A stretch of DNA of 64,000 nucleotides from NCBI GenBank assembly GCA_022826685.1, contig JAJDUL010000061.1:62001-126000 (forward strand), written 5' to 3'. Every line of letters begins with the position of its first letter. Position 1 is the stretch's first letter. Of the stretch, positions 1-64,000 are shown one piece after another. Source of the DNA: Gemmatimonadota bacterium (GTDB lineage: Bacteria > Gemmatimonadota > Gemmatimonadetes > Palauibacterales > Palauibacteraceae). The notes beneath the pieces are model-generated. The model worked only from the letters and a program-made list of their open reading frames with translations, was not told where the DNA came from and did not search any database. A program made the position numbers and the translations under genes.

Positions 1-196
1 CTGGAACGTGAAGGCCCAGTTGGGCCGCGGCGGCCCGGATTCGTTCGCGGCCCTCGCGCACGGCGCTCTGCGCGAGACCGACGATCTGCATCATCGGCGT
101 CCCCCTGATCAGCGACACCTCGACGCTCACCGGCCGCACATCGAGCCCCATCACCGCCGCCGACATCACCGAGGCCGACCCCACCCACTCCGGCAT
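1..196 (-). CDS. comM: YifB/ComM family AAA ATPase, N-terminal part
   Basis: Only the first 65 codons are in the window; the gene reads leftward off position 1. The ATG at 194-196 has GGAG upstream. The translation begins MPEWVGSASVMSAAVMGLDV, followed by VSVEVSLIRGTP and IVGLAQSAVREGRERIRAA, which matches the N-terminal S5-like domain of the YifB/ComM Mg-chelatase-like ATPases. Family knowledge: ComM is a hexameric branch-migration helicase acting when single-stranded DNA is integrated during transformation; many YifB homologues are uncharacterised. The Walker motifs lie outside the window, so intactness cannot be judged. It is divergent from the exported-protein gene at 299, with about 100 bp between the two starts. 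Confidence 0.85.
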   Translation of the reverse strand, partial: MPEWVGSASVMSAAVMGLDVRPVSVEVSLIRGTPMMQIVGLAQSAVREGRERIRAAAAQLGLHVP

Positions 197-298
197 TCTT
201 CGTCGCTCCCGTCCTCGCAGCCTTGTAACTTCACCTTGAGTCGAGGATCGGCACCGGTTTCAACCGGTTCTCAAACGGGCGACGAGCGAGGCGGACGC

Positions 299-997
299 GT
301 GGCAAGAAGCGTGAGATCAACGTGCAGGGCGCGGGTGCTCGGGGCGCTCCTGCTGAGTCCGCTCCTCGCCGGTCTTCCGGATCCCCTCCCGCTGGGCGCG
401 CAGGAACTCGACGCGGGCCACCTGTATCTCCGCGAAGCGGGACGCCGCGTGGGGACGGAGCGCTTCCGGATCTGGCAGACCGGATCCACGGTGAACGCGT
501 TCGCCAGCGTCGAGAGAGTGCAGCGGGCCGCCTGGCAGGTACGGCTCCAGATGGACCTCGACCTGCTTCCGGTGAAATACGAGATTCGCGAAGGTGTATC
601 GGCAGTTGCGAGCGGGGAGCGCTTCCCCGACCGGGTCCGCTTCCACTTCGCGACCCCGGAGGGAGAGCGCTGGAAGGAGTACCCGGTCCAGGATGCGGCC
701 GCGATCCTCGAGCCGGGGATCGCGCACCACTATCTCGTCCTCGTGCGTGCGCTCAGAGAAGCGCCGGACGGGCGCATGAAGGCGATCCTGCCTCTCGACG
801 GCCGGACCGTGACCGCGCGCCTGACCGGGCGGACGGAGGAGCGCGTTTCTCTCGGCGACGAGTCGGTGGACGCCACCCTTTACGAGGTGGACGTGGAAGG
901 CGCCCGGCACCGGGTATGGCTCGACGCGGACGACCGGCTGCTTCGCGTCGTGGACGACACGGGACGCGAGGCCCTGCGCGCACCGCCCGAGGGCTGA
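299..997 (+). CDS. Exported hypothetical protein, DUF3108-like
   Basis: A 232-residue protein starting at GTG 299, with a second GTG at 311. The N-terminus has arginines followed by a hydrophobic stretch (LGALLLSPLLAGL) and a plausible signal-peptidase site near LGAQE, so it is probably exported. The mature part is rich in beta strands and contains alternating segments such as VKYEIREGVSAVASGERFP and RVWLDADDRLLRV. That pattern resembles DUF3108/DUF6134-type periplasmic beta proteins that bind lipid-like ligands, but I cannot assign a substrate. It precedes the Yip1-like membrane gene by 17 bp and is probably co-transcribed with it. An in-frame open region continues upstream to position 8, but it overlaps comM and lacks coding character, so the GTG start is preferred. 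Confidence 0.6.
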   Translation: MARSVRSTCRARVLGALLLSPLLAGLPDPLPLGAQELDAGHLYLREAGRRVGTERFRIWQTGSTVNAFASVERVQRAAWQVRLQMDLDLLPVKYEIREGVSAVASGERFPDRVRFHFATPEGERWKEYPVQDAAAILEPGIAHHYLVLVRALREAPDGRMKAILPLDGRTVTARLTGRTEERVSLGDESVDATLYEVDVEGARHRVWLDADDRLLRVVDDTGREALRAPPEG

Positions 998-1014
998 GAC
1001 AAACTGGAGGAGAA

Positions 1015-1749
1015 ATGGAACATCCGGAATCGTCTGACGCATCGGTGGAGGAGCACGGGATCCCCTCCCTGCCCGTGCGCATCGTGCAGGTCTTCGTCTC
1101 GCCGGCGGCGCTGTTCGACACCCTCCGTCGCCAGCCCGCCTGGCTGGGCGCCATGCTTGGGCTGATCGGCATCAGCATCGCGCTGCAGCTGTTGACCCCC
1201 GTCATCGTCCCGGAAGAGGTTCTGCGGAACATGATGGAGGCCCAGTTCGAGAGGTTCGTGCAGGACCCGGCACTCCTCGAGCAGCAAGTCGACGGCGCCA
1301 TGTCGCAGGGGCCGATCGGCGGCATCGTGACGGTGCTCATCGGGACACCCATCGTACTCTCGCTCATCGCGGGACTCCTCCTCATCGCGTTCAACGTCAT
1401 CCTTGGGGGCGAAGCCAGCTTCAAGCAGCTGCTCAGCGCCGGCGCGCACGCCTTCTACATTGGGACGGCGGGTGGTGTCGTCTCCATCGGCCTGTTGGCG
1501 GTCGGCGCCGAGATCACGACGCTCTCGCCCGGTCTCTTCCTGCCCGAGATGGAAGGGTTCATCGGCAGGTTCCTAAACGGAATCAACATCTTCTCTGTTT
1601 GGATCTGCGGGGTGCTGGGGGTGGCGGTGAGCCGCTTCTATCCGGGGCGGTCCGTGGCGGCGGGTACGACGTATCTGCTCGTACTCTACCTGATCCTCGT
1701 GGCGGCGATCGCGGTGTTCTCGGGTCTCCTCGCCGGTCTGGCCGGTTAG
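1015..1749 (+). CDS. Yip1 family membrane protein
   Basis: A 244-residue integral membrane protein. The ATG at 1015 has a clear GGAGG (1006-1010) four bases upstream. After a soluble N-terminus (residues 1-40, containing VQVFVSPAALFDTLRRQPAW) there are about five hydrophobic segments, near residues 42-60, 104-125, 142-165, 190-210 and 218-240. The N-terminal phrase VSPAALFDTLRRQP followed by a membrane domain is typical of bacterial Yip1-domain proteins (PF04893). Their role is not established; the eukaryotic members act in membrane trafficking. It follows the exported protein by 17 bp and precedes the efflux operon. Confidence 0.7.
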   Translation: MEHPESSDASVEEHGIPSLPVRIVQVFVSPAALFDTLRRQPAWLGAMLGLIGISIALQLLTPVIVPEEVLRNMMEAQFERFVQDPALLEQQVDGAMSQGPIGGIVTVLIGTPIVLSLIAGLLLIAFNVILGGEASFKQLLSAGAHAFYIGTAGGVVSIGLLAVGAEITTLSPGLFLPEMEGFIGRFLNGINIFSVWICGVLGVAVSRFYPGRSVAAGTTYLLVLYLILVAAIAVFSGLLAGLAG

Positions 1750-1775
1750 CAGGGTGAAACCGCGCAGGGCGCCTC

Positions 1776-1808
1776 GACGTACCCGTGACGTACCCATGAC
1801 GTACATCC
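1776..1808. repeat. Three tandem 11-bp repeats upstream of efflux operon
   Basis: Three head-to-tail 11-bp units: GACGTACCCGT (1776-1786), GACGTACCCAT (1787-1797) and GACGTACATCC (1798-1808). The first two differ at one base; the third keeps GACGTAC. The period is close to one helical turn, so all copies would face the same side of the DNA, as in an operator array. They lie 65-97 bp upstream of the adaptor start at 1873, in the only sizeable gap before the efflux operon. A regulatory role is an inference. Confidence 0.6.
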
Positions 1809-1872
1809 GGGGGCGGGCCATGCAGTCGCCCGGACCGCCCGCCGAGTCTCGAAATAAAGGTCGTTGTACAGG

Positions 1873-3183
1873 ATGAAGAAAGCGATCATCGCGGTCGTCG
1901 TGGTTGGACTTCTCGCGACCATGGGATTCCTCGCCATGCAGCGGGAAGGGCGTGGCGCCGTCGAAGTCCGCGTAGAGGCCGTAGGGCTGCGGGATCTCAT
2001 CGACGACGTCTCCGCGACGGGCCATATAGAACCCAAGACGCACGTGGACATCACGACCGACGTCGCCGGGCGGATCATCGAACTCCCGGTGGAGGAAGGG
2101 CAGGACGTGGAGGAGGGGGACCTCCTGCTTCAGATCGACCCGGCCCTCTTCCGCGCGGCGGTCAACCGGGCGGAGGCCGGGGTGGCGCAGGCGCAGGCCA
2201 CCCTCGCCCAGCAGCGGGCGGCATACGAGCAGGCGCAGCGGGACGCGGATCGTCTCACGGCGCTGCAGGCGCGGGGGACCGACTTCGTGACCGAGGCGGA
2301 GGTCGAGCAGGCGGTGACGAACGCCGAGGTCCAGCACCGGCTCTTCGAGGCTTCGGAGCATTCCGTGCAGCAGGCCGAGGCGAACCTCGACCAGGAACGC
2401 GACCGGCTCGGGAAGACGACGATCCGGGCGCCCATGTCGGGACGGATCACGCGGCTCAACGTCGAGCGCGGCGAGACCGCGATCGTCGGGACGATGAACA
2501 ATCCGGGAAGCCTGCTCCTCACCGTTGCGGACCTTTCCGTCATGGAGGCCGTGATCGAGGTGGACGAAACGGACGTGCCCGACATCACGATCGGCGACTC
2601 CGCGTATGTCGAGATCGACGCCTTCCCGAACCAGCGTTTCGTGGGGACCGTCACCGAGATCGGCAACAGCTCGATCGTCCCCCTCAATCCCGCCACGTCC
2701 GGAGGTTCGGCCCAGGCGATCGACTTCGAGGTGCGGATCGAGCTTCGTGAGCCGCCCGAAGGGATCCGGCCGGACCTGTCGGCCACGGCCGACGTGATCA
2801 CCGCCACCCGCGATCAGGTAGCCAGCATCCCCATCACGGCGCTGACGCTGATGGATGCGGATGAATACGAGGAGATCCCGAACGAGAATCTGCCGAGCGC
2901 GCCGGGCTCCGACGCGGTGCGGGATATCGAGGGCGTCTTCGTCGTGGAGGGAGACATCGTCCGCTTCCGGCCGGTGGAGATCGGCATCGCCGGAGAGAAC
3001 TACTTCGAGGTCGTCTCCGGGATCGAACTCGGCACGACCGTGGTCTCCGGCTCGTTCCAGGCGATCCGCGAACTCGGCGACGGGAGCCGGATCCGGATCG
3101 ACGGGCCGGGCCCCGGGGCCGCCGTCAACGGCGACGGCAGCGGAGGGAGCAACGCTGCGGTCAACGGAGAGGACGGACGATGA
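1873..3183 (+). CDS. Efflux periplasmic adaptor (HlyD/MacA-like)
   Basis: A membrane-fusion protein of 436 residues. The N-terminus ([20 protein letters not shown]) is one membrane anchor. Next come the first half of a lipoyl-like barrel-sandwich (around residues 45-90, [20 protein letters not shown]), an alpha-helical hairpin rich in Ala/Gln/Glu (about 95-185), the second lipoyl half ([17 protein letters not shown]), and beta-barrel and membrane-proximal domains. The C-terminal 25 residues are Gly/Asn-rich and probably disordered. Such adaptors bridge an inner-membrane MacB-type transporter to a TolC-like outer-membrane channel. Its stop overlaps the ATPase start by 4 bp (ATGA). I chose ATG 1873; an in-frame TTG at 1864 would add three residues. 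The substrate is unknown and no TolC gene is in the window. Confidence 0.85.
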
Positions 3184-4190
3184 GCGGGAACGGACAGATG
3201 ACGTCCATGATCGTCACGCGCGATCTCCGGAAGGACTACGTGATGGGCACGGAGACGGTGCACGCGCTGGCGGGCGTGGACATCGAGATCCTCCGGAACG
3301 AGTACGTGTCGATCATGGGACCCTCGGGTTCGGGCAAGTCGACGCTCATGAACATGATCGGCTGCCTCGACTCGCCGACGAGCGGGGAATACGTCCTCAA
3401 CGGGCAGGCGGTCCAGGATCTGAGCGACGACAACCTGGCCCGGATCCGAAACCGCGAGATCGGCTTCGTGTTCCAGACGTTCAACCTCCTGCCTCGGGCG
3501 ACGGCGCTGCACAACGTGGAGTTGCCGCTGATCTACGCGGGGGTATCGAGCAAGGACCGGCAGCGGAGGGCGGCGCACGCGCTCGAGATCGTGCAGTTGG
3601 CCGACCGGATGGACCACAAGCCCAACGAGCTGTCCGGCGGTCAGCGCCAGCGCGTGGCCATCGCGAGGGCGCTCGTCAACGACCCCTCGATCCTCCTCGC
3701 GGACGAGCCGACGGGCAACCTCGACTCCTCGACCTCCGAGGAGATCATGGACGTCTTCGACACGCTCCACGAGAACGGCCAGACCATCATCATGGTCACG
3801 CACGAGTACGACATCGCGGCCCGCTCCCAGCGCGTGATCACGCTCGTCGACGGCAAGGTCGAGGCGCAGATGTCGGTGGACTACTACCTGGCGCGCGGCC
3901 TCCAGAAGCCCACGGCGGCTCCGGCCGCCGCGGACCCGCCGGCGAGCCCGGAGCCCGAGCCCGCTCCGTCCCGGGAGGCCGATCCCGCGCCGTCCCGGGA
4001 GGCCGATCCTGCACCGACGTTGGACACGGCTCCGGCACCGCCCCCGCAGACCACTCCGGCGCCACCGCCGACGGCCGCGCCGATGGACCCGGTGCCGCCC
4101 GAGGCCGCGCCTCCGACCCCGGGGACGCGGCGTCCCATCTCGAACCCGTGGGCGCCCCCGCCCACGCCGCCCGCTGATGGCGGCCGCTAG
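3180..4190 (+). CDS. MacB-type ABC transporter ATPase with Pro-rich tail
   Basis: A 336-residue nucleotide-binding subunit of the LolD/MacB class. Visible motifs are Walker [10 protein letters not shown] (47-55), Q-loop Gln99, signature LSGGQ (151-155), Walker [10 protein letters not shown] (171-179) and switch His208. The ATPase ends near residue 240. It is followed by about 95 residues of Pro/Ala-rich sequence, including a duplicated PSREADPA unit, which is absent from ordinary LolD-like proteins. The tail is probably disordered. In MacB the ATPase and permease are fused; here they are separate, and this single ATPase is followed by three permease genes. Its start overlaps the adaptor stop by 4 bp. 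Confidence 0.9.
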
Positions 4191-4211
4191 CGGCCGCGCG
4201 ACGCTCCGCCG

Positions 4212-5456
4212 ATGAGATTCTGGGAGGGCATTCGCCTTTCGCTGCAACAGGTATGGACGCAGAAGCTGAAGTCGTTCTTCGCGCTCCTCGGCATCATCAT
4301 CGGGATCACGTTCCTCATCGCCGTGATCACGATCGTCGAGGGCTTGAACAGTTATGTCCGGGACGACTTCGCGGGTTCGCTCTTCGGTGTGAACACCTTC
4401 ACCGTCGTCCGGCGTCCGGAGATCGTAACGGGTCGCATCGATGAGGCCGAGCGACGCCGGCAGCGCCGCAATCCCCAGCTCACCATGGAGGACGTGGCAG
4501 TCGTGCAGGCCGCGGCGCCCGACGCCCAGTACCTGGCCTACTATGCGCGGGATCTCGCAGGCTCGGTTCGCTACGGGCAGTACGAGCGGCGCAATGTCCT
4601 CATGGTCGGGGGTTCGGCGGAGTACGAGGCGGTCCAGGGGTGGAAGGTGGTGGATGGACGCGGCCTGACGCCGATCGACGACCAGCAGGCGCTCGCCGTC
4701 GCTGTCATCGGGGCGCAGATCGCCGAACGGCTCTTCCCGACGACCTCGCCCATCGACAAGCGCATCCGGGCGGGCGGACACGGGTTCCGGGTCGTCGGCG
4801 TGCTGGAGGCACAGGGCGGCTTTGTGGGGAACCTGCGCGATGCGGCCGTACTCGTGCCGTTCGAGACGTTCCAGCGCACCGTGGCGCGCCGACGGCTGGA
4901 GGTCGACGGGATCACCGTCAAGATGGGGTCGCTCGACGAACTCGAGCCGGCGATGGCGGAAGTCGAGGGCGCGCTGCGATCCAACCGGCGCCTGCGGCCC
5001 TCCGAACCGAACAATTTCGGCATCGACACGTCGAGCGGGCTGCTCGACGCATGGGCGACGATCAACAACGTGTTGATGACGGCGCTGCCGGGCCTGGTCG
5101 GGATCTCGCTGGTGGTGGGGGGCATCGTGATCATGAACATCATGCTGCTCTCGGTCACGGACCGGACGCGGGAGATCGGACTCCGCAAGTCTCTCGGAGC
5201 CCGGCGCCGCGACGTCCTCTTCCAGTTCCTGACCGAAGCATCGACCCTCTCGATCGTGGGGGCGGCACTCGGCATCGGGACCGGATTCGGGCTGGCGTTC
5301 ATCATCGAACAAGTCTGGTCGCTCCCGACGGCGGTCTCGGTGCCCGCGATGATCATCTCCCTCATTCTCGGGCTTGGGGTTGGGATCGCCTCCGGCCTCT
5401 ATCCCGCGTATCGGGCGGCCCGGCTCGACCCGATCGAAGCCCTAAGGTTCGAGTGA
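4212..5456 (+). CDS. MacB-like ABC permease (first of three)
   Basis: A 414-residue permease with the MacB/FtsX layout: one N-terminal transmembrane helix (FFALLGIIIGITFLIAVITI, about residues 19-38), a large periplasmic domain (about 40-275), then three helices near 280-305, 330-355 and 370-395. The FtsX-type motif TDRTREIGLRKSLGARRRD follows the second helix, and the C-terminus ends YPAYRAARLDPIEALRFE, as in MacB. MacB-type permeases transmit ATP hydrolysis to the periplasmic adaptor by mechanotransmission rather than moving substrate through the membrane. It is separated from the ATPase by 21 bp and from the next permease by 7 bp, so this is one operon. It is clearly diverged from the two following permeases. 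Confidence 0.85.
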   Translation: MRFWEGIRLSLQQVWTQKLKSFFALLGIIIGITFLIAVITIVEGLNSYVRDDFAGSLFGVNTFTVVRRPEIVTGRIDEAERRRQRRNPQLTMEDVAVVQAAAPDAQYLAYYARDLAGSVRYGQYERRNVLMVGGSAEYEAVQGWKVVDGRGLTPIDDQQALAVAVIGAQIAERLFPTTSPIDKRIRAGGHGFRVVGVLEAQGGFVGNLRDAAVLVPFETFQRTVARRRLEVDGITVKMGSLDELEPAMAEVEGALRSNRRLRPSEPNNFGIDTSSGLLDAWATINNVLMTALPGLVGISLVVGGIVIMNIMLLSVTDRTREIGLRKSLGARRRDVLFQFLTEASTLSIVGAALGIGTGFGLAFIIEQVWSLPTAVSVPAMIISLILGLGVGIASGLYPAYRAARLDPIEALRFE

Positions 5457-5463
5457 GGCTCCG

Positions 5464-6759
5464 GTGAGCGCTGACGGACGGGGCATGGGAGGCATGGGGT
5501 TCATCGCGACGGTCGCCGAAGGGATCGCGGTCGCCTTCGACTCGCTGGGAGCGAACAAGGTGCGGAGCGGCCTCACGATCCTCGGGGTGACGATCGGCGT
5601 CCTCGTCGTCATGGTCATGGCGGCGGTGATCACCGGGATCAACCGGAGCTTCTCGGAGTTGATGGCCCCTGAGGGGGTCACGACCTTCTGGGTGGCGCAC
5701 TTCGACTTTTCCTCCATGCAGATCAGCGGTCCGCTCGAGGAAGGCGAGGACGCCTTCTTCAAGAACCCTCCGCTCGAGCCTGAATGGACGAAGGAACTGG
5801 GCCGGATCGAGGGGATCCGGAGCGCGGCGCCGATCGTGGACCTGGCGGGGTCGGGCTACGAGGCCTCCTCCGGCGGCGACCGGGTCGAGATCGGACTCTA
5901 CGGAGTGGGCGCCGACTACATCGAGATCTCGGGCGGAGATATCATCGCGGGCCGCTGGTTCACGCAGTCGGAGGCCGACCGGCGCGCCGCGGTCACCGTG
6001 ATCGACTCGGCCACGGCCGTGGAGCTGTTCGGCACGCGGGATCCGATCGGACGGGACATCCGCGTCAGCCGGGGCAGCGAGAACGCGAGGGTCCGCGTGG
6101 TCGGCATCTACAGGGTGCCCGCCAACCTCTTCGCCGGCCTGGTTTCGCACTACGTGTGGATGCCCTTTGCGACGGCCGACAAGCTGCTGCGGGTATGGGA
6201 TCGGCAGATCAGCTTCATCGTGCGGCCGGAACCGGAGACGGAGCTGCAAACCGCGCTCGACGCGACCCGCGCCCGCATGCGGCAGTTGCGGGGATTGCAG
6301 ATCGGCGAGGAAGACGACTTCGCCATCATGACTCCCGATCAAATGATGGCGCTGTGGGGCCAGCTGACGAACGTGCTCTTCGCCGCGATGGTCGGCCTGT
6401 CGAGCATCGGGCTCATGGTCGGTGGTGTCGGCGTCATCGGGATCATGATGATCTCCGTGACGGAGCGGACCCGCGAGATCGGGCTCCGCAAGGCGATGGG
6501 CGGTCGGCGCCGTGACATCATGTGGCAGTTCCTCGTGGAAGCGGCCACGCTCACGCTGCTCGGCGGGGCGACGGGGATGGTGCTCGGAGGCGGGCTCGTG
6601 TGGATCGTGAACCAGGCCACGCCGCTCACCGCCGTCGTGCCGATGTGGTCGATCGTGGCCGCGCTTGCGGCCTCGATCCTGACCGGGATCGGCTTCGGAC
6701 TCTACCCGGCCTCCCGGGCCGCGGGTCTGGACCCGATCGACGCGCTGCGTTACGAGTAG
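5464..6759 (+). CDS. MacB-like ABC permease (second of three)
   Basis: A 431-residue FtsX/MacB permease starting at GTG 5464, seven bases after the previous stop and preceded by GAGG. It has an N-terminal helix (about 35-55, LTILGVTIGVLVVMVMAAVI), a long periplasmic domain, and three C-terminal helices with the motif TERTREIGLRKAMGGRRRD and the ending YPASRAAGLDPIDALRYE. It is a close paralogue of the next gene, with near-identical membrane regions and a more variable periplasmic domain, which indicates tandem duplication. MacB works as a homodimer, so two paralogues could form a heterodimer with the single ATPase (inference). Confidence 0.85.
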   Translation: MSADGRGMGGMGFIATVAEGIAVAFDSLGANKVRSGLTILGVTIGVLVVMVMAAVITGINRSFSELMAPEGVTTFWVAHFDFSSMQISGPLEEGEDAFFKNPPLEPEWTKELGRIEGIRSAAPIVDLAGSGYEASSGGDRVEIGLYGVGADYIEISGGDIIAGRWFTQSEADRRAAVTVIDSATAVELFGTRDPIGRDIRVSRGSENARVRVVGIYRVPANLFAGLVSHYVWMPFATADKLLRVWDRQISFIVRPEPETELQTALDATRARMRQLRGLQIGEEDDFAIMTPDQMMALWGQLTNVLFAAMVGLSSIGLMVGGVGVIGIMMISVTERTREIGLRKAMGGRRRDIMWQFLVEAATLTLLGGATGMVLGGGLVWIVNQATPLTAVVPMWSIVAALAASILTGIGFGLYPASRAAGLDPIDALRYE

Positions 6760-6833
6760 TCTTCTCCCGCGGCGGGGAACGCGCGACCTGACTACGGCAG
6801 GCGATGGAAGCCGTGGGGGATGGGGAGGCGCGT

Positions 6834-8138
6834 ATGACCGCTCGTGCACGCGGCGGCATGGGGTTCCTTTCGACGGTCACCGAAGGGATCGCGGTCGCCT
6901 TCGACTCGATCGGCGCCAACAAGGTTCGGAGCGGCCTCACGATCCTGGGCGTCACCATCGGCGTCCTCGTCGTCATGGTGATGGCCGCCGCGATCACCGG
7001 CATCAACAAGAGCTTCGAAGATGCGATGTCTCCGAACGGCATCGCGACGTTCTACGTGGCGCATTGGGACTTCACGTCGGCGGGCTTCGGTGGCGGTCCT
7101 CTGAGCGAGGAGGAGCCGGACCTGTTCCGGAACAAGCCGCTCGATCCGCGGTGGGCCCGGGACCTCGGACGCATCCCGGGCATCCGGAGCGCCTCCCCGT
7201 TCGTCGAACTGACCGGCGATTTCGGTCCGGGGGCCTTCGAGGCGAGCGTCGGATCGGACCGTGTCGAGATCTCGTTCTACGGCGTCGGCGCCGACTACCT
7301 CGAGATCTACAGCGGCGACATCATCTCCGGTCGCTGGTTCACGCACCCCGAGGCCGAGCGGCGGGCGCCCGTCGCCGTGATCGATTCCACCGTGGCCTTC
7401 GACCTGTTCGGGTCACTCGATCCGCTCGGCCGCGAGATCCGGATCGGGGAGGGCGGCCAAGGAGCGATGTTCCGCGTGATCGGCGTGTATCGCGTACCGG
7501 CCAACCTGTTCGCCGGCCTCGCGTCGCACTTCGTGTGGGTGCCGTTCGCGAGCGCGGACAAGCTGCTGCCCGTCTGGGACCGGGCCGTCAGCATCATCGT
7601 GCGGCCGGAGCCCGAAGCCGACCTTCAGACGGCGCTCGACGCGACGCACGCGCGGATGCGGCAGCTCCGTCGACTCGAGCCGGGCGAGGAGGACGACTTC
7701 GCGGTGCTGAGCCAGGATCAGCTGCTGAATCTCTGGGGCCAGCTGACAAACGTGCTGTTTGCGGCGATGCTCGGGCTGTCGAGCATCGGTCTCATGGTGG
7801 GAGGCGTGGGGGTCATCGGCATCATGATGATCTCCGTCACCGAGCGGACGCGGGAGATCGGGTTGCGGAAGGCGATGGGCGGCCGGCGGCGGGACATCAT
7901 GTGGCAGTTTCTGGTCGAAGCGGCCACGCTCACGCTGCTCGGCGGAGCGACCGGGATGCTGATGGGCGGCGCTATCGTCTGGGTCGTGAACGCGCTCACC
8001 CCGCTCCCGGCCGTTGTGCCGCTGTGGTCCATCGTGGCGGCTCTTGCGGCATCGGTGCTCACCGGGATCGGTTTCGGGCTCTACCCCGCCTCGCGGGCCG
8101 CGGGGCTGGATCCGATCGAGGCGTTGCGCTACGAGTAG
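6834..8138 (+). CDS. MacB-like ABC permease (third of three)
   Basis: A 434-residue tandem paralogue of the previous permease: FLSTVTEGIAVAFDSIGANK at the N-terminus, the same FtsX motif TERTREIGLRKAMGGRRRD, and the ending YPASRAAGLDPIEALRYE. I chose ATG 6834 because GGGGAGG (6822-6828) sits five bases upstream. An in-frame ATG at 6804 would add ten residues but has a weaker site. The periplasmic domain differs from its paralogue by small insertions (for example GDFGPGAFEA), suggesting adaptation to a different substrate or partner. It is probably the last gene of the efflux operon proper; bshB1 follows 30 bp later on the same strand. Confidence 0.85.
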   Translation: MTARARGGMGFLSTVTEGIAVAFDSIGANKVRSGLTILGVTIGVLVVMVMAAAITGINKSFEDAMSPNGIATFYVAHWDFTSAGFGGGPLSEEEPDLFRNKPLDPRWARDLGRIPGIRSASPFVELTGDFGPGAFEASVGSDRVEISFYGVGADYLEIYSGDIISGRWFTHPEAERRAPVAVIDSTVAFDLFGSLDPLGREIRIGEGGQGAMFRVIGVYRVPANLFAGLASHFVWVPFASADKLLPVWDRAVSIIVRPEPEADLQTALDATHARMRQLRRLEPGEEDDFAVLSQDQLLNLWGQLTNVLFAAMLGLSSIGLMVGGVGVIGIMMISVTERTREIGLRKAMGGRRRDIMWQFLVEAATLTLLGGATGMLMGGAIVWVVNALTPLPAVVPLWSIVAALAASVLTGIGFGLYPASRAAGLDPIEALRYE

Positions 8139-8168
8139 GCGACCGAAAGGCGAGCGGCTGACCGCCCG

Positions 8169-8894
8169 ATGACCGAACAACCGCTGGACCTCCTTGCCAT
8201 CGCGGCGCATCCGGACGATGCCGAGCTCACCTGCGGCGGGACGCTGGCGCGCGCGGCGGAACAGGGGTACCGGACCGGGATCCTGGACCTGACGCGGGGC
8301 GAGATGGCCTCGCGCGGGACTCCCGAGTTGCGGGCGGAGGAGGCGGACCGGGCGGCAGCGGCGCTCGGCGTCGGGGTCCGGGTCAACACCGGGCTCCCGG
8401 ATGCGCGGCTGGAGAACTCGCAGGAGGCGCGGCGGGTCGTCGTGGGGCACCTGCGCGACCTCGCACCCGCGACCGTGATCCTGCCGTATCCGCGCGGCCG
8501 CCACCCGGATCACCGGGTCGCCTCGGAGCTCGCCCGCGACGCCTGCTTCCTCGCGGGACTGCGGGAGTACGACGGCGGCCCGGGCAGGCGGCCGGAGAAG
8601 GTCCTCTACGCGATGGCGTACCGCGAGGACACGGTGAAGCCGACCTTCGTCGTCCCGCTCACGGAAGAGCAGTTCCAGCGCAAGGTCGAGGCGGTGCGGT
8701 GTTACGCGTCACAGTTCGAGGGCTCGACCGCGGCGGGAGAGATCTTCCCCACCGGACAGCCGCTCGTCGAACGCATCGAGACCGCATCGCGGCACTACGG
8801 CTCTCTGGTCCGGGCTCCGCACGGGGAACCGTTCCACACGGACGAGACGATGCGCGTGAGCGACGTCACACGCCTCGGAGTCCGCTCGTTGTAA
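8169..8894 (+). CDS. bshB1: Bacillithiol biosynthesis deacetylase BshB1
   Basis: A 241-residue PIG-L/LmbE family deacetylase. The zinc site is visible as AHPDDAE (residues 13-19) plus the HPDH motif in RGRHPDHRV. The phrases LTRGEMASRGTPELRAEEA and LPDARLENS are hallmarks of the BshB1 subgroup, which removes the acetyl group from N-acetylglucosaminyl-malate in bacillithiol synthesis. Bacillithiol is the low-molecular-weight thiol of Firmicutes, Bacteroidota, Deinococcus and several other phyla. The glycosyltransferase bshA and ligase bshC are not in the window. A broader deacetylase role, such as conjugate hydrolysis, remains possible. It lies 30 bp after the efflux permease and is convergent with the HIRAN gene. 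Confidence 0.8.
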   Translation: MTEQPLDLLAIAAHPDDAELTCGGTLARAAEQGYRTGILDLTRGEMASRGTPELRAEEADRAAAALGVGVRVNTGLPDARLENSQEARRVVVGHLRDLAPATVILPYPRGRHPDHRVASELARDACFLAGLREYDGGPGRRPEKVLYAMAYREDTVKPTFVVPLTEEQFQRKVEAVRCYASQFEGSTAAGEIFPTGQPLVERIETASRHYGSLVRAPHGEPFHTDETMRVSDVTRLGVRSL

Positions 8895-8927
8895 GGAGGC
8901 GCGCGCTGCAAGAAGGCGCGGGGGCCG

Positions 8928-9362
8928 TCAGCCGCAGCGAACCTCGACGAGGAGACGCTTCCAGCTCGGGACCGACTCGGTGCCCACCTTGATCACCTGC
9001 ACGCGTGCCGCGCCGCCGCGCCGCATCCAGGGGGCGAGCCAGGCGCCGATCTCCCTCGGGAGGTGGCCGACCGGGTCGCCATCGCGGATGTGGACCCAGA
9101 CGTCGTCGGGTTCGCCTCCGGGCGGGTCGGGGATGAGGAGGAGTTCCTCCTGCGGACTTACCGTGTCGAGGTGGCGGGCGCGGTCTTCGAAAGCGAGTCC
9201 GTGTACGGTGGTGCGGAACACCGGGGCCCCGAGCGGTGGTATGCTCTGCTCGTCGGACGTGGGCCCTGTGGGGCTTGGCGCCGGGGGGGTCGGCCCCGGC
9301 GCGGAACGTGGTGGCTCCATGTACTCCATCCCGAGTTGCGGCGTCGTTTGAAGCTTCGACAC
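8928..9362 (-). CDS. Stand-alone HIRAN domain protein
   Basis: A 144-residue protein whose C-terminal 95 residues look like a HIRAN domain: FRTTVHGLAFEDR, then a run ending in EELLLIPDPPGGEPDDVWVH, then DGDPVGHLPREIGAWLAPWM and a final strand. HIRAN domains bind 3' ends of single-stranded DNA in HLTF/Rad5-type remodellers, and free-standing bacterial copies are thought to recognise damaged or stalled DNA. The first 45 residues are Pro/Ser-rich linker. The GTG at 9362 is the longest start; ATGs near 9329 and 9320 would trim the linker and are equally possible. It is divergent from the cysteine desulfurase gene, with only about 46 bp between the starts. Confidence 0.65.
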   Translation of the reverse strand: MSKLQTTPQLGMEYMEPPRSAPGPTPPAPSPTGPTSDEQSIPPLGAPVFRTTVHGLAFEDRARHLDTVSPQEELLLIPDPPGGEPDDVWVHIRDGDPVGHLPREIGAWLAPWMRRGGAARVQVIKVGTESVPSWKRLLVEVRCG

Positions 9363-9408
9363 AATAGACGCTCTCTGCTCGACGGGCGAATCCGGATCGA
9401 AAACGACG

Positions 9409-10581
9409 ATGACACAGCGGGACGAAGAGCGACTTTACCTCGACTACGCGGCGACCTGGCCCATGCGGCCGGAGGTATGGGAGGCGATGGGGGCGGAGCT
9501 GCGGCACGGCTTCAATCCCGCGAGCGCGCATGCCCCGGGACGGCGGGCCCATCGCTGCCTCGAGGTCGCGCGCGGGCGGATCGCGGATCTGCTCGGGTGC
9601 GCGCGGTCATCCATCTACTTCACGGGCGGCGGCACGCAGTCCGACAACCTCGCGATCCTCGGCTTCGTCCGGTCGAATCCGGGGCGGAGCCCGCGCGTGT
9701 TCGTGTCCGAGATCGAACACAAGGCATGCCTCGAGGCCGCGGACCGCGGCGCGGTGGAGGGAGCCCGCGTCGCGCGGATTCCCGTGGACGGGTCGGGGAC
9801 GATCGATCTCGCGTGGCTGCAACGGGAACTCGCGACGGACCCGGACGCGCCGACGCTGATTTCGGTGATGTGGGCGAACAACGAGATCGGCACGGTCCAG
9901 GCGATGGGGGAGATCGTGGAGTTGGGCCACGAGTTCGGGGCGCTCGTGCACACGGACGCCGTTCAGGCGCTGGGGAAGGTGGACTGCGATCTGGAGCGGA
10001 CGCCGGTCGATCTCCTCTCGGCGACGGCGCACAAGCTCGGCGGGCCGGTGGGGATCGGCCTTCTGTACCTGCGGCCGGGGGTAACGCTGGAGCCGCTCAG
10101 CTACGGGGGCGGCCAGGAACGGTCGATGTGGCCGGGCACGCAGAATCCGATCGGCGCAACGGGCTTCGCGGCGGCGCTCGCGCACGCGCTCGAGGACCGC
10201 GAGGTGGAGGTCGCGCGCTGGACCGCGCTGCGCGATCACCTCGAGGCGCGGATCCGGGCGGAGATCCCGGACGCCCGGATCCATGCCGGCGACGCGCCGC
10301 TGCGGATGCCGAATCTCGTCAGCATCGGGATTCCGGGGTGTGACAGCGGAGCCGTGCTCGTTTCCCTCGACTTCGAGGGGATCGCGGCCTCGGGCGGATC
10401 GGCCTGTGGCTCTGACTCGAGCGTCGGCTCCGACGTGCTGGACGCGATCGGGATCACCAGCGATGTGCCGTACGCGGCCGTGCGCTTCAGCTTCGGTCAC
10501 GACACTTCCCGCGCGGACGTCGACGCGGCGGCGGACGCGCTTGTCCGGGTGGCGGCACGGGTCGTCGCCCTCACGGCCTGA
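9409..10581 (+). CDS. Cysteine desulfurase (NifS/IscS family)
   Basis: A 390-residue fold-type I PLP enzyme converting cysteine to alanine and an enzyme-bound persulfide. Visible are LYLDYAAT at the N-terminus, the PLP-stacking His104 (EIEHKA), Asp183 and Gln186 (HTDAVQALGK), the Schiff-base lysine Lys209 in SATAHKLGGP, and the catalytic Cys333 in SGGSACGSDSS. The short loop around Cys333 resembles IscS/NifS rather than SufS. mnmA starts 12 bp downstream on the same strand, so its likely role here is to supply sulfur for tRNA thiolation. iscU and other Fe-S scaffold genes are not nearby. Start at ATG 9409. Confidence 0.9.
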   Translation: MTQRDEERLYLDYAATWPMRPEVWEAMGAELRHGFNPASAHAPGRRAHRCLEVARGRIADLLGCARSSIYFTGGGTQSDNLAILGFVRSNPGRSPRVFVSEIEHKACLEAADRGAVEGARVARIPVDGSGTIDLAWLQRELATDPDAPTLISVMWANNEIGTVQAMGEIVELGHEFGALVHTDAVQALGKVDCDLERTPVDLLSATAHKLGGPVGIGLLYLRPGVTLEPLSYGGGQERSMWPGTQNPIGATGFAAALAHALEDREVEVARWTALRDHLEARIRAEIPDARIHAGDAPLRMPNLVSIGIPGCDSGAVLVSLDFEGIAASGGSACGSDSSVGSDVLDAIGITSDVPYAAVRFSFGHDTSRADVDAAADALVRVAARVVALTA

Positions 10582-10593
10582 ACTCTCGCACTC

Positions 10594-11691
10594 ATGATCG
10601 CCCCGAGCCGCCTCGCGGACTCCGTGCTCGTCGCCATGTCGGGCGGCGTGGACTCTTCGCTCACCGCCGCGCTGCTCGCGCGCGAGGGCCGCCCGATCAT
10701 CGGCGTGACGATGAAGACCTTCTGCTACACCGGCAGCGAGGGCCCGACGCGCACCTGCTGCGGCCTCGACGGGATCGCGGACGCCAAGTCCGTCGCCGCC
10801 CAGCTCGACATGCCGCACCACGTGTTCGACGTGGAGGAGGATTTCACGCGCGACGTGATCGACGACTTCGTGTCGGAGTACGCGGCCGGCCGCACGCCGA
10901 TCCCGTGCGTCCGCTGCAACAGCTTCACGAAGTTCCGGGACCTCCTCGTGCGGGCGGACGCGCTGGACTGCCGCTGGCTCGCGACGGGGCACTATGCGCG
11001 CGTGGTCCGACCCCGCTCCGGCCCTCCGGAACTCCACCTCGGCGCGGACGACCACAAGGATCAGACGTACTTCCTGTGGGGGATGCCGCGCGAGGCGCTC
11101 GACCGTCTGCTCCTGCCGGTCGGCGAGCTCACGAAGCCGCAGGTCCGGGCGGAGGCGCGGCGGCTCGGCCTCGACACGGCGGACAAGCCGGAGTCGTTCG
11201 AGATCTGCTTCGTCCCCGACAACGACTACGCCGGGGTCCTGCGCCGGTACCTGCCGGAAGACCACCCTGCCCTTTCACCCGGCGCCATCCGCTTCGAGGA
11301 CGGTTCCGATGCGGGCGAGCACCCGGGCTACGCGCACTACACGGTGGGACAGCGCAAGGGGCTCCCGGGCGGTTTTCCCGAGCCGATGTTCGTGCTCGAG
11401 ATCCGACCGGAGTCGCGCGACGTCATCATTGGGCCGCGGGCCTCCCTGGCCCGCTCGCGCATCGGCGCCGGGGGCGCGAACTGGCTTGCGGAGCCTCCCG
11501 ACGGGGGCGAGTGCATCGGAGTGCGGATCCGGCACGGGGCCGCGATCGTCGACGCGGAGGTCATCGAGGCGACGCCGACCGGCTTCTCGCTGGAACTGCC
11601 CGTCCCGCAGTCGGCCATCACGCCCGGTCAGAGCGCGGTGCTCTACCGGGACGGACGGGTCCTCGGCGGCGGCGTCATCGTCTCGAACTGA
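10594..11691 (+). CDS. mnmA: tRNA-specific 2-thiouridylase MnmA
   Basis: A 365-residue ATP-dependent thiolase that makes 2-thiouridine at wobble U34 of Lys, Glu and Gln tRNAs. The pyrophosphatase P-loop SGGVDSS is at residues 16-22. The two catalytic cysteines appear as Cys108 in CVRCNSFTKF and Cys204 in FEICFVPD. ATGHYARV, the KDQTYFLW segment and HYTVGQRKGL are further family signatures. The C-terminal beta-barrel domain is complete. Length is normal. It is the second gene of a two-gene sulfur-relay operon with the desulfurase. A substrate tRNA, tRNA-Gln(UUG), is encoded at 37777-37847. Confidence 0.95.
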   Translation: MIAPSRLADSVLVAMSGGVDSSLTAALLAREGRPIIGVTMKTFCYTGSEGPTRTCCGLDGIADAKSVAAQLDMPHHVFDVEEDFTRDVIDDFVSEYAAGRTPIPCVRCNSFTKFRDLLVRADALDCRWLATGHYARVVRPRSGPPELHLGADDHKDQTYFLWGMPREALDRLLLPVGELTKPQVRAEARRLGLDTADKPESFEICFVPDNDYAGVLRRYLPEDHPALSPGAIRFEDGSDAGEHPGYAHYTVGQRKGLPGGFPEPMFVLEIRPESRDVIIGPRASLARSRIGAGGANWLAEPPDGGECIGVRIRHGAAIVDAEVIEATPTGFSLELPVPQSAITPGQSAVLYRDGRVLGGGVIVSN

Positions 11692-11706
11692 CGGCTGGCG
11701 CCGGGA

Positions 11707-11731
11707 CGCGCCCGCGAGCTGGCGGGGCGCG
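11707..11731. terminator. GC-rich hairpin between convergent mnmA and dnaJ
   Basis: CGCGCCC (11707-11713) pairs perfectly with GGGCGCG (11725-11731) around an 11-nt loop. An alternative CCCGC/GCGGG stem nests inside it. It fills the 42-bp gap between the convergent stops of mnmA and dnaJ, which is where a bidirectional terminator is expected. There is no T-tract on either strand, so it is not a classical intrinsic terminator. Confidence 0.45.
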
Positions 11732-11733
11732 GG

Positions 11734-12834
11734 TCAGTAGGAGAGGCCCTCCTGTTTCGCGAGGTCCTGGACCGTCTTCAGGCCTTCGCCGGAGAGGTCG
11801 GGCGTCTCCACGACGACCTTGACGAGCTGGTCGCCCCGGTTGTCGCCGCGCCGGATGCCCTGGCCCCGGATGCGGAACGTCGTGCCGCTCTGCGTGCCCG
11901 GCGGGATTCTGAGCACGACCTTGTTCCCGCCGATCGTCCTCACTTTCACCTTCGAGCCGAGGATCGCCTGCGCCACGTTGATGGGCACCTCGCAGGCGAG
12001 GTCGAGCCCGTCGCGGGTGAAGAAGCGGTCGGGGTCGACCTGGAACTTGATGATGAGGTCGCCCGGGGTGCCGCCGCCCGGACCGCGTTCGCCCTTGCCG
12101 GAGATGCGGACACGCGAACCGCTCTCGACCCCGGCGGGCACCTTGACGCTGAGCTTGCGCCGCGTGTTCACCTGGCCGCGCCCGGAACAGCTTGAACACG
12201 GCGTCTCCGGCACCATCCCGCGGCGCATGCACACCGGGCACGGGCGCGTGACGGAGAACCCGCCCTGCCCGAACGTGACCTCGCCCTTGCCATCGCACTC
12301 GGCGCAGCGCACCAGCGAGGTGCCGGGAGCCGCGCCATCCCCGTCGCACGTCGCGCACTCCTCGTTGATCGGCACCGTGACCGCGACCCGGCCGCCACGC
12401 GCCGCAGTGCGGAGCGGCACCGTCACCAGGTATTCGACGTTGCGGCCCCGCTTCGGCCCCTCCTTCTCCGGCTTCGCCTTCTTCCCGAAATCGAAGATGG
12501 ATGAGAAGATGCCGCCGATCCCGCCCAGGTCGGACAGGTCCTCGAACTTGAAGTTGCCGGCCCCACCGGGGGCTCCGCCCGGCTGGCCGGGTCCGAACGC
12601 GCCGAGGCCGCCGTACTTCCGCACGCGGTCGTACTTCTTGCGCTTGTCCGGGTCGGAGAGGACGCCGTGCGCCTCCGACACCTCCTTGAACTTCTCCGTC
12701 GACTTCGGATCGCCCGCGTTCGCGTCCGGGTGGTGCTCCTTCGCGAGCTTCCGGTAGGCCTTCCGGATCTCGTCCTCGCTCGCGTTCTCCGCGACCCCGA
12801 GAATCTTGTAGTAGTCCTTCGCCTGCGTCGCCAT
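11734..12834 (-). CDS. dnaJ: Chaperone DnaJ
   Basis: A 366-residue Hsp40 co-chaperone stimulating DnaK ATPase. The J domain occupies residues 1-70 with HPD at 35-37 ([10 protein letters not shown]). A Gly/Phe-rich linker ([17 protein letters not shown]) follows. The zinc region has four CxxC motifs: [24 protein letters not shown] (third repeat with degenerate glycines) and CSSCSGRG. The two client-binding beta domains complete the protein, so it is a full type I DnaJ. It starts 4 bp after the grpE stop, forming a grpE-dnaJ operon; dnaK is not in the window. No CIRCE-like inverted repeat was seen upstream of grpE. Confidence 0.95.
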
Positions 12835-12838
12835 CGGA

Positions 12839-13471
12839 TCAGGAAGCTTCCGCTTCGTGGCGGTAGACCGTGACGCGCGCGGGGCGGAGCAGCCGGTCGC
12901 CGAGCCGGTATCCGATGAGGACGACGTGCGACACGAGTTCGTCCTGCTCCGGGTCGTCCGTCGGGGTCATCATCAGCGCGTCGTGGAGGTTGGGATCGAA
13001 GCGCTCGCCGATGGGGTTCACCGGTTCCACGCCGTTGTCGGAGAGGACCTTCGCGAACTTCCGGGCCACGAGCCCGATCCCCTCGTGCAGGGCCTCGGTC
13101 GTCGTGCCCTCGAGCGGCGTGTCGGCCACGCGCTGCAGGTCATCCATCGTTTCGAGCAGCTTGCCGGCGAGTTCCGCGCGCGCCCGCTCTCCCGCATCGC
13201 CCAACTCGCCTCTCGTCCGGCGCCGGAAGTTGTCGAACTCCGCCGCGAGCCGGAGGTGGCGGTCCTGCAAGGCCGCGAGTTCTCCCTCCGGTCCGAGATC
13301 CTCGGCGGACGCGGGCGGACCGACCTCGTCCACGTGCCCGGGTGTCTCCGGAGCCTCTTCGGCCGCGTCCGGCTCAGGCGCATCCGGCTCGGCGGCGTCG
13401 CCGGCGTCCCCCGGAGCGGCATCCGCCGGCGCCGCGCTCTCCATCTCCTGCTCCAGATCCTTCGTTTCCAT
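12839..13471 (-). CDS. grpE: Nucleotide exchange factor GrpE
   Basis: A 210-residue DnaK nucleotide exchange factor. The first 60 residues ([20 protein letters not shown] onward) are acidic and Ala/Pro-rich, probably disordered. A long coiled-coil helix follows ([20 protein letters not shown], the family signature around residues 72-95), then helical linker segments and the C-terminal beta domain with [17 protein letters not shown] and [15 protein letters not shown]. Start at ATG 13469-13471; the reading frame is open further upstream, but into pncC. dnaJ follows after 4 bp. Confidence 0.95.
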
Positions 13472-13494
13472 CGAATGTCCTTCGAAGTTGCTCG

Positions 13495-13902
13495 TCAAAG
13501 CCGCGAATCCAGCCAGCGCATCGCCTCCAGTGCGGCCGCTTCCCGGATCTCGTCCCGGCTCCCCCCGAAGCGGTGGCACCGCGCGTCGCGGGAGGGGCCG
13601 TCGTGGGCGATCCACACCGTGCCCACGGGCTTGCCGGCGGATCCGCCCGAGGGCCCGGCGATTCCCGTGACGGCGATGGACCAGGTGCTCTCCGCCACGC
13701 GCCGCGCCCCGGCGGCCATCTCCTCCGCGACCGCCCGCGAAACGGCGCCGTACCGGCGGAGCGACGCCTCCGACACCTTCAGCAGCTCCCTCTTGGCGTC
13801 GTCATCGTAGCTTATCAGCCCACCCCACAAAACCTTCGAAGCTCCGGGTACGGCGGTGAGGGCGGCGCCGATCAGGCCTCCCGTGCAACTCTCGGCGAGC
13901 AC
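13495..13902 (-). CDS. pncC: CinA C-terminal domain protein / NMN amidohydrolase PncC
   Basis: This is the CinA C-terminal domain without the N-terminal MoCF-like domain. LAESCTGG near the start, the GAVS segment, VTGIAGPSGGSAGKPVGTVWI and the C-terminal helix are family hallmarks of enzymes that deamidate nicotinamide mononucleotide to nicotinic acid mononucleotide in pyridine-nucleotide salvage. From the first standard start (GTG 13902) it is 135 residues, about 25 short of the usual 160. The missing helix is encoded in frame just upstream (SLFEAAATLIEGLRERGHTL, up to about 13980), where only an ATT (13980-13978) or CTG could initiate. The true start is therefore probably upstream and non-canonical. 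That extension overlaps the 3' end of pgsA. Confidence 0.85.
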   Translation of the reverse strand: MLAESCTGGLIGAALTAVPGASKVLWGGLISYDDDAKRELLKVSEASLRRYGAVSRAVAEEMAAGARRVAESTWSIAVTGIAGPSGGSAGKPVGTVWIAHDGPSRDARCHRFGGSRDEIREAAALEAMRWLDSRL

Positions 13903-13972
13903 GAGGGTGTGACCCCTCTCGCGCAGGCCTTCGATGAGCGTCGCGGCGGCCTCGAACAGCGACGGACCGCCC

Positions 13973-14602
13973 TTACGAATGGCGACCCGCCATGACGCGC
14001 GAGAACATCCCCAGGTAGGTCACGGCGGAGGCCAGCGTGAGCAACACGGCGAGGGTGAGGAAGGTCGTGGTGAACCACCCGTGGAAGGCGGAGAACCACT
14101 GCCACGCCCAGCCCCCGGGGGCCACGAAGCCGGGCGTCAGGAACGCGACCCAGAGAATCGCGGAGCCGATGAAGATGTTCTGTGCGAGCGCCTTCCTCTT
14201 GCCCAGGATCTGCGCCGCGACGATCCGGCCGCGCCGCGCGGCGAAGGACCGGAGCAGCGTGATCAGCGCCTCGCGCCCCAGGAAGATGACGATGGCCCAG
14301 AGCGGAATGACGCGGAACAGGGGGAGAGAGGGGGTGCCCGCCTGCCCGAGATTGATGGTGTAGACGGGGATGAGGGCGGCGACGAGCAGCAGTTTGTCGG
14401 CCAGCGGGTCGACGATCTTGCCGAAGGAGGTCACCTCGCCGCGGGCCCGGGCCAGGTGTCCGTCCCACAGATCCGACAGCGCGGCGAGGACGAACACGAC
14501 GAACGCGATCATGCGCGGCGCCGGCCGAGGCTGCAGGAGCAGCGCCGTCACGACGGGAGCCGCGAGGATCCGGCCCGTGGTAATCGTGTTCGGGAGATTC
14601 AG
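13973..14602 (-). CDS. pgsA: CDP-diacylglycerol-glycerol-3-phosphate phosphatidyltransferase
   Basis: A 209-residue CDP-alcohol phosphatidyltransferase making phosphatidylglycerophosphate, the committed step to phosphatidylglycerol and cardiolipin. The catalytic motif is SDLWDGHLARARGEVTSFGK followed by IVDPLADK, matching the D-x2-DG-x2-AR-x8-G-x3-D-x3-D pattern. Several membrane helices span the protein. The natural N-terminus is LNLPNTITTGRI (compare MNLPN in homologues), and the codon there is CTG at 14602-14600. That CTG overlaps the stop of the upstream gene as CTGA, mirroring the ATGA/GTGA couplings elsewhere. No ATG, GTG or TTG is in frame between there and an ATG at 14704, which would sit deep inside the upstream gene. 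The start is inferred. Confidence 0.88.
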   Translation of the reverse strand: MNLPNTITTGRILAAPVVTALLLQPRPAPRMIAFVVFVLAALSDLWDGHLARARGEVTSFGKIVDPLADKLLLVAALIPVYTINLGQAGTPSLPLFRVIPLWAIVIFLGREALITLLRSFAARRGRIVAAQILGKRKALAQNIFIGSAILWVAFLTPGFVAPGGWAWQWFSAFHGWFTTTFLTLAVLLTLASAVTYLGMFSRVMAGRHS

Positions 14603-14949
14603 TGTGGGTCTCCGCTCTCCAGGACCTCGTCGCTTGCGAGCACGCTCTCGAGACTCTCCAGGACCGCCGTCGCGCGCTTGCGGAGGAGCGGCCGCTCCTC
14701 CCATGCCAGATAATCTCTCAGCAGCGGCAGATCGTCCACGGACGGGTGCGACTTCAGGTATCCGAGGGCCGCCAGGCGCCGGAGCGGGTGCGGACTGAAC
14801 AGTTCGCGCCGGTGGCGGCGCATCTGGTCCCGCGCGAGATAGATCCCGAGGCCGACGGCAGCGGCGGCGCCCAGCAGGGCCGCGGCCGCAATCTTCCAGC
14901 CCGTCGCGGAACGGCGGTCCGCATCCTCGTATTCGATTCGAGTCGTCAT
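14599..14949 (-). CDS. Hypothetical single-pass membrane protein
   Basis: A 116-residue protein with one transmembrane helix near residues 20-40 (IAAAALLGAAAAVGLGIYLA). The helical cytosolic part (LRRLAALGYLKSHPSVDDLP, then LLRDYLAWEERPLLRKRATA) resembles one or two HEAT-like helical pairs. No family is recognised. It lies 5 bp downstream of recR, and its stop overlaps the inferred CTG start of pgsA, so it is translationally coupled in the ybaB-recR-pgsA group. Confidence 0.6.
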   Translation of the reverse strand: MTTRIEYEDADRRSATGWKIAAAALLGAAAAVGLGIYLARDQMRRHRRELFSPHPLRRLAALGYLKSHPSVDDLPLLRDYLAWEERPLLRKRATAVLESLESVLASDEVLESGDPH

Positions 14950-14954
14950 CGCTG

Positions 14955-15542
14955 CTACATCTCCCGTCGGCCGGCGAAGGCTTCGGCGATCGTCACTCCG
15001 TCAGCGTACTCGAGGTCCCCTCCCACGGGCAGCCCGCGCGCGAGGCGAGTGACCGTGACATCGGCGGCCGAGGCGAGCAGGCGCTGCAGGTACGTCGCCG
15101 TCGCCTCTCCCTCGACGCTCGCGTTCGTCGCGATGATCACCTCCCGGACGGGCGTGTCGAGACGCCGAAGCAGGGCCCGGATATTCAGGTCTTCGGGCCC
15201 CACCCCATCGAGAGGGGACAACCGTCCGCCAAGTACATGATACAACCCCGCGAAGTTCCCCGAGTTCTCGATCGCCGGAATGTCCGAGGCCTCCTCCACG
15301 ACGCACACCTGCGCCGGATCGCGCCTCGGACTGCGGCAGTATTCGCACGGCTCCATGTCGCTGAGGTTGCCGCAGGCGCCGCACACGCGGACCTCCGCCG
15401 CGACCCGTTCAATGGCCCGCGCCAGCCGCCGCGTATCGTCCTTCGAACTCTTGAGCAGGTGGTAGGTGAGCCGCCGCGCGGTCTTGCGACCGATCCCGGG
15501 GAGCCGGCCGAGTTCACCCACGAGCGCTTCGATGGCGTTCAC
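14955..15542 (-). CDS. recR: Recombination mediator RecR
   Basis: A 195-residue RecR, which with RecO/RecF loads RecA at single-stranded gaps. It shows the helix-hairpin-helix segment LGRLPGIGRKTARRLTYHLL, the four-cysteine zinc motif (CGACGN and CEYCRSPRRD), and the Toprim domain with VVEEASDIPAIENSG and IIATNASVEGEATATYL. The acidic Toprim residues are present. Length is typical. Its GTG start overlaps the ybaB stop by 4 bp (GTGA), giving the conserved dnaX-ybaB-recR order. Confidence 0.95.
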   Translation of the reverse strand: MNAIEALVGELGRLPGIGRKTARRLTYHLLKSSKDDTRRLARAIERVAAEVRVCGACGNLSDMEPCEYCRSPRRDPAQVCVVEEASDIPAIENSGNFAGLYHVLGGRLSPLDGVGPEDLNIRALLRRLDTPVREVIIATNASVEGEATATYLQRLLASAADVTVTRLARGLPVGGDLEYADGVTIAEAFAGRREM

Positions 15543-15874
15543 GGACCGCCGAGGATGTTGCCCAGACCCGGCAGCGGCAGGCCTCCCGCCGCCTGACGCA
15601 TCTCGCTCTCCATTCGGTCCTTCGCCCGCCGCTGCGCCGCGGAGGCCGCGGCGACGATGAGGTCCTCGAGCATCTCGACCTCTTCCGGGTCCACGACGGC
15701 GGGGTCGATGGAGACGCCCTTGACGTTCCCCTGGCCATCCACCGTCACCTCGACCATCCCGCCGCCCGAGGCCGCGACCAGCGTCTCGCGCGCGAGCTTC
15801 TCCTGCATGTCGCTCATGCGCGACTGCATCTGCCGGCTGAGTTGCATCAACTGCTGGATGTTTACGCCGTCCAC
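15539..15874 (-). CDS. ybaB: YbaB/EbfC family nucleoid-associated protein
   Basis: A 111-residue homologue of YbaB/EbfC, a dimeric tweezer-like DNA-binding protein. The N-terminal helix (IQQLMQLSRQMQSRMSDMQE), the strand VEVTVDGQGNVKGVSIDP and the C-terminal DRMESEMRQAAGGLPLPG tail are characteristic. It starts at GTG 15874, 17 bp downstream of dnaX, and its stop overlaps the recR start. The conserved placement between dnaX and recR suggests a link to replication or recombination, but its precise role is not known. Confidence 0.92.
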   Translation of the reverse strand: MDGVNIQQLMQLSRQMQSRMSDMQEKLARETLVAASGGGMVEVTVDGQGNVKGVSIDPAVVDPEEVEMLEDLIVAAASAAQRRAKDRMESEMRQAAGGLPLPGLGNILGGP

Positions 15875-15891
15875 TCCGATTCTCCTGTTCT

Positions 15892-17655
15892 CTACTCCTT
15901 CAGGGTTAGGTCGAGTTCCTTCACGGCTTCCCGGAGCTGCGGGTTTCCGTCCAGCAGCCGCTCGACCCGCGTCCGGGCCGCTTCCCCGGCGGTCATGCGG
16001 CCGCCCTTGTGGTCGACGATCGCGAAGCTGACGGTCGGCAGCCCCAGGCGTTCCGCGAGATTCGTGCGGAGGGCGCCGGAGCGCGAATCGTCCTTCAGCA
16101 GTTCCTCAAGCTCCTCGCGCCACCCGGCCTGGACGCGGAGCCGAAGCTCGTCCTCCACGAGGCCGGCGACCTCGGTGCCGCGCAGAGCCAGCCCGGACAC
16201 GCCGCCCAGCCCCTGCGTCTCGGCGACCGCCGCGGCCCACGCGTCGCGGACCGGGGATGACGGCGCCGTCTCTCCGGCATCGGCGGGCGGCGGAGGGGGG
16301 GGCGCGGGCTGTGAGGCCGGCGCGGACTGCCGGGGCGGCGCGGGCTGCCGGGGTGGCGCGGGCCTCTGGGCCGGCGCGGACTGCCGGGGTGGCGACCGGT
16401 CCGGGGGAGCGGCGGCGCGTGGCGAGGGACGGTTCCCACGCTGGCGCCGGGGCGGATTCGGCGTGCGCGTCCGGGACGCGGGCTCGCCGTCGGGGGCGCC
16501 CAGGGCCGCCAGGAGGTCCTCGAGTTCGACGGTCGATTCCATGCGGACGAGACGCAGGAGCAGAACCTCGAGCTGGATGCGCGGCTGGGAGGACCTGTGG
16601 AGCATGCCGGAGGCCTCGAACTCGCTGAGGCCGGCGAGCATCCTCAGCAGGTCCGCCGGGACCAGAGCCTCGGCGGCGGCGAGGAAACGCTCCCGCGACT
16701 CCGGCAGGAGTTCGACCGCCTCGGCCTCCGGATCGAGCCTCAGCACCAGGAGGGTGCGCAGCGCGTCGCCGAGCCCGCGCAGAAACTCCGCAGGGTCGTG
16801 CCCATCGTCGAGGAGATCCTGGACGAAGGCGAACACCCCGGCGCGATCCCCGTTGGCCGCGATTTCGAAAAACGCCAGATATCGATCTTCATCGACGAGC
16901 CCGAGCATGCGGCCGACATCCGCGAGTTCCACCGCGTCGCCCCGGAACGAGAGGACCTGGTCGAGAGAGGAGAGCGCGTCGCGGACGCCGCCCTCGGCCC
17001 GGCGCGCGATCGCCCGCAGCGCCCCCGGCTCGGCCGGGATTCCCTCCGCCTCGAGCACCGCCTCCAGCCGGCCCGCGATGTCCCGGACAGAGACCCGCCG
17101 GAAGTCGAATCGCTGGCACCGGGACATGACGGGGGCCGCGCCGCGCTCGATCTTCTGCGGCTCGGTGGTGGCGAAGGCGAAGATCACGCGTGGCGGCGGC
17201 TCCTCGAGGATCTTCAGGAGCGCATTCCACGCATCGCGCGTGAGCATGTGCGCCTCGTCGAGGATGTAGACCTTGTAGCGCTCCTCGCTCGTGGGCGCGT
17301 ACGCGGCCCGGCGGCGGAGATCCCGCGCGTCCTCGACGCCCCGGTGGCTCGCCGCGTCGATCTCCACGACATCGAGCGAGGCGCCGCCGGACCAGATCCG
17401 CTCGCACGAGGGACACGTGCCGCACGGTTCGCCGCCGGAGCGGTCGGGGCAGTTCAGGGCCATCGCGAGAATGCGCGCGGTGGTCGTCTTCCCGACCCCG
17501 CGCGGGCCGCAGAAGAGATACGCGTGGCCGACGCGCCCGGACTCGATGGCGGCCTTCAGCGTGGACCCGATGTGGTCCTGTCCCACCAGCTCCGAGAAGC
17601 GTCGGGGCCGGTAGGTTCTGGCCAGCGCGGTGCGGTACAGGGGCTCGTGAGCCAT
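15892..17655 (-). CDS. dnaX: DNA polymerase III subunit gamma/tau
   Basis: A 587-residue clamp-loader ATPase. The AAA+ module has Walker A GPRGVGKTT (50-58), the zinc cysteines Cys69, Cys78, Cys81 and Cys84 (NCPDRSGGEPCGTCPSC), Walker B YILDEAHML, and the SRC motif in VMSRCQRFDFR. Domain III and a collar domain follow. Residues around 395-455 form a Pro/Arg/Gln-rich linker (repeats such as PAPPRQ), then a tau-like C-terminal domain. I see no obvious poly-A slippery site for a gamma frameshift. The SRP RNA gene lies immediately upstream and ybaB immediately downstream. Confidence 0.95.
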   Translation of the reverse strand: MAHEPLYRTALARTYRPRRFSELVGQDHIGSTLKAAIESGRVGHAYLFCGPRGVGKTTTARILAMALNCPDRSGGEPCGTCPSCERIWSGGASLDVVEIDAASHRGVEDARDLRRRAAYAPTSEERYKVYILDEAHMLTRDAWNALLKILEEPPPRVIFAFATTEPQKIERGAAPVMSRCQRFDFRRVSVRDIAGRLEAVLEAEGIPAEPGALRAIARRAEGGVRDALSSLDQVLSFRGDAVELADVGRMLGLVDEDRYLAFFEIAANGDRAGVFAFVQDLLDDGHDPAEFLRGLGDALRTLLVLRLDPEAEAVELLPESRERFLAAAEALVPADLLRMLAGLSEFEASGMLHRSSQPRIQLEVLLLRLVRMESTVELEDLLAALGAPDGEPASRTRTPNPPRRQRGNRPSPRAAAPPDRSPPRQSAPAQRPAPPRQPAPPRQSAPASQPAPPPPPPADAGETAPSSPVRDAWAAAVAETQGLGGVSGLALRGTEVAGLVEDELRLRVQAGWREELEELLKDDSRSGALRTNLAERLGLPTVSFAIVDHKGGRMTAGEAARTRVERLLDGNPQLREAVKELDLTLKE

Positions 17656-17662
17656 CTGGGTC

Positions 17663-17685
17663 GGCCGGGGGTCACGGCCCCGGCC
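17663..17685. terminator. Perfect 8-bp GC hairpin between SRP RNA and dnaX
   Basis: GGCCGGGG (17663-17670) pairs perfectly with CCCCGGCC (17678-17685) around a 7-nt spacer. It lies between the 3' end of the leftward SRP RNA and the dnaX start at 17655, so it could end the RNA or sit in the dnaX leader. No T-tract follows on the minus strand. Confidence 0.4.
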
Positions 17686-17756
17686 GGGTTCGACTCCTTC
17701 GGGTCTGAGGGCGCCCGCGTCCCGCGACGCGAGGACGCCACCGGCGTCGGGCGAAC

Positions 17757-17853
17757 GACCCCAGGCGGGCCGTGGCGACCGTCACACGCTTACCGCTGCT
17801 ACCTTCACGGTCCTGACGGGATTTACGCGCTCCGGCCCCACGGGCCTGGGGCA
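17757..17853 (-). ncRNA. ffs: Small (4.5S-type) signal recognition particle RNA
   Basis: On the minus strand this roughly 97-nt segment carries the SRP RNA helix-8 signature: GTCAGGACCGTGAAGG, AGCAGCGGTAAG, the conserved internal-loop and apical sequence bound by the Ffh M domain. The ends pair: CCCCAGGC at the 5' side (17851-17844) with GCCTGGGG at the 3' side (17766-17759), giving the expected single long hairpin. There is no Alu domain, so it is the small bacterial type. It sits between yraN and dnaX; an ffs next to dnaX is a recurrent bacterial arrangement. Exact ends are estimated from the terminal helix. A TAAGAT element about a dozen bases upstream could be the -10. Confidence 0.9.
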
Positions 17854-17897
17854 CCGTTATCTTATCGGCCCGCGGGGGCAGCGGCCAGAAAAATCCG

Positions 17898-18260
17898 TCA
17901 TGCGTCGTCGCCGTAGAAGGCTTCCGGGATGTGCCGGACCCGGGACGTTCCGCGGCGATCGACCTCCACCGCGACGATGTCGAAGCGGGCCTCCGCGGCG
18001 GCGCCGGGATGGCGGCTGAGCCACGCTCCGGCCGCGCGGCGGATCCTGCCCCGCTGGGCGCGGGAGAGCGCCTCCTCGGGCGCCTGCACGCCGGGACGGC
18101 GGGTCTTCACTTCGACGAAGGCCACCGTGTCCCCGTCCCGGATGACGAGATCGATCTCCAGCCGCCCCACGCGCCAGTTGCGGTCGAGGATCTCGTACCC
18201 CGCGTCCGCCAGGTGGCGCGCGGCGATTCGCTCGCCGAGGCTGCCGAGTCCGCGCTTCGT
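17898..18260 (-). CDS. yraN: YraN/UPF0102 family protein
   Basis: A small protein of the UPF0102 family with a restriction-endonuclease-like fold: LEIDLVIRDGDTVAFVEVKTR contains the D..ExK core seen in Holliday-junction-resolvase-like nucleases. Its biochemical role is unproven. The only standard start is GTG 18170, giving 90 residues. However the conserved N-terminal helix (GSLGERIAARHLADAGYEIL) is encoded in frame upstream, to about 18260. No ATG/GTG/TTG exists there; an ACG at 18260-18258 would give the normal length of 120 residues. I extended the feature on homology; the start codon is uncertain. It follows aroF by about 25 bp and precedes the SRP RNA. Confidence 0.8.
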   Translation of the reverse strand, partial: TKRGLGSLGERIAARHLADAGYEILDRNWRVGRLEIDLVIRDGDTVAFVEVKTRRPGVQAPEEALSRAQRGRIRRAAGAWLSRHPGAAAEARFDIVAVEVDRRGTSRVRHIPEAFYGDDA

Positions 18261-18285
18261 CGGGGGCCGGGCGCCCCGGGTCCCG

Positions 18286-19329
18286 TCAGCCGTGGGCGGG
18301 GACCGGAGCGCGCGCGATCCGCCGGCCGATGGCCTCCGCGATCGCGTGAAGTTCGACCATCAGCGCGTCGAACTGCTCGAAGGTGAGAGACTGCTGGCCA
18401 TCGGAGGCCGCGGTCGGGGGGTCGGGGTGGACTTCGAGGATGAGCGCGTCCGCACCCGCCGCGACGGCGGCGCGGGCCATCGGTCCGACCTTCGACCGGG
18501 CCCCCGTGCCGTGGCTGGGGTCCGCGACGATCGGGAGGTGCGACAACTCGTGGATCGTCACGATGGCGGTGAGGTCGAACAGGTTCCGCGCGTGCGTGTC
18601 GAAGTTGCGGACGCCGCGCTCGCACAGCATCACGCGCGATTCGCCCTCGGCCACGATGTACTCCGCGGCGAGCAGCAACTCCTTGATCGTCGCGGACATC
18701 CCCCGCTTGAGGAGGACCGGTTTACCGGCGCGGCCCGCCGCCCGCAGCAGCGAGTAGTTCTGCATGTTCCGCGCGCCGATCTGGATGACGTCGGCATACT
18801 CCGCGACGAGGCCCATGCTCTCCGTGTCCAGCGCCTCGGTGACGACCGCGAGGCCGGTCTCCTCGCGCGCGCGGGCGAGCAACTGCAGCCCCTCCTCCCC
18901 CAGCCCCTGGAAGGAATAGGGCGAGGTCCGCGGCTTGAAGGCTCCGCCGCGCAGCGCGGTCGCCCCGGCTTCCGCGACGCGGTGCGCGGTCTCCAGAATC
19001 TGTTCGCGCGATTCCACCGAGCACGGACCGGCCATGACGACGATGTCCTGCTCGCCGATCCGCACGCCGTTGGGCAGTTCGACGATCGTGTCCTCGGGCC
19101 ACCATTCCCGGCTGACCTGCTTGTACGGCGGCGATACGTGGATGACGCGGAGAACGCCCTCGATCCCCACGAGCCGGCTCTCCTCGACGCGCCCATCGTT
19201 GCCGACCAGGCCCACGGTCGTGCGCTGCGCGCCCGGCATGGGCCGGGCCCGATACCCCATATCCTCTATCGCGCGGACCACGTCCTCGACCTGCCCGTCC
19301 GTGGCGCCGTGCTTCATGACCACCAGCAT
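18286..19329 (-). CDS. aroF: 3-deoxy-7-phosphoheptulonate synthase (DAHP synthase)
   Basis: A 347-residue first enzyme of the shikimate pathway, condensing phosphoenolpyruvate and erythrose-4-phosphate. The N-terminal 70 residues ([20 protein letters not shown] onward) form the ferredoxin-like regulatory domain of the Thermotoga-type I-beta class, which mediates tyrosine/phenylalanine inhibition in characterised members. The barrel shows [41 protein letters not shown] and [11 protein letters not shown], with Cys, Lys, Arg and His ligands present. Start at ATG 19327-19329 behind a GGGGGGAA stretch. yraN lies just downstream; an RNase Z-like gene is about 110 bp upstream on the same strand. Confidence 0.93.
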
Positions 19330-19441
19330 CGTTCCCCCTGTGAGTGACTTTCGCCCGTCGCGCGCGCCCGCGGCGCGGCAGGGCCGTGACTCTCCGGTCC
19401 GCTCACCGCGGCGCCGGCAGGAGCAGGATACTCCACTGGCG

Positions 19442-20281
19442 TCACCCGTTCGTCAACGAGACGCCGAGCCCCTCCCTCGCGATGCACATAGGGCCGGCGT
19501 ATCCGGCCTCGGCCACGAGACGGGGAACGTCGTGGCCCGTTCGGAGGTGCGGGTAGATGTGCGTGAGCACGAGAAGACGCGGGCACGCGGCGGCCGCCAA
19601 CTCGGCGACGCGGGCGGGCGTGAGGTGGTTGTCCGTCGCCTGCGAATCGGGGAGCGAGCACTCGCAGACGAGGGCGTTCACCCCGCGCATGAACGAGCCC
19701 AGTTCCGTGGACGGTCCCGTGTCGCCCGTGTAGCCGAAGCTGAACGCCCCGCCGTCGAGCCGCCACGCGACGCTCTCTTCGGTGTGCGGCGTCTTGTCGG
19801 CTTCGAGCCGCGGACCTCCGCTCAGGTCCCGCGCCTCCCCCGGCGAGAGTTCCTCGACGAGGACGGGAAAACCGGGATCCAGGACGAAATCCCCGCAGGC
19901 GCCCGCCAGCTTCTCCAGGAACCGGCGCGTGCCCGCCGGACCCCACACCGTAAGCGGCCTGGTGCGGGGTCGGGCGAGACCGTGTTTCAGCGCGAAGAAG
20001 AGTCCCGGGAGGGCACCGACGTGATCCGCGTGAAAGTGGGTGATCGCGAGGTCGGTGACCTTCCCCCACGGGAGACCGAGCCGGGCCAGCGCCTGCAGCG
20101 CTCCGGGACCGCAGTCGAAGAGGACGCGCGTGTCTTCCGCGGATTCCGTGCCCGGGGACGAGACCCAGTAGGAGGAGGCCGCCCGGTCCGCTTCCGGGAC
20201 GACGGTCCCGCACCCGACGACGATGAGTTCATCCGCCGCCGCGCCGTCCGGCGCGTCTCGCCCGGGTTCCCCCGCGCTCAC
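19442..20281 (-). CDS. MBL-fold hydrolase, ribonuclease Z-like
   Basis: A 279-residue metallo-beta-lactamase protein. The zinc motif [37 protein letters not shown] at the N-terminus, [16 protein letters not shown] and the final HIYPHL are those of the RNase Z/ElaC and cyclic-phosphodiesterase branch. Candidate roles are 3' maturation of tRNA precursors or phosphodiester hydrolysis. I do not see the full RNase Z exosite arm, so a general phosphodiesterase is also possible. It starts at GTG 20281, overlapping the smc stop by 4 bp (GTGA), so it is coupled to smc. Confidence 0.75.
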
Positions 20282-23200
20282 GCCACCTGCGTGGCGGAGT
20301 TGAACTCCACGCCGACGATCGAGGAGACGCCCGCCTCCTGCATCGTCACGCCGTAGATCCAGTCGGCGTTCTCGATGGTCCGCGGATTGTGGGTGATGAC
20401 GATGAACTGCGTCTCCTCCTTGAATTCCTTCAACATGCCGACGAACCGGAGGATGTTCGTTTCGTCGAGCGGCGCGTCGACCTCGTCCAGCAGGCAGAAC
20501 GGGCTCGGCTTCGCGAGGTAGATCGCGAACAGCAGGGCGAGCGCGGTCAGGGCGCGTTCACCGCCGGAGAGCAGGTGAATCCGTTGCGTCTTCTTGCCGC
20601 GGGGGCTGGCCGAGATCTCGATCGGGGAGTCCAGGGCGTCGTCGGGATTCTCGAACCGGAGGTCGCACTGTCCACCCTCGAAGAGGGAATCGAAGGTGCG
20701 GTGGAAGTTCGTCCTCACCTGCTCGAACGTCTCCATGAGCGCGGAGGTCGCCTCCCGGTTGATCCGGCGGATCGAGGTGTGGAGGTCGTCGCGCGCGCGG
20801 GTCAGGTCGTCGCGCTGTCCCGTCAGGAATTCGAGACGCTGCTGCTCTTCCTCGTATTCCTGCTGCGCGAGGAGGTTGACCGGGCCGATGCGGGCGATGG
20901 AGCGCCGGACGCGCTCGAGTTCCGGTTCCCACTCGGCGGGGGCCGCGTCGTCGACGGGCTCGACGCGTTCCCGGAGTTCGGCGAGCGGTGCGTCCCACTC
21001 CGCTTCCACCCGGCCCCGAATCGCGGACTCCCCGGCCTCCAGTTGCGCGATCTCCAGTTCGAGCCGATGCCGGGCCTCCACGCGCTCGCGCTCGCGCCGC
21101 CGCGCTTCGCTCAGCTCGGATTCGAGTCTGTCCAGTCGTCCGCGGCGTTCGGCGATTCGTCGCTCCAGCGCGGCGAGATCCGCTTCCCGCCGCGTTCTCG
21201 TTTCGAGCGCGGCGCCGATGGACGCTTCGACCTCTTCCGACTGCGCCTCGCTGTCCGCGATCGACGCGTGGAGGCCGTCCACCTCCCGCGTCAGTGACCG
21301 CGACCGCTGCTCCGCGTCTTCGGCGGCCTCTGCGAGGCGGCCCTCCACTCCGCGTCGATTCTCGACCTCCGCCTCCCGCCGCGCCTGCGCCAACTCCGCG
21401 TGGTGCAGTTCGGCCCTCCCCGCGTCGGCGGCGGCGCGGGCGGCTTCGGCCTTCTCTTGCGCATCGGCGTATGCGGAGGACAACCGGGAGAGCTTCCGGT
21501 CGAGTTCGCCGGCGCGCGCGTCCTCGTCCGCCGAGAGCGACACCTCATCGTCGCTGAACGCTTCCAGCTGTTCGATGCGGCCGGCGAGTTCGCGACGCTC
21601 GTCGTCCAGCCGGACGAGCCGCGCCTCCGCGGAGGTCCGCTCGGCTTCGGCTTCGCGGCGGGTCGACTCTGCATCGGACACCGAGCGCTGCAGGGCGTTC
21701 ACCTGCGCGAGCGCTTCCGCGGCTCCGGCCCCCAGCTCCTCCAGCGCCTCCCGCGACCGCGCGCGGTCCGCTTCCAGCGCCTCCACTTCCGAACGGAGTG
21801 CCTGAAGTTCGGCCCGCCGGCCCAGGAGTCCCTCCGAAGTCGCTCCTCCCACGTAAATCCCGCCCCACCGATCCTGGCGGCTCCCCTCGGAATCCACCCA
21901 GGGGTGCGGGCGCGGCGTGAGTTCACCGCCTGACGCGACTTCGATGCCGGCGAGCAGCGCCTTCACCCACACCGCACCGACCCCCTTCGCGTCGACGTGT
22001 CGCATGAGCGGCGCGTCGGCCTCGTCCGGCCGCGGGAGCGGGCCCGGATCGAGCGGGAGCACCAGGATGCCGTCCTCTCCCTCCCGCCGTGCGAGCCACG
22101 CCTCGACCGCCCGCACCGCGGCCCCGTCGCTCACGACGACGCCGTGCAGGTACGGGCCGAGCTGAGACTCGACCGCCGCTGCCCACGGAGCGGACACCTC
22201 CATGAACTCCGACAGCGCGCCGTGGAACCCGGGGATCGCGCTCCGGTCCTCGAGCAGTTGGGCGACGGCCTCGGGGAGGAGGGCGCTCGACCCCACAAGA
22301 GACCCGAGACTCGAGGCGCGAGCGCGCGCGGTGGCGAGGCGTCCCTCGAGGTCGGCCGCTTCCTCGCGGGCTCGACTCAGCGCCCCGTCCGCGGAGGACG
22401 CGGCGTCACGCGCCGCTCGCAGCCGGTCGCGCGCCTCCTCCAGCGTCCGGTCCGCCTGTGCCTCGCGTTCCGACGCACTCCCTGCCTCCGCCCGGAGTCC
22501 GTCCTCCTGGGCCGCGAGCGCATCGAGTGCGGGCCGGCGGCGTTCGAGTTCTTCGCTGCGGTCGCGGGCCCGCACCTCCTTCACGCTGAGTTCGAGCCGC
22601 CAGCGTTCCACCTCGCGGCGCGCTTCCTCGAGCGCCTCCCTCACGTCATCGCGGTCGCGCGCGGCATCGCGGGCCGTCTCGGCCAGAGCCTCCGCCCGAA
22701 GCTCGAGTTGAGCTGCTTCGGAGGCGCCCTCGGCGGCGAGCGACTGCCCCTCCTTCAGGGCCGACCGGGCTGCCTCCACCCGTTCCCGGAGGTCCCCGCG
22801 CCGGCGTTCGTTCCGGCGCACTTCCCCCTCGAGGGTCGTCAGCCGGTCGCGCGCGCTCGAAGCTCTCGCCCCGGCCAGGAGGCGGGTGCGCTCCTGCTCC
22901 TCTACGGCGCGCCGGGCCTCCTCGAGGCTTCGCGCGAGACCGGCCCGCTCCCGCTCCATGTCCGTGTACTCCAGGCGAAGCGTTTCCGCCCGGGTCTCCG
23001 CCGTACCCAGATCCACGTGGTCCGGCCCCGCGTCCGGTTCGAGGCGCGCGAGTTCCGCGCGCGCCTCGGCCAGCCGCCGGGTCGTCTCCTCGAGTCGGGC
23101 GTCCGCGACGGCGATCTCGAGTTGGAGGAGCCGGGCCCGGAGCTTCGCGTGGCGCTCCGCCCGTCCGCGCTGTTGCGCGAGCGAGCGAACCTTCGACCCC

Positions 23201-23793
23201 ACCTCGATCAGCACGTCCTCGAGCCGCTGCAGATCGCTGTCCGCCTGTTCGAGCCGACGGGTCGCGATCCGGCGGCGGTCCTTGTAGCGCCCGATGCCCG
23301 CCGCTTCCTCGAACAGCGTCCGGCGCTCCTCGGCGCGGTCCGAGAGGATCGCGTCGACCATGCGGCCTTCGATCATCGCGTAGGCGTTCGAGCCCAGCCC
23401 GGTGTCCCGGCACAGATCCAGGATGTCCTTGAGCCGGCAGGCCGTTCCGTTGAGCGTGTATTCGCTCTCGCCTCCGCGGTAGACCGTGCGGCCGATCGCG
23501 ACGTCGGCGTACGGCACCGGGAGCACGCCGTCCTCGTTCGAGAGTTCGAGCAGGACTTCCGCCCGATGGATCGGCTGCCGCGCCTCCGTGCCCCCGAAGA
23601 TCGCCTCCTCCATGCGGGACCCCCGGATGGCGGTGGGACGCTGTTCTCCCAGAACCCAGCGCAGCGCGTCGGAGAGGTTCGATTTTCCGCAGCCGTTCGG
23701 GCCGACGACGGCGGTGATGCCCTGGTGCAGTTCGATCCGCGTCCGGTCGGCGAACGACTTGAATCCGCGCAGCGTCAGAGCCTTGATCTTCAA
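20278..23793 (-). CDS. smc: Chromosome segregation protein SMC
   Basis: An 1171-residue SMC ATPase that organises chromosomes as a ring with ScpA/ScpB. The N-terminal head has Walker A GPNGCGKSNLSDALRWVLGE. The C-terminal head has signature LLSGGERALTALALLFAIYL and Walker B PFCLLDEVDAPLDETN. Two long antiparallel coiled coils, extremely rich in Arg/Glu/Ala, flank a hinge around residues 515-660 that contains PGFHGALSEFMEVSAPW. Length is standard. It begins about 7 bp after the preceding SPOR gene and overlaps the RNase Z-like gene. scpA and scpB are not in the window. Confidence 0.97.
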   Translation of the reverse strand: MKIKALTLRGFKSFADRTRIELHQGITAVVGPNGCGKSNLSDALRWVLGEQRPTAIRGSRMEEAIFGGTEARQPIHRAEVLLELSNEDGVLPVPYADVAIGRTVYRGGESEYTLNGTACRLKDILDLCRDTGLGSNAYAMIEGRMVDAILSDRAEERRTLFEEAAGIGRYKDRRRIATRRLEQADSDLQRLEDVLIEVGSKVRSLAQQRGRAERHAKLRARLLQLEIAVADARLEETTRRLAEARAELARLEPDAGPDHVDLGTAETRAETLRLEYTDMERERAGLARSLEEARRAVEEQERTRLLAGARASSARDRLTTLEGEVRRNERRRGDLRERVEAARSALKEGQSLAAEGASEAAQLELRAEALAETARDAARDRDDVREALEEARREVERWRLELSVKEVRARDRSEELERRRPALDALAAQEDGLRAEAGSASEREAQADRTLEEARDRLRAARDAASSADGALSRAREEAADLEGRLATARARASSLGSLVGSSALLPEAVAQLLEDRSAIPGFHGALSEFMEVSAPWAAAVESQLGPYLHGVVVSDGAAVRAVEAWLARREGEDGILVLPLDPGPLPRPDEADAPLMRHVDAKGVGAVWVKALLAGIEVASGGELTPRPHPWVDSEGSRQDRWGGIYVGGATSEGLLGRRAELQALRSEVEALEADRARSREALEELGAGAAEALAQVNALQRSVSDAESTRREAEAERTSAEARLVRLDDERRELAGRIEQLEAFSDDEVSLSADEDARAGELDRKLSRLSSAYADAQEKAEAARAAADAGRAELHHAELAQARREAEVENRRGVEGRLAEAAEDAEQRSRSLTREVDGLHASIADSEAQSEEVEASIGAALETRTRREADLAALERRIAERRGRLDRLESELSEARRRERERVEARHRLELEIAQLEAGESAIRGRVEAEWDAPLAELRERVEPVDDAAPAEWEPELERVRRSIARIGPVNLLAQQEYEEEQQRLEFLTGQRDDLTRARDDLHTSIRRINREATSALMETFEQVRTNFHRTFDSLFEGGQCDLRFENPDDALDSPIEISASPRGKKTQRIHLLSGGERALTALALLFAIYLAKPSPFCLLDEVDAPLDETNILRFVGMLKEFKEETQFIVITHNPRTIENADWIYGVTMQEAGVSSIVGVEFNSATQVA

Positions 23794-23799
23794 GCGCGC

Positions 23800-25338
23800 T
23801 CAGGGAGTTGAAGGAGTGGCGCCGCGTCTTACGACGAGCGTCGCGCTTTCGCCGGCGGCGTCCAGTGCATCGCTCATGGGGGCGGCCGCCTCCTCGTTCT
23901 CGTACGCGCCGCCGTACACCCTGAAGACCGGCATGCCGTCGAGCGCCGTCTCCAGGCTGTACGCGGGGATGCCGAGCGACGCGAGTTCGTCGATCCGCGC
24001 CTCCATCTCCGCGCGATCCGTGAACACGCCGAGATCGTACGCGAGTCGCACGGGACGGAGGAGCCATGCGTTCGCCTCCTCGGCCACGCCCGCCGCCGCG
24101 AGTTCGTCCATGAGAGCGGAAGCCTCCGCCTCGCTCGCGACGGCCCCGGCGAGAATCCGCTGATACCGGACCTCCCGGATCGTCGTGGGGGCCATGAAGT
24201 ACAGCACGGCTCCGTGAAGCGAGCGGATTTCCGCCACGCGCTCCGCCGCCTCGGCCGGGTCGCTGAAGCTCCCGAGGAGTACGGAGTACGGCCGCTCGGC
24301 GGCCGACTCGAAGGCGGCGGCGACCGTGGACGCGTCCGGCGGCGGCGGGATGGAGGCCGGCGCGGCGACCTCCGGCGGGTCCGTCGGCGCGGCGACATCC
24401 AACGGATCCGTCGGCGTGCCCGCGTCTGCGGTGGCCGGGCCGTCCTCCACGGGCGTCTCGACGGGCGTCGTCTCCGTCGCCGGTGCCGCCGCCGGAGCCT
24501 CATCCCGGGCCGCGATCATCGACCCGACACGGGAGATCGCGTTGTCGAACCACCCGTTCCTGTACGCCCACCAGTTCCCGACCGCCAACGCCGCGATCGC
24601 CAGCGCCGCGACGAGCGGCCCACGCGGGCGGCGGCCCCGGGCTTTCCCCGGCGCCGGCGTCCAGTCCGCCGGAGCCGCGTCGGGCTCAGACTCGTCTTTG
24701 ACGGGTTCCGGCTGGGGCTCGGCCGCGTCTTCCACGGCCTCGGGTTCGTGCTCCGGCTCGGACTCCGGCTCCGGCTCGGGCTCCAGGGCCGGCGTGGGCG
24801 CCACGCTCGACTCGAAAGGCACGTGGCCTTGGCACTGCATGCCGTGATCCTCGACCGAAGCGCTTCCGACGGCGATGTACCCGTCGAGGAGATCGAGCAG
24901 ACCGGCGGAGGGCTGCCCGCGTTCGGACATGACGATGAAGAGCGTCCCGGCCTCCTCCTTCACGCGAGAAACGAAGCGCGCGAGCGCGGGGGATTCCAGC
25001 AGACCGACCACGCCTTCCGGCACCTGTCCCGCCGGCAGATATACGTAGGGGCAGTCCGCGCGCCGCACGGCCACCCGGGCAAGTCGTGACTGGCCCGCGA
25101 GGAACTCCGCCATGCCGCGGGACTCGGCCCGCTCGGGTGCGCCGGCCAGTTCATCGAGGGGCGACGGCGCGGATTCGGAGTTCAGGACGAGCGTCCGTCC
25201 CCGGCGGCGGGCGATGGAGGTCGCGATCGTGTCGACGACCGTCGCGCTCCGCTCGGCCTCCGAACGCTCGAAGACGAGCGCCACGATCCGCGCATCCTCG
25301 GGCAGTTCCCACGTGAACGGGGCGGCGCCGGCGCTCAC
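23800..25338 (-). CDS. SPOR protein with degenerate BY-kinase/ParA-like domain
   Basis: A 512-residue single-pass protein. Residues 1-170 read like the ATPase of bacterial tyrosine kinases/ParA (segments matching LLVDADLRRPSLHRLFG, GLSDVLAG, VLPAG.VP and ELL.SPRL of that family). The position of the GKST P-loop is ERSEAERSATVVDT, so nucleotide binding looks lost. A Glu/Pro-rich linker, a transmembrane helix (LVAALAIAALAVGNWWAYRN), another low-complexity linker, and two SPOR-like repeats (RPYSVLLGSFSDPAEAAE; VRLAYDLGVFTDRAEMEA) follow. SPOR domains bind denuded peptidoglycan at division sites. Chosen start: GTG 25338, overlapping the upstream stop as GTGA, with GAGGCGAGG ahead. smc follows in 6 bp. 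Function unknown. Confidence 0.7.
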   Translation of the reverse strand: MSAGAAPFTWELPEDARIVALVFERSEAERSATVVDTIATSIARRRGRTLVLNSESAPSPLDELAGAPERAESRGMAEFLAGQSRLARVAVRRADCPYVYLPAGQVPEGVVGLLESPALARFVSRVKEEAGTLFIVMSERGQPSAGLLDLLDGYIAVGSASVEDHGMQCQGHVPFESSVAPTPALEPEPEPESEPEHEPEAVEDAAEPQPEPVKDESEPDAAPADWTPAPGKARGRRPRGPLVAALAIAALAVGNWWAYRNGWFDNAISRVGSMIAARDEAPAAAPATETTPVETPVEDGPATADAGTPTDPLDVAAPTDPPEVAAPASIPPPPDASTVAAAFESAAERPYSVLLGSFSDPAEAAERVAEIRSLHGAVLYFMAPTTIREVRYQRILAGAVASEAEASALMDELAAAGVAEEANAWLLRPVRLAYDLGVFTDRAEMEARIDELASLGIPAYSLETALDGMPVFRVYGGAYENEEAAAPMSDALDAAGESATLVVRRGATPSTP

Positions 25339-26918
25339 GGGCCTCGCCTCATCGCCTGGTCTCCCTCCTCGTGATTCCACGCGTCGATCCCTCTCTCCCG
25401 CCGCAACTCGAGTGCCGCGCCCTCCGCGTCGGAGAGCGTCTCATACGGACCCACGAGGAGCCGATGCCACATGTCGCCGGCCTCATCCATTCGCCGCAGC
25501 ACGTGCGTCGAGTACCCCGAGCCGTCGAGGAGTTCGCGCATCTGCCCGAGCGCAGCCGCCTGCCGCGAGGAAAGCGCGACGGCGTAGAAGCCGCCGGGAA
25601 GCTCGGGCAGCGGAGCGGACGCGAGATCATCGAGGAGTGCCGGGCTCCCGTCCGACGTCCTCCCCACCCTCCCCACCGTCAACAGTCCGATGCGGGGGCC
25701 GGGCGGAACGCTGTCGGCTAACGCGTCCAGCGCCTCCTCGGCATCTTCCAGCGTGTCCTCCGGCACGACGGCGGCGGACGCGACGGGCAGGCGGCGCCCC
25801 CAGCGGAACGGGAGCCACCAGGCGTCGGCGGGGCCCTCCACGGCGGCGACTCCGCCGTCCGGGCGAAGGAGACCGAGGCCGCTCTCCGCGGATATCAGGA
25901 CCGCTCCACCCGGAAGCGCGAGCGGCAGATCCGCCCGCCACTCTCCGGGCACCGCGTCCAGGCCGGCTTCCCCCGCCCTCGCGGACCAGGCGTTCGAGCC
26001 ATCCCAGGCGACGAGCCGGTCTCCCGTCATGCCGGGCCGCAACGTCTCGAGGGGCGCGTCCAGTCGCGAGGACCCGACCTCCTGCCAGTCATAGCGATCG
26101 ATGACCGTGAAGCGCGGCCGGTCGACCGACGCCGCGAACACGCGGTGCTGCGAGGGGGAGATGGCCAGAGCCGACGGCGCGCCGCCGATCTCCGCCCCTT
26201 CGGCCGGCTCAAGTCCGGGGATCGACCACTCCGTGAGTCCCCGGCCATCCCCGGACGCAGCCACGACCGTCCGACCCCAGCCCGCGAGCGCGACGGGGCC
26301 TCTCGTGCCGACCGCCCGCGTCGCGGCGGGCCGCGATGCCCCGGCCTCCCAGACCGCGAGTTCAGCTCCGTCCGCCCCTTCAACGAGGGCGACGACCCGG
26401 TCTCCGGCGGCGGGGGCCGCCCAGTGCACGGCGCCGTCGGTGGTGACCTCCTCGGTGCTGGTGAGGGTGACGGCGAGGATCCGGTCCCCGGACACGAAGG
26501 CGCCCCCGGCGGGCGACGGGATCCAGCGCGCCTCGGCGGGGACGTCGGGAAGCGGGGTCTCGGCCTCCACCGGCGAGGTCGTGTAGAGGCTGAGCTGCCG
26601 CCCTCGTCGCAGCACGGCGGCCGAACCGAGCGAATGAGCCGCCGTGACGCTTCCGAGCGACAGGCGTCCGGTCCAGCGCACGGTGGACGGACTCTCGATC
26701 GAACGGAACTCCGCGACTCCGCCGTCGCGCGGAATGACGAGAAGCCCGTACCGCTCGAACGACGTGCCGGAGACGAGGGACGGGCCTTCGAGAGGGGCGG
26801 GCTGATCTTCCGGGGGGCTTCCGCAGGCGGCCGACGCACCCCCGACGCCCAGCGCGAGAAGGAGCGCAGCCGGCAACTTCGCCCCGCGCACCACGAAGCG
26901 AGAGGAAGAACGATTCAT
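25335..26918 (-). CDS. Beta-propeller-like exported lipoprotein with SPOR domain
   Basis: A 527-residue protein. The N-terminus (MNRSSSRFVVRGAKLPAALL, then ALGVGGASAACGS) is a lipoprotein-type signal with Cys in a lipobox-like ASAAC context. Residues 40-400 contain repeated WD/PQQ-like strands (for example VAALVE.., AISPSQHRVFAASVDRPRF), consistent with a beta-propeller. The C-terminal 90 residues are a SPOR-like domain (GGFYAVALSSRQAAALGQMR; MWHRLLVGPYETLSDAEGAA). It therefore likely sits in the periplasm and contacts peptidoglycan. It is coupled by a 4-bp overlap to the second SPOR protein downstream. ATG start at 26916-26918 with GAGG upstream. No named family recognised. Confidence 0.65.
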   Translation of the reverse strand: MNRSSSRFVVRGAKLPAALLLALGVGGASAACGSPPEDQPAPLEGPSLVSGTSFERYGLLVIPRDGGVAEFRSIESPSTVRWTGRLSLGSVTAAHSLGSAAVLRRGRQLSLYTTSPVEAETPLPDVPAEARWIPSPAGGAFVSGDRILAVTLTSTEEVTTDGAVHWAAPAAGDRVVALVEGADGAELAVWEAGASRPAATRAVGTRGPVALAGWGRTVVAASGDGRGLTEWSIPGLEPAEGAEIGGAPSALAISPSQHRVFAASVDRPRFTVIDRYDWQEVGSSRLDAPLETLRPGMTGDRLVAWDGSNAWSARAGEAGLDAVPGEWRADLPLALPGGAVLISAESGLGLLRPDGGVAAVEGPADAWWLPFRWGRRLPVASAAVVPEDTLEDAEEALDALADSVPPGPRIGLLTVGRVGRTSDGSPALLDDLASAPLPELPGGFYAVALSSRQAAALGQMRELLDGSGYSTHVLRRMDEAGDMWHRLLVGPYETLSDAEGAALELRRERGIDAWNHEEGDQAMRRGP

Positions 26919-26971
26919 GGCCCTCAAAGCTAGCGCCGTACCTGCGGTCACGGAACGGCCACGAACCCGAT

Positions 26972-27367
26972 TCACTCCAGTTCGAAGAGGGGGGCGTCGC
27001 CCCACAGCCGCTCGAGCCGATAGAACTCCCTGACCTCGCCCAGGAAGACGTGCACGATGAGGCCCACGTAGTCGATCAGCACCCAGCGACCCTGGTTCAG
27101 TCCTTCCACGCCGACCGGACGGAAGCCGTCCTCGCGCGTTCGATCGAGGATGTTCTCGCTGATCGCGCGGGCGTGCGTGTCGGAGTCGCCCGTCGCGATG
27201 ACGAAGAAGTCGGTGACGTCCGACAGCCCCCGCAGATCGAGGATCGTCGGGAAGCGCGCGTTTCTCTCGAGCGCGGCCTCCGCCACGCTGCGGAGCTCCG
27301 CGGAGGGGTCTCCCCGTTCGGAAAGCCGGCGCCACACCTCTTCCAGCGGGAGCGGATCGTGCATCAT
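26972..27367 (-). CDS. rsfS: Ribosomal silencing factor RsfS
   Basis: A 131-residue RsfS/YbeB homologue that binds ribosomal protein L14 and blocks subunit joining under starvation. The core is recognisable: DLRGLSDVTDFFVIATGDSD, THARAISENI, GRWVLIDYVGLIVHVF and FYRLERLWGDAP. It begins about 13 bp after rplI on the same strand, extending the ribosomal operon. The usual neighbour nadD is absent here. Confidence 0.92.
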   Translation of the reverse strand: MMHDPLPLEEVWRRLSERGDPSAELRSVAEAALERNARFPTILDLRGLSDVTDFFVIATGDSDTHARAISENILDRTREDGFRPVGVEGLNQGRWVLIDYVGLIVHVFLGEVREFYRLERLWGDAPLFELE

Positions 27368-27380
27368 CGGTTGCGGCCCG

Positions 27381-27830
27381 CTATTCCTCGGCGACCACGG
27401 ACACCTTGAGCGTCGGCACGATGTCCATGTGGACTCTCACCGGGACTTCGTGTTCGCCGAGGTCCTTGATCGGATCTTCGAGCCGGATCGCGCGACGGTC
27501 CACGGCGACGCCCTCCTTCTCCAGTTCATCCGCGAGGTCCGCGGCCGTGACCGAACCGAACAGGCGTCCGCTCTCGCTCGCCCTGCGGACGAAGCTCACT
27601 TCCCTGCCCTCGAGTTCGCCCGCCAGTTCCTGAGCCGCTTCGCGCTCCCGCTCGGCGGACTGTTCGACCTGGCGCCGTTCCTCCTCGAACCGCCGCCGGT
27701 TCCCCTCCGTCGCCACGAGCGCAATCCCCTGAGGAATCAGGTAATTGCGCGCATACCCCGGCCGCACGTTCACCATCTCGCCGGCGAGGCCGAGATCCGC
27801 GACGTCCTTTCTCAGAATCACTTCCACCAT
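27381..27830 (-). CDS. rplI: 50S ribosomal protein L9
   Basis: A 149-residue L9. It starts MVEVILRKDVADLGLAGEMV, followed by NVRPGYARNYLIPQGIAL, the conserved N-terminal rRNA-binding domain. A long connecting helix and the C-terminal domain follow. ATG 27828-27830 is preceded by GGAGGGA; an in-frame start 33 bases upstream is not needed. It closes the rpsF-rpsR-DUF2232-rplI cluster. Confidence 0.96.
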   Translation of the reverse strand: MVEVILRKDVADLGLAGEMVNVRPGYARNYLIPQGIALVATEGNRRRFEEERRQVEQSAEREREAAQELAGELEGREVSFVRRASESGRLFGSVTAADLADELEKEGVAVDRRAIRLEDPIKDLGEHEVPVRVHMDIVPTLKVSVVAEE

Positions 27831-27890
27831 CGGTCCCTCCAGTTGTATCCACCGGCTGACCATTGTACGCGTCCGCCCGAGCCAGGGGGT

Positions 27891-28826
27891 TCACGCGCCG
27901 TCCGTCTTCACCCCCGGACGCGAACGCAGATCCAGCCACGTATCGCTGATTCCCATGACGAGGGCCGCACCCGCCGTCACCGGGTAGAGGACCAGCGCCG
28001 CGAGCACCCACGCACCGATCGCCCAGCCCGAGCTTAGCACGGAAGCCCCCAGCCACACGAGCACCGCAAGACCTCGGAGCAGATAGAGGCCGCCCATCAC
28101 CGTCACCATGTTGCCGCCCGCGCGCTCCGCCCACGCCCCCGCGGGGAGGACGAGCAGCGCGAGCCCCAGCACGAGCACCCAGACCAGGTGATCGCCGAAA
28201 CGGAACTCCCGCAGCGGCGGAAGCGGTCTCCGTTCTCCCCGGATTCGTCCGAGTATGTAGCCGGCGACCCCGAGGGCCGAGATCGAAGCGAGCGCGAGCA
28301 TGGCCGGGTACACGGCCTCCCACACGCTCACGATGCCGCGCACCGTCGCTTCCACCGACCGACCGCCCCATGCATTGAAATCAACCACGGCCAGCGCCCG
28401 GCTGAACTGCGCCGTGATCTGCCAGTCGAGATCCGCGGGGAGCCCGGGCCGCAGCACGGCGAGAGCCGCCACCGTGGCTCCCGCGATCGCGACCGCCGCC
28501 AGCGACCGGTCGAACACCGGCCGATCCGGCGCCAGCGCCGTGCCGAGGGCGAACCCGCCGGCCAGAAGCACTGCCCAGCCGCGTTCGATGAACCACAGCG
28601 GCCCCGCCTCCCGAAACCCGAGCGCCGCTCCGGCCAGGAGGAGCAGTGCCAGGGCGGCCGACCCGGACTGGGGCGGCTCGAAGGTCAGAATCGCCACGGC
28701 CGCGGGTACGCCGACGATGGCCATGAGTCCGAGCGGCGACGAATTCAGCGGCGACAGCAGCATGACCAGCAGGAGGAGACCCGCAGCCGGCCAGAGGCCG
28801 CTCCAGCGTTCCCTCAGCGGCCCCAT
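27891..28826 (-). CDS. DUF2232 family multipass membrane protein
   Basis: A 311-residue protein with about eight hydrophobic segments (for example WPAAGLLLLVMLLSPL, IVGVPAAVAIL, LVWVLVLGLALLVLPAGAWA). It has the DUF2232 pattern and lies between rpsR and rplI, where such genes occur in many bacteria (YybS in Bacillus). The function is not established; transport or a role connected with translation has been suggested only from context. The spacing of 12 bp to rpsR indicates co-transcription. Confidence 0.75.
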   Translation of the reverse strand: MGPLRERWSGLWPAAGLLLLVMLLSPLNSSPLGLMAIVGVPAAVAILTFEPPQSGSAALALLLLAGAALGFREAGPLWFIERGWAVLLAGGFALGTALAPDRPVFDRSLAAVAIAGATVAALAVLRPGLPADLDWQITAQFSRALAVVDFNAWGGRSVEATVRGIVSVWEAVYPAMLALASISALGVAGYILGRIRGERRPLPPLREFRFGDHLVWVLVLGLALLVLPAGAWAERAGGNMVTVMGGLYLLRGLAVLVWLGASVLSSGWAIGAWVLAALVLYPVTAGAALVMGISDTWLDLRSRPGVKTDGA

Positions 28827-28838
28827 GCCGGGGTCGAG

Positions 28839-29057
28839 CTAGTCGTGGTAGCCGCGGATGTACGGCAGTAACGCGAGGTATCTCGCCCGCTTGATCGCCA
28901 CCGTCACCGCCCGCTGGTGCCGCGCGCACGACCCCGTGGCTCGCCGCGGCAGGATCTTGCCGCGATCCGAGATATAGCGATCCAGCGCGCGTTCATCCTT
29001 GTAGTCCACGCCGACGATCCGGGTCTCACAGCACCGGCACGCCTTTCGAAAGGCCAT
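28839..29057 (-). CDS. rpsR: 30S ribosomal protein S18
   Basis: A 72-residue S18 with the conserved core [40 protein letters not shown] and [10 protein letters not shown]. The N-terminus has three cysteines (CRCCETR), a zinc-binding arrangement typical of C+ ribosomal-protein variants. It starts exactly where rpsF ends, with no intervening ssb gene, unlike the common rpsF-ssb-rpsR order. Confidence 0.96.
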
Positions 29058-29744
29058 CTATTCCTCCTTCGCGTCGGCGGACTTTTCCGGTTCCCCGGCG
29101 TCCGCGTCCGCACCGTCCTGCTCCGTATCCGCATCGTCCGCCGGCGCCTCCGCTTCCGCTTCCGTTTCGGCCTCGGCTTCGGCTTCGGCTTCGGCGGGAG
29201 CATCGTCGGCCGCTTCGTCAGCCTCGTCCGCCGCATCGGCGTCGGCTTCAGCTTCGGTCTCGTCGGCAGCCTCGTCGGCGGCTTCTTCGGCCTCATCCGC
29301 CGCTTCGTCGGCCGGCCCTTCGTCAGCCTCTTCCGCCTCGGCGACGTCCGCTTCCCCGGTCTCCTCGGCTTCGGACGCTTCCTCGGCGTCGGCTCCCTTG
29401 GCGTCGGCTCCCTCCGGCTTGGGAGCCGTCGGCGCCGGATCGGGCAGCGGCCACGGATGTTCCTGAATCACGATCAGGTACCGGAGGAGGTCATCCTCGA
29501 GCTTCAGCACCCGCTCCAACTCCCGAAGCGGATCGGGCGACGAAGTGAACCGGGCCACGACATAGTAGCCGTTCGGCTGCTTCTGGATGGGGTAGGCGAG
29601 TTGACGCTTGCCCCAGTGGACGGAGGCGGTGACTTCGCCCGGACCGTCGTCCGCGATGATGGCGTGGAACCGCTTGAGCTTCGCCTCGATGTCCTCGGAG
29701 GTCAGGCTCACACGGAAGATGTACACGATTTCGTAATCGCGCAT
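29058..29744 (-). CDS. rpsF: 30S ribosomal protein S6 with long acidic tail
   Basis: A 228-residue protein. Residues 1-100 are a normal S6 fold (MRDYEIVYIFRVSLTSEDIE, KRQLAYPIQKQPNGYYVV, LRYLIVIQEHPWPLP). S6 pairs with S18 on the 30S platform, and S18 is the next gene. Residues 108-228 are a tail of almost only Ala, Glu and Asp with a few Lys/Thr/Pro, built from imperfect EAEAEA, ADEAADEA-type repeats. Many bacteria have short acidic S6 tails (in E. coli the tail is glutamylated), but a tail longer than the domain is exceptional. The repetitive tail codons are G/C-biased and repeat-prone. Confidence 0.95.
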   Translation of the reverse strand: MRDYEIVYIFRVSLTSEDIEAKLKRFHAIIADDGPGEVTASVHWGKRQLAYPIQKQPNGYYVVARFTSSPDPLRELERVLKLEDDLLRYLIVIQEHPWPLPDPAPTAPKPEGADAKGADAEEASEAEETGEADVAEAEEADEGPADEAADEAEEAADEAADETEAEADADAADEADEAADDAPAEAEAEAEAETEAEAEAPADDADTEQDGADADAGEPEKSADAKEE

Positions 29745-29906
29745 GGAGAACTCCCTCGGTCTGGTCGGCCCCGACCCGCGGTCGGAGCAGGAGTCTGCGT
29801 TTTGTCGGCCCGCCGCAGGGCGGCGAAGCCGTATGTAGAGGCAGCAGCTAATGTAGCGCCGCTGTCAAGGCAACCGCCGGCCCGCGTCCGGCGGCCGCAC
29901 CGACGG

Positions 29907-32054
29907 CTAGAAGAGTCCGAGCGTCCGCAGCACCCCTCCGACGGCGGCCAAGGTGGTCTCCACGGCTTCCGGCGCCGCGGCGGCGATCCCGTGCACGTCC
30001 ACGAACCAGGGCGCGAGGACGAGCGAGACGACGCTCATCAGCTTCACGACGATGTTCATCGACGGGCCGGACGTGTCCTTGAAGGGATCGCCCACCGTGT
30101 CGCCGACGACGGCCGCCTTGTGCGGGTCGGACCCCTTCCCACCGTGGGCTCCGGTCTCGATGTACTTCTTCGCGTTGTCCCACGCGCCCCCGGAGTTCGC
30201 CATGAAGAGCGCGAGCAGCACGCCGCTCACGGTCGCGCCGGCCAGCGAGCCGCCGAGCGCCGCGACGCCGAGGAAGCGGCCGACCATGATGGGGACAATG
30301 ATGGCTACGAGGCCCGGCACGATCATCTCCCGGAGCGCCGCCTTCGTGGAGATGTCCACGCAGCGCGCCGAATCCGGCTTCGCCGTCCCCTCCATGATGC
30401 CCGGGATCTCGCGGAACTGGCGACGGACTTCCGCCACCATGCCGGCCGCCGCGCGGCCCACCGCCGTCATCGTGAGCGCGGCGATGAAGAAGGGCGTCAC
30501 GCCGCCGATGAAGAGTCCCATCACGACGAGCGGATCGATGAGGTTGATCCCGGTCTCGCGCAGACCAACCGCGTTCGCGTAGGCGGAGAAGAGGGCCAGC
30601 GCCGTGAGCGCGGCGGAACCGACCGCGAAGCCCTTCCCGATCGCCGCCGTCGTGTTGCCGAGCGAGTCGAGCGAGTCGGTCACGGAGCGAACCTCGGGCC
30701 CCAGCTCCGCCATCTCCGAGATGCCGCCGGCGTTGTCCGCCACCGGGCCGTACGCGTCCACGGACATCGTCACGCCGACCGTGGCCAGCATCCCCACGGC
30801 GGCGATCCCGATCCCGTACAGTCCCGCGAAGTTGAAGGCGAGGAATATCGCGGCGGAGATCAGGAGCATGGGGATCGCGGTGGACTCCATCCCGACCGCG
30901 AGTCCCGTGATGATGTTCGTCGCGGACCCCGTCTCGGAGGCCGAGGCGATGCGCCGGATCGGCTTCTCCGCCGTGTAGTACTCCGTCACGAGGCCGATCG
31001 CGATGCCGACGAGGGAGCCGAAGAGCATGGCCCAGAAGGGGCCGGCGTTCGGGTGGATGAAGACCCACTTGCCCTGCGCTGCGGCGTCGAAGATCTGGAG
31101 GTTCACGGTGATCGCGTACGCCACGACCCAGAAGATCACGGCCCCGATGATCGGCGCCCAGCGGAGGGCCGCCGCGGGACTCATGCGCTCGAGGACGCGG
31201 ATGGCGAGGACGCCGACGGCGCTCGCCAGGAAGCCGGCCATGATGTAGAGGACCGGCAGCGCCACGGCCTGGAGCCGTGCCCCGTCGAGGATCATCGCGC
31301 TCGTCACGCCGATGACGATCGTGGCGATGACGGAGCCGACGTACGACTCGAAGATATCCGCCCCCATCCCCGCCACGTCGCCGACGTTGTCGCCCACGTT
31401 GTCAGCGATCGTCGCCGGGTTGCGGGGGTCGTCCTCCGGGATGCCCGCCTCGACCTTGCCCACCAGGTCCGCGCCGACGTCGGCCGCTTTCGTGTAGATG
31501 CCGCCGCCCACGCGCGCGAAGAGCGCGATCGAGGAGGCGCCCATCGCAAAGCCCGAGATGATCTCGCCGAAGGGGCGGAAGCCGGTCGCCTGGGGATCGT
31601 AGATCAGGATCACGGCGCCGATTCCGAGCAGGCCGAGCGCCGCCACCGCGATGCCCATCACCGCCCCGCCGGAGAAGGCGACCCGGAGCGCCTTGGCCTG
31701 GCCGTCCGCGCGCGCCGCCTCGGAGGTCCGGACGTTGGCCGCCGTCGCCGCCTTCATCCCGAAGAAGCCCGCCAGGATCGAGCAGGCCGCGCCCAGCGCG
31801 TAGGCCACCGCCGTGTGCGGGCCCACGAGCCAGAACAGGAGGGCCGCGACGACGACGATGAACGGCAGCAGCACCGTGTACTCCCGCCGCAGAAACGCCA
31901 TCGCGCCCGAGTGGATCGCCTCCGCCAGCTCGGCCATCTTCTCGTTTCCGACGGGCTGCGCCTTCACGTACATGAAGAGCGCGAAGGAGAAGAAGAGCCC
32001 GATCACGCCGAGCCAGATCGCAAAATCGATGTTTCCGACCAAGTTTCCGCCCAC
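29907..32054 (-). CDS. hppA: Membrane-bound ion-pumping pyrophosphatase, K+-dependent type
   Basis: A 715-residue, roughly 16-helix integral membrane pyrophosphatase coupling PPi hydrolysis to H+ (or Na+) export. The substrate-binding loops are visible: [40 protein letters not shown], the [12 protein letters not shown] segment and [19 protein letters not shown]. The discriminating site reads [10 protein letters not shown] (about 30631-30660); Ala there, rather than Lys, marks the K+-dependent family. Whether it pumps Na+, H+ or both cannot be settled by eye. Start at GTG 32054 with GGGAG upstream. It is separated from rpsF by 162 bp and from pth by 62 bp. Confidence 0.95.
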
Positions 32055-32116
32055 GTTTCCGTACTCCCTTGCCTGTCCCTTTGACTATGCCGTGACTATC
32101 GCCTGATCCGCGGGGC

Positions 32117-32686
32117 TCACCCCGGACGGTTGAAGCGGTTCATCGCCGCTTCCATGCCATGTTCCAGCCAGTACTCCACCGCTTCCGCGGCCCGGGGGAA
32201 GGCCCCCAGTGCTTCCTCTTCCTCCGCTCGCGGCATCCGTGACAACACCCAGGCCGCGAGGTCGATGCGTTCGTCCGGCGGCCGTCCGACGCCGAGCCTG
32301 AGGCGGCCGTAATCGTCGGAACCGAGGCTCGCCGATATCGAGGCTAGGCCGTTGTGCCCGCCCGGCGACCCCCTCGCCCTCAGGCGAAGGCGACCCGCCG
32401 GCAGCGCGACATCGTCGACGAGGACGAGCATGTCCGCCGCGGGGTCGAACCCGCGCGAGGCGAGCAGCGCGGCCAGCGACTCGCCGCTCCGGTTCATGTA
32501 CGTCAGCGGCTTGTGGATCTCGACTCCGGGCCGTGCCGCTCCCGTCGTCCAGGCCGTGGCGCCGTCCGCGCGAAACGGTTCGCCGCCCCACCCGAGCGCC
32601 AGGCGATCCGCGAGCCACCAACCGATGTTGTGTCGCGTATCCCGGTACTTCGCGCCGGGGTTTCCCAGCGCGAGGAGCAGGCGCAT
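32117..32686 (-). CDS. pth: Peptidyl-tRNA hydrolase
   Basis: A 189-residue Pth recycling peptidyl-tRNA released by ribosomes. It shows LLALGNPGAKYRDTRHNIGW with catalytic His19, THE substrate residues in KPLTYMNRSGES, the catalytic Asp in LVLVDDVALPAGRLRLR, and SPGGHNGLASI. Length is typical. It follows rplY by 33 bp in the prs-rplY-pth order common in bacteria. Confidence 0.95.
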   Translation of the reverse strand: MRLLLALGNPGAKYRDTRHNIGWWLADRLALGWGGEPFRADGATAWTTGAARPGVEIHKPLTYMNRSGESLAALLASRGFDPAADMLVLVDDVALPAGRLRLRARGSPGGHNGLASISASLGSDDYGRLRLGVGRPPDERIDLAAWVLSRMPRAEEEEALGAFPRAAEAVEYWLEHGMEAAMNRFNRPG

Positions 32687-32719
32687 GGCGCCGGCGCGGA
32701 CCGGATCCCGCCGTCCGGC

Positions 32720-33376
32720 TCAGTCCTCCTCCGGTTCGTCGCCAGCGGCCTCGGCCTCCTCGCCTTCCACTTCCACTTCCTCGTCGAGTTCCTCGTCCAC
32801 TTCCTCTTCTTCCTCGAGGGCCGGCGGCACGACCGTGCAGATCGTGACCGTTTCGTCTTCGAGGATCTCGACCCCGCCCGCATCCACGTCCGAGACGTGA
32901 AGCGAGTCGCCGATTTCGAGGGCCGAGACGTCGACTTCGAATCCGGATGGGATCTCGTTCGGCAGGCACTCGACCTCGAGTTCGTGCCGGAGGAACTGCA
33001 ACATGCCGCCCATCTCCACGCCGGCCGGCGTCTCCACGAGGTGGACCGGCACCGGCACGCGGATCTTCACGTCCGCGCGGATCTCGAAGAAGTCCACGTG
33101 CAGAAGCTGGGGACGATACGGGTGGCGCTGGATCTCGCGGATCAGGACCGGTCGCGGCTCGCCGCCGTCGACCTCGAGGTCGATCACCGTCGTGGCCGCA
33201 TGGATCTTACTCAGCAGGCGCGAAAGCTCGTGGATGTCCAGCGCGAGCGACTCGGTCTCATCGCGACGCCCGTACACGACGGCGGGCAACTGGCCGCTCC
33301 GGCGAAGCTGCCTCGCGGCGCCCTTTCCGGACGTCGTCCGCGTCCGCGCCGTCAATTTGGCGGATTCGTTCGTCAT
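32720..33376 (-). CDS. rplY: 50S ribosomal protein L25 (Ctc form)
   Basis: A 218-residue Ctc/TL5-type L25 that binds 5S rRNA. The N-terminal L25 domain (GKGAARQLRRSGQLPAVVYG; VLIREIQRHPYRPQLLHVDF) is followed by the TL5 beta domain (VPVPVHLVETPAGVEMGGML, LPNEIPSGFEVDVSAL). The last 30 residues are almost entirely Glu/Asp with a few Ala/Val/Gly, a second acidic ribosomal tail in this window. Nine bp separate it from prs, so it is co-transcribed. Confidence 0.95.
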   Translation of the reverse strand: MTNESAKLTARTRTTSGKGAARQLRRSGQLPAVVYGRRDETESLALDIHELSRLLSKIHAATTVIDLEVDGGEPRPVLIREIQRHPYRPQLLHVDFFEIRADVKIRVPVPVHLVETPAGVEMGGMLQFLRHELEVECLPNEIPSGFEVDVSALEIGDSLHVSDVDAGGVEILEDETVTICTVVPPALEEEEEVDEELDEEVEVEGEEAEAAGDEPEED

Positions 33377-33384
33377 CGTATCTC

Positions 33385-34350
33385 CTACTTGAACAACATG
33401 CTTACGGAACTGTTCGTGTGCGTGCTCTCGATGGCCTGCGCGAGCAGGCTCGCCACGGAAAGCACGGTCAGGTTGGGGAGCGCTTCCCGCACTCCAGGAG
33501 CGAGCGGCACGGTATCCGTCACCGTGATCTCCTTCACGTCCGCCGACCCGAGGCGCTCGAGCGCCGGCCCCGAGAAGAGGGGGTGCGTGGCGAGGACGTA
33601 GACGTCCAGCGCGCCGCGCTCCTTGAGCACCTCGATGGCCGACACCATCGTCCCCGCCGTGTCGATCATGTCGTCGGGCACGATGCAGTGCTTCCCTTCG
33701 ACCTCACCCACGATGTTCGAGACTTCCGCCTCGTTCGGCGCCGGACGCCGCTTGTCGATGATCGCGAGGTCTCCTCCGAGGCGGCGGGCATAGCCGCGCG
33801 CCATCTTCGCCGCGCTCACATCCGTCGCGACGACGACCAGGTTGTCCAGCTTCTTCATCTCGTAGTAGCGCCGGAAAACCGGGGCCGCGTACAGGTGGTC
33901 GACGGGGATGTCGAAGAAGCCCTGGATCTGGTGCTGGTGGAAGTCGATCGAGAGGACGCGGTCCGCGCCGGCGGCCGTCATGAGGTTCGCGAGCAGCTTC
34001 GCCGCGATCGACACGCGCGGCTGATCCTTCCGGTCGGAGCGACCGTACCCGTAGTAGGGGACGACCGCCGTGACCCTCGCCGCCGAGGCGCGCTTCGCCG
34101 CGTCGATGAGGATCAGGAGTTCGAGCACGTTCTCCGCGGGCGGGTTCGTGGGCTGGATGAGGAAGACGTCGCGTCCGCGGACGTTTTCGTCGATGCGCAC
34201 GAAGATCTCGCCGTCGGCGAAGCGCTTGATCGTGACGTCGCAAAGCCGCTCTCCGAGCACGTCGGCGATCCCCTGCGCGAGGGCGGGATTCGCCGTACCC
34301 GAGAGCAGCATGATCGGACTCGTATGGAACGAGAAGTCCGTGGTGTCCAT
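33385..34350 (-). CDS. prs: Ribose-phosphate pyrophosphokinase
   Basis: A 321-residue PRPP synthase supplying nucleotide, histidine and tryptophan synthesis. The N-terminus LLSGTANPALAQGIADVLGE, the ATP/flexible-loop segment YGRSDRKDQPRVSIAAKLLA, DFHQHQIQGFFDIPVDHLYA and the PRPP loop DDMIDTAGTM are all present. I chose ATG 34348-34350 (MDTTDFSFH); an internal ATG at 34311 directly precedes the conserved core. A good promoter lies at 34497-34526. It leads the prs-rplY-pth operon. Confidence 0.95.
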   Translation of the reverse strand: MDTTDFSFHTSPIMLLSGTANPALAQGIADVLGERLCDVTIKRFADGEIFVRIDENVRGRDVFLIQPTNPPAENVLELLILIDAAKRASAARVTAVVPYYGYGRSDRKDQPRVSIAAKLLANLMTAAGADRVLSIDFHQHQIQGFFDIPVDHLYAAPVFRRYYEMKKLDNLVVVATDVSAAKMARGYARRLGGDLAIIDKRRPAPNEAEVSNIVGEVEGKHCIVPDDMIDTAGTMVSAIEVLKERGALDVYVLATHPLFSGPALERLGSADVKEITVTDTVPLAPGVREALPNLTVLSVASLLAQAIESTHTNSSVSMLFK

Positions 34351-34496
34351 CCGTGTCGACTGGCTCGCTGGTCTGGTTCCGGCGCTCGTCGCTCCCGCGC
34401 GCATGCCGCACGCGAAGGCCCTGCCGGAATGGAGAGAAATTGTGTGGGTCCCGAACCCGTGTGCCACAGGGACGGACCCCACGGCGACAGCCGCCC

Positions 34497-34526
34497 AGAC
34501 TATCGATTCACGCGGGTTCCTGTCAA
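34497..34526 (-). promoter_or_regulatory. Sigma-70-like promoter for prs operon
   Basis: On the minus strand a consensus TTGACA (-35, plus positions 34521-34526) is followed after 18 bases by TAGTCT (-10, 34497-34502). It overlaps the last codons of the mscS-like gene and lies about 150 bp upstream of the prs start, leaving a leader of about 140 nt. Confidence 0.6.
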
Positions 34527-35584
34527 CGAGCCTCGGGAGCCGCGGGGATCGTGTAGACGACCTGCGTCGGGTAGGCGATTTCGACGCCGTGCCGGTCGAA
34601 CCGCTCGTGGAGCGCGAGCAGCACCGCCTGCTTCGAATCCATGAAGCGGTCGTACTCGGGGACGGTCATGTAGAAGATGGTGTCGAACTCGATCGCGGAG
34701 TCGCCGAAGCCCGAGAGGTGACAGCGGTCGAAGCGGGTTTCCTCCTGGGCCCCCACGATCTCCTCGATCCAGCCGGGGATCTGCGTGAGGAGTTCGCGCG
34801 GCGTGTCGTAGGTCACGCCGATCTTCAGCGCCCCGCGCCGGTCCGCCATGCGTCCGAGGTTCCGGATCCGCGTGTTGATCACGTCGCTGTTTCCGAGGAT
34901 GAGTTGCTCGCCGCCGAGGCTCCGCAGCCGGGTCGTCTTGAGGCCGATGTGCTCCACCGACCCCTGGAAGTCGCCGATGACGAGGAAGTCGCCGATCACG
35001 AAGGGTTTGTCGAGGATGATGGAGAGCGATGCGAGCAGGTCTCCGAGGACGTTCTGCGCCGCGAGGGCGACGGCGATGCCTCCGATGCCGAGGCCCGCGA
35101 GGAGGGCCGCGACTTCGACCCCGAGGTTGTCGAGGATGAGGAGGAGGACGACGGACCACACGGCGAGCCGGCCGACGAAGGAGAGCGCGCCGACCATGGT
35201 CACGGCCTCTGCGTCCTCGCCCGCCGTGGCGTCCACGAAGCGCCGCACCCCGAAGGCGATCGCGGCGTTCGCCCACATCCCGCCCTGGACGACGACGGCG
35301 ATGACCGCGGCGCGGCGAATCACGAGCGCGACGATGGGATCGAGTTCGAGCACGAGCGAGGCGGCGAAGAGTCCCACGAAGAGGATGAGGCCGAACTTCG
35401 TTTCGCCGAGCACATGCGCGACGAGATCGTCGAGCGAGGTCCGGGTCTGGCTCGCGAAGCGTGCGAATGCCCGTAGCGCGTAGCGTTCGAGCAGCCACAG
35501 CGCGAGGGTCGTGACGGCGTAGATGCCGGCGGCGATCAGCCAGGCCGAAAGCGTGTTTCCGTAGATGATCTGGTCCAGGCCCAT
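34523..35584 (-). CDS. MscS-family mechanosensitive channel
   Basis: A 353-residue small-conductance mechanosensitive-channel homologue. The N-terminus (MGLDQIIYGNTLSAWLIAAG) begins four to five transmembrane helices. The pore helix region is LGIGGIAVALAAQNVLGDLL, followed by SIILDKPFVIGDFLVIGDFQ, the conserved MscS beta domain and its GSVEHIGLKTTRLRSL strand. The C-terminal alpha/beta vestibule is complete. It likely protects against osmotic downshock, though longer-loop MscS relatives have other roles. ATG 35582-35584 is the first start consistent with homology; the frame is open further upstream into the DUF255 gene. Confidence 0.9.
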   Translation of the reverse strand: MGLDQIIYGNTLSAWLIAAGIYAVTTLALWLLERYALRAFARFASQTRTSLDDLVAHVLGETKFGLILFVGLFAASLVLELDPIVALVIRRAAVIAVVVQGGMWANAAIAFGVRRFVDATAGEDAEAVTMVGALSFVGRLAVWSVVLLLILDNLGVEVAALLAGLGIGGIAVALAAQNVLGDLLASLSIILDKPFVIGDFLVIGDFQGSVEHIGLKTTRLRSLGGEQLILGNSDVINTRIRNLGRMADRRGALKIGVTYDTPRELLTQIPGWIEEIVGAQEETRFDRCHLSGFGDSAIEFDTIFYMTVPEYDRFMDSKQAVLLALHERFDRHGVEIAYPTQVVYTIPAAPEAR

Positions 35585-35615
35585 GCCTCGAACTCCAGTG
35601 TCTGTCTTCGGGCGG

Positions 35616-37772
35616 TCAGTTGGATCCGGCGAGTTGCTCCAGCATCTCCGAGACGTCGGTCGTCGGACGCCGGCACGCGAAGCCGGTGCAAACGTACGCC
35701 GTCGCCTTCCCGTCCAGGAGATCGTGCGGCGCGGTGAAGGGAGCGATCTCCGTGAGCGCCTCCGCCGCGGGCTCGCCGGACGCCGCCGCGGTGCCCGCCG
35801 GCTTGAAGAGGACGGCCGTGCGGGGTCCGTAGCGGTCGGCGAGCGCGGCGAGCATGCCACGCGTGCCGAGGTCGTCGGGGTCGCCGGCCACGACGACTTC
35901 CTGCGCCGGGCCCAGCGCGAGATCGAGCGCGACGAGCGACATCGTGTGCGCGGAGGGCGCGCCGCCGACGGGACCGGCGAGCGCCCCGCGCAGCGCCTCC
36001 GCCCGGTCCAGGAGTTCGAGGTCGCCCGTGAGCCGGCCGAGCCGGAGGAGCACGTACCACGTCGTCGCGTTGGCCGAGGGCGTGGCGCCGTCGTACAGCT
36101 CCTTCTGCCGGACGGGCACGTCCGTCTGCGTCGCGTCCACGTTGAACACGCCGTGCCGGTCGGGGTCCCAGAAGCGTTCCAGGAGCGGGTCTAGCAGTTC
36201 GCGCGCCGCCCGGAGCCAGCGCGGGTCGAACGTCGCCGCGTACAGCTCGATCAACCCCCAGATGAGGCAGGCGTGGTCCGCGGCGCCCGCGGGGATGGCC
36301 GCGTCCCCGTCCCGGTAGCGGTGGAGCAGCTGTCCCTCGTCGTCGCGCAACCGCTCGAGGATGAAGTCCGCCGCCCGCGCCCCCGCCGCGACGAGCGATT
36401 CGTCGCCGAAGGCGAGGCCACTCCGCGCCAGCGCCGCGATCATGAGCCCGTTCCAGTCCGCCAGGATCTTGTCGTCGAGCAGCGGGCGCTCCCGCGTCGT
36501 CCGCTTCTCGAACAGGACGCGCCGCGCCTCCTCCAGCCGTTTCTCGACGCCGGCGGCGTCCTCCCCCAGCGCCGCCGCGATCTCGGCGGGAGTTTCTCCG
36601 GCATGCAGGATGTTTTCGCCGGTCCGGAGCCCAGAGGCCTCGTCCGCGAAGTTGCCGCGCGCCTCGACCCGGAAGGCGCGCCGCGCAAGGCCGGCCGCGT
36701 CCTCCCCAAGCGCCTCCGACAGCACCTCGTCGAACTCATCGCGCGTCCACACGTAGAACGCCCCTTCGCGCCCCTCGCTGTCCGCGTCCTCCGCGGAATA
36801 GAAGCCGCCCTCCGCGTCCGTGAGGTCGCGCGCCACGTACTCGTAGATCTCGCGGGCCACCGTCCGGTGCGCATCGTCGCCCGTCAGCTGCCACAGCTCC
36901 GTGTACGCCATGGCGAGCAGCGCCTGGTCGTACAGCATCTTCTCGAAGTGCGGGACGAGCCAGCGGGCATCCGTCGAGTAGCGGTGGAAGCCGTATCCGA
37001 CGTGGTCGAAGACGCCGCCCCGCCTCATGGAGACGAGCGTCTTCTCCACCATCTCCACGCCGCGCCGGTCGCCGGTGCGATCGCTCCACCGCAGCAGGAA
37101 GAGGAGCTGGTGCGGCGCCGGGAACTTCGGAGCCCGGGAGAACCCTCCCTGGTGGGGGTCGAAACGGGCCCGCAACTCGCTGAAGCCGCGCCGGAGCGCC
37201 TCCTCGTCGAGCGCGCCCGCCCCGGAGCCCAGCCCGCGGACCTCGACCTCACGGATCGCCGCCAGCGCCGAGGCCCCCGCCGCCTCGACATCCGCCCGCC
37301 GCTCCCGCCACAGCTCCGCGAGCCGGGGCAGCAGATCCAGCATCCCGGCCCGCCCCGCCATGCTCTCGCGCGGGAAATACGTCCCGGCGAAGAAGGGCTG
37401 CTTGTCCGGCGTCATCACGATCGTGAGCGGCCACCCTCCCTGTCCCGTCATGAGCTGGCACGCCGTCATGTAGACGCCGTCGATGTCGGGGCGTTCCTCC
37501 CGGTCCACCTTGATCGACACGTAGTCCCGGTTGAGGAGCGTCGCCACGTCCTCGTCCTCGAAGGACTCGCGCTCCATGACGTGGCACCAGTGGCAGGTCG
37601 CGTAGCCGATGGAGAGGAAGATCGGACGGTCCTCGTCTCGGGCGCGCGCGAACGCCTCCTCCCCCCACGGAACCCAGTCCACGGGATTGAAGGCGTGCTG
37701 GAGAAGGTAGGGACTCTTCTCCTGCGCGAGTCGATTCGCCCGGCCGGCGGGGCGGGAATGGGAATCAGGCAT
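35616..37772 (-). CDS. DUF255/YyaL thioredoxin-domain protein
   Basis: A 718-residue protein of the YyaL/spermatogenesis-associated protein 20 family. Residues 15-180 are a thioredoxin-like DUF255 domain: [20 protein letters not shown], then [20 protein letters not shown] with a CxxC (CHWC) centre. The remainder is an (alpha/alpha)6 glycosidase-like barrel similar to N-acylglucosamine 2-epimerases. The enzymatic function is unknown across the family. It sits directly downstream of tRNA-Gln. ATG 37770-37772 is only 4 bp from the tRNA 3' end, so the tRNA and mRNA may come from one transcript. Confidence 0.92.
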
Positions 37773-37776
37773 GGGA

Positions 37777-37847
37777 TTGGCCCCCCAGGGGTCGAACCTG
37801 GATCATCGGCTCCAAAGGCCGGTGTCTTGCCATTAGACGAGGGGCCA
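37777..37847 (-). tRNA. trnQ: tRNA-Gln (anticodon UUG)
   Basis: On the minus strand the acceptor 5' arm TGGCCCC pairs perfectly with 3' GGGGCCA; the U1-A72 pair is a known glutamine identity feature. The D arm contains GTCTAATGGCAAGAC. The anticodon loop is CTTTGGA, giving anticodon UUG. The T arm is CCAGG-TTCGACC-CCTGG. CCA is not encoded. The anticodon stem has one terminal C/A mismatch. It would be a substrate of MnmA (2-thiouridine at U34), encoded in this window. Confidence 0.93.
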
Positions 37848-37898
37848 GAGGCGCCGAAGATGGCGCGATCCGGCAAGCGGCGTCAAACAGCGCCGACG

Positions 37899-37964
37899 CC
37901 CCGGATGGGCCTCGGACAGACCCCGGATGGGCCTCGGGACAGGCCCCGGATGGGGCTCAGACGG
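37899..37964. repeat. Three tandem ~22-bp repeats downstream of ispE
   Basis: Three near-identical units beginning CCCCGGATGGGCCTCGG start at 37899, 37921 and 37944, with periods of 22 and 23 bp. The third is slightly diverged and runs over the ispE stop codon. On the minus strand each unit contains CCCCATCCGGGG-like self-complementary sequence, so the ispE 3' end could form serial small hairpins before tRNA-Gln. Confidence 0.7.
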
Positions 37965-38883
37965 GGAGTGAGACGTCCAGAATTCGGAGGCCGTCGGCGC
38001 ATTCGTGGGCGGCCAGCGTCCTATGGGCGCGGGCGCGATCCGTCTCGTCGCGGAAGATCGCGAACAGCGCCGAGCCCGACCCCGTCATCGCGGCCACCGC
38101 CGGGTCGCAGGAGCGCAGCCGCTCGAGGAGGCCCGACAGTTCCGGGTGCCGGGCGAGGACGGGCGCCTCGAGGTCGTTTCGGGCCAGGCGCTCGAGCGAT
38201 TCCCACTCCGCCAGCCGCGTCGCGCCGGGAAACACCGAAGCCCCTCCCGCGTCCGCTTCCGTCCTTCCGAGCCAACCGTACGCCTCCGGCGTGGAAACGT
38301 GGATCCCGGAGCAGACGAGCAACGCGGGACGGGGCCGCGGCGGGCGGAGCGGGAGAAGCCGGCGGCCGCGTTCCCAGCCCAGCGCCATCGGGACGCCAAG
38401 GAGGGCGAAGGGCACGTCGCTGCCGATCTCGCCGGCGATATCGATGAGTTCCCGCGTCTCCAGGCGGGGCCAGCGGTCCGCGAGCAGGCGGAGCGTCGCG
38501 CCCGCGTCCGCGCTTCCGCCCCCGAGTCCGCTCCCCATCGGGATCCGTTTCGTGAGGTGGATATGCACGGCGGGCCGCGCCCGTCTCCGGAAGGCCCGGT
38601 CGAGAAACGCCGCGGCGGCCTGCCAGCACAGGTTGTCGGGACCCTCCGGCACCCCTTCGGCGAGCGGCCCGTCGACGGAGAGCGCGATGCGGGCTTGGTC
38701 GGCCGCCGGCCGGGCCACCGAAACGCAGACCGTGTCGGAGAGGCTCGTGCGCGCGAGCACGGTCTCGACGCCGTGGAAGCCGGTTTCGTCCCTCGCGAAC
38801 ACGCGCAGGCGCAGGTTGATCTTCGCGTGCGCCTCGGCCGTCCCGGTCTCCCCGGCTCCCGCCGCCTCCCCGGCCCTCGTCAC
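37957..38883 (-). CDS. ispE: 4-diphosphocytidyl-2-C-methyl-D-erythritol kinase
   Basis: A 308-residue GHMP kinase of the MEP isoprenoid pathway. The N-terminal AHAKINLRLRVFARDETGFH contains the catalytic Lys. The ATP loop is KRIPMGSGLGGGSADAGATL, with GEIGSDVPFALLG (catalytic Asp) and MTGSGSALFAIF at the C-terminus. The start is GTG 38883, overlapping the upstream stop as GTGA; about 15 Ala/Gly/Glu residues precede the conserved core. It is the last gene before tRNA-Gln in the hflX-pdxJ-ispE string. Confidence 0.93.
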   Translation of the reverse strand: MTRAGEAAGAGETGTAEAHAKINLRLRVFARDETGFHGVETVLARTSLSDTVCVSVARPAADQARIALSVDGPLAEGVPEGPDNLCWQAAAAFLDRAFRRRARPAVHIHLTKRIPMGSGLGGGSADAGATLRLLADRWPRLETRELIDIAGEIGSDVPFALLGVPMALGWERGRRLLPLRPPRPRPALLVCSGIHVSTPEAYGWLGRTEADAGGASVFPGATRLAEWESLERLARNDLEAPVLARHPELSGLLERLRSCDPAVAAMTGSGSALFAIFRDETDRARAHRTLAAHECADGLRILDVSLPV

Positions 38884-39929
38884 TCCGAGGCCTCCGGGGG
38901 CGAGGTCTCCGGGGCCGGAGTCTCCGGCGCCGGCGGCTTGCCCCGCCCGAATTCTTTCCGGCTGATCCCGAGGCGTCGCATGTACCAGATCCCCAGCACG
39001 GTGATCGGCAGGAAGGTGAGGATGTGGTAACCCGCGGCGAAGCTGATGATTCTCGCGGGCTCGATGTGGTGGAGTTCGAGCGCGACGCGGGCCGCGGTCT
39101 CGAACGGTCCGAAGAACCCCGGCGTCGACGGGATCGCGACGGCGAAGCTGATCGTCGTCTGAAGGACGAGCGCGCCGAGGAACCCGGGCGTGAGGATCCC
39201 GAAGGCGAGGAAGCCGAGGAAGAACGAGAAGGCGTTCCAGGCCCAGACGGCGAACGACCACAGCATCGCGCGGGCGAAGACGTGCGCGTGGCGTAGCGCC
39301 CCGAGGCCGTCCACGAACGCGGAGAGCACGTCCATGACGCGGTCGGCGACGCGGTCGGGCGCGACCCGGTGGAGCCACGTGGCCGCGAGCCGGAGGAAGC
39401 GGTCCGGCGAGCGGACGAGGAGGGCGAGCGCGATCAGGCTCGCGGAGACGAGGATGACCCCGACGGTGAACAGGTCCCGCAGTGTCCCGGAGGCGGCTTC
39501 GTCGACCCCGACGATGAAGAAGGCGGGGACGAGGAACACCATGAGGACGATCGCGTCGAGCAGGCGCTCCACGACGAGCGAGGCGAGCGCGGCGCTCAGA
39601 GGCACGGGCGTGATCCGCGACAGCGAGTAGGCGCGGGCGAACTCTCCGAGCCGGCCGGGCAGGACGTTGTTCGCCATGAAGCCGATGCACACGGCCGCGT
39701 AGCGCGAACCGAACGGCAGGTGTCCGTTCGAGGCGCGGAGGAGGATATCCCACCGGATCGCCCGGAGGTTGAAGGTGAGCGTGGCTACCACCGTTGCGGC
39801 GATCAGGAGCCAGACGTTCGCCTCGCTCAGGTGCCTCAGTAGTTCGGCGGCTGAGACGTCCCGCAGCGCCCAGACGAGGAGCGCGACGGAGACGAGGACG
39901 CCGATGAGGACTGTGAGACGGCCTCTCAC
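38880..39929 (-). CDS. UPF0104/lysylphosphatidylglycerol-synthase TM-domain protein
   Basis: A 349-residue multipass protein with about eight helices, of the AglD/MprF flippase-domain superfamily. [40 protein letters not shown] and [20 protein letters not shown] are the family signature segments; [20 protein letters not shown] is in the fourth quarter. Relatives act as lipid flippases or uncharacterised membrane proteins. It lacks the MprF synthase domain. The C-terminus is Pro/Glu-rich. The GTG start at 39929 overlaps the pdxJ stop (GTGA) and its stop overlaps the ispE start (GTGA), so it is coupled on both sides. Confidence 0.85.
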
Positions 39930-40681
39930 GCGCGCGCCTCGCGCACGAGTTCCGACATCTCGAGCACCGCGCGCTCCATCCCCACGAGCACGGAGCGGCT
40001 CACGATCGAGTGGCCGATATTGAGCTCCTCGCACTCGGCGATCGCCGCCACCGGCTGCACGTTCTCATAGGTGAGCCCGTGTCCGGCGTGCACGCCGAGG
40101 CCGGCGGCCTCGGCCCGGGCCGCCGCATCCTCCAGCCGCGCGAGTTCGCGGTCGGCGTTCGCCTGGTCCGGGGCGTTGGCGTACTCGCCCGTGTGGAGTT
40201 CGATCGCGGCGGCGCCCGCCTCCGCCGAGCCGTCGACCGCCGCCGGGTCGGGGTCGATGAAGAGCGACGTGCGGATCCCGGCGTCCTGCAGCCGCGCCAC
40301 GGCGGCGGCGATGCGGGCCGGATCGGCGGACAGGTCCAGCCCGCCCTCCGTCGTGAGTTCCTCCCTCTTCTCGGGGACGAGCGTGGCCTGGGCCGGCCGC
40401 CACCGTTCGGCGAGGGCGAGCACCTCTTCCTCGGCCGCGAGTTCGAGGTTCACGAAGGTGCGGACGGTCTGCTGCAGCAGTTCCACGTCGCGGTCCTGGA
40501 TGTGCCGGCGATCCTCGCGGAGGTGCACGGTGATCCCGTTCGCGCCGCCGAGTTCGGCGAGCACGGCGGCCCGCACCGGGTCGGGTTCGTCCGTGCCGCG
40601 CGCCTGCCGGACCGTCGCCACGTGATCGATGTTCACGCAGAGCCGGCAGTCGACCAGATGCGAAAAGCTGCTGTTCGGCAT
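39926..40681 (-). CDS. pdxJ: Pyridoxine 5'-phosphate synthase
   Basis: A 251-residue TIM-barrel enzyme making pyridoxine phosphate from deoxyxylulose phosphate and 3-amino-2-oxopropyl phosphate. It shows [56 protein letters not shown] and [13 protein letters not shown], with catalytic His and Glu present. It indicates the DXP-dependent vitamin B6 route, consistent with ispE nearby (both draw on deoxyxylulose phosphate). PLP users in the window include the desulfurase and the decarboxylase. Confidence 0.96.
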
Positions 40682-40718
40682 GATGTGCTCCCGTTTTCGA
40701 CTCGGCCGATCCGCCGCG

Positions 40719-42005
40719 TCAGGCGGCGTCGGCCCGCTCCACGACCAGGCCGCTCTCGCGCCAGCGGCCGGCCACCCCGGCGGGCACGCGGGCCACGATG
40801 ACCACGCACCCGGCTTCGTACGCGCGCTCCAGCACCTCGCCCTCCCGGTACGCCTCGGCGAGCCGCGCGCCGTCCCCGGCGGGCAGGCTCACCCGCACCG
40901 TCTCCAGGCGGGCCCGCATCGCGGCCTGAAGCGCCTCCTGCAACGACTTCAGCCCGTCCTGCTCCATGATCGAGGTCAGGACGTGCGGCCGTCCGCCCGC
41001 CGCGGCCCGCTCGCGCAGCGCCCGTTCCTCCTCGTGCGTGAGCCGGTCGATCTTGTTGAAGACCTCGATCACCGGACGATCCGCCACGCCGGCCTCCGCC
41101 AGCACCCCCTCCACGGCCTCGCGCTGCTCATCCCGGCTCGGCGACGAGGCGTCGATCACGTGCAGCAGGAGGTCGGCCTCGGCGAGTTCCTCCATCGTCG
41201 CCCGGAAGGACGCCACGAGATGATGCGGCAGCTTCCGGATGAACCCCACCGTGTCGGTGAGGAGGATCGGACCCGGACCTTCGAGATCGCAAACCCGGGT
41301 CGCCGAGTCCACCGTCGCGAACAGCCGGTCCTCCACGAAGACGTCCGAGCCCGAGAGCGCGCGCAGGATGGAGGATTTGCCCGCGTTCGTATAGCCCGTG
41401 AGCGCCACGGTGAACTGCTCGCTTCGCGCCCGGCGCTGCGTGACCCGTGCCCGCGCGATGTGGTCGAGCTTGCGCCGCAGCCGGGCCAGGCGCCGGTCGA
41501 TGAGCCGGCGGTCCGTCTCGATCTGTTGCTCGCCGGGCCCGCGCGCGCCGATGCCGCCGCCCTCCCGCGAGAGGTGGGTCCACATCCGCTTCAACCGCGT
41601 CCGCAGGTACTGGAGCTGGGCGAGTTCGACCTGGAGCTTCGCCTCCGAGGTCCGGGCGCGGAGCGCGAAGATGTCGAGGATGAGTTCGGTCCGGTCGAGC
41701 GCGCGCACGCCGAGCGCCGCTTCGAGATTCGCGCCCTGGGCGGGAGTGAGTTCCTCGTCGAAGATGGCGAGCGTCGCGTCGCGCTCCCGGAGCGTCCGTC
41801 GCAGGCGTTCGACCTTCCCCTTGCCGATGAAGGTCGAGGCGTTCGGCTTGCGCAGGCGCTGGACGACGGCGCCCCGAACATCGGCTCCCGCCGTGCCCGC
41901 GAGGCGGGAGAGTTCCTCGAGGTGTTCGTCCACCGTCTCCTGGGGCATGTCGGGGGGCGGCGCGCCCACGAGAATCGCGCGTTCCGCCACCCGGTCCGAT
42001 ATCAC
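40719..42005 (-). CDS. hflX: GTPase HflX
   Basis: A 428-residue HflX, a GTPase that splits stalled or 100S ribosomes. The N-terminal nucleotide-binding domain ([16 protein letters not shown]) and helical linker ([20 protein letters not shown]) precede the G domain: G1 [10 protein letters not shown]3 [11 protein letters not shown]4 NKID. A C-terminal domain ends in [16 protein letters not shown]. It overlaps the rarA stop by 4 bp and precedes pdxJ by about 37 bp. Confidence 0.95.
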
Positions 42006-43471
42006 TCTGTCGATCGATGCTCCTCCGTCGTCTCGGCGTCCGTCCCGGCTCCCGCCCCTTCCCCGGAATCCGCTTCCGCCGCGGCCCGCGCCCGGCTGCC
42101 GCGAATCGCTTCGAGCCGGCGCCTCGCGTTCACCTCCCAGCCGCGCTCCACCGGATCGTACCAGCGCTTTCCGCGCAGCGACTCCGGAAGGTAGGACTGG
42201 GCGGCCACGCCGTCTTCCTCGTCGTGATCGTAGCGATACCCCGATCCGTATCCGAGTTCCTTCATGAGCCGCGTGGGCGCGTTCCGGATATGGAACGGGA
42301 CGGGCTCGGCCGGCGTTTCGCGCGCCGCGCGGGCGGCGCCGCCGAAGGCCCGGTAGACCGCGTTCGATTTCGGGGCGATGGCCAGGTACGTGACCGCCTG
42401 GGCCAGCGCCAGATCTCCCTCGGGGCTCCCGAGAAAGTGGTACGCGTCCCGCGCCGCGATCGTGACCGCCAGCGCGCCGGGATCCGCGAGTCCGATGTCT
42501 TCGGCGGCCATCCGCACGATGCGGCGGGCCAGGTACATGGGATCCTCGCCACCGTCGAGCATCCGCGCGAGCCAGTAGAGCGCGGCGTCCGCGTCCGAGC
42601 CGCGGACGGCCTTGTGCAGGGCGGAGATGAGGTTGAAGTGCTCCTCGCCGGACTTGTCGTAACGCGCGAACCGCTTCTGGAGCGCCGCCGCCACATGGTC
42701 CTCGGAGATCGCGGGGACGCCGTCCACGCCGGCCAGGTCCGCCGCCGTCTCGAGCGCGTTCAGGGCGCGGCGCGCGTCCCCGTCGGATTCGGTCCCGAGC
42801 CGGGCCAGGGCGTCGTCGTCGATGGCGAGACCCGTGTCTCCGATTCCGCGCTCCTGGTCGCGGAGCGCGCGGGCGCAGATCTCCGCGACATCTTCCGGCG
42901 CCAGCGGTTCGAGGACGAAGACACGCGTGCGAGAGAGGAGCGGGCCGACGACCTCGAAGCTGGGGTTCTCCGTCGTGGCCCCGATGAGGGTGATGGCGCC
43001 GCGCTCGACGTGCGGGAGGAGGGCATCCTGCTGCACCCGGTTGAAGCGGTGGATCTCATCGACGAAGAGGACGGTGCCGCGGCCGGTCGCGGCGCGGCGC
43101 GCCTTCGCCTCCTCCAGGATGCGGCGGACGCGGGGAATCCCGTCGGTCACGGCGGAGAAGGGGATGAACGCGGCCTCCATCCGGCTGGCCAGCAGCCCGG
43201 CGAGGGTGGTCTTACCCGTTCCCGGCGGACCCCAGAAGATGAGGCTCGGGACCCGCCCGCTCTCGATGAGTTGGCGCAGCGGCCGGTTCTCCCCGACGAG
43301 CGTCGGCTGTCCGACGAAGTCCGCCAGCATCCGCGGGCGCATGCGGGAGGCGAGCGGGGAGCCGGCCAGGCCCGCGTCCCGTGCCCCCGCGGCCTCGGGC
43401 CCGCCGGCGTCGGCGTGCGCGGACTCGGCGCGCGGTTCCGCCTCCGGGAACAGGCTCGGCTCGTCAGCCAT
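42002..43471 (-). CDS. rarA: Replication-associated recombination protein RarA/MgsA
   Basis: A 489-residue AAA+ ATPase related to clamp loaders, acting at stalled forks. Visible are PRMLADFVGQPTLVGENRPL, Walker A WGPPGTGKTTLAG, Walker B LFVDEIHRFNRVQQDALLPH, sensor IGATTENPSFEV, and the C-terminal tetramerisation region with RMAAEDIGLADP. The last 25 residues are Ala/Glu/Gly-rich tail. The first 45 residues are low-complexity. It lies directly between cca and hflX, with a 4-bp overlap to hflX. Confidence 0.94.
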   Translation of the reverse strand: MADEPSLFPEAEPRAESAHADAGGPEAAGARDAGLAGSPLASRMRPRMLADFVGQPTLVGENRPLRQLIESGRVPSLIFWGPPGTGKTTLAGLLASRMEAAFIPFSAVTDGIPRVRRILEEAKARRAATGRGTVLFVDEIHRFNRVQQDALLPHVERGAITLIGATTENPSFEVVGPLLSRTRVFVLEPLAPEDVAEICARALRDQERGIGDTGLAIDDDALARLGTESDGDARRALNALETAADLAGVDGVPAISEDHVAAALQKRFARYDKSGEEHFNLISALHKAVRGSDADAALYWLARMLDGGEDPMYLARRIVRMAAEDIGLADPGALAVTIAARDAYHFLGSPEGDLALAQAVTYLAIAPKSNAVYRAFGGAARAARETPAEPVPFHIRNAPTRLMKELGYGSGYRYDHDEEDGVAAQSYLPESLRGKRWYDPVERGWEVNARRRLEAIRGSRARAAAEADSGEGAGAGTDAETTEEHRSTE

Positions 43472-43476
43472 CGGCG

Positions 43477-44850
43477 TCAGTCATCGGCGTTGGGCAGCCC
43501 GTTGCCGGCGGCGGGCGGGTCGGGCGGGCGCGACGCCTCGGCGAGCGAGCCGATCTCGATCAGCCGGCGGGCCTCCTCGAGGAGCGGCTCGCGCTCGTTG
43601 CGGGCGGGGTCTTCGATGACCTGTTCGAGCAACTCCTCGAGCAGCATCCGAACGATCGGACCCGGCGACATGCCGAGCGCGAGGAGGTCGTCTCCCTTGA
43701 CCGCGAGACGTGCCAGGTCGAGAGGCGGATCTTCTTCGCGCTCCTCCCGGATGCGCTCCCGCGTCGCCTCCAGGTAGCGCTCCGCCCGCGGCTCTCCCGC
43801 GGCGCGGGCGACGGCGAAGTGCAGCTCGAACAGGTCCTCCCAGGCGTCGCCGACCGATGCGAGCCAGCGTCGATGCTCCGCCGCGGAGTCCAGCGCGCCC
43901 ACGAAGGGGAGGAAGAGCCGGGCGAGCCGGGTGATGTAGCGCCGGTCCGCGTTGGAGAACTTCAGCCGGGAGAGGAGCGACTCGGCGGCTTCGGCCCGCC
44001 CTCCGGGCGTCTCGGACGCGGCCACGAGCAGGCTCGCGAGGCGTACGTTCGCGGCGTGCGCCGGGGCGGCATCGACGGGGCCGAGCGCGGAGTTCCACGC
44101 GTCGCCGTCGGCCGCGAGCCCCACCAGCTCCGGGTACCAGTGCCCCAGCGCCCCGCAGGTCGCGTACAGCTCCAGCGCGGCCGAAGGCCTCGGATCCGCC
44201 ATGACCTTGAGCAGCTCTTCACGCACGCGCTCGGCCGACAGCCCGGACAAACCGTCCACGGCCTCCCGCATCGCCTCGTCCGTGCGGACCTCGATCGCCC
44301 ACTCGAAGCGGCCCGCGAACCGAAAGGCGCGCAGGATGCGCAGGTAGTCCTCGCGGAAGCGCGCTTCGGGTTCTCCCACGGCGCGCAGGATCCCGTCTTC
44401 GATGTCTTCGGCGCCGTCCCAGTCGTCGCGCACGTCGCCGGAGGCGGGCCGCCAGGCGATCGCGTTCGCCGTGAAGTCCCGGCGGCTCAGGTCCTCCCCG
44501 ATGGAATCGGCGAAGGCCACCCGCGCGTGGCGGCCGTCCGTCTCAACATCGCGCCGGAAGGTCGTCACCTCGAAACCGTCGTCCCCGTCGAGCACCTTCA
44601 CGGTCCCGTGCGACACGCCGACGGGGACGGTCCTCGGAAAGAGGCGCATGACGTCGTCCGGCCGCGCGTCCGTCGTGAGGTCCTCCCAATCCGGATCGGG
44701 CAGATCGAGCTTCGTTCCGATCTGACGGACGTAGGCGTCGCGGATCGCGCCGCCCACGGCCCAGGCCTCGAAACCCGCGGTTTCGAGCCGTTCCGCGGTG
44801 CGGAAGAACCCGGGCGACGGGGAGAATCGGCCCGGATCGATCGCGCTCAC
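43477..44850 (-). CDS. cca: CCA tRNA nucleotidyltransferase / poly(A) polymerase family
   Basis: A 457-residue class II nucleotidyltransferase. The head shows AWAVGGAIRDAYVR, the metal-binding DxD as DPDW, VPVGVSHGTVKVL and the SRRDFTANAIAW motif. The neck has the EDYLRILRAFRFAGRF motif and a helical body follows. This family adds or repairs the 3' CCA of tRNAs or polyadenylates RNA; sequence alone does not separate the two. tRNA-Gln in this window lacks an encoded CCA, so a CCA-adding enzyme is required. Six bp separate it from rarA. Confidence 0.88.
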   Translation of the reverse strand: MSAIDPGRFSPSPGFFRTAERLETAGFEAWAVGGAIRDAYVRQIGTKLDLPDPDWEDLTTDARPDDVMRLFPRTVPVGVSHGTVKVLDGDDGFEVTTFRRDVETDGRHARVAFADSIGEDLSRRDFTANAIAWRPASGDVRDDWDGAEDIEDGILRAVGEPEARFREDYLRILRAFRFAGRFEWAIEVRTDEAMREAVDGLSGLSAERVREELLKVMADPRPSAALELYATCGALGHWYPELVGLAADGDAWNSALGPVDAAPAHAANVRLASLLVAASETPGGRAEAAESLLSRLKFSNADRRYITRLARLFLPFVGALDSAAEHRRWLASVGDAWEDLFELHFAVARAAGEPRAERYLEATRERIREEREEDPPLDLARLAVKGDDLLALGMSPGPIVRMLLEELLEQVIEDPARNEREPLLEEARRLIEIGSLAEASRPPDPPAAGNGLPNADD

Positions 44851-44857
44851 GGCATTC

Positions 44858-45640
44858 TCAGCCGCACAGCACGCTGCCGCCGTTCACGTTGAGGATCTCT
44901 CCCGTGATGTGCCGGGCCGCGTCGGAGAGGAGGAAGCAGATGGGCCCCGCGATGTCCTCGGCGGTGGCGACGCGCCCGAGCGGAATCAGGGCCAGCGCGG
45001 CGCTCCCGGCCTCTCCCTGAAGCGCCGGCGAAGACATGTCCGTGTCGACCCAGCCGGGGGCGACGGCGTTCACGTTGATCGATCTCGGACCGAGTTCCGT
45101 CGCGATCGACTTGCAGAACGCGTTGATCGCACCCTTCGAGGCGGCGTAGTGGCTGTGCTCCGCCTCTCCCCGCTGCGACGCCGTCGAGGAGACGAGGACG
45201 ATTCTCCCATCCGCCTGCATGCGGATCGCCGCTTCCCGCGTGCTCGCATAGATCGACGTGAGGTTCGTCTCGATCATCCGTCGCCACTCGTCCGCCTCGA
45301 GCGATTCGAGCGGCCGCGCGTCGACATTCCAGATGCCGGCGTTGCCCACGAATCCGTCGAGTCCGCCGAACTCGGCGTCGGCGCGCTCGAACAGCGTCCG
45401 ACACTCCTCGGGGTCGGCCAGGTCGGCGCCGGCGCACCAGTGGCGCCCATCCGGGGCGAGCGAGTTCGCCTCCTCGACCGCCTGCCGCCCCTCGGCCTCC
45501 GCCCGGTGGTAGGCGACGCCGACGGACGCGCCCGACGCCGCGAGACACCGCACGGTGGCGCGTCCGATTCCGCGCGAACCTCCGGTGACGAGCACGCGCT
45601 TGCCCGCGAGACCGGGCAACCCCGGCACCCTGGATGTCAT
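44858..45640 (-). CDS. SDR-family oxidoreductase, FabG-like
   Basis: A 260-residue classical short-chain dehydrogenase. It has the NAD(P)-binding TGGSRGIG motif, VGNAGIWN (NAG motif), catalytic Ser in VSSTASQRG, and YAASKGAINAFCKS supplying Tyr/Lys. The C-terminal VNAVAPGWVDTDM and ITGEILNVNGGSVL resemble 3-oxoacyl-ACP reductases. The exact substrate cannot be inferred; it is not next to other fatty-acid genes. It lies 7 bp upstream of cca and 4 bp after a small hypothetical gene. Confidence 0.85.
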   Translation of the reverse strand: MTSRVPGLPGLAGKRVLVTGGSRGIGRATVRCLAASGASVGVAYHRAEAEGRQAVEEANSLAPDGRHWCAGADLADPEECRTLFERADAEFGGLDGFVGNAGIWNVDARPLESLEADEWRRMIETNLTSIYASTREAAIRMQADGRIVLVSSTASQRGEAEHSHYAASKGAINAFCKSIATELGPRSINVNAVAPGWVDTDMSSPALQGEAGSAALALIPLGRVATAEDIAGPICFLLSDAARHITGEILNVNGGSVLCG

Positions 45641-45644
45641 TCCG

Positions 45645-46010
45645 TCATCCCCTCCTGGTTTCCTGGTCGAATCGTTCGCCGATCGCCCCGCCCGGACCTA
45701 TTCTCGCGGCGAGCCGGCTGGCTCGCGCAGCGCTCCCGCCCAAGGCCGGATCCGCGGCGGCTTCGAGCGCGTACGTGAGGATCGCGTCCGCGGCGAGCAG
45801 GGTCACCGCGTCGGCGCGGGTGCCGTCGCCCTCCGTCGCCGCCGTCAGCGCATCGAGCGCGGCCTGGACGAGACCATCCTCGCCCTCCGCCAGACGCCCC
45901 CGAACCAGCGGCCACACCGCCTCCTCCAGCTCGGGCGGGGCGCTCTCGAGCCGCCGCGCGAGCCACGTCTCTAGCGTGAGGGCGCCGCGTTCGGCCGGCA
46001 CGTCAGCCAC
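45645..46010 (-). CDS. Small helical hypothetical protein
   Basis: A 121-residue, Ala/Leu/Glu-rich protein with no signal or membrane segment. It is predicted to be all-helical (LTLETWLARRLESAPPELEE, then ADAVTLLAADAILTYALEAA). No family is recognised. It starts at GTG 46010, overlapping the alaS stop by 8 bp, and ends 4 bp before the SDR gene, so it is translated as part of the alaS operon. Confidence 0.6.
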   Translation of the reverse strand: MADVPAERGALTLETWLARRLESAPPELEEAVWPLVRGRLAEGEDGLVQAALDALTAATEGDGTRADAVTLLAADAILTYALEAAADPALGGSAARASRLAARIGPGGAIGERFDQETRRG

Positions 46011-48678
46011 CGGACAGGGCGGGCACCCGCTCGGAGGCCCAGGCCTTCGCCGCGCCGAGCCCGTCTTCCGTCCGCGACGGATCGCCCACGCCTCCCTGCG
46101 CGAAGCGCGCGCCGCCGCCGCCGCCGGAGCCCGTCGCCCGGCTCGAAACGCGCACGAGGTCGCCCGCCTTCACGCCGAGCCGGATGAGGTCGTCCGAGAC
46201 GACGGAGATGAAGGCGTGCCGGTCCTCGTCCGGGAACACGACGTGCACGACGGCGGCGCCCGACCCCATCCCGCCGCGCAGGCGGTCGCCGAGCGCCCCG
46301 AGGTCCGTGCCCGCGGGCACTTCCAGGCGCCCCGACACGAAGCGGGCCCCGTTCGCGTCCGCCGCACCCGTCGCACCGGCACCGGCGAGCAGCGTCGCCA
46401 ACTGTTGCTCCGCCGCGTCTCCCCGCCGCCCCCGAACTTCCTCGGCGAGGGCATCGCGTTCCTCGAGGAGACGGTCCATGCGGGCCGCGAGGTCCGCCGG
46501 CTGGCAGCGCAGCCGCGCGGCAAGCTCCGTGAGGAGCCGATCCCGCTCCAGTTCGCGCCGGTAGGCCCCCTGCCCCGTCACGGCCTCGACGCGCCGGATC
46601 CCCGCCGCGACACCGGTCTCGGACACGATCCGGAACGTCCCGATCTGTCCCGTCGTGCGGACGTGCGTGCCGCCGCACAGCTCCAGGCTGAGCCCCGGCA
46701 CCTCGATCACGCGCACGATGTCCCCGTACTTCTCGCCGAACAGGGCCATGGCCCCGGCCGCGATCGCCTCGTCGTAGCCCCGCTCAGACGCGTCGACGTC
46801 GTGGTTCCCGAGGATCGCCTCCGTCACCTCCGCTTCGATGTCCGCCCGTTCCGCCGGGGTCAGCGGACCCCTGTGACTAAAATCGAAGCGCAGCCGGTGC
46901 GGAGCCACGAGCGATCCGGCCTGCTGCACGTGCTCGCCCAGCCGGTTGCGGAGCGCGGCGTGCAGCAGGTGCGTCGCCGTGTGATTCCGCTCCGTCTCGC
47001 GCCGCGACGGATCCACCTGCGCGCACACGTGGTCCTCGACCACGCCGTCGGCCTCGGGAAGCGAGCCTTCGGCCAGCGGCCCCGCGACCAAGGTCCGGTC
47101 GCCTTCCGCCCAGACCGTGGAGATGTCGACGGCCCACCCGTCGCCCCGGACCCGTCCCGTGTCGGAGACCTGCCCACCGCTCTCCAGGTAGAAGGGGTTC
47201 CGCTCAAGCAGGAACGCGTGTCCCCCGTCGCCGGACCAGCGCCGGCAGTCGGTCTCGATTTCGAGATCCCCGTAACCCACGAACTCCTGTTTCGGCGGTC
47301 GGTTCACGGTCAGGGTTCCGGATAACGCGGGTGTTCCGGTCGCGATGGACCCGCTCAGGGCAGACCGCCGCGAACGGGTGCGCTGCGCCTCGAGCGCCTC
47401 GTTGAAGCCCTTCCAGTCGACATCGTAGCCGCGTTCGCGGGCGATGAGGCCGGTGAGGTCCTCGGGGATGCCGTACGTATCCTTGAGTTTGAAGGCGACG
47501 CCGCCCGCCACCGTGCCCGAACCTCCCTCCGGCATCGCGCGGTCGATCTCGCGCATGCCGCCCTCGATCGTCGTGAGGAAGAGCTCCTCCTCCGTCCGCG
47601 TCGTGGAGAGCAGGTGTTCCCGCCTCGCCTCAAGTTCGGGGAAGGTGGCCGACATGCGGTCCGCCACGACGCCGACGAGATCGTGCAGGAGCGGGTCGCG
47701 CCGTCCGAGCAGCCAGTAGTGCCGGACCGCCCGGCGCAGGATCCGCCGCAGTACGTATCCCCGCTTCTCGTTCGAGGGGAAGACGCCGTCGGCGAGCAGG
47801 AACGCGACGGCCCGGGCGTGATCCGCAAGAACACGGAAGGCGACGCCGTCCTCCCAGTCTTCGGGCGCCCGCGAATACTCGATCCCGAGCCCCTCCTCCG
47901 CCGCTTCGATGATCGGGAGGAAGAGGTCCGTGTGGTAGTTCGTTCCCACGCCCTGCAGCAGCGCCGCGATGCGCTCGAGTCCGGCGCCCGTGTCGATCGA
48001 GGGTGCGGGGAGCGGCGTGTCCGTGCCGTCCGGCGCGCGGTCGAACTGCATGAAGACGAGATTCCAGAACTCGATGATCGCGTCCGCCTCGCCCGCCGCC
48101 TCGAACTGCGCGTCGGTGATGCGGTCGTCGCGGTCCGTCCGCAGGTCGTAGTGCAGTTCCGAGCAGGGACCGCACGGACCCGTGTCGCCCATCTGCCAGA
48201 AGTTGTCCTTGTCCCCCATGCGCCGGATCCGCGACTCCGGGATCGACGTCCGTTCCAGCCAGAGCTTGAACGCGTCGTCGTCGTCGTGGTGGACCGTGGC
48301 CCACAGGCGGTCCGGCTCGAGGCCGAGGTCGCCGGTCACCCACTCCCAGGCAAAATCGATCGCATCGCGCTTGAAGTAGTCGCCGAAGGAGAAATTCCCG
48401 AGCATCTCGAAGAAGGTGTGGTGGCGCGCGGTCCGCCCCACTTCCTCGAGGTCGTTGTGCTTGCCGCTCACGCGGAGGCATTTCTGCGACGTGACGGCGC
48501 GAGGGGGGCTCGGGCGCTCCGTCTCGCCCGTGAAGATGCCCTTGAACTGCACCATCCCGGCATTCGTGAACATGAGGGTCGGGTCATCCGCCGGGACGAG
48601 CGGGCCGCTGGGCCGATGCTCGTGCCCCTGCCGCTCGAAGTAGGAGATGAAACTCCGCCGGAGTTCGTCCGCCTTCAT
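46003..48678 (-). CDS. alaS: Alanine-tRNA ligase
   Basis: An 891-residue class II synthetase. The N-terminal catalytic core shows MFTNAGMVQFKGIFTGE, TSQKCLRVSGKHNDLEEVG and HHTFFEMLGNFSFGDYFK. The editing domain has the zinc motifs HTATHLLH and CGGTHV. The C-terminal DHHA1 domain has GGGGGARFAQGGV. Length and domain order are complete. It follows recX with a 4-bp overlap in the conserved recA-recX-alaS order. Confidence 0.97.
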   Translation of the reverse strand: MKADELRRSFISYFERQGHEHRPSGPLVPADDPTLMFTNAGMVQFKGIFTGETERPSPPRAVTSQKCLRVSGKHNDLEEVGRTARHHTFFEMLGNFSFGDYFKRDAIDFAWEWVTGDLGLEPDRLWATVHHDDDDAFKLWLERTSIPESRIRRMGDKDNFWQMGDTGPCGPCSELHYDLRTDRDDRITDAQFEAAGEADAIIEFWNLVFMQFDRAPDGTDTPLPAPSIDTGAGLERIAALLQGVGTNYHTDLFLPIIEAAEEGLGIEYSRAPEDWEDGVAFRVLADHARAVAFLLADGVFPSNEKRGYVLRRILRRAVRHYWLLGRRDPLLHDLVGVVADRMSATFPELEARREHLLSTTRTEEELFLTTIEGGMREIDRAMPEGGSGTVAGGVAFKLKDTYGIPEDLTGLIARERGYDVDWKGFNEALEAQRTRSRRSALSGSIATGTPALSGTLTVNRPPKQEFVGYGDLEIETDCRRWSGDGGHAFLLERNPFYLESGGQVSDTGRVRGDGWAVDISTVWAEGDRTLVAGPLAEGSLPEADGVVEDHVCAQVDPSRRETERNHTATHLLHAALRNRLGEHVQQAGSLVAPHRLRFDFSHRGPLTPAERADIEAEVTEAILGNHDVDASERGYDEAIAAGAMALFGEKYGDIVRVIEVPGLSLELCGGTHVRTTGQIGTFRIVSETGVAAGIRRVEAVTGQGAYRRELERDRLLTELAARLRCQPADLAARMDRLLEERDALAEEVRGRRGDAAEQQLATLLAGAGATGAADANGARFVSGRLEVPAGTDLGALGDRLRGGMGSGAAVVHVVFPDEDRHAFISVVSDDLIRLGVKAGDLVRVSSRATGSGGGGGARFAQGGVGDPSRTEDGLGAAKAWASERVPALSGG

Positions 48679-49322
48679 CCTGTATCCTCAGCCTGCCAGT
48701 TGACCTCGATCCAGGCGCGAATACTGCCCGCCGCGAACCCGCGCCTGGCCAGGTAGTCGAACAGCCGCCGACGCGCCTTCGACGGGTCCGCCCCCGTCAG
48801 CCTCCGCGCCCGGGCCGTCGCGACGCGCTCGAGCAGCGCCTCCTCCGTCGCGCCCTCCTCCGCCATCGCTTCGCGGATGCCGCGATCCGCATCCTCCCGC
48901 GATACGCCCCGGGAGAGAAGATCGGACTGCATGCGGCGGGTTCCACAGGGCCGGAGCCGGATACGGTCCCGCGCGAAGCTGGCAGCGAACTGCGCGTCGT
49001 CGAGATACCCCAGCGCCGCGAGACGTTCCAGTGCGTGTTGAATCGCCGCCGGGTCGATCCGGTCCCGCCGCAGCCGGCGTTCGACCTCCCGGCGACTCCT
49101 CGGGCGCACGGAAAGGTAGCGCAGCCCGACCGACATCGCTTCGGCGCGCCCCCCCGCGGCCTGGACCGCCTCGAGTTCCGCGGACCCGAGCCGGAGCCCG
49201 ACGTCGAGCCGGAGTCTGTGGACCTCTTCGTCGGGAAGCCGGCAAAGGGAAACGCCGTCCAACTGGACTTCGGTCCAGCCGGAACGGCGTTTGACCGGGA
49301 CGAGGCCGGTGATCTCGTTCAT
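48675..49322 (-). CDS. recX: Regulatory protein RecX
   Basis: A 215-residue three-helix-repeat protein inhibiting RecA filaments. The repeats appear as LRYLSVRPRSRREVERRLRR, LERLAALGYLDDAQFAASFA and LFDYLARRGFAAGSIRAWIE. The N-terminal 50 residues form an extra beta-rich extension. It lies 80 bp downstream of recA and overlaps the alaS start by 4 bp. Confidence 0.92.
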   Translation of the reverse strand: MNEITGLVPVKRRSGWTEVQLDGVSLCRLPDEEVHRLRLDVGLRLGSAELEAVQAAGGRAEAMSVGLRYLSVRPRSRREVERRLRRDRIDPAAIQHALERLAALGYLDDAQFAASFARDRIRLRPCGTRRMQSDLLSRGVSREDADRGIREAMAEEGATEEALLERVATARARRLTGADPSKARRRLFDYLARRGFAAGSIRAWIEVNWQAEDTG

Positions 49323-49402
49323 GGAACGTCAGCCGTCAGGCCGCCTGCGGCCGCGGCCCCCGCGGAGAGGTTCCGGGTTGCGTCGCGGCCCGCAGCCTGA
49401 GT

Positions 49403-50509
<1,107 letters not shown>

Positions 50510-50584
50510 TTCACGCTCTCCCGATTCCGAAGGGTCCGCAGGGCCGATGCCGGGGATGTCGGTCACCCGCCGCGACGGAAATTG

Positions 50585-50613
50585 ACGATACCACGCCGGA
50601 CGACCTTTCGCAA
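50585..50613 (-). promoter_or_regulatory. Probable recA promoter
   Basis: Reading leftward, TTGCGA (-35, plus 50608-50613) and TATCGT (-10, plus 50585-50590) are separated by exactly 17 bases. Transcription would start near 50578, about 70 nt ahead of the recA ATG. The flanking AT-richer stretch fits. There is no recognisable palindrome of the known LexA-box types overlapping it. Confidence 0.5.
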
Positions 50614-50743
50614 TTTCTTCGGTTTTGCTCCAACCGCGAAATCCGGCCGCCCAGAATCAGGATGGAACGACGTCTCAACGGGGGTTCAAGAGCGCGGTTC
50701 GGGTGCCGGTCGCGCGAGCCTGCGCGTCAGGGGATGAGCCGGC

Positions 50744-50908
50744 TTACTGTGACGTTTCCTGGCGCGTGAACCCCTCGAACAATCCCTCGAGCCGGGCCAT
50801 GCGCTCTCGCAGCCCGGCAACGTCCTGCATGATCCGCACCTGTACCGGCACGATGACCGCCAGCATTACGATCGCCGTCCCGATGACGGTCCACGATTCT
50901 CCGGTCAC
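50744..50908 (-). CDS. Small single-pass membrane protein A
   Basis: A 54-residue open frame starting at GTG 50908: an N-terminal transmembrane helix (WTVIGTAIVMLAVIVPVQVR) followed by an amphipathic helix LRERMARLEGLFEGF and a short tail. It has the same plan, and a similar ERxARxEGxxEG core, as the next small gene upstream at 50975-51148, which supports both being real. The ribosome-binding site is weak. The fold resembles small holin/XhlA-type or coiled-coil membrane peptides, but no function can be assigned. It lies about 130 bp upstream of the recA promoter. Confidence 0.55.
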   Translation of the reverse strand: MTGESWTVIGTAIVMLAVIVPVQVRIMQDVAGLRERMARLEGLFEGFTRQETSQ

Positions 50909-50974
50909 TTGAGCGTCCCGACCGTGATCGCGTTCGGGCTCCGCAGAATCCTCGGCGCGGACGCGCCGTCGTTC

Positions 50975-51148
50975 CTAGGAGCGGTCACCGGTCGTTTTCG
51001 GCGGCGGGTTGAGCCAGCCCTCGATGATCCCTTCGACCCTCGCGAGCCGTTCCCCGAGTTGCGCCAGGTTCCGTGAAAGCCCGACGTAGGCCCCGCCGAC
51101 CGCAAGGGCGACGGTGAGGATCACGGCAACCGTGTCTACGCTGATCAC
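50975..51148 (-). CDS. Small single-pass membrane protein B
   Basis: A 57-residue open frame starting at GTG 51148, with AGGAGG (complement of 51159-51164) ten bases upstream. A transmembrane helix (VAVILTVALAVGGAYVGL) is followed by an amphipathic helix LGERLARVEGIIEGW and a Pro-rich basic tail. The helix matches that of the neighbouring small protein A position by position (L.ER.AR.EG..EG), so the two are probable tandem paralogues. Function unknown. Confidence 0.6.
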   Translation of the reverse strand: MISVDTVAVILTVALAVGGAYVGLSRNLAQLGERLARVEGIIEGWLNPPPKTTGDRS

Positions 51149-51201
51149 GACGACAAGACCTCCTGATTCGGTAACTGCTTGCTCATCCCAACGTGTACAC
51201 C

Positions 51202-51229
51202 CGCGATGATCCGGGACGGGATCATCGCG
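51202..51229. terminator. Perfect 11-bp inverted repeat
   Basis: CGCGATGATCC (51202-51212) and GGATCATCGCG (51219-51229) are exact inverse complements around a 6-nt loop. It lies in the 237-bp gap between the zinc-ribbon gene (ends 51386) and small membrane gene B (starts 51148), so a leftward terminator for the former or an operator for the latter are both possible. No T-run follows. The rest of the gap shows an AT-rich patch near 51293-51306 and nothing else recognisable. Confidence 0.6.
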
Positions 51230-51385
51230 CCCTCATCTGCGACCCTGCGCGTTGCGCGACCGACGGTTCCGGGAATCGCCAAGTGGCCGACACTAAGTAA
51301 TATAGGTAGCGGTCGGCGGGCGCGCTTGAGGTTGTGGCAGACGGCCTGAGATCTGCGACCCCAGCCGAAGAGAGCCGCTAGAGAC

Positions 51386-51766
51386 TCAGCTTTGGAGGTC
51401 GAATCCGCAGGTGGGGCAGAAGGCTTCGTCGCCGGTCAGGGGGGCGGCGCATTCGGGGCATGGGCGGGGAGTTGGGGGGACCTTTGCGGGGGTTGGGGGC
51501 GGTTCGGTCGGCCGGTCCCGGGCGGCGGCGTCCCGGGCTTCGATCGCGGCGCGCTCGAGGCGGGCGCGGGTGGAGCGGTATTCGTCTTCGCGGAGCTTGC
51601 CGGTTCGGTACTCCAGTTCGAGGTCCCGCAGCGCCCCTATGGCGGCGTCGCGGCGCTCGGCGGGGTCCAGCGCGGCGCCCGTGTCCTCGCCGGACCGGAT
51701 CGCGGCCCAGATGATCGTGGCGAGGAGCACGACGAGGATGCCGCCGAAGAGGACGAATCCGGTCAC
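51386..51766 (-). CDS. Membrane protein with coiled coil and zinc ribbon
   Basis: A 126-residue protein: one N-terminal helix (VLFGGILVVLLATIIWAAIR), a helical segment (IGALRDLELEYRTGKLREDE, then YRSTRARLERAAIEARDAA) resembling the N-terminal part of CcmI-like proteins, a Pro-rich linker, and a C-terminal zinc ribbon with CPECAAPLTGDEAFCPTCG. The combination suggests a membrane-anchored regulatory or assembly factor, but no specific role is known. Its start overlaps the LOG-like gene stop by 4 bp (ATGA). Confidence 0.65.
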   Translation of the reverse strand: MTGFVLFGGILVVLLATIIWAAIRSGEDTGAALDPAERRDAAIGALRDLELEYRTGKLREDEYRSTRARLERAAIEARDAAARDRPTEPPPTPAKVPPTPRPCPECAAPLTGDEAFCPTCGFDLQS

Positions 51767-52269
51767 CCGTTCACCTCCCTCCGCTGACGCCGCCCGCCTC
51801 GGCGAGCCTCCGCGAGTTCGAGGGCCCGGGCCACCGCCTCCGCCGCGTCGCCAGCGGTCTCATCGACGAGGCCCTCCGGCAGCGACGTCGCGAGGCCGAT
51901 CACGGGGATGCCGAACTTCCGGCAGAAGGCCGCCTCGCTGAGGGTGCCCCACTCGCCGGCGATCGCGATCACGGCTTCCGACGCGCGCGCGACGATGACG
52001 TTGCGCGCCTCGCCCAGGCCGGTCGGGATCGGAATCGTGACGCCCTGCGCCGCCGCGCCGGGATCGCCGCCGGGCAGAATCCCCACCACGGTCCCGCCTT
52101 CCGAGGAAGCGCCGTCCGCCGCCGCCCGCATGACGCCGCCCATCCCACCGCAGACGACGATGGCCCCTGCGCGGGCGACGGCCGCTCCCACGGCGTGGGC
52201 CAGGCCGGCCTCCGACGGCGCCGCCTCCCCCGAGCCGATGACCCCGATCCGCAGCGGACGCACTCTCAC
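51763..52269 (-). CDS. TIGR00725/LOG-like Rossmann protein
   Basis: A 168-residue protein of the TIGR00725 family, related to lysine-decarboxylase-like LOG proteins. It shows [40 protein letters not shown] and [30 protein letters not shown], the nucleotide-binding GGxxGxM and GTxxE-type motifs. Relatives bind or hydrolyse nucleotide-linked substrates (LOG releases cytokinin bases from their ribotides), but this branch is uncharacterised. The start is GTG 52269, overlapping the dtd stop as GTGA. Confidence 0.8.
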
Positions 52270-52700
52270 CGCTCCAGCAGGAGGGTCACGGGACCGTCGT
52301 TCGTCAGTTCCACTTCCATCATCGCCCCGAATTCCCCTTCCGCGACCTCGCCGCGCGCCCGGCACAGCTCGACGAAGCGGTCGTAGAGCGCGCTCGCGGC
52401 CTCCGGTCGCGCGGCTCCGGTGAAGGAGGGACGCCGGCCCCGCGACGCGTCGCCGTACAGCGTGAACTGGGACACGATGAGGAGCGTCCCGCCGACGTCG
52501 TGGGCGGAGCGGTTCATGCGGCCCTCCTCGTCCGCGAACACCCTCAGGCCCCAGAGCTTGTCCGCCATCCAGGTCATCTGCGCCTCGGTGTCGTCCGCCG
52601 CGAATCCCACGAGCACGACCAGTCCGAGGCCGATCGCCCCGACGACCTCGCCTCCGACCCTCACACGGGCCTCGCTGACTCGTTGAATCACGACTCGCAA
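52266..52700 (-). CDS. dtd: D-aminoacyl-tRNA deacylase
   Basis: A 144-residue Dtd that hydrolyses D-aminoacyl-tRNA and glycyl-tRNA(Ala). The core [20 protein letters not shown], the SQF motif in [20 protein letters not shown], and the Gly-cisPro-type motif region [16 protein letters not shown] are present. The start codon is TTG 52700-52698 (LRVVIQRV); the frame is open far upstream, but into sequence without coding character. Having it near alaS fits its role of clearing mischarged Gly-tRNA(Ala) (inference). Confidence 0.92.
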
Positions 52701-52889
52701 TTGCGTCGTCCCGTCCTCAACCCCGGCGGTCCGTGGCAGGCCGGTTTTCCACAGCACGCTAAAGGCGGTGAACCACGAGAAGATGCGACAGCCTTGGCTC
52801 CCGAGCGACTCCCGACGCCGCGCACCCGCTCCCGCGCGGGACAATCCACGGTTTTTGGACAGAATATGGACATGATTTGAACGTCGTTT

Positions 52890-52903
52890 TTTTTGAAAAA
52901 AAT
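52890..52903. repeat. Left copy of 14-bp inverted repeat
   Basis: TTTTTGAAAAAAAT here is the exact inverse complement of ATTTTTTTCAAAAA at 53500-53513. It is centred in an AT-rich island inside GC-rich sequence. A wider 31-bp window (52883-52913) also matches 53495-53525 directly at 23 of 31 positions, because the motif is nearly palindromic. The homopolymer content lowers the significance. Confidence 0.5.
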
Positions 52904-53065
52904 CGAGGACCGGGCGTGTTCGGGAATCGGCTCCCTCCCGGGAACCGCCGCGTCCTCGCGGCGATGGAAACCGAAGCGGAAAACGGAAAGCTGGGACACC
53001 GGCCAGGGGGGACGCGGAGTAGGAGAATCCCGCCGCCGGATCCGCGGCCGCGCGCGGCGGCACCA

Positions 53066-53114
53066 GGGGGGAGTGAACGGGGGTACGGGAAGGAGTGAAA
53101 GGGGGGGGGCGGGG
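53066..53114 (+). other. Cluster of G-tracts (possible G-quadruplex)
   Basis: On the plus strand, G-runs of 6 (53066-53071), 5 (53079-53083), 3 (53087-53089), 9 (53101-53109) and 4 (53111-53114) lie within 49 bases separated by short loops. This satisfies the usual pattern for an intramolecular quadruplex. On the leftward transcript it would appear as C-tracts. Confidence 0.5.
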
Positions 53115-53144
53115 ACGTATAAAGACGTGCAAACCGAAGTAGAT

Positions 53145-53443
53145 GTACTCAGCCCCTGGCCACCCGAAGGTGTCAGGGGCTGAGCAAGGAAGCTTGTTTA
53201 CGGCCAACTACCGCCGGGTCCTGGTAGCTTGCGCGGTCTTCCAGAACCTCGCCGCGAGCCTGGTACCGTCTGCCCAACCAGCTGCGCTCGACCCCTCTTC
53301 CTTCGGTCGCTTCGTTCCGTCGCCGGAACTCCGCTCCCTCCGGCCCGGGACTTCCGCCCCGGTTTCGCGATCTCGCGTCGGGCAACTCGCGGTGCGGTCA
53401 TCGGCCTCGACCTCCGGTCGGTCGGTGCCGCCTCCCTTAGCAC
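53145..53443 (-). ncRNA. Candidate structured RNA with several perfect hairpins
   Basis: Downstream of a leftward promoter, the minus-strand sequence can form many local stems. Examples are CGACC-GGA-GGTCG near the 5' end, CGCG-AGAT-CGCG, GTTCCG-GCGA-CGGAAC (53329-53314) with a GNRA loop, and CTACC/GGTAG. The last is a long hairpin at 53182-53148 in which TCAGCCCCTG pairs with CAGGGGCTGA and the apical CACC-TTCG-GGTG carries a UUCG loop. No Rfam family is recognised by eye: it lacks tmRNA, RNase P, 6S and SRP signatures. The 3' limit is set at the last strong hairpin. The 5' end is inferred from the promoter. Confidence 0.45.
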
Positions 53444-53449
53444 GCCCTG

Positions 53450-53478
53450 ATTCTAAAAAGATTTTTTTGGGTCGTCAA
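53450..53478 (-). promoter_or_regulatory. Near-consensus sigma-70 promoter
   Basis: Reading leftward: TTGACG (-35, plus 53473-53478), a 17-base AT-rich spacer (53456-53472), and TAGAAT (-10, plus 53450-53455). Transcription would begin near 53443, inside the gene-free region. The dtd start is more than 700 bases downstream, so a dedicated RNA product is at least as likely as a long leader. Confidence 0.65.
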
Positions 53479-53499
53479 CCTCGAATGGTGGCGAGTCGT

Positions 53500-53513
53500 A
53501 TTTTTTTCAAAAA
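53500..53513. repeat. Right copy of 14-bp inverted repeat
   Basis: ATTTTTTTCAAAAA, exact inverse complement of 52890-52903. The two copies bound a 624-bp segment (52890-53513) that contains the promoter, the hairpin-rich segment and the G-run cluster. No flanking target-site duplication is evident. Confidence 0.5.
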
Positions 53514-53584
53514 TCTGTTGACCGGATGGCCATTTCCCGTAACGATTCGCGAGTGAAAATCGGATTTTGGCCCGCGTCCCTGGG

Positions 53585-55621
53585 TCAACGGCCGTGCCAG
53601 AGATCGGCGGGGGCGGCGTCGATTCGGGTGCCGGATTGCTCGACGTGGGCGATGAGACGGTTCAGGAGGGCCTCGCGGGGGAGGGTCCGCCGCAGGCCGG
53701 CGACCGTCGCGACGATGACGAGACGCTCGCGCGCCCGCGAAAGGGCGACGTTGAGCAGCCGGGGGAAGTCCCGGTTCCGCCGCTCGTCGAGGAACCAGCT
53801 GCGGCCGGGGGGCGCGTCCACCGTGTCGATGATGACGAGGCGCTTCTCCCTTCCCTGGAAGCGGTGGATCGTACTCACCTCGAGGTTGGCGGGCGCGGCG
53901 CGGCCCAGCCGGCGCCGGACGAGGTCGCTCAGGTGGCGGGTCTGGGCGCGGTAGGGCGAGACCACGGCGATGTCGCCGATCCCTCCGCTGGCGGCCGCGC
54001 CCACGAAGTCCGCCACGGCCTCGGCGTGCGTGCGGTTCCGGCGCGAGCCGTCCACGCGTTCGACCCTCGGATCGAGACCGCTCGTGTCGAGGACCGTCAC
54101 GGGGCCGGCAGTGGCGCCGCCGGCGGCAGCGGGACGAGCGACGTGGCCGGTCCCCTCCGCCGCGCGCTCGGCGATCTCCGGCGCGTCCCTCAGCCGTCCG
54201 CCGTAGAAGAACTCGCTCACCAGTTCGCGGATGTCGGGCGCCATCCGGTACTGGAGATCGAGCATCGCGCACAGCCCGTCGTTGGGGGACGGCAGCGACG
54301 GCTCCGAGGGCAGCGAAGGCAGCGAGGACGCCTCGTCCACCACGCCGGCTTCCCGGAACAGGTCCGTCCGCAGCCACCGCACCGCGGCGGGGGCCGTGCT
54401 CGACACGACGGGAGGAAGCTGCTGGAAGTCGCCGACGGCGATCGCGGGGCCCGCGACCCTCGAGGCGGCGAGCGCCACATACGGGAGCGGCGCCGTGCTC
54501 GCCTCGTCGATGAGGAGGGATTCGAACCTCAGTTCGCGGAGTTCCTCCCGGATCGAGAGCCGGGCGAAGGTCGTGAGGACGATGTCCGCCTCCTCCAGCG
54601 CGCGTTCCGCCTGGCGCGCGATCTCGAGCATGGCGCGGCCCAGGCTGCGGGCGGACTCCGCATCATTGCGCGAGCGGGCGAGCGCGAGCAGGCGTCCGGC
54701 GCGGGCGTAGGGACTCAGGACCGGAGCCTCCCCGCGCCCCCCGGCCGGCGGACGAGCCCCGAGCCGGCCCTCGTGCTCCGCGAGCGTCCGGTCCACGCCC
54801 CCGGCGCCCCCCTCGATCCGCCGCGCGAGCACCGCCCCCAGGTCGATGCGCGTATCCGGCGCAGCACCGAGATCGAACCCCACGCGGATGATCCGGTCGC
54901 GGTCGAGCATGGCCGGGTCGGCCACCGAAGCGAGGCGGCGCGCGATCTCGTCCACCGCTCCGTTCGTCGTCGCCGCGACGAGCACGCGTCCGCGAACCGA
55001 GAGTTCCAGCGCCGCGCGCGCCACGAGGCGGGACTTGCCGGTCCCCGGCGGACCCCAGACCAGCTGCGCGCTGCTCCCCAGCACCCGCTCCAGGGCGTCG
55101 CGCTGCGGCTCGTTCAGGTCCTCGGACGACTCGAGCCGCGCAGGCTCCCGGCCGAGGCTCGGGGGCCGCCGGCCGAAGGCCCCGAGCACGGTGTCCGGGA
55201 AGAAGTCCTCCGGATCCCGACCCACCTCGGCCAGCCGCTGGGAGAGTTCGCGCAGGAGCCACGTGGGATCGAACTCGAGTTCGGCGCCGTCCAGACGTTC
55301 GCCGAGCCACTCCGGGCTCACGGCCTGGAGGAGTCCGAGCGTGCGGTCGAAACGGTGGACCGTCCCGAGCGCCTCCCGCCCGCCGGCGTGGATGCGCACG
55401 CGGTCGTCCGCGCGGATGTCGTATGTTCCCCCCGCGATCTGGAAGGTGTAGCGATGGCCGGTCCCCGCCTCTCCCCGCAGGCGTCCGGAGAGCGCCGGGA
55501 TCGGCCGGTCCAGACGGCGGCGGGAGAGGTCGGCCGCGACCGCCTCGATCTCCTCCTCGATCGCGACCCGAAGATCCGCCAACAGAAGCCACAACGACTC
55601 CAGCGAGTCAGGAGCTTGCAT
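53585..55621 (-). CDS. SF1 DNA/RNA helicase (UPF1/IGHMBP2-like)
   Basis: A 678-residue superfamily 1B helicase. An N-terminal beta-barrel region (YTFQIAGGTYDIRADDRVRI) precedes the motor: Q/I motif LNEPQRDALERVLGSSAQLV, Walker A WGPPGTGKSRLVA, Ia AATTNGAVDEIA, II LLIDEASTAPLP, III VGDFQQLPPVV, Y-R segment LDLQYRMAPDI, V VSTIHRFQGREKRLVIIDTV and VI LNVALSRARERLVIVA. This is the AAA_11/AAA_12 architecture of UPF1-like helicases; bacterial members are little studied. The start at 55619-55621 shares CATG with the oppositely oriented decarboxylase start. The gene precedes the 884-bp gene-free region. Confidence 0.88.
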   Translation of the reverse strand: MQAPDSLESLWLLLADLRVAIEEEIEAVAADLSRRRLDRPIPALSGRLRGEAGTGHRYTFQIAGGTYDIRADDRVRIHAGGREALGTVHRFDRTLGLLQAVSPEWLGERLDGAELEFDPTWLLRELSQRLAEVGRDPEDFFPDTVLGAFGRRPPSLGREPARLESSEDLNEPQRDALERVLGSSAQLVWGPPGTGKSRLVARAALELSVRGRVLVAATTNGAVDEIARRLASVADPAMLDRDRIIRVGFDLGAAPDTRIDLGAVLARRIEGGAGGVDRTLAEHEGRLGARPPAGGRGEAPVLSPYARAGRLLALARSRNDAESARSLGRAMLEIARQAERALEEADIVLTTFARLSIREELRELRFESLLIDEASTAPLPYVALAASRVAGPAIAVGDFQQLPPVVSSTAPAAVRWLRTDLFREAGVVDEASSLPSLPSEPSLPSPNDGLCAMLDLQYRMAPDIRELVSEFFYGGRLRDAPEIAERAAEGTGHVARPAAAGGATAGPVTVLDTSGLDPRVERVDGSRRNRTHAEAVADFVGAAASGGIGDIAVVSPYRAQTRHLSDLVRRRLGRAAPANLEVSTIHRFQGREKRLVIIDTVDAPPGRSWFLDERRNRDFPRLLNVALSRARERLVIVATVAGLRRTLPREALLNRLIAHVEQSGTRIDAAPADLWHGR

Positions 55622-57110
55622 GCCGGACCCTATCGATCGACCGCACGGCGAGCCCGCCCGCGAAGCCGCCGACGCCGCCACCGCCCAGGACTGGAGCGGG
55701 GACACACTGCGCGAGGCGCTCGACCGCGCGGCGGAATGGACCGTCGACTACCGGAAGCGCGTCGAGGAACGGCCCGTCCTCCCCGACGTCCAACCCGGCG
55801 ACGTCCGCCGCGCCCTCGCGAAGGCCCCGCCGCGCGCCCCGGAACCCTTCGAGCGCGTGCTCGCCGACTTCGACGAGCACATCGTCTCCGGTCTCACGCA
55901 TTGGAATCATCCGGGCTTCCTCGCCTATTTTTCGAGTTCCACGCGGGCACCGAGCATCGTGGCGGAACTCCTCGTCGCCGCCGTCGGGGTGAACGCAATG
56001 TTGTGGCGAACCTCTCCCGCCGCGACCGAAGTCGAGCGGACCGCCGTCGACTGGCTGCGGCAGGCCGTCGGCCTCCCCGACACCTTCTCCGGGCTCATCT
56101 TCGACACCGCGTCAACCTCCACCTTTACCGCCCTCCTCGCGGCCCGGGAGCGCGCGGGCGAGGGCGTGCGGGACGACGGGCTCCCCGGAGGCCCCCCACT
56201 CGCCGTCTACACCTCCGAGCAATCCCACTCCTCGGTGGAGAAGTCCGCCATCGCCGCCGGACTCGGCCGCAGCTCCGTCCGCCGCATCGAGACGGACGCC
56301 GCCTTCCGCATGCGCCCGGACGCGCTCGAGGCGGCCATCGCCGACGACCTCGCGAGAGGGATCCGGCCCGCCATGGTGTGCGCGACGATCGGCACGACCT
56401 CCACGGCGAGCGTCGACCCCGTCCCCGCCCTCGCGGCCGTCGCCGAACGGCACGGCGTCTGGCTGCACGTGGACGCCGCTTACGCGGGCCCCGCAGCGAT
56501 GATCCCGGAGCAGCGGCCCCACTTCCGCGGGTGGGAGGCGGCCGACTCCATCGTCCTCAACCCCCACAAGTGGCTCGGGACCTCGCTCGACTGTTCGGTG
56601 CTCCTGTACCGCGACGTCGCCCCCTTCCGGGCCTCGCTCGCGCTCACGCCGACCTACCTCGAATCGGAGGACGACGAGACCGACCTCATGGACATCGGCC
56701 TCGCCCTCGGCCGCCGCTTCCGCGGGCTCAAGCTGTGGGTGCTCTTCCGGTGCGCGGGAACGGACGGCCTGGCCGAGACGATGCGCCGGCACATCGCGAT
56801 GACCGAATCCGCCGCGGGCCGCCTCGTCGAGGGCGGCGCCTTCGAACTCGCCGCTCCCGTCTCCTTCAGCACCGTCTGCTTCCGCGCCCCGCTGGAGGGC
56901 GACCAGGCGGGCGAGGCGCGGCTGAACCGCGAGATCATCGCGCGGGTCAACGCCGGGGGACGCTCGTTTCTCTCGCACACGGAACTGGACGGACGTTATA
57001 CTGTACGGTTGTCCGTCGGGAGCGTTCACACGGAAGAGCGCCACCTGGACGACGCGCTCGAGGCGCTCCATCGGGCCGCAGCCGACCTTTCACCGGGAGA
57101 ACCGGGTTGA
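55620..57110 (+). CDS. PLP-dependent group II decarboxylase
   Basis: A 496-residue aromatic-amino-acid/glutamate decarboxylase-like enzyme. It has HWNHPGFLAYFSSSTRAPSI, GLIFDTASTSTFTALLAARE, the PLP-stacking SEQSHSSVEKSAIAAGLG, HVDAAYAGPAAM (Asp binding the pyridine nitrogen) and NPHKWLGTSLDCS with the Schiff-base Lys. The C-terminal substrate domain is complete (TYTVRLSVGS-type ending near RYTVRLSVG). The HWNHPGF and HKWL patterns are closest to aromatic-L-amino-acid decarboxylases; substrate is not decided. ATG 55620 has AGGAG upstream. Its stop overlaps the DsbA-like start as TTGA. Confidence 0.9.
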   Translation: MPDPIDRPHGEPAREAADAATAQDWSGDTLREALDRAAEWTVDYRKRVEERPVLPDVQPGDVRRALAKAPPRAPEPFERVLADFDEHIVSGLTHWNHPGFLAYFSSSTRAPSIVAELLVAAVGVNAMLWRTSPAATEVERTAVDWLRQAVGLPDTFSGLIFDTASTSTFTALLAARERAGEGVRDDGLPGGPPLAVYTSEQSHSSVEKSAIAAGLGRSSVRRIETDAAFRMRPDALEAAIADDLARGIRPAMVCATIGTTSTASVDPVPALAAVAERHGVWLHVDAAYAGPAAMIPEQRPHFRGWEAADSIVLNPHKWLGTSLDCSVLLYRDVAPFRASLALTPTYLESEDDETDLMDIGLALGRRFRGLKLWVLFRCAGTDGLAETMRRHIAMTESAAGRLVEGGAFELAAPVSFSTVCFRAPLEGDQAGEARLNREIIARVNAGGRSFLSHTELDGRYTVRLSVGSVHTEERHLDDALEALHRAAADLSPGEPG

Positions 57111-57811
57111 ACGCCAGATTCCGTATCGGACGCTTCCTGTCCGTCGCCGGCCTCTATTCCGGCATCGTCCTCTCCGCCGGCTGTGCCGCGGAGGCCGAGG
57201 CCGGGAGCATGCAGGAGCGCTCCATCGTGCCGCCCAACGCCCAGGTCGCCCGCGAGCGGGCCGACCGCAACCGCATCAAGGGAGAAGAGGGGGCGCCCGT
57301 CCGGGTAGTGGAGATCTCCGACTTCCAGTGCCCCTACTGCCGGCAGTTCCACGTGCAGACGCTCGCGAGGCTCGACAGCGCCTACATCCAGACGGGCCTG
57401 GTCAGCTACCTGTGGATCGCCTACGCGAATCCCGGGCATCCCGAGGCCTTCGTGTCCACCGAGGCGGCGTACTGCGCGGGGGCCGTGGGCAAGTTCTGGC
57501 CGATGCACGACCTCCTGTTCGAGCGCCAGGACGAGTGGAGCGGCGCGGCCGATCCCTACGCGCTGTTCGTCGAGTACGCGGCGGAACTCGACATCGACGT
57601 CGAGTCGTTCGGCTCCTGCGTCCGCAACAGCACGCTCGCCCCGCTCGTGCTCCGCGACTACACCAGCGTCACCCAGGCCGGGATCTCGAGCACGCCCTAC
57701 TTCATCCTCGGCGACAGCGTGGCCCTCCGGGGCGCCGCCGACTTCGGCACCTTCTCCTCCGCGATCGACACCCTGCTCGTGCTGAAAGGCGGCGATAGCC
57801 AGCCGCAGTAA
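57107..57811 (+). CDS. DsbA-family thioredoxin-like lipoprotein
   Basis: A 234-residue exported protein. The TTG start (57107) overlaps the decarboxylase stop and has GGGAG seven bases upstream. A signal segment ending VLSAGCAAEA is a lipobox (LSAGC), so it is probably membrane-anchored in the periplasm. The thioredoxin fold has EISDFQCPYCRQFHVQTLAR with a CPYC redox centre, a helical insertion, and the cis-proline loop ISSTPYFILGD. DsbA/DsbG-like oxidoreductases introduce or isomerise disulfides. No DsbB partner is visible. Confidence 0.88.
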   Translation: MNARFRIGRFLSVAGLYSGIVLSAGCAAEAEAGSMQERSIVPPNAQVARERADRNRIKGEEGAPVRVVEISDFQCPYCRQFHVQTLARLDSAYIQTGLVSYLWIAYANPGHPEAFVSTEAAYCAGAVGKFWPMHDLLFERQDEWSGAADPYALFVEYAAELDIDVESFGSCVRNSTLAPLVLRDYTSVTQAGISSTPYFILGDSVALRGAADFGTFSSAIDTLLVLKGGDSQPQ

Positions 57812-57838
57812 TGAGCCGGCGATGGCGGAAGAAGCGCT

Positions 57839-58993
57839 ATGCGGAGCATGAAGCCTTCGAGCGATCCGTTCGATCGCATCCTGGCGGCGCTGCACGGGGC
57901 CGCGCTCGACGAAGCGCGGTGGCCCGACGCGGATCGGCTGATCGGCGAAATCATCGGTACGAGCGGCGGAAGTCTGGGGCTTTACACCGGGACGTCCGCA
58001 GCCGACGTGACGGCGTTCCTCCTGCGGATCTGCATTGACGGACACCGGCGCAAGGACTGGGAGCGCAGGTATACCGAGGAGTACTTCGCCAGCGATGAAC
58101 GCGTGCCGCGCATCACTCGACTGGATTACGGGCGGATCACGCCCACGGGAGATCTGTACACGGACGCCGAGAAAAGGACGTCGCGTACGTACAACGAGGC
58201 GGTCATCGGCGTAAAGGCGCGGCACGGCCTCAACATGCGGCTGGAAGGCGCGGACGGTATGGAGGTCATATGGGCCGTCCACGATCCCGTCGAGCGGGGA
58301 GGCTGGCGTTCCGATCAGATCCAGTTGATCCGGCGACTCCGACCGCACGTTCGCCAGTTCGCGCTCGTGTCCCACGCGCTGGCCGAAGCCAGAGTGACGG
58401 ACGCCGCCGCAATGGAACTCCTCGCCAATCGGCATATCGGAGTCATCTACCTCGACCGGCGCTGCCGGATCGAAGCGGCAAACGACCGGGCTCTGGAGAT
58501 TCTGCGACAGGGCGACGACCTGATGGACCGGGATGGGTTCCTGTGTACCCCGACGCCGGAGGAGAATGCCGAACTGTCCCGACTGCTGGCGCGCACCCTG
58601 CCGCTCTTCGGAGAGCTGGGCTCCGCCGGCTCGATGACCGTCAACAGACGGCTGGCTCTGCACATTACTCCCGTGGGCGATGACTATCCGCACTTCAGAA
58701 CGCGCAGACTCGCCGCCGTGGTCATCATTGTGGATCCGGCCCGCCAGCAGCGGATCGACCCGGCCGGCGTGGCCGCCGTCCTGGAACTCACACTGACGGA
58801 GAGCCAACTGGCCGTGGCGCTGGCGGCCGGTCAGACGGTGGACGACATCGCAGCGGAGACCGGGCGCGCCGAAAAGACCGTCCGGTGGCACCTGAAGCAG
58901 ATCTACCGCAAACTGGGCATCTCGCGGCAGGTGGATCTGGTGCGGCGAGTACTGTCGCTGGACGGCTTCGGCGCGCCTTCGCACGACCGCTGA
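57839..58993 (+). CDS. LuxR-type HTH transcriptional regulator
   Basis: A 384-residue regulator. The C-terminal 60 residues are a LuxR/FixJ-type helix-turn-helix: LTLTESQLAVALAAGQTVDD, then IAAETGRAEKTVRWHLKQIY and RKLGISRQVDLVRRVL. Residues 1-290 hold an undefined sensory region with a PAS-like second half (IGVIYLDRRCRIEAANDRAL, FRTRRLAAVVIIVD). There is no response-regulator receiver domain. An in-frame ATG three codons downstream is an alternative start. It is 27 bp from the DsbA-like gene and convergent with the FG-GAP gene. Target genes are unknown. Confidence 0.8.
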   Translation: MRSMKPSSDPFDRILAALHGAALDEARWPDADRLIGEIIGTSGGSLGLYTGTSAADVTAFLLRICIDGHRRKDWERRYTEEYFASDERVPRITRLDYGRITPTGDLYTDAEKRTSRTYNEAVIGVKARHGLNMRLEGADGMEVIWAVHDPVERGGWRSDQIQLIRRLRPHVRQFALVSHALAEARVTDAAAMELLANRHIGVIYLDRRCRIEAANDRALEILRQGDDLMDRDGFLCTPTPEENAELSRLLARTLPLFGELGSAGSMTVNRRLALHITPVGDDYPHFRTRRLAAVVIIVDPARQQRIDPAGVAAVLELTLTESQLAVALAAGQTVDDIAAETGRAEKTVRWHLKQIYRKLGISRQVDLVRRVLSLDGFGAPSHDR

Positions 58994-59018
58994 GGACGAC
59001 CGGCCGCGCCACCGAACC

Positions 59019-61328
59019 TCACGCGCCGCCGAGGCGGATCTGCGGTCTCTCCAGCGGTTCAGCGGTCCCGGTCCCCTCGCGGACCCGGTAAGCGCGGTCG
59101 AGGGCAAGGTCGGTGAGTCGGTCGACGACGCCCGAGCCCGGCCAGCGGATCTCGACGGACTCGATCCGGGTCGCCGGGCCCAGCCCGATCTCCTGGCGGA
59201 ACGGGTTCGAGCCGAAGCTCCCCCCCGTGCCCGCCCGGCGGTGGATCCGTCTCGTCCCCTCCGGTCCCTCGACGGTCACCGTGATGCGGGCGCCGATTCC
59301 GGGCCGGTTCGCCCGCTCGCCCACCAGCGTGAGCGCGATCCAGCGGTGGTCGAAGCCCGGGTTCTCGTACAGGGCGTTCGGCGAGAGGTCCCCTTCGTTC
59401 GCGCCCCCGAGCTGGATGTGGACGTCGGTGTCGCCGTCGTTGTCGATGTCCACGAAGGAGACGCCGTGCCCCTTGTGCAGACTCCCGAACCCGCCCGCGC
59501 CGGTGATCTCCTCGAAGCTGTCGCCGAGGTTGCGGAACATCCGGTTCGGCATCAGCTGCCGGAGGTCGGGATCGCCGGTGCCGACGAGGAAGTCGAGCCG
59601 GCCGTCGCCGTCGAGATCGCCGTAGTTCGATCCCATCGCGTACATGATCCGGTCGAGGCCCTGCGCGGCCGTGACGTCGGCGAACGTGCCGTCCCCCAGG
59701 TTGCGGTAGAGGCGGGGCAGTTCGGCAGAGTGCGGTTCGCCGGTCATCTCGCGCACGAGGTCGGCGGTCTGCGCGGCGTAGCCCGCGACGTAGATGTCGA
59801 GCCAACCGTCGTTGTCGAAGTCCCAGAACCAGGTCGGGAAGCTGGCCAGAGGCTCGCCGACGCCCGCCGCCGCGGTCACATCCTCGAAGGTCCACCCCCC
59901 GGACGCGTCCGGGCCGAGGTTCCGGTAGAGGCGGTTGGAGGCGTGGAGGATCGAGAGGTAGAGGTCGGGGCGGCCGTCGTTGTCGTAGTCCCCCCACGTG
60001 ACGCCCTTCACGAAATCGGCGACGCCGAGGCCGACGTGGGCCGCGACTTCCTCGAAGGTGCCGTCGCCGCGGTTCCGGTAGAGTTCGCTGCGGTGCGTCA
60101 GGCTGTCCCTCGACTCGTTCCCGATGAAGAGGTCGAGCCACCCGTCGCCGTCGAAATCGGCCCACGAGCCGGTCTGCGTCGGGTGCTCGGAGAGGAGTCC
60201 GGCCTCCCGCGTCACGTCGGCGAAGACGCCGCCGTCGTTGCGCAGGAGGGAGTTGGGGAGGGGCTGGACGAGCCAGCCGCCCCGGAGGACGAAGACGTCC
60301 GCGTCGCCGTCGTTGTCGTAGTCGGCGTGGACGAGGTTGAGCCCGCCGAGGAGGCCCTCGAGCCCGGCTTCGGCCGTGCGGTCGACGAAGCCGCCCGCAC
60401 CGTCGCTCTCGAAGTAGCGGAGCTGGTGCAGGAGGCCGCGGGAGGAGGTCATCACGTCCGGCAGGCCGTCGCCGTTGAGGTCGTCGACGATCGCGCCGCC
60501 GGAGAGGGAGACGGCGTCGAGACCCGCGCGCGGGGCCACGTCCTCGAAGCGGGGGAACGCTCCGGCCCCGCCCACGGCGGTCCCCTCGATCCGGTACTCG
60601 GGCGGAACGCTGTCGGGCCACGCGCCGGCGGCCATGGCGGCGAGGTTCAACACCCAGCGCGCGCGCAGGTCGTCGGGGCGGAGCTGCAGGAGCGACCGGT
60701 GCCACCCGACCGCCGCGTTGAGGGCGGCGCGCGCCGAATCGGAGGCGGGGGCGGAGGCGGACGAGGGGACGGCGGGCCAGCACGGGGAGCGCTCGAGGGC
60801 CGGCTCGACGGTGCCCGCGGCGGGTCCCGGGGCGGGGCATGAGAGTTCTGCGCCGAGGCGGAGGAAGGCGATCCCGATGAGTTCCTCGATGGAGCGGCGG
60901 AAGCCGGGGAAGGGCTCTGCGGGGATCCCTTCCAGCGTCTGGTCGACGAAGATGAACTGTTCGAGCGCGGGCTGGGTGTGTCCCGCGTTCAGGAGTTCGC
61001 GCGCGGCGTTCGCGGCGCGGACGAGCATCTCCGCGCCGTCCGCCGACGGCGGCAGATTCGTGAGGTAGCGGAGGCGCGCGGTGTTGAGTTGCTCGTCGAG
61101 CAGCGGATCCGCCGAGTCGGCCAGCGCGAGCAGGCGGGCCGCCATCTCGCGCGTCCCGGCTGCGAGATTGGAGTCGCCGGGGGAACCGGGGGCATCGGCG
61201 GCGGGTTCTCCGCAGCCGGCGGGTAGCGCGACGACAAGCAGCGCCGTCGCCCAAGCGCGCCGGGCCCGCACCCGCGTCCGCGCCCGCACCTGGGCCAGCG
61301 CGGGGCGGGCCGCGTCGCCGGCGTTCAC
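59019..61328 (-). CDS. FG-GAP/VCBS and ASPIC-UnbV (CRTAC1-like) lipoprotein
   Basis: A 769-residue protein with a lipoprotein signal (WATALLVVALPAGCGEP) after a short basic N-terminus. A helical, TPR-like region spans residues about 50-240. It is followed by FG-GAP/VCBS repeats with calcium-binding DxDxDG motifs (DLNGDGLPDVM, DYDNDGDADVFV, DFDGDGWLDLFI, DYDNDGRPDLYL, DIDNDGDTDVHI). An ASPIC/UnbV domain (RPGIGARITVTVEGPEGTRR; SVEIRWPGSG) closes it. Such proteins are secreted or surface-attached and of unknown function. The start is GTG 61328, overlapping the stop of the next FG-GAP gene (GTGA). Confidence 0.88.
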   Translation of the reverse strand: MNAGDAARPALAQVRARTRVRARRAWATALLVVALPAGCGEPAADAPGSPGDSNLAAGTREMAARLLALADSADPLLDEQLNTARLRYLTNLPPSADGAEMLVRAANAARELLNAGHTQPALEQFIFVDQTLEGIPAEPFPGFRRSIEELIGIAFLRLGAELSCPAPGPAAGTVEPALERSPCWPAVPSSASAPASDSARAALNAAVGWHRSLLQLRPDDLRARWVLNLAAMAAGAWPDSVPPEYRIEGTAVGGAGAFPRFEDVAPRAGLDAVSLSGGAIVDDLNGDGLPDVMTSSRGLLHQLRYFESDGAGGFVDRTAEAGLEGLLGGLNLVHADYDNDGDADVFVLRGGWLVQPLPNSLLRNDGGVFADVTREAGLLSEHPTQTGSWADFDGDGWLDLFIGNESRDSLTHRSELYRNRGDGTFEEVAAHVGLGVADFVKGVTWGDYDNDGRPDLYLSILHASNRLYRNLGPDASGGWTFEDVTAAAGVGEPLASFPTWFWDFDNDGWLDIYVAGYAAQTADLVREMTGEPHSAELPRLYRNLGDGTFADVTAAQGLDRIMYAMGSNYGDLDGDGRLDFLVGTGDPDLRQLMPNRMFRNLGDSFEEITGAGGFGSLHKGHGVSFVDIDNDGDTDVHIQLGGANEGDLSPNALYENPGFDHRWIALTLVGERANRPGIGARITVTVEGPEGTRRIHRRAGTGGSFGSNPFRQEIGLGPATRIESVEIRWPGSGVVDRLTDLALDRAYRVREGTGTAEPLERPQIRLGGA

Positions 61329-64000
61329 GAGCCCTCGCCTCTTCTCAGCGTGACCTCCAGTGTCCCGGTCTCCACCGGAAACGTCTCCTCGGCGCCGTCG
61401 GGCCAGCGCACCGTCACGGCGCGGATCTCCGCCGCGCGCCCCAGCACCTGTACGAACCCGTTGAAGGACCAATACCCGCTCCCTAACTGGATCTCCCGCG
61501 CGGGCCCCTCGCTTCCATCGGCGTACATGGGGCGGAGCCGCGCCCCGGCGAGGCTCTGACGCGCTTCGCCCGCGAACGCCCCGCCCAGAGACGCCCCGTC
61601 CGCGGACAGCCGGACCCGCAGCCCGGGCGCTCCGCCCCGCCCGCGGAAGATGATGGTCTCGGCTCCGTTCTGCCCGACGGCCACGTCCCAGCGCCCATCC
61701 GCGTCGAAGTCGGCCACGGCGGCCGCGCGGGCGTCCCCGTACACCTCGACCCCACTCCGCGCCGCGTCGAGGGCCGTGAACCCGCCCGCGCCGTCGCCGA
61801 GCAGCACGACGCCGCGACCCGCGTCGTGGCGTCCGATGCCCTCCGGTGTCGCGAAATGGTTCTGCGCCAGGAAAAGGTCCTCGCGGCCGTCCCGGTCGAA
61901 GTCCGCCACCGCGACGCCGAAGGCGGGGGCGAGTTGGGCGGCCGGGGGCAGAGGGTGCGGCTCGAACCGCCCGCCGGTGTTGAGGAAGACGGTGTGGAGG
62001 AGCGTCGCGGCGCTCGCCCGGTAGAGTCCCGTGCGTCCCGTCCCGAGGAGGTCGTCGACGGAGCTTCGGGCGAAGGCCTCGAACGTCGGGGCCGCGCGCC
62101 GCAGGAAGGGGAGCGTCGTGCCGAGCGTGAGAAGGTCGCGCACGGGGCGCCGGACGCCGTCCGCCCCGGTCTCGAACTCGATGAGGTCGACGAGCCCGTT
62201 CCCGTCGAAGTCGGAGGCGACGACGCCGACCGGCCGTTCGGCGCTCGCGAAGCGCCCGGTGTTCGTGCCCCACGCCGTCACCGCGAGGTCCGGGCGGCCG
62301 TCCGCATTGAAATCACCGGTCGCGATGCCGTTCCAGCGGCCGGTGTGCGCGCCCAGGCCCCAGGCGTCCGTCGCGTCGCTGAAGCGCCCCCCGTCGTTCT
62401 CCAGGAGCCGCACGGGGCCCCACTCCAACGCGAGGAGGAGGTCGGGGTCGCCGTCGCCATCCACGTCGGAGAACACGGCCCCCGAGACGAGGCCGATCTC
62501 CCGCAGCGTCTCGGCGGCGGCCGCGTCGACGATCCACTCGACGCCCGCGGCGAGGAGGAGCCTCGAGTCGGCGGGGAGGGGGTAGGCGCCGGGGGTCGCG
62601 CGGGCGCCGGCGAAGAGGTCGAGGTCGCCGTCTCCGTCCACGTCGGCGGCCGCCAGGGGCCCCGTCGCGTGGCGGCTCGGCGGGACGGCCGACGCGGGGC
62701 CCGGGTCGAGGCGGGCAAGGGGCGGAATCACGTCGAGGTCGGAGGGCGAGCGGGCTTCCCAGGAGCTGACGCCCGCGATGATGACCGGGCGATCCGCCGC
62801 GGGAAGCGCGATGATGGACGTGTGGTCGCCAACGGCGGGGGCGCCGGTGGGCACGGGGTCCGCCAGCCGCCCGGCTTCGTTGACGGCGAGCTGGGCGCGG
62901 CCTCCCGCCCCCGCCCCGACGAGCAGGTCCGGGTCGCCGTCCGCGTCCGCATCCACCCACGCCACGCCCGGGCCGCTCCGGGAAAGCTCGAGCGGCACGA
63001 GCGGCTGCCGGGTCAGCTCATCGAAGGCCGATTCGCCGTGCCGCCCGACCGCCTCCCCCTCCGCGAACAGCACCGCACCGCTCCCCGCCCCGGCATCGCC
63101 GCCCTCCGCCGCCGTGCCGTCGGGCGGCAGCCCCACCTCGTAGGCGCGGTTCGCGACCACGCGCACGGTCCGGCTCCGCCCCGAGGGCCAGACGATCCTC
63201 GCTTCTGCGGTCTCGGCGTCGCCCATCGCGAAGGTGAGCCCCGGATCCGAGCCGGAGAGGTACATGCCGCCCGCCGTCACCTGCCGCGTCTGCTCGGGCG
63301 GCGCGCCCGCGAGCACGACGCGCGCCCCGATCGCCTGCGTGTTGCCGCCCTCCCCGAGCACGCGCAGGGCGACCCGCGCCCTCCCGGCATCGTTGCGCAG
63401 GAGGAGGGGCGGTTCGTCCAGCCGCGTGATCACGACGTCCCGGTCGCCGTCGCGGTCGAAGTCCGCCGCCGCGATCCCGTGGCTCACGTCCGGCTCCGTC
63501 CCGTATCCCCAGCTCCGCGTCATGTCGGCGAAGGCGCCGTCGCCGAGGTTGCGGAAGGCGACGTTCCGCAGCCGGAGCGGCGGAAACACCCCGAGTTCCT
63601 CGCGCCAGTCCACCTGGATGCGGCGGGTTCGGAGCGCCTCCTGCGTGTCCCCGTCGAGCGGGTCCCACGCGTGCCCGTTCGTGACGAGCAGGTCCTCGTA
63701 CCCGTCGAGGTCGACGTCGAGGAACATCGCGCCCCACGTCCACTCCGAGGCGTCGAGCCCCGCGGCCCGCGCGGTCTCGGCCCACGTCCCGTCCCCCCGG
63801 TTGAGCTGCAGCGTGTTCCGGTCGGCGGAGACCCGCGTCGCGTGCCCGCCGGGAGGCGTCCACCCGGGCACGGCGAGGGCGACCTGCTCCCGCCTTCTCA
63901 CCGGATCGGGGGAGAGCATCTCCGTCGTCACGAAGTCCGTGTCGCCGTCTCCATCGATGTCGGAGAAGTCGACCCCCATCGAGGAGGTGCTCTCGGTGCG
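61325..64000 (-). CDS. FG-GAP and ASPIC-UnbV (CRTAC1-like) protein, partial
   Basis: The gene is cut by the right edge: the frame remains open to position 64000 (RTESTSSMGVDFSDIDGDG), so the visible ATG at 63977-63979 is probably internal. About 890 residues are present. FG-GAP/VCBS repeats with DxDxDG motifs (DIDGDGDTDFV, DVDLDGYEDLL, DFDRDGDRDVV, DADADGDPDLLV, DFDADGRWDVAV) are interrupted by one ASPIC/UnbV-like segment (AIGARVVLAGAPPEQTRQVT) and end in another (EIRAVTVRWPDGAEETFPVE). Such a double UnbV arrangement is typical of large CRTAC1-like proteins in environmental bacteria. Function unknown. It is the upstream, translationally coupled partner of the next gene. Confidence 0.85.
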   Translation of the reverse strand, partial: RTESTSSMGVDFSDIDGDGDTDFVTTEMLSPDPVRRREQVALAVPGWTPPGGHATRVSADRNTLQLNRGDGTWAETARAAGLDASEWTWGAMFLDVDLDGYEDLLVTNGHAWDPLDGDTQEALRTRRIQVDWREELGVFPPLRLRNVAFRNLGDGAFADMTRSWGYGTEPDVSHGIAAADFDRDGDRDVVITRLDEPPLLLRNDAGRARVALRVLGEGGNTQAIGARVVLAGAPPEQTRQVTAGGMYLSGSDPGLTFAMGDAETAEARIVWPSGRSRTVRVVANRAYEVGLPPDGTAAEGGDAGAGSGAVLFAEGEAVGRHGESAFDELTRQPLVPLELSRSGPGVAWVDADADGDPDLLVGAGAGGRAQLAVNEAGRLADPVPTGAPAVGDHTSIIALPAADRPVIIAGVSSWEARSPSDLDVIPPLARLDPGPASAVPPSRHATGPLAAADVDGDGDLDLFAGARATPGAYPLPADSRLLLAAGVEWIVDAAAAETLREIGLVSGAVFSDVDGDGDPDLLLALEWGPVRLLENDGGRFSDATDAWGLGAHTGRWNGIATGDFNADGRPDLAVTAWGTNTGRFASAERPVGVVASDFDGNGLVDLIEFETGADGVRRPVRDLLTLGTTLPFLRRAAPTFEAFARSSVDDLLGTGRTGLYRASAATLLHTVFLNTGGRFEPHPLPPAAQLAPAFGVAVADFDRDGREDLFLAQNHFATPEGIGRHDAGRGVVLLGDGAGGFTALDAARSGVEVYGDARAAAVADFDADGRWDVAVGQNGAETIIFRGRGGAPGLRVRLSADGASLGGAFAGEARQSLAGARLRPMYADGSEGPAREIQLGSGYWSFNGFVQVLGRAAEIRAVTVRWPDGAEETFPVETGTLEVTLRRGEGS

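Follow-up and report, generated by a model that had tools for sequence, protein, structure and literature searches.

The 64,000-nt stretch of DNA analysed here (the window), from a relative of Candidatus Palauibacter (Gemmatimonadota), almost certainly carries a stand-alone structured RNA gene, which specifies a noncoding RNA of 303 nt on the minus strand (53142-53444) and belongs, as far as these tools show, to a new RNA family. Downstream of it lies a helically phased array of sites that resemble DnaA boxes. For most copies, RNA and array occur side by side, at two loci that are unrelated to each other, and we consider it likely that together they form one functional unit. This unit would be a DnaA-control locus resembling E. 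coli datA; taken as a whole, this explanation, with a stand-alone RNA gene and an array of that kind, has in our judgment about an even chance of being right. We class the combination of RNA and array as a new form of a layout already known. A sequence-only reading had placed a candidate novel structured RNA with its own promoter at 53145-53478. The RNA does lie there, although comparison of copies sets it at 53142-53444, 3 nt longer at the 3' end, and the candidate has held up: compensatory changes are abundant, no reading frame is conserved, and Rfam contains no family that fits. Beyond that reading, the analysis turned up a DNA element linked to the RNA on its downstream side (52744-52902), a further copy of the RNA in one genus, and a pseudoknot.

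Read leftward, the order at the locus is a helicase-like gene, an A-tract palindrome, the promoter, the RNA, a spacer, a second A-tract palindrome, the array, a further box and dtd. The upstream neighbor encodes a helicase-like AAA_11/AAA_12 protein (53585-55705, minus strand; Pfam). The downstream neighbor, dtd (D-Tyr-tRNA deacylase; 52266-52700, minus strand; Pfam PF02580, E 8.2e-59), has a start codon, picked by eye, about 440 nt past the RNA. Covariance model R2 matches the RNA with 193.9 bits (E 7.3e-46), the source alignment of R2 already containing the window copy. Four DNA elements are given without strand, namely the upstream palindrome ATTTTTGAAAAAAAT (53500-53514), the downstream palindrome TTTTTTTCAAAAAAA (52888-52902), the array of three DnaA-box-like sites in 11-bp steps (GTCCA, GTCCA, GTGGA; 52842-52882), and the extra box TGTGGAAAA between array and dtd (52744-52754). 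The A-tracts at 53500-53513 and 52890-52903 also form a perfect 14-nt inverted repeat that flanks the RNA unit, 596 nt apart; with arms that are each near-palindromic, this may mean nothing.

The promoter described by the sequence-only reading, TTGACG-17-TAGAAT, is present at 53478-53450 on the minus strand, 5 nt before the first conserved base of the RNA, and is the sole sigma-70-like match in the 2 kb scanned, where 0.1 would be expected. When the promoter of each copy was taken as the best in a scan of 28-60 nt upstream, the best -35/-10 pair lay 4-5 nt before a conserved CGUGC (UGUGC in one copy) in 33 of 33 copies. Of these pairs, 29 agreed with the consensus at 9 or more of 12 bases, and the four weakest (8 bases) were L115 and three second-locus copies. 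From these sequences we infer that the RNA gene is transcribed from a sigma-70-type promoter of its own. At the other end, conservation stops directly after GGGGCUGAG-UACAUC, in which the conserved tail UACAUC (53142-53147) lacks a U-run and follows the UUCG-capped, terminator-like 3' hairpin P9 (53148-53184), the long UUCG hairpin of the earlier reading. That reading had also seen a strong final hairpin; strong it is, with a folding z of -5.66 for the last 59 nt of the RNA, but it has no U-run here and a terminator scan of the window locus did not flag it. The relative L115 has a U-run, GAGTTTTTC, 3' of the same hairpin.

The distribution of the RNA was determined with blastn in 60 genomes, with covariance model R1 in 66 genomes and with R2 in 395 genomes of the phylum. 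With blastn, 15 of the 17 same-genus genomes were matched (13 at 92-100% identity, 2 at 71-75%), and two other genera gave matches to a conserved segment of about 50 nt on the 3' side. In the window's family, R1 recovered 33 full copies from 27 of 35 genomes, with two copies in each of six genomes of genus g6, and no full match in the 31 genomes outside the family. R2 matched 22 of its 395 genomes, all within the family. Both model runs used the stricter filters of Infernal and considered 30 (R1) and 5 (R2) candidate places per genome, settings with which diverged relatives may be missed. As far as searched, the RNA family is thus confined to the family of Candidatus Palauibacter. Its copies are 249-308 nt long and comprise 31 distinct sequences.

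Several weaker matches were set aside. In total 28 of the 66 genomes were matched by R1, 27 of them at full length; the 28th, G040 from another family (model positions 2-38, E 0.006), was dropped as seemingly protein-coding sequence. Five of 26 contig stretches, labelled as other phyla, were dropped as chance matches: two re-scored at 15-17 bits and the others at less, and those two owed their score mainly to hairpin plus tail and lacked the GGAGG loop of the 5' side. In L072 (6306-6343) and L084 (1012-1045), labelled Rokuibacteriota and Planctomycetales, a similar hairpin is followed by a tail TACATC or TGCATC with the rest of the RNA missing, a likeness that is probably due to chance. The hairpin pattern had no match in viral contigs. 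A truncated second copy in G015 was excluded from the count of 33; it consists of the promoter and approximately the first 130 nt (L036 1001-1500, G015:C48), and stands before a putative signal-peptide gene (assigned by eye), as if captured as a promoter.

Eight genomes of the family gave no full match (G012, G013, G018, G019, G020, G022, G023 and G027). In four of these, G013, G018, G022 and G023, the helicase gene and dtd (recognised by eye) are adjacent without the RNA, and R1 run with filters off at this place gave no credible match. In G019 the promoter and the first bases of the RNA lie at a contig end, and in G020 the contig stops just after the helicase gene. No dtd was seen by eye in the stretch examined of G012, and no helicase match reached the cut-off in G027. 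Since some relatives lack the unit, the family as a whole does not need it.

The genes next to the RNA bear on the possibility that it is a cis-acting leader, i.e. a riboswitch or attenuator acting on the following gene, with termination at the 3' hairpin. The RNA does lie on the same strand as dtd and ends in a terminator-like hairpin, yet the dtd start is far off, at the ~440 nt given above, and the gene that follows is not constant. Copies of four genera lie between the helicase gene and dtd, but in the fifth genus (L116) the RNA precedes a gene unlike dtd. Second copies in g6, where examined, have genes for an M1 peptidase and a JAB-domain protein close by (by Pfam for one such locus), and the second-locus copy considered in this respect stands before the JAB-domain gene. 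As different copies are followed by different genes, a riboswitch for dtd was rejected; the RNA is not the 5' leader of one conserved gene, and we consider a leader of any kind improbable. For comparison with the guide RNAs of mobile elements (omega RNAs), the Pfam assignments of neighbors at two loci are a helicase, dtd, a SLOG protein, an M1 peptidase and a JAB-domain protein. Two second-locus copies (L021 and L031) share, some 320-450 nt past the RNA, a stretch (GTCCCGCCTGTACGCCCAACCG...) that looks alike by eye and is possibly a leader of the next gene.

We then considered the fold of the RNA. The segment 53145-53443 has a folding energy of -152.8 kcal/mol (z = -4.70 versus dinucleotide shuffles); the isolated core of the relative L096 folds no better than its shuffles (z -0.51). 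The predicted structure (all positions on the minus strand) begins with the 5' hairpin P1 (53425-53443), whose loop AAGGGAGG (53431-53438) is the 5' strand of the pseudoknot, and the covarying hairpin P2 (53408-53424). A central stem follows (53254-53390), made up of P4 (53386-53390 with 53254-53258) and P5 (53378-53384 with 53271-53277). It shows strong covariation and contains, within P5, a stretch of about 50 nt that is restricted to the window's genus. Its tip hairpin (53345-53362) is capped by the GNRA loop GGAA, as the sequence-only reading had noticed, and a bulge of the stem holds the self-complementary sequence GGUACC (53262-53267). Hairpin P7 (53218-53247) has a conserved GCGC in its loop, and the 3' strand of the pseudoknot, CUUCCUUG (53185-53192), lies just before P9.

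Comparative support for this structure was assessed with two alignments. Alignment A2 (31 sequences) was fitted by the model to the structure; A1 (19 sequences, MAFFT) was unfitted, yet its structure string was taken from one member (L016). In A2, 91.3% of cells pair and 40 of 69 pairs show changes on both sides, with a covariation score of 0.352; shuffling gave 0.192, and none of 500 shuffles reached the observed score. Relatedness alone can lift sequences above a shuffle control of this kind in the absence of structure, and slid structures are the better control: sliding the A2 structure by 1-3 columns reduced the score to 0.060-0.096. In A1, 89.7% of cells pair, both-side changes occur in 31 of 70 pairs, and the score is 0.332 versus 0.204 shuffled; the count of further pair types in A1 was not above shuffles (217 of 500 as high). 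Compensatory base changes, whose absence from homologues would have counted against the RNA according to the earlier reading, are abundant on both alignments. Helices P1, P2, P4, P5, P7 and P9 pair in 94-100% of the A2 cells, P1 with 0 pairs changed on both sides, and weaker pairing was found in P3b (79%), P6 (67%) and P3a (61%). Only the g6 copies, 12 of the 31 sequences, have letters in the helix numbered 10.

In the pseudoknot, a GGAGG-like purine run in the P1 loop pairs with a pyrimidine run just 5' of the 3' hairpin. At least 5 continuous pairs can form in 28 of the 31 distinct copies, and 4 pairs in L018-L020. In L021 and L022 both strands are changed together relative to the rest (AAGGAGAA with UUCUCUU). 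Shuffling single copies gave p values of 0.014 or less in 13 of the 31 copies and larger values in the others, among them 0.35 in L115 and about 0.7 in the three copies limited to 4 pairs. These comparisons describe an RNA with a branched core, a predicted pseudoknot between the 5' hairpin loop and the 3' linker, and a terminator-like hairpin at its end. The covariation shows the fold itself to be under selection, so that the RNA probably has a function of its own besides any effect of its transcription.

The same data weigh on whether the locus could be an artefact, either a chance fold of GC-rich sequence or an unrecognised protein gene. The GC content is high, and mechanical ORFs do overlap the RNA, one of 81 aa on the RNA strand and one of 137 aa antisense; a 313-aa ORF, an upstream extension of dtd, reaches the RNA 3' end. 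The sequence-only reading, which had found no protein signal, was nevertheless right in substance, in that no frame is open across the copies. One antisense frame is open over almost the whole RNA in 14 of 15 same-genus copies, which we read as reflecting close relationship and high GC in the window's genus. Against an artefact stand the covariation above controls in both alignments, the longest stop-free runs on the RNA strand, which go down to 34, 27 and 33 codons for the three frames in other genera, and copy lengths that differ by non-multiples of three. The search for a conserved protein frame, which the earlier reading had named as a way to overturn its proposal, found none across the copies. 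The covariation largely refutes this explanation, and we find it scarcely credible.

The RNA was also compared with known bacterial RNAs. The earlier reading had recognised no signatures of tmRNA, RNase P RNA, 6S RNA or SRP RNA, and the searches agree: ARAGORN found no tmRNA in the window, and Rfam gave no match to the RNA at E up to 10, nor to seven relatives at E up to 1. The one weak Rfam match at E up to 10, to a human family on the plus strand (E 0.94), falls in the downstream spacer, outside the RNA. 6S RNA is likewise a stand-alone bacterial RNA, made of one long hairpin with a central bubble that mimics an open promoter. In contrast, the RNA described here is branched and has a pseudoknot, with P4/P5 and P7 as separate arms by covariation. 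The 6S model (RF00013) matched neither the locus nor the window's genome, and matched only 5 of 14 control genomes. RNase P RNA is similar in size and in its long-range pairing; its model (RF00010) did not match at the locus, and the window's genome has a separate full RNase P RNA at G000:C44. SRP RNA (RF00169) was not matched at the locus either. The window does have a small SRP RNA gene elsewhere, at 17756-17851 on the minus strand (47.4 bits). With OLE, ROOL and GOLLD the RNA shares the property of being a large structured bacterial RNA, but it has no Rfam match, is shorter than these and differs in architecture.

We next describe the DNA element linked to the RNA. Within 420 nt downstream of the copies there are 140 occurrences of GTGGA or GTCCA, versus 28.4 in local shuffles, and every copy is followed by at least two. 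Boxes exactly 11 bp apart form 50 pairs versus 0.03 expected, with 26 pairs at 22 bp and 9 at 33 bp. An exact 11-bp pair was found in 26 of 33 copies, including the second locus, and 7 of 33 are without one. In reading these counts it should be kept in mind that many copies are close relatives and hence not independent, although five genera and both loci carry the element. A pair resembling TTATCCAC-GTGGATTG (three mismatches allowed) occurs in 23 of 33 copies. Many boxes of the window's genus are of a degenerate form, with GTCCA in place of GTGGA.

The coupling of this element to the RNA has to be weighed against the explanation that the RNA acts independently in trans, as a protein-binding or scaffold RNA and possibly as a GGUACC dimer, the array serving some other regulator and being merely co-duplicated. 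An A-tract palindrome (one mismatch allowed) lies downstream of 32 of 33 copies, at two unrelated loci, which speaks against independence. The strict element T5-A5-TGTGGA does so as well: it is present in 16 of 60 genomes and always lies just after an RNA copy, except at G034:C73, where it ends 140 nt from the contig end; a reversed control had 0 matches in the 60 genomes. It is absent from the window's genome, where the boxes are degenerate. TTWTCCMC-GTGGATTG was found in 5 of the 16 genomes tried, and 8 of its 9 places are RNA loci, the ninth being G034:C73. On the other side, spacing is loose, with the A-tract 38-263 nt past the RNA, and the spacer between RNA and array is conserved neither in length nor, by eye, in sequence. 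GGUACC, moreover, is exact in 30 of 33 copies (GGUGCC in L096, GGGACCC in L115, absent in L116). In OLE and GOLLD, symmetric contacts are made by kissing loops with palindromic sequence (PMC12286853), and GGUACC is suggestive of such contacts; a dimer contact at this sequence is speculative. We regard a purely trans-acting RNA as possible but doubtful.

With respect to what binds the array, the boxes downstream of the RNA resemble the DnaA 9-mer TTATCCACA (PMC8203912), and this likeness tips us slightly toward the view that the sites are bound by DnaA. E. coli datA is located after the glyV-X-Y tRNA operon, and IHF binding at datA falls when transcription reads through from this operon (PMC10950094). 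As at the datA locus described there, a noncoding RNA gene that has a promoter of its own is closely followed at the present locus by an intergenic cluster of sites, here DnaA-box-like; that is, the locus shows the datA-type layout of a DnaA-box cluster downstream of a noncoding RNA gene, as a resemblance of sequence only. It differs in that the RNA is a large structured RNA and not a tRNA, in the 11-bp phasing of the boxes, and in its other neighbor genes.

It is possible that the unit works like datA. The similar layout, with a structured RNA replacing the tRNAs, leads us to propose, as the likeliest mechanism, that the array would hold DnaA, and that transcription of the RNA gene, ended or let through at the 3' hairpin, would set the state of the array. 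The folded RNA would then be a stable product, probably also acting in trans with a protein. By analogy with datA, such control by transcription is a tentative suggestion that we consider rather unlikely in itself. Less probable still is an RNA-coupled counterpart of datA in which the folded RNA itself would target the DnaA complex, either on the array or at the origin, as a replication-control module found in this family only.

A cluster of this kind could alternatively be a chromosomal replication origin or a replicon relic, with the RNA as primer or copy-control RNA. An intergenic A-tract with several DnaA-box-like sites would suit an origin. The dnaA stretches (3.5 kb) of five genomes have no three-box cluster, and elsewhere in the 752 kb sampled from G026 there is at most one box per 300 nt, a count that sees just one of the two RNA loci of this genome. 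However, one genus has two copies per genome, four relatives that share the flanking genes have none, and dnaA is not adjacent to the unit in G026, where it lies more than 230 kb from either copy. In one genome (L133) two boxes do lie between dnaA and the next gene. GC skew, sampled over 752 kb of the 2.96 Mb in the single-contig genome G026 (37 stretches of 20 kb plus one of 12 kb), has no clear switch; because it largely follows gene orientation, it is uninformative and gives no answer on oriC. Plasmid and phage collections contained no sequence similar to the unit. We hold an origin or replicon relic to be very improbable and retain the DnaA-control locus as the favored explanation.

A literature search on RNAs beside DnaA boxes or in Gemmatimonadota returned no report of this RNA. 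The part of PMC11109978 that was available contains no word beginning with gemmatimon, and the available part of PMC10469786 has nothing for noncoding-RNA terms. For the phylum, a search that mostly fell short of full texts showed no dedicated structured-RNA study. For Gemmatimonadota, the present work contributes a structured RNA family that is well supported, has a promoter and occurs in a second copy in one genus. Its repeated association with DnaA-box-like sites in a helically phased array provides an unusually concrete hypothesis for this RNA. It would become testable whether the coupling of a stable-RNA gene to a DnaA-binding cluster, as known from E. coli datA, arose independently in other bacteria.

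Paired boxes of this type also occur away from the RNA. The exact pair TGTGGA-n5-TGTGGA was found at 18 places in 17 of 45 genomes (7 matches for the reversed control, which gives this pattern a chance level), 2 of the 18 being RNA loci and 11 being one shared sequence at a non-RNA site in 11 genomes of the window's genus. At the three such non-RNA loci examined, the pair is intergenic and accompanied by further boxes, and at L182, the only locus tested in this respect, the gene after it encodes a B12-dependent ribonucleotide reductase. In E. coli, DnaA binds boxes that precede nrdAB (PMC8203912), a parallel that speaks indirectly for DnaA at the sites described here. The exact pair of the window's genome sits at a reductase-type place of this kind and not at the RNA. 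In L182 (1478-1730), the TGTGGA boxes before the reductase gene lie near a CCACAACATATGGTGT motif, which we take to be NrdR-like.
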